Part shown: piece by piece, positions 1-21,313 of the stretch
Layout: every line of letters starts with the position of its first letter
How positions within the stretch are numbered: position 1 is the stretch's first letter
Virus record (IMG/VR): IMGVR_UViG_3300009553_000222
Location: 1 to 21,313 of that record
DNA: 21,313 bases
Source of the DNA: a virus
Strand: one strand, 5' to 3'
Notes under the pieces: model-generated
What the model saw: the letters and a program-made list of their open reading frames with translations, nothing else
Databases searched by the model: none
What the model was told of the DNA's origin: nothing
Program-made: the position numbers and the translations under genes

Positions 1-147
1 GATACCTAAAGCGCCTAGCTTAACTTGCAACTCTCTATAGGCTTTATTCAAGAGTGGCAATAAAGCTACGTCAGGATAAATAGAGCCAGAAGGATCGTTC
101 AATAATCCTTTTATCTCTGTTATCACTGAGCCTGTCAACAGTGCCAT
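1..147 (-). CDS. Hypothetical protein, N-terminal part (runs off the window)
   Basis: An open minus-strand frame starts at ATG 145-147 and continues past position 1. The 49 visible residues begin MALLTGSVITEIKGLLND and continue with an aliphatic, helix-compatible sequence (residues 28-49). No motif is recognised. It is the next gene in the late direction after the zinc-ribbon protein at 188-841, and a 25-bp inverted repeat (158-182) lies between the two. Its place after the capsid and completion genes suggests a head-completion or tail protein, but that is inference from position only. The ribosome-binding site is weak (AAGGGC). Confidence 0.6.
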   Translation of the reverse strand, partial: MALLTGSVITEIKGLLNDPSGSIYPDVALLPLLNKAYRELQVKLGALGI

Positions 148-157
148 AAAGCCCTTT

Positions 158-182
158 TAAGTGTTCGCCAAACGAACAGTTA
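158..182. repeat. 25-bp inverted repeat, copy 1
   Basis: Arms TAAGTGTTCG and CGAACAGTTA flank a 5-nt spacer (CCAAA), with 9 of 10 arm positions complementary. The same element recurs at 14554-14578 (perfect arms) and 16043-16067. It lies between two minus-strand genes. Read on the minus strand it is followed by only a short TTAAAA run, so it is a poor intrinsic terminator. A protein-binding site is at least as likely. Confidence 0.75.
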
Positions 183-187
183 CTTGT

Positions 188-841
188 CTAGCCCGAAACA
201 GGAGCAGACACGAATTCAACCTTGTAACGCTCCATGTTAAGTATGCCGCGGCAGTGCATACAGATGATAGCGTCAGGATGAACCTCCGCCCTACAGAACT
301 TGCAAGGTGTCATTTTGACCGAGCTGACTACCTCTAGGTCTATATCCCAGGGACGCTCAAGGTTAAGACACTTACAAGCAAGTCGCTGTAGGTCGGAGAT
401 CATGCGCCGCATCTTATGACGGGACCAATCGTCATCTGCGGTCGAAACCAGCACCTTGAACCAGGTGTTCTGGAGGTTTCTGGTTTTAATGAGTTCAGGC
501 TGGATATCTTTCTCTCTCAGAACTTCCTCGTTTGTATATCCACCAGCAACGAAGAACAGTCCCGGCTCTGCTACTCCAGGTTCGTAGTGAGCGGAGGATA
601 CCTTGAAGTCACGACAGATAGAACCAGCGATAACATCTGCCGTCTCTGGAACTATGATAGCTGGTCTTGTCTCATCTACATAGACCCTAAAGTGGCCGCG
701 CTTAACTATCAGGGTTTCCACATCCTTCTGTGGGTCTTTGACAGCTTTGATAACATAGTTCGCTGGCGTCAGCGGCTTGTTCTCATTTAAGCGTAGGGGG
801 AGCACAGAAATCACTGTGCAAATATCGCCATCTTTAATCAT
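188..841 (-). CDS. Hypothetical virion-module protein with C-terminal zinc ribbon
   Basis: 217 residues. The N-terminal ~170 residues match no family I recognise. The C-terminus has two CxxC knuckles, Cys180/Cys183 and Cys194/Cys197, spaced 10 residues apart as in a compact zinc ribbon, so one bound Zn ion is likely. The start codon overlaps the upstream gene's stop (ATGA at 838-841), which implies translational coupling. Its place two genes after the capsid protein fits a head-tail connector or completion protein, but sequence alone does not show that. It is followed by the 25-bp inverted repeat at 158-182. Confidence 0.8.
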   Translation of the reverse strand: MIKDGDICTVISVLPLRLNENKPLTPANYVIKAVKDPQKDVETLIVKRGHFRVYVDETRPAIIVPETADVIAGSICRDFKVSSAHYEPGVAEPGLFFVAGGYTNEEVLREKDIQPELIKTRNLQNTWFKVLVSTADDDWSRHKMRRMISDLQRLACKCLNLERPWDIDLEVVSSVKMTPCKFCRAEVHPDAIICMHCRGILNMERYKVEFVSAPVSG

Positions 842-1446
842 TTCTCTGTATACTCCTTATTGCTGAAGAATCCGCTGCCACGTTGCTGCTTAAACTTCAG
901 TTGGTTAGTGGACGAAAAGACGGCATTGTCAGCGACGAAGAGTGGCGCGCGCTCATCCTTACCAAGCTCCTCCTCGAAGTACTCGACTTCCTCATCGTCC
1001 AACTTAACTCTGAGGTCATCCAACTGAGAAGGCGTTAAAGGTTTAGTCGGATTCTGGAGCTTCCATACGACTATCTCTACTACTGGAAGACTCACAGGAA
1101 GTGCCTTAAAATTTTTGTCAACAAAGGGAAAGATAGGCTCATAACTCCCATTGGCACATTCTGGAAGTTCGGCTACTATCTCCTTGAGCGCGGCTACTCC
1201 TTTGATGAACACAAGCTTCTCTAGGAGCCAGCACGGATTCTTGAAGTACCAGTATTTAGGCCGCTTATCTGTAGACCAATACTCTCTTAAGAAGATATCA
1301 CCATAGTGCTCGCGCATCTTCCCAATACGAGTTTCAAGCTGGTCCACGCTCCAGACAATACGATAGATAGGACGACCGTCTATTACTCTAAATCGCTCAG
1401 AAAGCGACTTGTTAATAGACTCGATAAGGATAAGGTCTGTAATCAT
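838..1446 (-). CDS. Hypothetical protein downstream of the capsid gene
   Basis: I choose ATG 1444-1446 (202 residues, MITDLILIESINKSL...) because GAGAG sits five bases upstream. The frame stays open to 1500, but those extra 18 residues have no comparable ribosome-binding site. The protein is charged, with an aromatic-rich middle (YWYFKNPCW) and a strongly acidic stretch near the C-terminus (DDEEVEYFEEELGKDE). Its stop overlaps the next start. No family is recognised. Position directly after the major capsid gene suggests a head-completion or connector role, by inference only. Confidence 0.75.
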   Translation of the reverse strand: MITDLILIESINKSLSERFRVIDGRPIYRIVWSVDQLETRIGKMREHYGDIFLREYWSTDKRPKYWYFKNPCWLLEKLVFIKGVAALKEIVAELPECANGSYEPIFPFVDKNFKALPVSLPVVEIVVWKLQNPTKPLTPSQLDDLRVKLDDEEVEYFEEELGKDERAPLFVADNAVFSSTNQLKFKQQRGSGFFSNKEYTEK

Positions 1447-1545
1447 ATATCTCTCAAAGGTGGTGGACCACTGTAAACCCCCCAGTCTACAGCAGTCCAC
1501 CGCTCACTACGCCAATGCCGTCCACACCAACGTAGTAAGTCTGTT

Positions 1546-2799
1546 TCAGTAGCCCGTCGGAACCGTCAGGTCACTGATATAGACACACGCTGGAGGATTG
1601 TTCGTGTAAGTATTGAAGCTCGCGACCAGATAAAACATAGTCGCCGCTGCAACACCACCAGAAGGACCACGCACCTCGAACATACGACGGCCCTCTTCCT
1701 CGTAGAAGCCCGCCTTATGCATCTCTGCACGTCCCCAAACCTCGTCGACAACATAATCAACACGGGTCTTATCCCAGTTGAAGTGCTGCTTGATTGGGAC
1801 GCCAGCCAACTGCTTCATCTCGAAGTAGAGGTCAGCACCCTGAGTCGCTGAAGGAGTCTTGTCAATCTGCATAAGGAGCTGCGCGCTCTCCTCATAAGAC
1901 TGGACCTGACATGGATGCATCCAGGCGTTCATCTTAACGCCGTTTTCGATTCCAAGACGCTCACCGATTTTATTCAGTGCGCGGCGAGGATGTGGAAGGT
2001 CCAATGGACCAGATGCCGTAATCCTGCCAGCACGGACTTCAGGATACTGAGCACGTGAGAGTCCCAACCAGGCACCAGATGAAGAATCATCATGATGATA
2101 TGGGACACCCAATATCCCAGTTGGCGAGGCTCCCCGTAAGCCTGACGTAACCACTCTGATACCAGCCACCACACCCGCGATAGTAGCACCAGAATAGGTA
2201 AAGGTCTTGGCCTGATGGTCGATACTGAGGATTTCACGCTCGTCGGTATCGAGAGGAGTAAGAGAAGTGAGAAAGTCAGCAGAGTAGAAGTTAACTTTCT
2301 GACCAATCCTGAGAAGCCGTGTTCCGTATCCATCAGTTGAGCACGTAACAACGGTTCCAGTCTGCGAAGTAACAGTGGCAAGAGCACCATCACCTTTGGT
2401 CATCAGGTTTGCGTCTACACTACGACGAAACTCCTTCATTGCAGTCGCGAGCAGATGCCTTACAGCATTTACTACGGACTTGCGCGAGTCATCCGTCGAC
2501 CACTGAGTCTTCTTATGCCATTCAACGGCATATCTGAAGCTCACAGTGTTGATGATTGCCTTCTCAAACGTCGGGCCAGCGCCACGTCCAAGGTCACCAC
2601 CAGCAGTGTCGAAATATCCGAAGTAACCGCCAGGACGAATCTCCAGCGGAATACGCATATCTCGACTGCTGATGACCTCGACGGGCCGCTTCTCGATATT
2701 CGCGTAGAACATGGCATCCCGCTCGAAGAGCAGAGGAACCCTGGGGTCTACGCGCTCGAGTTCAGCAGCGACGACTTGAGTCTCGGTCATTGCAGCCAT
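1546..2799 (-). CDS. Major capsid protein (probable, HK97-fold type)
   Basis: 417 residues, a usual length for a phage capsid protein without a delta domain. The call rests on order (terminase, portal, acidic scaffold-like protein, then this gene) and on composition: an N-terminal segment, beta-rich central domain and glycine-rich C-terminus that look like an uncleaved HK97-type coat protein. A good ribosome-binding site (AGGAG, eight bases) precedes ATG 2797-2799; a second Met at residue 4 is possible. The gene lies 41 bp after the scaffold-like gene and is presumably co-transcribed with it. I see no protease-type gene upstream, which agrees with a separate scaffold. Without a structure search this remains a context-supported assignment. 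Confidence 0.75.
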   Translation of the reverse strand: MAAMTETQVVAAELERVDPRVPLLFERDAMFYANIEKRPVEVISSRDMRIPLEIRPGGYFGYFDTAGGDLGRGAGPTFEKAIINTVSFRYAVEWHKKTQWSTDDSRKSVVNAVRHLLATAMKEFRRSVDANLMTKGDGALATVTSQTGTVVTCSTDGYGTRLLRIGQKVNFYSADFLTSLTPLDTDEREILSIDHQAKTFTYSGATIAGVVAGIRVVTSGLRGASPTGILGVPYHHDDSSSGAWLGLSRAQYPEVRAGRITASGPLDLPHPRRALNKIGERLGIENGVKMNAWMHPCQVQSYEESAQLLMQIDKTPSATQGADLYFEMKQLAGVPIKQHFNWDKTRVDYVVDEVWGRAEMHKAGFYEEEGRRMFEVRGPSGGVAAATMFYLVASFNTYTNNPPACVYISDLTVPTGY

Positions 2800-2840
2800 A
2801 ATGAGACTCCTATCTTGTCCACACAGCGATAAGGCTCACT

Positions 2841-4166
2841 TTACTTCATGTCCAGGATGTCGCGGTCTGAGGTCTTACGCCAATCGATTTTCTTAGGATC
2901 GAGAACCCTGCGTTGACCTGCTGCCGGAGTTTTACCTGCGCCACTTGGAAAAGTCCTCTTCTCGCTCTCAACTTTCAGCTTCACCTTGTCGTCTGAGGCT
3001 TCACGCTTTGAGCCGGTGCGCGAACTTACAGCCTCTTGTCTCAGGCGATTTCGCACCTGTGGAGCAATGAGTTTGGCGCGGTCCAGCCACGCGCGTTTTA
3101 TCCTGGACTTTGACTCACTGCTATATCCTGTCGATTCCGCCTTTTTCCAGAGTGCCCTTAAGCTACCCTGAAAAGCCTTATCCCCAAGGAGGATTTTATC
3201 GATTTCCGCACGAGCCTCCTTAAGAATCTGCTTACGTTCAAAGCCAGTCAGACCTTCCAGCTTATTACCCAGGATAGCGTTCATGTCTGGCTTGATTAGC
3301 TCTATCACATCTCCGAGCGCGGACTGGAATTTTTCTTTCGCGTAAGTCTCACGCTCTTGTGCAAGTTGGACTTCTGCGTCTGATGGCTCTGCTGCTTTCG
3401 TCTTCTTAGTGATATCAGGTATGTCACCACCATTAGCGAAAACAAAGTTAGCAAGATGCCTAGCAGCAAGCTGAAGGTTCTTATTTCCAACCTTTACTCC
3501 ATGTGCGCTTGCATGATACAGGAGTTCTTCGATGATAGGATTCGCCAACGCAAGATACGCGTCGGAGTCTATCTCCTTGAGATTATCACTAAAACCCGCA
3601 ACCATCTTCTTGAGGGCTTTAGGGTTATTCTCATTTAGAGTCGAGAGAAGAACTTTAGCGTCGCCCTTCCCTACTAACGTAGACTCTAGCGTATCGTATT
3701 CCTGCGCCTTAGCTACAGCCTCTCTAGCACTGTCAACATCAGCGAAGAGTTCGGCGTAGTGAGGATACTGAAAGAAGGCTGTCTTAAGCTGTGGAAAATC
3801 CTTAAACAGCTCAGGATACTTTGCCTTAATAGCCTTAATGGGAGGACGCGCATAAGCAGGAGTCTCCTCCTCTTCTCCCTCTCCAGACTCGATATCCTCT
3901 AACTCATCATCTTCGTCAGTATCTCCTTCTCCCTCTTCGCCTTCGCCCTCGTCCTTCTCACCTTCCGTATCTTCCTCAGCTCCAGCTCTATTCTTTCCAG
4001 CAGGAGTGCTATCTTTATCCGACTCTTCACTATCTGTCGCGTCTCCTGCTGTTTCATCGGCTGTACCCTCCAAGTCGTTCATGTCCTGTTCAAACTCAGA
4101 CGAAGCTCCTCCACCTGCGTCATCTTCAGGTGCATAGAGAGGATATTGCATGGACGGAATTGTCAT
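2841..4166 (-). CDS. Capsid scaffolding-like protein
   Basis: 441 residues between the portal and capsid genes, the usual place of a scaffold. Residues ~10-105 are extremely acidic and low in complexity (runs such as EGEKDEGEGEEGEGDTDEDD). The rest is helical and charged, and the last ~70 residues are basic (about 370-441), a pattern typical of scaffolds that bind coat protein through a basic C-terminal tail. The start overlaps the portal stop (ATGA at 4163-4166) and has a strong ribosome-binding site, AAGGAG, seven bases upstream, so its high expected output need not depend on coupling alone. No protease motif is seen. Confidence 0.7.
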   Translation of the reverse strand: MTIPSMQYPLYAPEDDAGGGASSEFEQDMNDLEGTADETAGDATDSEESDKDSTPAGKNRAGAEEDTEGEKDEGEGEEGEGDTDEDDELEDIESGEGEEEETPAYARPPIKAIKAKYPELFKDFPQLKTAFFQYPHYAELFADVDSAREAVAKAQEYDTLESTLVGKGDAKVLLSTLNENNPKALKKMVAGFSDNLKEIDSDAYLALANPIIEELLYHASAHGVKVGNKNLQLAARHLANFVFANGGDIPDITKKTKAAEPSDAEVQLAQERETYAKEKFQSALGDVIELIKPDMNAILGNKLEGLTGFERKQILKEARAEIDKILLGDKAFQGSLRALWKKAESTGYSSESKSRIKRAWLDRAKLIAPQVRNRLRQEAVSSRTGSKREASDDKVKLKVESEKRTFPSGAGKTPAAGQRRVLDPKKIDWRKTSDRDILDMK

Positions 4167-6553
4167 TCGACTGCTCCTTCTCGCTGTGTGTTATCTCCAC
4201 CCTTATCTGGGGGGTTCTTACTATCCTGTTCCTGCTGTTGCTGTTGCTGTGCCGCTTGTGCGTTAAAGAACTCGTGCATCTTTAGATGGCTCATGATATT
4301 CATGTAACCACCAGGGTTGTTGGCTTTAGCGTCGATGCCAACCTCTGACCGAAGCCAAGACTTGCATATCTCAGCTTCTACCATATTATCGTCGACTACG
4401 GGGTCAACTGGTATGGACGGCATCAACTGTGGTTGACCATCAGGACCCATCTGTCCGGTCTGCTGTGGTTCAGCCAATATCATCTGAGAGATTTCCCAGA
4501 GTTGCTTGTTACGACTATCGTCTCCGGGAATATGCAACTCGCTCAAGCCTATGACAGAAGCGATAAGTCCTGCGTTCTCTGGATGACCAAGGACTGAACC
4601 TATCATCGGGTCTTTCATCTGGATAAGGTTCAGGAGGACATCACGCTTCTGAGTCCAGCTAATCGGGAAAGGTTCTGCAATCTCAGGTGCGACCTCTCCT
4701 ACCTGACCGATAAGCTCGCTCTGTTTAATCCAGACGTTAATGAAGTTGGAGCCTTTCGACTGCACCATCTTCTCGTCTGTCTTCATGTGCTTAACGAAGC
4801 TATCCGTCGCCTTCTTCATCACCTGTGCCCACCACTCCTGCAAGATAGTCCAGTTAGTAGATAGGCGCTGTAGAGCAGACGCTTTAGACAATTCGTATTC
4901 GCGCGCGGTTCCAGATCCACCTTCCTGAGTACCACCGTAGATAGAAGGATAAGTTCCCTGCACAAACTGTTGGCGGTTATTCATCCTCTCTGCGAACATA
5001 TCTACTTCTCTCGATAGCGTCGTAGCCTTGACTTCATAGAAACTCTCACCAAGAGAACGACCAGCAGAAGCACTAGCAGGTGAAACCTGTCCAGGACGTA
5101 TCTCTTGCCTTTGATACGCCGTAAAGTCAAGTGTCTTAGGGTCTGCAAAGAGTTCCGGTAAACCAAACTCGATAGTCTCCAGCGTAAGGTTATCAAGTTC
5201 GTTCTCAATATCCTGAAGCGGGACCATCCCTCGACCAATAGGCGGCGCATGAAGAGTCTCAGCGAATGGGTTATCTGCAAGCGTCCAATGGTCGTCTATG
5301 GAGTCCTGAACTATCTCTACTATAAGGTTATCGTTGATTCTTACGCAGTAGATACCTTTAGTAAATTGTTCCTTAAGTGACTTGATTGTATCCTGGTCTC
5401 TCTGATAAAGATTCAGCGCCCACGGCCTAAACCAGAATCTCTGGACTGTACACATCTCATCAGGAATATCCCCCTTATAGACTGAGGAAATCCTCATGTC
5501 GGTGTCGTAACTACCGAGATTGGAAGACTGAATCTTATCAGCAAACTCAGGATAAATCTCTCTGAGAAGTGCTACAGGGAATTCATCCTCAAGACAGATG
5601 TAAGGTGTAGATACAAGCTCCTTAACATAAAGAGGAAGCTTTACATTCAGGGGACCGTATATCTCTAGAGTCTCTCTGTTTTTGGGGTTGTCAGTCTCCC
5701 CTGTCTGCATCTGGATAGAGCCAGGCTGGTTATCCTGCTCGGGCGGACCCTGATAGCCACAACTCTGGCACATACCCGGCTGAGGTGGTGGAAGTGGTTC
5801 TCCCTGTGGAAGTTGCTGAGGAGGAGCCATCTCTGCCCCACATTGGGGACAGTATGAGGACTGGTTTATAACTTCGATATCCTCAAAAACAGGAGTCGTG
5901 TAGCTGCCAAATCTAAAGTCGGTCTTGTTCTCGTTATAGCAGGCGACCATCCCACAGTTATACAGGAGATAAAGCGCCTTCATCATAAGGAGCTTCGACC
6001 TGTTATGTCTCTGGATTAGTTCGGAGAGCTTACTTCTGGACTTCGCGGCCTGGATGTCCTCGTGGTCGTCAGCATCCAGAGGGAAAAACCTAACAGTAGG
6101 AACACCACTAGAAAGAGCACCAATAAGAATCTCTCCATGAGCTTTGTAGATGTTAACTACTTTAGCGTAGATAGATGGGTCGATGTCTGATTGTGGGTCT
6201 TCATCTAGTATCTGCTCCGGTGTCTTCCACTGCTGAGAGCCTGCGTCCCACGCCGTATACTGTAAACCTTCCCAATAGTTAAAATGCTTTCTCCACTCCT
6301 TCATGTTCAGGTCGCGCGGGCCTTGGTCCTGTAGAAGGTAGTCATCGATAAGGATAGAGAGGATACGTGCTTCCTCTGTCTCATATATCGGCTGTGGAGC
6401 TGGTGCTTCTTCTGGTGTCTCCTCCTCAGGCGGCATCATCTGAGACATATCCATAGACGGGTCCTGTCCCTCTGCTGGTGGCAAAGTTCCAGCATCAGGA
6501 GGGGGCATCATCATAGAAGGGTCTTGAGGAGGCGGTTGCTGAGGAGGAAACAT
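4163..6553 (-). CDS. Portal protein with an inserted zinc ribbon
   Basis: 796 residues, within the range of large portals in podovirus-like phages. The portal forms the dodecameric DNA gate at the capsid vertex. The N-terminal ~55 residues are a disordered Pro/Met/Glu-rich tail, and the C-terminus is Gln-rich (QAAQQQQQQEQ). The assignment rests on size, position between large terminase and scaffold, and portal-like helical and charged segments. Residues 235-265 hold CPQC and CQSC knuckles separated by a Pro/Gln linker, a zinc-ribbon insertion that is unusual for a portal. Only ten bases separate its start from the stop of the upstream 81-residue gene. A modest AAGAGA precedes the ATG. Confidence 0.8.
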   Translation of the reverse strand: MFPPQQPPPQDPSMMMPPPDAGTLPPAEGQDPSMDMSQMMPPEEETPEEAPAPQPIYETEEARILSILIDDYLLQDQGPRDLNMKEWRKHFNYWEGLQYTAWDAGSQQWKTPEQILDEDPQSDIDPSIYAKVVNIYKAHGEILIGALSSGVPTVRFFPLDADDHEDIQAAKSRSKLSELIQRHNRSKLLMMKALYLLYNCGMVACYNENKTDFRFGSYTTPVFEDIEVINQSSYCPQCGAEMAPPQQLPQGEPLPPPQPGMCQSCGYQGPPEQDNQPGSIQMQTGETDNPKNRETLEIYGPLNVKLPLYVKELVSTPYICLEDEFPVALLREIYPEFADKIQSSNLGSYDTDMRISSVYKGDIPDEMCTVQRFWFRPWALNLYQRDQDTIKSLKEQFTKGIYCVRINDNLIVEIVQDSIDDHWTLADNPFAETLHAPPIGRGMVPLQDIENELDNLTLETIEFGLPELFADPKTLDFTAYQRQEIRPGQVSPASASAGRSLGESFYEVKATTLSREVDMFAERMNNRQQFVQGTYPSIYGGTQEGGSGTAREYELSKASALQRLSTNWTILQEWWAQVMKKATDSFVKHMKTDEKMVQSKGSNFINVWIKQSELIGQVGEVAPEIAEPFPISWTQKRDVLLNLIQMKDPMIGSVLGHPENAGLIASVIGLSELHIPGDDSRNKQLWEISQMILAEPQQTGQMGPDGQPQLMPSIPVDPVVDDNMVEAEICKSWLRSEVGIDAKANNPGGYMNIMSHLKMHEFFNAQAAQQQQQQEQDSKNPPDKGGDNTQREGAVE

Positions 6554-6562
6554 ATGAATCTC

Positions 6563-6808
6563 TTAATCTGCGCGCTTGCAAAGTATGGTAACACCGGCCG
6601 TCGTGCAACGAGCGAAACGAGCGGGAGAACTAACACCAGTAGTATTAGCTCCAGTCATAGCCACCCATGTTACGCCATCCACAGAACCATCAATGGCTAC
6701 TGTAGACTGGATAAAGGATAGGCGACTTGGAAGACCAACGACTTGATTCTGTAGGATAGTCGTAGGGACTCCTACTGGTATCCCATAGACTGCCACTGCT
6801 GCGGCCAT
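6563..6808 (-). CDS. Small beta-rich protein between terminase and portal
   Basis: 81 residues, starting MAAAVAVYGIPVGVPTTILQ. Alternating hydrophobic residues with many Thr/Val/Gly suggest a small beta domain; the segment VAIDGSVDGVTWVAM resembles surface-exposed strands of head decoration or fibre-type proteins, but this is only a resemblance. AAGGA lies eight bases before the ATG, and the start is three bases past the upstream stop (TAA CTA ATG), so it belongs to the same transcript. Expected to be a virion component by context. Confidence 0.7.
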   Translation of the reverse strand: MAAAVAVYGIPVGVPTTILQNQVVGLPSRLSFIQSTVAIDGSVDGVTWVAMTGANTTGVSSPARFARCTTAGVTILCKRAD

Positions 6809-6811
6809 TAG

Positions 6812-7138
6812 TTAGTTCCTTTCCCCTTCTGCTACTTTCTTATCTGCTACCGCTGCATCTGCTGCTTCTTGGTCTGCGATACGCTGTGCCCAATAAGCTG
6901 CTCGCTGTTTAGTTTCGTAGTCCTGCCTTATCTTACCCCAGGATGGACGACGAGACTGGACAGGTTCTAAGTTTGTCGGAGCAGTCTGTATAGCCTCCTG
7001 CTTAGGAGCAAGCTTATCGTCTACCAGCTTCTCAAGGAGCATCTGACTATGCTCAACCTGCTGCTGTAAGTCGGTGCGCGCATGGATTAGAGCTTCTTCC
7101 TGCTTATCTAGGTCGAAGTATAAATCAATAGCCAACAC
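6812..7138 (-). CDS. Hypothetical helical protein just after the large terminase
   Basis: The frame is open from 7408, but the part above 7152 overlaps the terminase gene and reads like out-of-frame sequence, so the real start is probably near 7138 (GTG, then TTG GCT). A Met start lower down (MLLEKLVDDK...) with AGGTTGAG upstream is also possible. The credible part is ~108 residues, Gln/Lys/Glu/Ala-rich and helical (DKQEEALIHARTDLQQQVEH), with coiled-coil character. No family is recognised. It sits between large terminase and portal. The start is uncertain; the gene itself is likely because the frame stays open and abuts both neighbours. Confidence 0.6.
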   Translation of the reverse strand: MLAIDLYFDLDKQEEALIHARTDLQQQVEHSQMLLEKLVDDKLAPKQEAIQTAPTNLEPVQSRRPSWGKIRQDYETKQRAAYWAQRIADQEAADAAVADKKVAEGERN

Positions 7139-7151
7139 TTGAAGCTGCTTC

Positions 7152-8840
7152 TTAGTGAGGCTTAAAACGAAGGCGACGTGAGAGGTTCGCGTTGTATCGC
7201 CCTTTATGTCGTTGAATTGACTGGGACGCGCGCCTGTAGTCTTTATCGTATCCTGCCATCTGTCGATAGAAGGTATTCCAGTCCCCCGTCCGGTCCAAGG
7301 CCATAACGATTTGACCCAGTTTATCAATCTTATCCGCCTCGTTTGCCGATAAATTGAAGAAGTCATCGATTGCCTTGATTCCATATCTTCCACCGTCGTA
7401 AGCATCATCGCCTATGAACTGCTTAACGTCCTCTGCTCTTATCCCAGGCTTATCTTCTTCGGGATAAACGCAAGCTGGGATAACCTTACGAAATTCAGTG
7501 CAGGACTTGCAAATAAGTAATTTCGGTAAGTTCTTCTCTGGCTCTTCCTCTTGGAATAAGGCCATATATTCCTTGTATCTATCTGGACCTTGATTCCTGA
7601 GTATCTTAAATGCAGTGTCCTCATCGTAACCTACCAACGGATTATAGCTTAACGGCTTAGGACCCCAACGTAGATATTCGTGCATAAGCTGCTTACCACC
7701 AATGCGGTCGTTATCAGCTTTATCCCACGGCATCCCTGTGGCGTCCATTATCTGTTCTGCTATAGAGTGTTCCTCTCCCCGCTTGGCCCAGGCTGATGGG
7801 TCTAGTTTAAAAGATTTAATAGCTTCTCGCTCGGACTCGCTGATACGAGCAACGTCTGCTCCCCATACAGCGATATTAGTTTTGGACCAGACCCGCTCTC
7901 GATAAAGAATGGCTCGCTTATCGGGAGTAGCCGCAAACCATCCAACCCACACTTTTCCGGGGTGATATCCCCAGTCGCAGGCCATAAGTCTTGGCATCCA
8001 CTCAGGCGGCTGGAAGTCATCGATAACATGGCAAGCATTGCTAGGCTCGTCGGGGAATTTAACTCCGTAAAAAGGATCTCGCCATTCAGTAAAGACTTGT
8101 CCTGCGAAGACCCACCAGTCTCCGTAGATTTTCGCTCGCTGCTCCGCAATAGGTAATAGTCGAAGTCGCTTAAGATATCCAGGGTCCTTGAGCATAAGGT
8201 ATGGATTATCAGTAAGGAACGCGCGGATAAATATACGATATGTCTCAGAATTTTCGTCATAAAGTAATTTACCCCCGTCTGGTGCTCCTTCTACAAATCT
8301 TTGCCTTACCCATAGATGGCCGACGTTTCCTGGATTGCTTGCGCTTCTTACTATAGGCGGAACTCCTTCGATAATACTACGGACACGAGAAGTCAGGAAC
8401 GTATATCTAAATTCGTTAAAGGATGTCAGCTCGTCAAACGCAATATACTGATACTCGTTAGTATCATGCTGGCGCGCGTCTTTGTCGTTCTCGAGGTAGT
8501 TGAAACGTATCTGAGCACCAGACGGAAAAGTAGAAACATGCTTCGTACTATCGTAACTTGCGCCAAACAGATTATAAATTGGTACAGCACGTTTAATCAG
8601 CGACGCTTCAAGCTGCGGATAAGACTCGCGAAAGAGAACCCCTTGGAACCCTTGATGCTCGTGGAAACCGTATAGGACGGGGAGCATAAATAAGAGTTCA
8701 CTTTTCCCTGGTCCTGCCGAACCGCCAAAGAATCCCTCAAACACCTCGAAAGGTATCTGGATAAATTCGTTCTGCTTATCGGTCGGCTTCCATTCTCTAA
8801 CATACCTGCCACTGTCATCCCTCGTAGTCGTTACGGCCAT
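7152..8840 (-). CDS. terL: Terminase large subunit (packaging ATPase/nuclease)
   Basis: 562 residues. The ATPase that drives DNA into the capsid and the nuclease that cuts the genome. Seen directly: a Walker A-like P-loop GGSAGPGKS at residues 39-47; Walker B hydrophobics plus acidic pair in IAFDEL at 133-138; a coupling-type segment RSASNPGNVGHLW at ~165-177; and, in the C-terminal half, nuclease-type acidic residues in MACDWGYH (Asp289) and in GDDAYDGGRYG near residue 500. Length and motif order match the family well. There is little ribosome-binding signal before ATG 8838-8840. A terminator hairpin ends about ten bases upstream, so expression may depend on read-through. Confidence 0.93.
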   Translation of the reverse strand: MAVTTTRDDSGRYVREWKPTDKQNEFIQIPFEVFEGFFGGSAGPGKSELLFMLPVLYGFHEHQGFQGVLFRESYPQLEASLIKRAVPIYNLFGASYDSTKHVSTFPSGAQIRFNYLENDKDARQHDTNEYQYIAFDELTSFNEFRYTFLTSRVRSIIEGVPPIVRSASNPGNVGHLWVRQRFVEGAPDGGKLLYDENSETYRIFIRAFLTDNPYLMLKDPGYLKRLRLLPIAEQRAKIYGDWWVFAGQVFTEWRDPFYGVKFPDEPSNACHVIDDFQPPEWMPRLMACDWGYHPGKVWVGWFAATPDKRAILYRERVWSKTNIAVWGADVARISESEREAIKSFKLDPSAWAKRGEEHSIAEQIMDATGMPWDKADNDRIGGKQLMHEYLRWGPKPLSYNPLVGYDEDTAFKILRNQGPDRYKEYMALFQEEEPEKNLPKLLICKSCTEFRKVIPACVYPEEDKPGIRAEDVKQFIGDDAYDGGRYGIKAIDDFFNLSANEADKIDKLGQIVMALDRTGDWNTFYRQMAGYDKDYRRASQSIQRHKGRYNANLSRRLRFKPH

Positions 8841-8849
8841 ATGCTAGAG

Positions 8850-8912
8850 TTAAAATAAAAAGACGACGGCTCAGGTCTAGATAGGAAGGTGTCCTACAAA
8901 GACTAGAGCCGT
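8850..8912 (-). terminator. Intrinsic terminator directly upstream of terL
   Basis: On the minus strand a 47-nt stem-loop (8912 to 8866) has three stacked helices: ACGGCTC with GAGCCGT, TCT with AGA, and TAGGA with TCCTA, separated by symmetric 3-nt internal loops and capped by CACCT. It is followed by CGTCTTTTTATTTT (to about 8852). This is a strong intrinsic terminator pointing at terL, whose ATG begins 10-12 bases further on. It separates the 181-residue gene from the packaging and capsid genes. Confidence 0.8.
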
Positions 8913-8918
8913 ATCGTA

Positions 8919-14578: not shown

Positions 14579-15084
14579 TAACTAGTCTTGGAGCTTTTTT
14601 ATTATTGGATATTCGTTTTCCATTCGCCCCGGCAATATGTGAGCCGTCTTTTTTATTATACCAGGATTAGCAAATGATAGGGTTTTAATAGGGTTTTATT
14701 AATGATAAAAACCCGTAACCTATTGATTCTAAAGGAGATAGCGGTCTAGGGTACTCTATAATATTTTGAAACCCTCCCGGTTAACGCTTAGAAAACATCC
14801 CTTACTCTCTTTTTCTAGTCTTGACTCTTTTCCTCTGTCTCTTCTATTTATATATATAAAAATGTATAAGATAAGACCAAAAGATACCAGAGGGTAGTTT
14901 TCTGAGAGGCTCGCGGGCCGAGTTCAATTTATTATGGTAGAGGGTCAATATCTAAATCCTTTAGAATCAGTAGTTTACAGGGATTCTCTACTAATATTCT
15001 GATAATCCTGTAACAATTCTGGGATATTATAAAATCGGGTATAGTTCTTGTGGGGCGAAGGAATAACGAATCAAGACTAGCCTA

Positions 15085-15113
15085 TTGACAAATTATTAAA
15101 AGCATGATAGACT
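15085..15113 (+). promoter_or_regulatory. Leaderless sigma70-type promoter of the 15.1-kb cassette
   Basis: TTGACA (15085-15090), 17-bp spacer, TAGACT (15108-15113), then GAACA and an ATG at 15119 at the predicted start site. The -10 box and following bases closely match the promoters at 11007 and 20663. Confidence 0.85.
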
Positions 15114-15118
15114 GAACA

Positions 15119-15151
15119 ATGGCCTTTCCTTTACTTAAGGCTGGAGATTAA
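15119..15151 (+). CDS. Possible leaderless leader peptide (10 residues)
   Basis: The first codon of the predicted transcript is an ATG opening MAFPLLKAGD followed by TAA. The stop lies six bases before the ATG of the 107-residue gene, whose ribosome-binding site (GGAG, 15143-15146) is inside this small frame. Translation of the peptide could therefore govern access to the next gene. It may be a leader with no product role. Confidence 0.4.
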   Translation: MAFPLLKAGD

Positions 15152-15157
15152 GACTGT

Positions 15158-15481
15158 ATGACTAAGCGCCGTCCCTGGTCACGTAAGAGACTAGAAGCAG
15201 CTACACAAGAAGAAGAGAAACGAGATATGGAAGCTCAACTTGAGGAGGGCTTTAATCAGGAAGCGCGTCGGCTTAAGGAAGAACGCAACATAACTCTTTA
15301 TCGAGCGCGTCTGTTGGCTGTCGAATTGCTTATGGCCGAACCTGAGATTAAGGCTGAACATAAGGAGTGGCTCGAACATAAACTGAAAATGATAGAGTTT
15401 GACCATAACAATAAGAACGAGCCTAAAGGCGATACTGTAGACCAGCTCCTATCTAGCTTATATCCTATCAAGGAGGATTGA
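15158..15481 (+). CDS. Hypothetical charged helical protein
   Basis: 107 residues, very rich in Glu, Lys and Arg (RKRLEAATQEEEKRDMEAQLEEGF), likely one or two long helices or a coiled coil up to residue ~90. GGAG is ~12 bases upstream of the ATG. The stop overlaps the next gene's start (TGATG). No family recognised. It is the first ribosome-binding-site gene of the cassette that ends in the HNH nuclease. Many ATA, AGA and CTA codons, unlike the helicase gene. Confidence 0.7.
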   Translation: MTKRRPWSRKRLEAATQEEEKRDMEAQLEEGFNQEARRLKEERNITLYRARLLAVELLMAEPEIKAEHKEWLEHKLKMIEFDHNNKNEPKGDTVDQLLSSLYPIKED

Positions 15482-15687
15482 TGCCAAGAGTCTTTATGTA
15501 CGATGAACCAAGTGGTAGAAAGACTATTACAGCTACCAAAATCATAGAGGACAATTATCAGCGGTGGTGTGAGAAGATGAGGAAGAAAGGACTAGAAGCT
15601 CAGATATCAGAAGAGAACTGCATACAAGACTTCTGTGTCGATAATTGGGCCGTAGAGATAACTGCTGGTGGACGAAACTCCAGATAG
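15481..15687 (+). CDS. Hypothetical small protein
   Basis: 68 residues from ATG 15481, overlapping the previous stop; AAGGAGG lies a few bases upstream, the strongest ribosome-binding site in the window. The product, beginning MPRVFMYDEPSGRKTITATK, looks like a small folded alpha/beta protein, with Trp35 and three Cys but no CxxC pair. Its 3' end contains the -35 box of the HNH gene's promoter. Function unknown. Confidence 0.7.
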   Translation: MPRVFMYDEPSGRKTITATKIIEDNYQRWCEKMRKKGLEAQISEENCIQDFCVDNWAVEITAGGRNSR

Positions 15688-15697
15688 ATGATATACT
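15669..15697 (+). promoter_or_regulatory. Leaderless promoter of the HNH gene
   Basis: TGGACG (15669-15674, four of six consensus bases), 17-bp spacer, TATACT (15692-15697), then AGGAGT and ATG 15704. The AGGAG is too close to the ATG to be a normal ribosome-binding site, so a leaderless transcript fits better. Confidence 0.6.
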
Positions 15698-15703
15698 AGG
15701 AGT

Positions 15704-16045
15704 ATGAGAGATAAGGACATATCTTGTGAGGCCTGTGGCTTTGCTTTCCGTTATCACCATCGTAAGCGACTGCATAGTCATCATATTCGTCCTAAAGGGC
15801 ATGGTGGAGACGACACAGAAGCTAACAAGATATTACTATGTCCGAACTGCCATTCTATTGCTCATATTCTGTTATCTATGGCTCTTTATTCCGCAGGGAC
15901 TATAGACATTTACGACCTATATGAGCGCGGCTGGCTTATACACCAGATATCTAGATACCATAGAGATAAGCCTATGCAGCTAATAAGACGCGCGCTTAAG
16001 GTATTCCTCTATAACATACAAATAGTCCTAAGAATACCGTTTTAA
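15704..16045 (+). CDS. HNH endonuclease
   Basis: 113 residues. Cys8/Cys11 (CEAC) and Cys46/Cys49 (CPNC) form the zinc-holding knuckles, and between them lie HSHHIRPKGHGGDDTEANK with the general-base His pair (His26-His27) and Asn41, followed by His50 and His54 in CHSIAH. This is the classic HNH (beta-beta-alpha metal) nuclease core, as in phage homing or terminase-associated endonucleases. The C-terminal ~55 residues are basic and helical and could bind DNA. It is far from the terminase genes and has its own promoter, which favours a free-standing homing enzyme. Its stop codon TAA is the first triplet of the 25-bp inverted repeat at 16043-16067. Confidence 0.88.
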   Translation: MRDKDISCEACGFAFRYHHRKRLHSHHIRPKGHGGDDTEANKILLCPNCHSIAHILLSMALYSAGTIDIYDLYERGWLIHQISRYHRDKPMQLIRRALKVFLYNIQIVLRIPF

Positions 16046-16067
16046 GTGTTCGGCAGACGAACAGTTA
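16043..16067. repeat. 25-bp inverted repeat, copy 3
   Basis: TAAGTGTTCG and CGAACAGTTA around GCAGA. It begins on the stop codon of the HNH gene and its right end overlaps the next motif copy (GTTATAGATAAC, 16064-16075). Confidence 0.75.
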
Positions 16068-16209
16068 TAGATAACCATCATTTGCTGTCTGCGCTCGAGC
16101 CCTAATCGTTACATCAAGCTATAATGAGAGGCTCCAGGACTCCTTTTAGTTGTATATGCCTATAAGGTTTGAACTCAAGCATACCTTATAGTTGTATATG
16201 GTTATAGCG
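16064..16209 (+). repeat. Motif array, block D (4 copies)
   Basis: Copies begin at 16064, 16108, 16149 and 16191, regularly spaced by 44, 41 and 42 bp. They fill the gap between the HNH gene and the promoter at 16245. A further inverted repeat (AATTGAC and GTCAATT, 16216-16222 and 16230-16236) follows. Confidence 0.8.
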
Positions 16210-16244
16210 TCAAGAAATTGACATAAGGCGTCAATTCTCTGTCG

Positions 16245-16273
16245 TTGACTTTCGTATATGGTAAGCGTAAAAT
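16245..16273 (+). promoter_or_regulatory. Promoter of the helicase module
   Basis: TTGACT (16245-16250), 17-bp spacer, TAAAAT (16268-16273). Five bases later (AATGG) an ATG at 16279 opens a 7-residue frame. It is the only promoter I can see for the genes from 16340 to 19269. Confidence 0.7.
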
Positions 16274-16278
16274 AATGG

Positions 16279-16302
16279 ATGGGCGATAGCCTAGCTTGTT
16301 AG
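16279..16302 (+). CDS. Possible leaderless leader peptide (7 residues)
   Basis: MGDSLAC then TAG, starting at the predicted first base of the transcript. An ATG four bases earlier (16275) would give MDGR. The frame ends 37 bases before the 89-residue gene. A real product is doubtful; it may be a leader or chance. Confidence 0.3.
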   Translation: MGDSLAC

Positions 16303-16339
16303 GGGATTGCTCAAGACTGAAAGGGGGAAACGAGATAAG

Positions 16340-16609
16340 ATGAAATACCAAGGACTGAGAGAACTCCGAAAGATTACAGCATGGAAAGATGGCTGTGTCT
16401 GGAAGACTGCTCCGGCTGGTTATGCGTGGGTCGATATCGACTATAAAGGCGAACACGCACCAGACAACATCCTTATCTGCACTCCATCGACTAGCATAAG
16501 CCGTGAGCTTAGCGTTAATAAGACGATGCGAAAGGCAGACGACAGCGTAGCCCAGATAGTTCCTGTTACACTGGCCGAACTTGGATACGGTAGCAGGCCA
16601 AAGAGCTAG
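16340..16609 (+). CDS. Hypothetical small protein
   Basis: ATG 16340 is used (89 residues, MKYQGLRELRKITAWKDGCV); the frame extends to 16307 without a better start. AAAGGGGG lies ~13 bases upstream and GAGATAAG nearer. The sequence alternates strands and helices (GYAWVDIDYKGEHAPDNIL), consistent with a small folded domain, but no family is recognised. First gene of the plus-strand helicase module, 20 bases before the next start. Confidence 0.7.
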   Translation: MKYQGLRELRKITAWKDGCVWKTAPAGYAWVDIDYKGEHAPDNILICTPSTSISRELSVNKTMRKADDSVAQIVPVTLAELGYGSRPKS

Positions 16610-16629
16610 CAGACAGAGAGGATAAGAGG

Positions 16630-17601
16630 ATGGAACACAAAAACGGTAACGATAGCGACTTCTTCCCCGACGACGATTTCGATAAGATGCTAGAGGAGAA
16701 GACAAGAGGATGGGACAAGGACTTATCGACGACAGAGATACTCGACTCGCAGAAGATAGTTCCGCAGGTCAGCGACCAGAAGATAGAGCGCGTCGGGAAG
16801 GAACCGATATCTGCCGAAAGTGTGGTGGAGACCTCGAACGAACCTACGTCTTCAACCGAGACTCACGAGGACGGCAATCCAAACCAGTCATTGTCTGTTC
16901 CAAGTGCGGACGCAGAAGCTAGACCTGGAATCGACCCTACACCAATCCACGCTTCTCCGATAACAACTGAAGAGGTCTCAGAACTCCTCTCAGACCCCGC
17001 CTACTCACGCGACATCATCGAAGGCAAGATAAAGAGGACAGCTATCCGCGGGATGGCAACAGGTCCATGGGCTAACCAGCACGTAGTCGAAGAGACGGTT
17101 AGCGAAGACCAGCTCCTCGACAAGCTGGGACATACAAAGCTCGCAGAGTTCTGGCGCGAAATAACTCGTGAGGCGCGCGAAAACTGCAAGGCCGACCCCG
17201 ATAAGCTTCTGGCCCATATCGAGAAGATGCAGGACGCAGCGTTCTGGAAAGAGTGGGAACTGAAGGCTTATCAGGCCGAACTCAACTTGGTCATCATGAA
17301 TGGCAATGAGACTGAGCGGAAGAAGGCAGAGATTGCCCTGTCCCGTATCTGGAAAGACCATAACTCCAGAGTCCAGCCCGACGGTTCACGGAAAAAGGCC
17401 AAAGCTTCTGGTGTAGCGGGCGAAGATAAGCCTAAGAAAGTCAAGGCTCTCGCTGCTGCTATTAAGACTGGCATCGACATGCTCCACGGCCTTAACTTTG
17501 GCTATGACCAGCTTATCGAGCGTTATAAAGTTACGAATAAGCTGGACGAAGCGACTCTCAACTACATTAACGAGAAGTACGGTCGCGGAGAATCGAACTA
17601 G
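16630..17601 (+). CDS. Hypothetical acidic protein (323 residues)
   Basis: GAGAGG and AGAGG precede ATG 16630. Residues 1-35 are acidic (DSDFFPDDDFDKMLEEK), residues ~36-105 are a Ser/Thr/Glu/Pro-rich low-complexity linker, and residues ~110-323 form a helical, Lys/Glu-rich domain (KLAEFWREITREARENC, AKASGVAGEDKPKKVKALAA). No family is recognised. The linker region is the part overlapped by a nested zinc-ribbon ORF (16710-16922). Its stop is three bases before the SNF2-like helicase start, so the two are co-transcribed and may act together in DNA transactions. Confidence 0.8.
   Translation: MEHKNGNDSDFFPDDDFDKMLEEKTRGWDKDLSTTEILDSQKIVPQVSDQKIERVGKEPISAESVVETSNEPTSSTETHEDGNPNQSLSVPSADAEARPGIDPTPIHASPITTEEVSELLSDPAYSRDIIEGKIKRTAIRGMATGPWANQHVVEETVSEDQLLDKLGHTKLAEFWREITREARENCKADPDKLLAHIEKMQDAAFWKEWELKAYQAELNLVIMNGNETERKKAEIALSRIWKDHNSRVQPDGSRKKAKASGVAGEDKPKKVKALAAAIKTGIDMLHGLNFGYDQLIERYKVTNKLDEATLNYINEKYGRGESN
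16710..16922 (+). CDS. Nested out-of-frame ORF with zinc ribbon (70 residues)
   Basis: In a different frame from the 323-residue gene, ATG 16710 opens 70 codons. Residues ~34-68 read as a zinc ribbon: CRKC (Cys35/Cys38), a beta-type middle (GGDLERTYVFNRDSRGRQS), then CSKC (Cys62/Cys65) followed by GRRS and the stop. Spacing and the CxxCG knuckles look genuine. The first 33 residues are charged and disordered. A GAGGAG lies 11 bases upstream. An in-frame stop near 16682 rules out a long upstream extension. Either both frames are used, or one is chance; the host frame here is low-complexity and would tolerate overprinting. Confidence 0.45.
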   Translation: MGQGLIDDRDTRLAEDSSAGQRPEDRARREGTDICRKCGGDLERTYVFNRDSRGRQSKPVIVCSKCGRRS

Positions 17602-17604
17602 ACT

Positions 17605-19269
17605 ATGGCATCAACAATCTTAGTCCGCAAGTGCATTAACTGCGGCAAAACCGTCAAGGAAATCTCCAGATATACCAACGAAGGTTATATCTACATCACG
17701 AACGAATGTGGACACGAACTTATCCTCGAAGCCAAAGCAGAGGCAGAGGATGTGGCTATCGTGTCCAAGGATGGTCGTGAGCCTTTCAAATATCAGTGGG
17801 ATACGACCTACTTCATGGAGAAGGCGGACTGCAACGGTCTTATCCTTCACGAGCAGGGACTAGGCAAGACCATCATCGCGTGTATGCTTATCCTTCGTAA
17901 CAAGAAGGACCTGCTTCCAGCGTTGGTTGTTTGCCCGTCAGGACTCAGACCACAGTGGGCATCAGAGATTGTTCGTTGGACTGGCATCATGCCACAGATT
18001 ATTACGTCCAGCAACGATAAGCCGATGTTCGAAGTTTTCCCAATCGTTCTGGTCAGCGTCGATACTCTTAGACTTCTCAGGCCAGACGTTGGTGGAGTCG
18101 AGGAGGAATGGGATTGGGATAGCAACCAGCCTGTTAAGGTGACGAAGAAGCCACTGTGGGACGATAAGCTTATTGGCAAGTTTAAGTTTATCTGCGTAGA
18201 CGAGTCCCACAAGATTAAGAATACGGCTTCTGCCAGGACTCGAGCACTCCGTAAGATAGCCGAACTCGCTAACGGCGGGAAGAAGGCGCGCGTCATCTGC
18301 ATGTCAGGGACGAATATCGAGAAGCACGCTGGAGAGTTCTTTGTTACTCTCAACATCGTGCGACCTGAACTCTTCCCAGTTGAGGCACAGTTTAAGCTGC
18401 GTCACTGTGAGGTCTCTCCGGAGTCAGGTAAGATTGGCGGCCTTAAGAATCCACAAGCGTTTAAGGCTCTGACTGAAGACTTCATCATCCGGTATAAGCG
18501 CGCGGATGTGCTGCCGGACCTGCCTAAGGTCTTCAGGACGTTCCAGTTAGCAGAGATGGAAGATAACGACTTCCTCAAAGAATACATCGCAGTAGTCAAA
18601 GAGTTCCAGGACTACATGGATGATATCAAGAAGCTGAAGAACACGACAGATATTCTTGGTTATCTCTCGAGGATGCGCCATATCACGGGAGTCGCGAAGG
18701 TCAATGCGGCCAACGACTTCATCGAAGACTTCCTGCTGAGCACTGAGAACGACGAGAAACTCGTAGTCTTCCTGCACCATAAGAAGGCTGCGGTCCATCT
18801 GCTCGAGAAGCTCTCCAAGACGATGGCAGAGGGAGCGTATAATCCTCCTCTCTACTACAGCGCAGAACTCGACGTGAACGCTCGCGATGAGATGGTCGAG
18901 GAGTTTAAGAAGCCGGGGAATCGTATTATGATTGCCGCGACTGGAGCAGCAGGAACGGGTCTTAACCTGCAATTCTGCTCACACTGCCTCATCATGGAAC
19001 GTCAGTGGAATCCGTCTACAGAAGAGCAGGCGGAAGGACGTTTCCCCAGGCCAGGGTCTACAGCGAGCAAGGTTATGGCGACATACCTTATTGCTGCTGG
19101 AACCATCGACGACTTCCTGACTCAGATTGTCGAAGAGAAGCGCAAGAACATGGCGAACACTCTGGACTACGAGGAAGGCAAGTGGGATGAGGCGAGTCTT
19201 ATGAAGCAGCTCGCAGATGTTCTCGCGTCGAAGGGACTGAATCGCTGGAGGTTAGGTAGTAAGCGGTAG
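17605..19269 (+). CDS. SNF2-like superfamily 2 helicase/ATPase
   Basis: 554 residues, a compact SNF2-type motor using ATP to move along duplex DNA. Visible motifs: Q-like and Walker A HEQGLGKT (82-89), DESH (199-202), motif III SGT (234-236), motif IV region VVFLHHKKAAVHLLEKL (~387-403), motif V TGLNLQ (451-456) and motif VI EEQAEGRFPRPG (473-484). An N-terminal CINC (Cys10/Cys13) with CGH (Cys35, His37) suggests a small zinc knuckle before the motor. No nuclease domain is seen. The start lies three bases after the previous stop and has no clear ribosome-binding site, so coupling is likely. A terminator follows at 19291. Likely roles are replication, repair or recombination of phage DNA. Confidence 0.9.
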   Translation: MASTILVRKCINCGKTVKEISRYTNEGYIYITNECGHELILEAKAEAEDVAIVSKDGREPFKYQWDTTYFMEKADCNGLILHEQGLGKTIIACMLILRNKKDLLPALVVCPSGLRPQWASEIVRWTGIMPQIITSSNDKPMFEVFPIVLVSVDTLRLLRPDVGGVEEEWDWDSNQPVKVTKKPLWDDKLIGKFKFICVDESHKIKNTASARTRALRKIAELANGGKKARVICMSGTNIEKHAGEFFVTLNIVRPELFPVEAQFKLRHCEVSPESGKIGGLKNPQAFKALTEDFIIRYKRADVLPDLPKVFRTFQLAEMEDNDFLKEYIAVVKEFQDYMDDIKKLKNTTDILGYLSRMRHITGVAKVNAANDFIEDFLLSTENDEKLVVFLHHKKAAVHLLEKLSKTMAEGAYNPPLYYSAELDVNARDEMVEEFKKPGNRIMIAATGAAGTGLNLQFCSHCLIMERQWNPSTEEQAEGRFPRPGSTASKVMATYLIAAGTIDDFLTQIVEEKRKNMANTLDYEEGKWDEASLMKQLADVLASKGLNRWRLGSKR

Positions 19270-19290
19270 GAGTCATAGCTAGACTGGACT

Positions 19291-19315
19291 AGGGGAGGAC
19301 TGCAACTCCCCTTTT
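19291..19315 (+). terminator. Intrinsic terminator after the helicase gene
   Basis: AGGGGAG pairs with CTCCCCT around an 8-nt loop and is followed by TTT (19313-19315, four T counting 19312). Short T run but a strong stem; it lies 20 bases after the helicase stop codon. Confidence 0.75.
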
Positions 19316-19335
19316 GCCAGTGGAGAGGAGCTTTT

Positions 19336-19521
19336 ATGGAACCAATCATGGTCAAGCAGGTCGCGACGTATAACCTGGAAGTTAAGCCTGAGCAGGAATA
19401 CGTCAGTCTAGTGGAAGTTAGGGAAGAGGGCGGAGACGAATACGAAGGCTACTCTGTCAGCATTACTTATGAGGCGCTTCCTAGACTTATCGCCGCACTC
19501 GAAGCTGTCAACTCGAGATAA
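19336..19521 (+). CDS. Hypothetical small acidic protein
   Basis: 61 residues, beginning MEPIMVKQVATYNLEVKPEQ. GAGAGGAG is about seven bases upstream of the ATG. Predominantly beta at the N-terminus (YVSLVEVREEGG, YSVSITYEAL) with a short C-terminal helix (RLIAALEAVNS). No family recognised. Three bases separate its stop from the next start. It is just past the helicase terminator, and I see no promoter box in the short gap, so it may be expressed by read-through. Confidence 0.75.
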   Translation: MEPIMVKQVATYNLEVKPEQEYVSLVEVREEGGDEYEGYSVSITYEALPRLIAALEAVNSR

Positions 19522-19524
19522 GCC

Positions 19525-20016
19525 ATGATACGGGGCGAGCATCCAGAGGACTTTGGTTTAGGGGAGGTCCTTCAAGTAACCTATCGTAAGCATCCTATTT
19601 TTAGGAAACAAGATAGGCAGTTGATAAAGGTAGGTCCAGGACGTATACCTACGATAGATGAACTTGACTATACTAACTATGATGCTCGCCTCGACTTTCT
19701 ACATCAAGCAAGCATAGGTCAAGCAGTCTATAGGGGTCCAGAATGTGAGACCTTTATAGATAACGAAGTCAAGCTATATGACTACCCTGAGTATAAACCG
19801 GGATATATAGATGAACAGCTCGTAGAGCGCAATCGTAAGTATAGACTTAAAAAGGGGATAATACCTAGAGTTCCAAAGCCTAAAGGATATCAGCCTAGAC
19901 TAGTAGGTAGACAAAACATTAAACGTCTAATTAAGATGGGATTGGTCCCAGATGAAGAGTCTGCTATAGCTTTCCTAGAGGAGATGAAGAAAAAATATGC
20001 CACAAAAGAAGTCTGA
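19525..20016 (+). CDS. Hypothetical protein (163 residues)
   Basis: Begins MIRGEHPEDFGLGEVLQVTY. The first ~100 residues are rich in Tyr, Asp and Pro; the last ~60 are basic with a helical end, LIKMGLVPDEESAIAFLEEM, that could be a small helix-turn-helix-like or nuclease-associated segment, though I cannot assign it. Many ATA, AGA, AGG and CTA codons, like the GIY-YIG gene and the 15.1-kb cassette, and unlike the helicase gene next to it, suggesting it arrived separately. It overlaps the next gene by 20 bases. Confidence 0.7.
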   Translation: MIRGEHPEDFGLGEVLQVTYRKHPIFRKQDRQLIKVGPGRIPTIDELDYTNYDARLDFLHQASIGQAVYRGPECETFIDNEVKLYDYPEYKPGYIDEQLVERNRKYRLKKGIIPRVPKPKGYQPRLVGRQNIKRLIKMGLVPDEESAIAFLEEMKKKYATKEV

Positions 20017-20245
20017 GCTGGACGTCTTTCCTTTCTTCTCCTTTTCTCAACTCAAGTCCTGGGAGAAGGTCAAACGACTCGTCGGCGCGCGTATCATCAT
20101 CGTCTCTGGCCACTGCAACAAGTGCCATAAGCGAGTGGAGAACATCATCACGGTCGTAGGCTTAAGGGATGCGCGCTCAGACTTCGAGTCGTTCTTTTAT
20201 AGCTTGTCCGCAGACTGTGACCGACCGATAGGAAAGGTGGAATAG
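19997..20245 (+). CDS. Hypothetical protein with a CxxC motif
   Basis: 82 residues, beginning MPQKKSELDVFPFFSFSQLK, overlapping the end of the previous gene. One CNKC pair (Cys60/Cys63 region by eye) preceded by a hydrophobic strand (ARIIIVSGH) suggests half of a zinc knuckle or a redox pair; a later Cys and no second CxxC are visible. The stop TAG overlaps the GTG start of the next gene. Function unknown. Confidence 0.7.
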   Translation: MPQKKSELDVFPFFSFSQLKSWEKVKRLVGARIIIVSGHCNKCHKRVENIITVVGLRDARSDFESFFYSLSADCDRPIGKVE

Positions 20246-20379
20246 TGGGTGGAAAGACCTCGAACATAACGTCGGGCCTCATGAAGACTAAGAAGACTAT
20301 GCTCGTAGGCAATGTCTCTAAGTCTATGGAGAAAGAGATAAAGCGTCGCCTTAAAGAGAAGAAGGAGAAGAAGGGCTAA
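20245..20379 (+). CDS. Small very basic protein (44 residues, GTG start)
   Basis: GTG 20245-20247 overlaps the preceding TAG stop, with AGGTGG about five bases upstream; stop TAA 20377-20379. The product (MGGKTSNITSGLMKTKKTML then a tail ending KRRLKEKKEKKG) is strongly basic with a helical Lys/Arg/Glu C-terminus. Tight packing on both sides supports it. A nucleic-acid-binding role is possible from charge only. Confidence 0.65.
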   Translation: MGGKTSNITSGLMKTKKTMLVGNVSKSMEKEIKRRLKEKKEKKG

Positions 20380-20383
20380 AGAT

Positions 20384-20629
20384 ATGCCCATCTACAAGTA
20401 CGACGATACACGAGAGATAAAGTATTACTCTCGCTTCAAGACTCATATGGTCCCTGTAAACAAGTTCGAGAACGCAGACTTAGGTGAAGGCAAGGACTAT
20501 GAGGATGGCGTGGCTTGTACTCCATGCTATATCGCTCTGCCCTATCCACTCAAGGATGCTATGGTCAACGAGCGTCAGGTGTATGCGACTCTCACAGACA
20601 TTAGCTTCCCTGAGTATGACATTTACTAG
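20384..20629 (+). CDS. Hypothetical small protein (81 residues)
   Basis: ATG 20384, four bases after the previous stop. Begins MPIYKYDDTREIKYYSRFKT; rich in Tyr, Asp and Lys, with one CTPC pair (residues ~45-48). No family recognised. It ends just before the leaderless promoter at 20640, so it is probably the last gene of its transcript. Ribosome-binding signal is weak (AAAGAT). Confidence 0.7.
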   Translation: MPIYKYDDTREIKYYSRFKTHMVPVNKFENADLGEGKDYEDGVACTPCYIALPYPLKDAMVNERQVYATLTDISFPEYDIY

Positions 20630-20639
20630 GACTCACCGC

Positions 20640-20668
20640 TTGACTTTTGCATAAAGCTGTGTTAGACT
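20640..20668 (+). promoter_or_regulatory. Leaderless sigma70-type promoter
   Basis: TTGACT (20640-20645), 17-bp spacer, TAGACT (20663-20668), then TAACA and ATG 20674. The -10 box and the bases to the ATG match those at 11007 and 15108. Confidence 0.8.
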
Positions 20669-20673
20669 TAACA

Positions 20674-20901
20674 ATGGGGATTCCGTTTGCTGGAATCCAA
20701 GTTAAGATAAAGGAGGCTGTATCGCACGAGATTCGGGTAAGACTGTTAACTGCTAACTTTAACGGAGAACTCTATGCTGCAACAGAAAGCCCGTCCCTCT
20801 GCCCTTGCTATTGTAAGACCTTGCAACAAGACTCCATACCCCACGGAGGAACGTGCAAGGGAAGTGCTGTACTTCATGACGCTCAAGGGTATCAACACTA
20901 A
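20674..20901 (+). CDS. Possible leaderless ORF overlapping the next gene
   Basis: ATG 20674 is at the predicted transcript start. The frame gives 75 residues, beginning MGIPFAGIQVKIKEAVSHEI. The first ~33 look protein-like; the later part (CPCYCKTLQQDSIPHGG) overlaps the 63-residue gene in another frame and looks less natural. It may be a leader whose translation controls the gene at 20774, or a genuine overlapping gene. Confidence 0.4.
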   Translation: MGIPFAGIQVKIKEAVSHEIRVRLLTANFNGELYAATESPSLCPCYCKTLQQDSIPHGGTCKGSAVLHDAQGYQH

Positions 20902-20965
20902 CAGGCTCAGAGTTGTCCACTGTCAGACAGGTCGTCACTTCCACATTGAGTATACGAACCGATGA
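20774..20965 (+). CDS. Hypothetical small protein (63 residues)
   Basis: ATG 20774 with GGAG seven bases upstream. Begins MLQQKARPSALAIVRPCNKT and continues REVLYFMTLKGINTNRLRVV and HCQTGRHFHIEYTNR, a plausible small alpha/beta fold, basic overall. The stop overlaps the next start (ATGA at 20962-20965), so translation is coupled. No family recognised. Preferred over the overlapping frame from 20674 for the shared stretch because it has a ribosome-binding site and a coupled neighbour. Confidence 0.65.
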   Translation: MLQQKARPSALAIVRPCNKTPYPTEERAREVLYFMTLKGINTNRLRVVHCQTGRHFHIEYTNR

Positions 20966-21219
20966 CTGATGACGCTGATAAGAAACAACACAACCCAGAC
21001 GTCAACAAGTTCGAGGAGCGCGACGCGACGACTGAAGAACTCATGGCTATCCTTGCGTCGAAGATACAGGATACGCTGCCGGTCAATATGCGGTTTGCCC
21101 TGTTTCTCTTTCAGGAAGTCGATGAGACGCAGGACGTTAATGTGTTCTACTGCGCGAGCGCGACGACTGCACAACTTCTACCCCTCATAGAAGTTTGGAT
21201 GAAACGTCAGGTTAACTAG
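20962..21219 (+). CDS. Hypothetical small acidic protein (85 residues)
   Basis: ATG 20962 overlaps the upstream stop. Begins MTDDADKKQHNPDVNKFEER; the acidic N-terminus is followed by a helical segment (TEELMAILASKIQDTLP), a strand (MRFALFLFQEV) and a C-terminal helix (TTAQLLPLIEVWMKRQ). No family recognised. Little ribosome-binding signal of its own, so it probably depends on coupling. Confidence 0.7.
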   Translation: MTDDADKKQHNPDVNKFEERDATTEELMAILASKIQDTLPVNMRFALFLFQEVDETQDVNVFYCASATTAQLLPLIEVWMKRQVN

Positions 21220-21227
21220 GATTCGAG

Positions 21228-21313
21228 ATGCCGTCCAAGAGAAAGCCAAAGACTATAGCGCCACGCCTGCTCTCAGGTGATAAGCGCGAGACAATAGGAC
21301 AAGGTCTGCCTCC
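21228..21313 (+). CDS. Hypothetical protein, N-terminal part (runs off the window)
   Basis: ATG 21228-21230, with AGGATTCGAG just upstream, opens a frame to the window end: MPSKRKPKTIAPRLLSGDKR and onward, basic. Only 28 residues are visible, so nothing can be said of its function. Confidence 0.55.
   Translation, partial: MPSKRKPKTIAPRLLSGDKRETIGQGLP

Follow-up and report, generated by a model that had tools for sequence, protein, structure and literature searches.

A predicted zinc-ribbon gene nested, in a second reading frame, within the gene that precedes an SNF2-type helicase in a clade of phages

The embedded gene and its host gene

The DNA analysed here (the window) is a virus record of 21,313 bases; since its genes include those of a terminase and of a major head protein, its source is most likely a tailed phage. 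On the plus strand, an ORF at positions 16630–17601, here called the host gene, begins with ATG, encodes 323 amino acids, and ends with TAG; it is followed at 17605–19269 (+) by the gene for a 554-residue SNF2-family helicase (Pfam SNF2-rel_dom, 2.3e-22, and Helicase_C, 1e-13; PHROG DNA helicase, 3.6e-73). A second ORF, at 16710–16922 on the same strand, lies entirely within the host gene in a different frame. Its ATG is 80 nt downstream of the host ATG, which places it in the +2 (= −1) frame of the host ORF, and it encodes 70 amino acids (MGQGLIDDRDTRLAEDSSAGQRPEDRARREGTDICRKCGGDLERTYVFNRDSRGRQSKPVIVCSKCGRRS) before a TAG. In its own frame it is bounded upstream by a TAA at 16683–16685 (+), with eight open codons between this stop and the ATG. 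An initial annotation, made from this DNA alone, had described a 70-codon frame inside a 323-residue gene and had proposed that the smaller frame may be a genuine overlapping zinc-ribbon phage gene. Both ORFs are present, and the reading is supported by the conservation, leave-one-out homology, and codon-position bias described below. We conclude from the ORF call, conservation, and profile searches that 16710–16922 is very probably a true protein-coding gene with a predicted product, lying out of frame upstream of the SNF2-type helicase. By computation the embedded gene is real, and its role and history are less certain than its coding status. Textbook examples of embedded genes in phages are lysis proteins, and to our knowledge few embedded genes are well supported. 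Gene-calling programs that forbid full overlap would probably miss the nested gene in these phages. Literature searches, which covered phage genes that overlap or are nested as well as the combination of SNF2 helicases and zinc ribbons, turned up no description of this pair.

The nested protein carries two CxxC knuckles, arranged as CRKC-x24-CSKC at residues 35–66 (16812–16907, +), so that 32 residues span the first to the last Cys, and these Cys residues are invariant across the nested proteins. The initial annotation had recognized both knuckles but had given 23 rather than 24 residues between them. In an AlphaFold2 model, the strands of a beta hairpin occupy residues 41–48 and 57–63, with pLDDT values of about 76–85 across residues 31–70 and a mean of 68.8 for the whole protein; in this model, residues 31–70 are a zinc ribbon, and metal binding is predicted. 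The closest structural neighbours of the model are RPB9 ribbons (Z 3.0, 35 residues, rmsd 1.6). Like the TFIIS/RPB9-type ribbons, which are of similar length, it has a pair of CxxC knuckles that a beta hairpin is predicted to carry. The resemblance would be one of fold only, and the matches are weak: the nested profile matches the ribbon 1qyp with weak statistics (E 0.0022, 17% identity), the Foldseek match to this type has E 0.33, and all Pfam hits of the window's nested protein fall below the curated cut-offs (best E 0.001–0.01). Matches of the nested protein in PHROG are weak as well.

From the ORF, AlphaFold2, and homologues, the host protein is predicted to consist of a short N-terminal helix, a disordered linker that is read in two frames, and a C-terminal helical domain. 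Its AlphaFold2 model is poor overall (mean pLDDT 52), with pLDDT below 50 over residues 28–117 and a C-terminal side that is helical at low confidence. The host residues opposite the ribbon, SAESVVETSNEPTSSTETHEDGNPNQSLSVPSA, are rich in Ser, Thr, and Glu, and together with the low pLDDT they bear out the earlier description of the overlap as a low-complexity linker. The host protein would tolerate the overlap because the stretch that the two genes share appears to be disordered in it, linking the N-terminal helix to the helical domain at the C-terminus.

Several other features of the window were noticed. An HNH endonuclease gene (15704–16045, +; Pfam PF01844, E 1.3e-10) lies just 5' of the nested/host gene module, and L007, L015, and L016 each encode a counterpart of its product (about 50% identity). 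A dispersed repeat around TTATAGTTGTATATGCCTATAAGG occupies 12125–14366 and 16103–16206, with 13 copies of a 20-nt form and ten of a 24-nt form; it also occurs in inverted orientation and sits in gene-poor DNA and just 5' of the genes of the nested/host pair, and its copies may be promoters or operators of the phage. Encoded between the terminase and capsid genes, a 796-residue protein (4163–6553, −) with a zinc-ribbon-like insert, CPQCG...CQSCG, is probably the portal, judging by gene position, and PHROGs gave no match for it. A 128-residue ORF at 11019–11405 (+) resembles GIY-YIG nucleases by eye (GWYKNSRYLYIGQS...).

Distribution and conservation

A search with the host protein alone matched only a 47.7 kb IMG/VR contig that is nearly identical to the window (four mismatches in 12,684 shared bases). 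Scans with the terminase and capsid yielded 30 records, including contigs L009, L010, and L015, in which tblastn found the helicase at 61–69% identity and the host protein at 22–29%; the nested protein itself was found at 39% identity (E ~2e-9) in L015/L038. Because the host gene was recovered in only two of these 30 records by genome search, with a weak homologue in two more by tblastn, either phages that resemble one another in their structural genes differ in having the module, or it lies beyond the ends of short contigs. A search with the helicase alignment gave 109 related loci, 80 of which were taken into the analysis, and a search with the clade alignment gave 18, with L214 and L225 as new ones among them. 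The helicase start was known at 74 loci, and 68 of these had at least 900 nt of upstream DNA. A strictly nested CxxC..CxxC ORF is present at 14 of the 68 and absent from 54, and the 14 IMG/VR loci are exactly the helicase clade of the window; at all of them, the SNF2-type helicase gene is directly downstream of the host gene. They represent nine distinct host-gene sequences, including that of the window: L051, L052, and L053 are identical, as are L058, L059, and L060, the L225 host protein equals that of L058, and L061 differs only slightly from L058. The truncated locus L054, cut at a contig end, keeps the second knuckle (CSKCG) in the matching relative frame, and L064, L077, and L086 start within the helicase. 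In a helicase tree of 65 rows, made by a quick search with several near-copies left out, the window clade forms one branch (SH-aLRT 100; 11 rows, including L054), which argues for a single origin and long retention of the nested ORF. Within the clade, helicase identity falls to 45%, and the host proteins are 16–32% identical to that of the window. Every relative is a metagenomic contig. Among isolate phages, the host protein had no match and the nested protein had one unconvincing match (Rhizobium phage RHph_N65, E 0.9); among prokaryote genomes, one scan with the helicase alignment found distant SNF2 relatives (best full-length, 24–27% identical) and no members of the clade.

All nine of the fully readable distinct host genes keep the nested ORF, its ATG, the +2 frame, and all four Cys, and the ribbon motif CxxCGG...CxxC is in the same +2 frame at each of the 14 clade loci with readable upstream DNA. 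Across the clade, the nested start lies 80–128 nt 3' of the host start. We looked for relatives that keep the large frame while breaking the nested frame or losing its Cys codons, as the initial annotation had proposed, and found none among the nine distinct sequences. The host frame is likewise open across the overlap in all nine, between an N-terminal motif and a C-terminal domain that they have in common. This openness is by itself weak evidence, because shuffling inside the nested gene always leaves the host frame open in seven of the nine genes; when codons were resampled by gene usage, it was open in 7–61% of draws per gene.

That the nested ORF is a product of chance, with the Glu/Ser/Thr-rich host linker simply reading as Cys, Gly, and Arg codons in the +2 frame, is hardly credible. 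One sequence alone would be weak evidence for a gene, and the +2 frame is indeed biased by what the host gene encodes: when the codons of the window's copy were synonymously shuffled 20,000 times, 293 of the shuffles gave ATG-started +2 ORFs of at least 53 codons. None gave such an ORF with CxxC-x(8,45)-CxxC. When each of the nine host genes was shuffled 20,000 times (180,000 in total), +2 ORFs with CxxC..CxxC numbered 0, 2, 0, 2, 18, 2, 6, 7, and 1 per 20,000, and an ORF with the fuller motif CxxCGG..CxxC, which all nine distinct relatives keep, was never produced. The original argument that a chance origin was unlikely is therefore upheld by the shuffles of the window's gene and by the recurrence of ORF, frame, and motif in relatives. 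A homology search had also been proposed for the 70-residue product, and the nested proteins do recover one another: with leave-one-out profiles, eight of eight were found among 4,401 ORFs at E values from 2.4e-8 (that of the window) to 1.2e-12, the best unrelated ORF in these searches having E values of 0.0076 to 0.17. This homology and the codon-position bias of the nested proteins both speak against chance, which the conservation refutes, and the helicase tree contradicts the idea that the relatives are one recent sequence.

The same proposal had extended to constraint on synonymous sites in the overlap, and this was seen as a codon-position bias. Differences in the ribbon at nested codon positions 1, 2, and 3 number 79, 70, and 116, as compared with 681, 568, and 840 at host codon positions 1, 2, and 3 downstream, where the counts are summed over pairs with shared sequences (three non-overlapping pairs alone give a chi2 p of 7e-5). 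In other words, ribbon substitutions favour the nested wobble position, which is host codon position 2. Nested identity exceeds host identity in seven of seven pairs, and the nested protein is, on these computations, under purifying selection. Between L058 and L061 there is one difference in the overlap, which alters the host residue and is silent in the nested frame, against 76 downstream and one in the 41 codons upstream. This low rate proves little because the upstream part is equally conserved, and it could be explained by a recombination tract.

Initiation and distant homologues

In eight distinct sequences, a stop in the nested frame lies 0–10 codons 5' of the nested ATG: TGA abuts it (TGA-ATG) in L051, L056, and L057, and the stop is 5–10 codons before it in the window, L050, L055, L058, and L061. 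Therefore, translation would have to start at the nested ATG or nearby, and in the three TGA-ATG lineages the nested protein cannot arise by an N-terminal frameshift from the host gene. Judging from the sequence, the nested gene would thus have its own initiation, with ribosomes starting at 16630 for the 323-residue protein and also internally at 16710 for the 70-residue ribbon. The locus L214 keeps the nested ATG although the host Trp codon has become a Cys codon, and the chance of ATG retention given the host amino acids, multiplied over eight lineages, is about 10^-3.8. A proposed ribosome-binding site, AGGAG at 16694–16698 (+), lies 11 nt before the ATG (anti-Shine-Dalgarno duplex, −9.1 kcal/mol); it is suggestive only, because the spacing is long and 494 of 2000 synonymous shuffles attain its duplex strength. 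AGGAG-like sites precede the nested ATG in most lineages, with weak pairing in L056 and L058, and in no lineage is the Shine-Dalgarno strength above that of the synonymous shuffles.

Outside the clade, a profile of the host protein found, among 4,401 ORFs, the L075 gene at 2354–2932 (E 1.1e-6), one ORF at E 0.0095, and nothing else. The L075 gene lies some way upstream of the helicase of that locus. In hhalign comparisons, the host profile scored 93% with L075, a weak 60–68% with groups A and B, and below 35% with groups C and D, L066, L067, and L071. Both the L075 gene and its relative L228 have an in-frame N-terminal CxxC..CxxC, and at 40 of the 54 non-clade loci an upstream ORF of at least 120 residues has an in-frame CxxC..CxxC, though some of these ORFs may not be homologues. 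The nested profile does not single out the in-frame ribbons of the distant loci and gives no sequence link to them.

Two further observations concern ribbons near such genes. In L229, another relative of L075, the main frame has no N-terminal ribbon, and a 28-codon Cys-rich ORF (3864–3950; CRIC...CDC.CSTC) overlaps the gene start in another frame; this case is one sequence and may reflect either faulty assembly or another decoupling of a ribbon. In L050, the closest relative of the window, a separate zinc-ribbon-like ORF (3208–3489; CPFCGSGN...CKDCGQE) lies upstream of the host gene, and no counterpart was noticed in the window.

Possible role and history

The ribbon could, in principle, be translated as part of a frameshift product. 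Ribosomes in the host frame might slip by −1 and enter the ribbon, or those translating the ribbon might move by +1 back to the host frame and so make a fusion of the ribbon with the helical domain, resembling the protein of distant homologues. The nested frame is indeed −1 relative to the host frame, and the host C-terminal domain is homologous to the L075 gene with its in-frame N-terminal ribbon. However, a −1 fusion is excluded or confined by the TGA-ATG of three of eight sequences and the stops 5–10 codons upstream in the other five, and no common site for a +1 shift is seen, because the nested stops have no motif in common around them and lie at varied distances from the last Cys, with tails of 4 to 29 residues. 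Translation by frameshifting is accordingly improbable. It is a good deal easier to imagine, though still somewhat doubtful, that the nested gene is real and unrelated to the helicase, encoding a free-standing effector (for example, an inhibitor of the host polymerase or of defence) for which the linker merely provides space. Small phage proteins often target host factors, and the ribbon has a generic fold, closest in structure to RNA-polymerase ribbons of the RPB9/TFIIS type. On the other hand, the nested gene is seen only beside the SNF2-type helicase, at one position and throughout a whole clade (in searches with the helicase as their anchor), and the ribbon of a distant homologue of the host gene is in frame. 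Because distant homologues of the host gene carry such a ribbon near a helicase, we tentatively favour another role, drawn from gene order and fold: the ribbon may be a nucleic-acid- or protein-binding module that acts in trans, alongside the host protein and the helicase, and replaces the in-frame N-terminal ribbon of the distant homologues.

Two histories fit the present genes: either the ribbon domain was relocated to another frame, or the linker was newly overprinted with a ribbon ORF. It is conceivable, though doubtful, that an ancestral protein encoded next to the helicase had an N-terminal ribbon, that a frame change shifted this ribbon to an overlapping ORF, and that the old stretch came to be re-read as a new disordered linker; if so, this phage clade uses two frames of one DNA stretch for what is a single polypeptide in its distant relatives. 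Codon usage gives no age for the frames, since in most genes both overlap frames lie between the coding and control values. In two papers, overlapping proteins are described as enriched in disorder, and the younger out-of-frame genes in disorder-promoting residues (PMC8227390, PMC6139136). Because the disordered product here is the host linker, this analogy would favour a ribbon that is older than the linker. The order of the frames is testable with the nine gene sequences and the distant homologue with its in-frame ribbon.

Among known systems, the lambda Rz/Rz1 genes offer a parallel. The o-spanin gene is embedded in the +1 frame of the i-spanin gene, and overlapped, separated, and single-protein versions exist (PMC6139136). 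In both systems, a larger partner gene wholly contains a small one in another frame, proteins with related functions are fused elsewhere, and the overlapped segment of the partner is the divergent one. Unlike Rz/Rz1, the present pair is a zinc ribbon beside a helicase, with the overlap in the 5' rather than the 3' part of the host gene and in the +2 frame. The traits of a two-component spanin, a lipobox in the nested product and a transmembrane segment in the host product, were not seen by eye in the translations, nor was a membrane anchor in either. Gene E of PhiX174, inside gene D, is likewise an internal overlap in a bacterial virus that yields two proteins from one stretch of DNA; E is a membrane lysis protein (PMC8227390), whereas the nested product described here is predicted to fold as a metal-binding domain. 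The usual case is reversed, with a nested product that is conserved and predicted to be folded and a host product that is predicted to be disordered where the two overlap.
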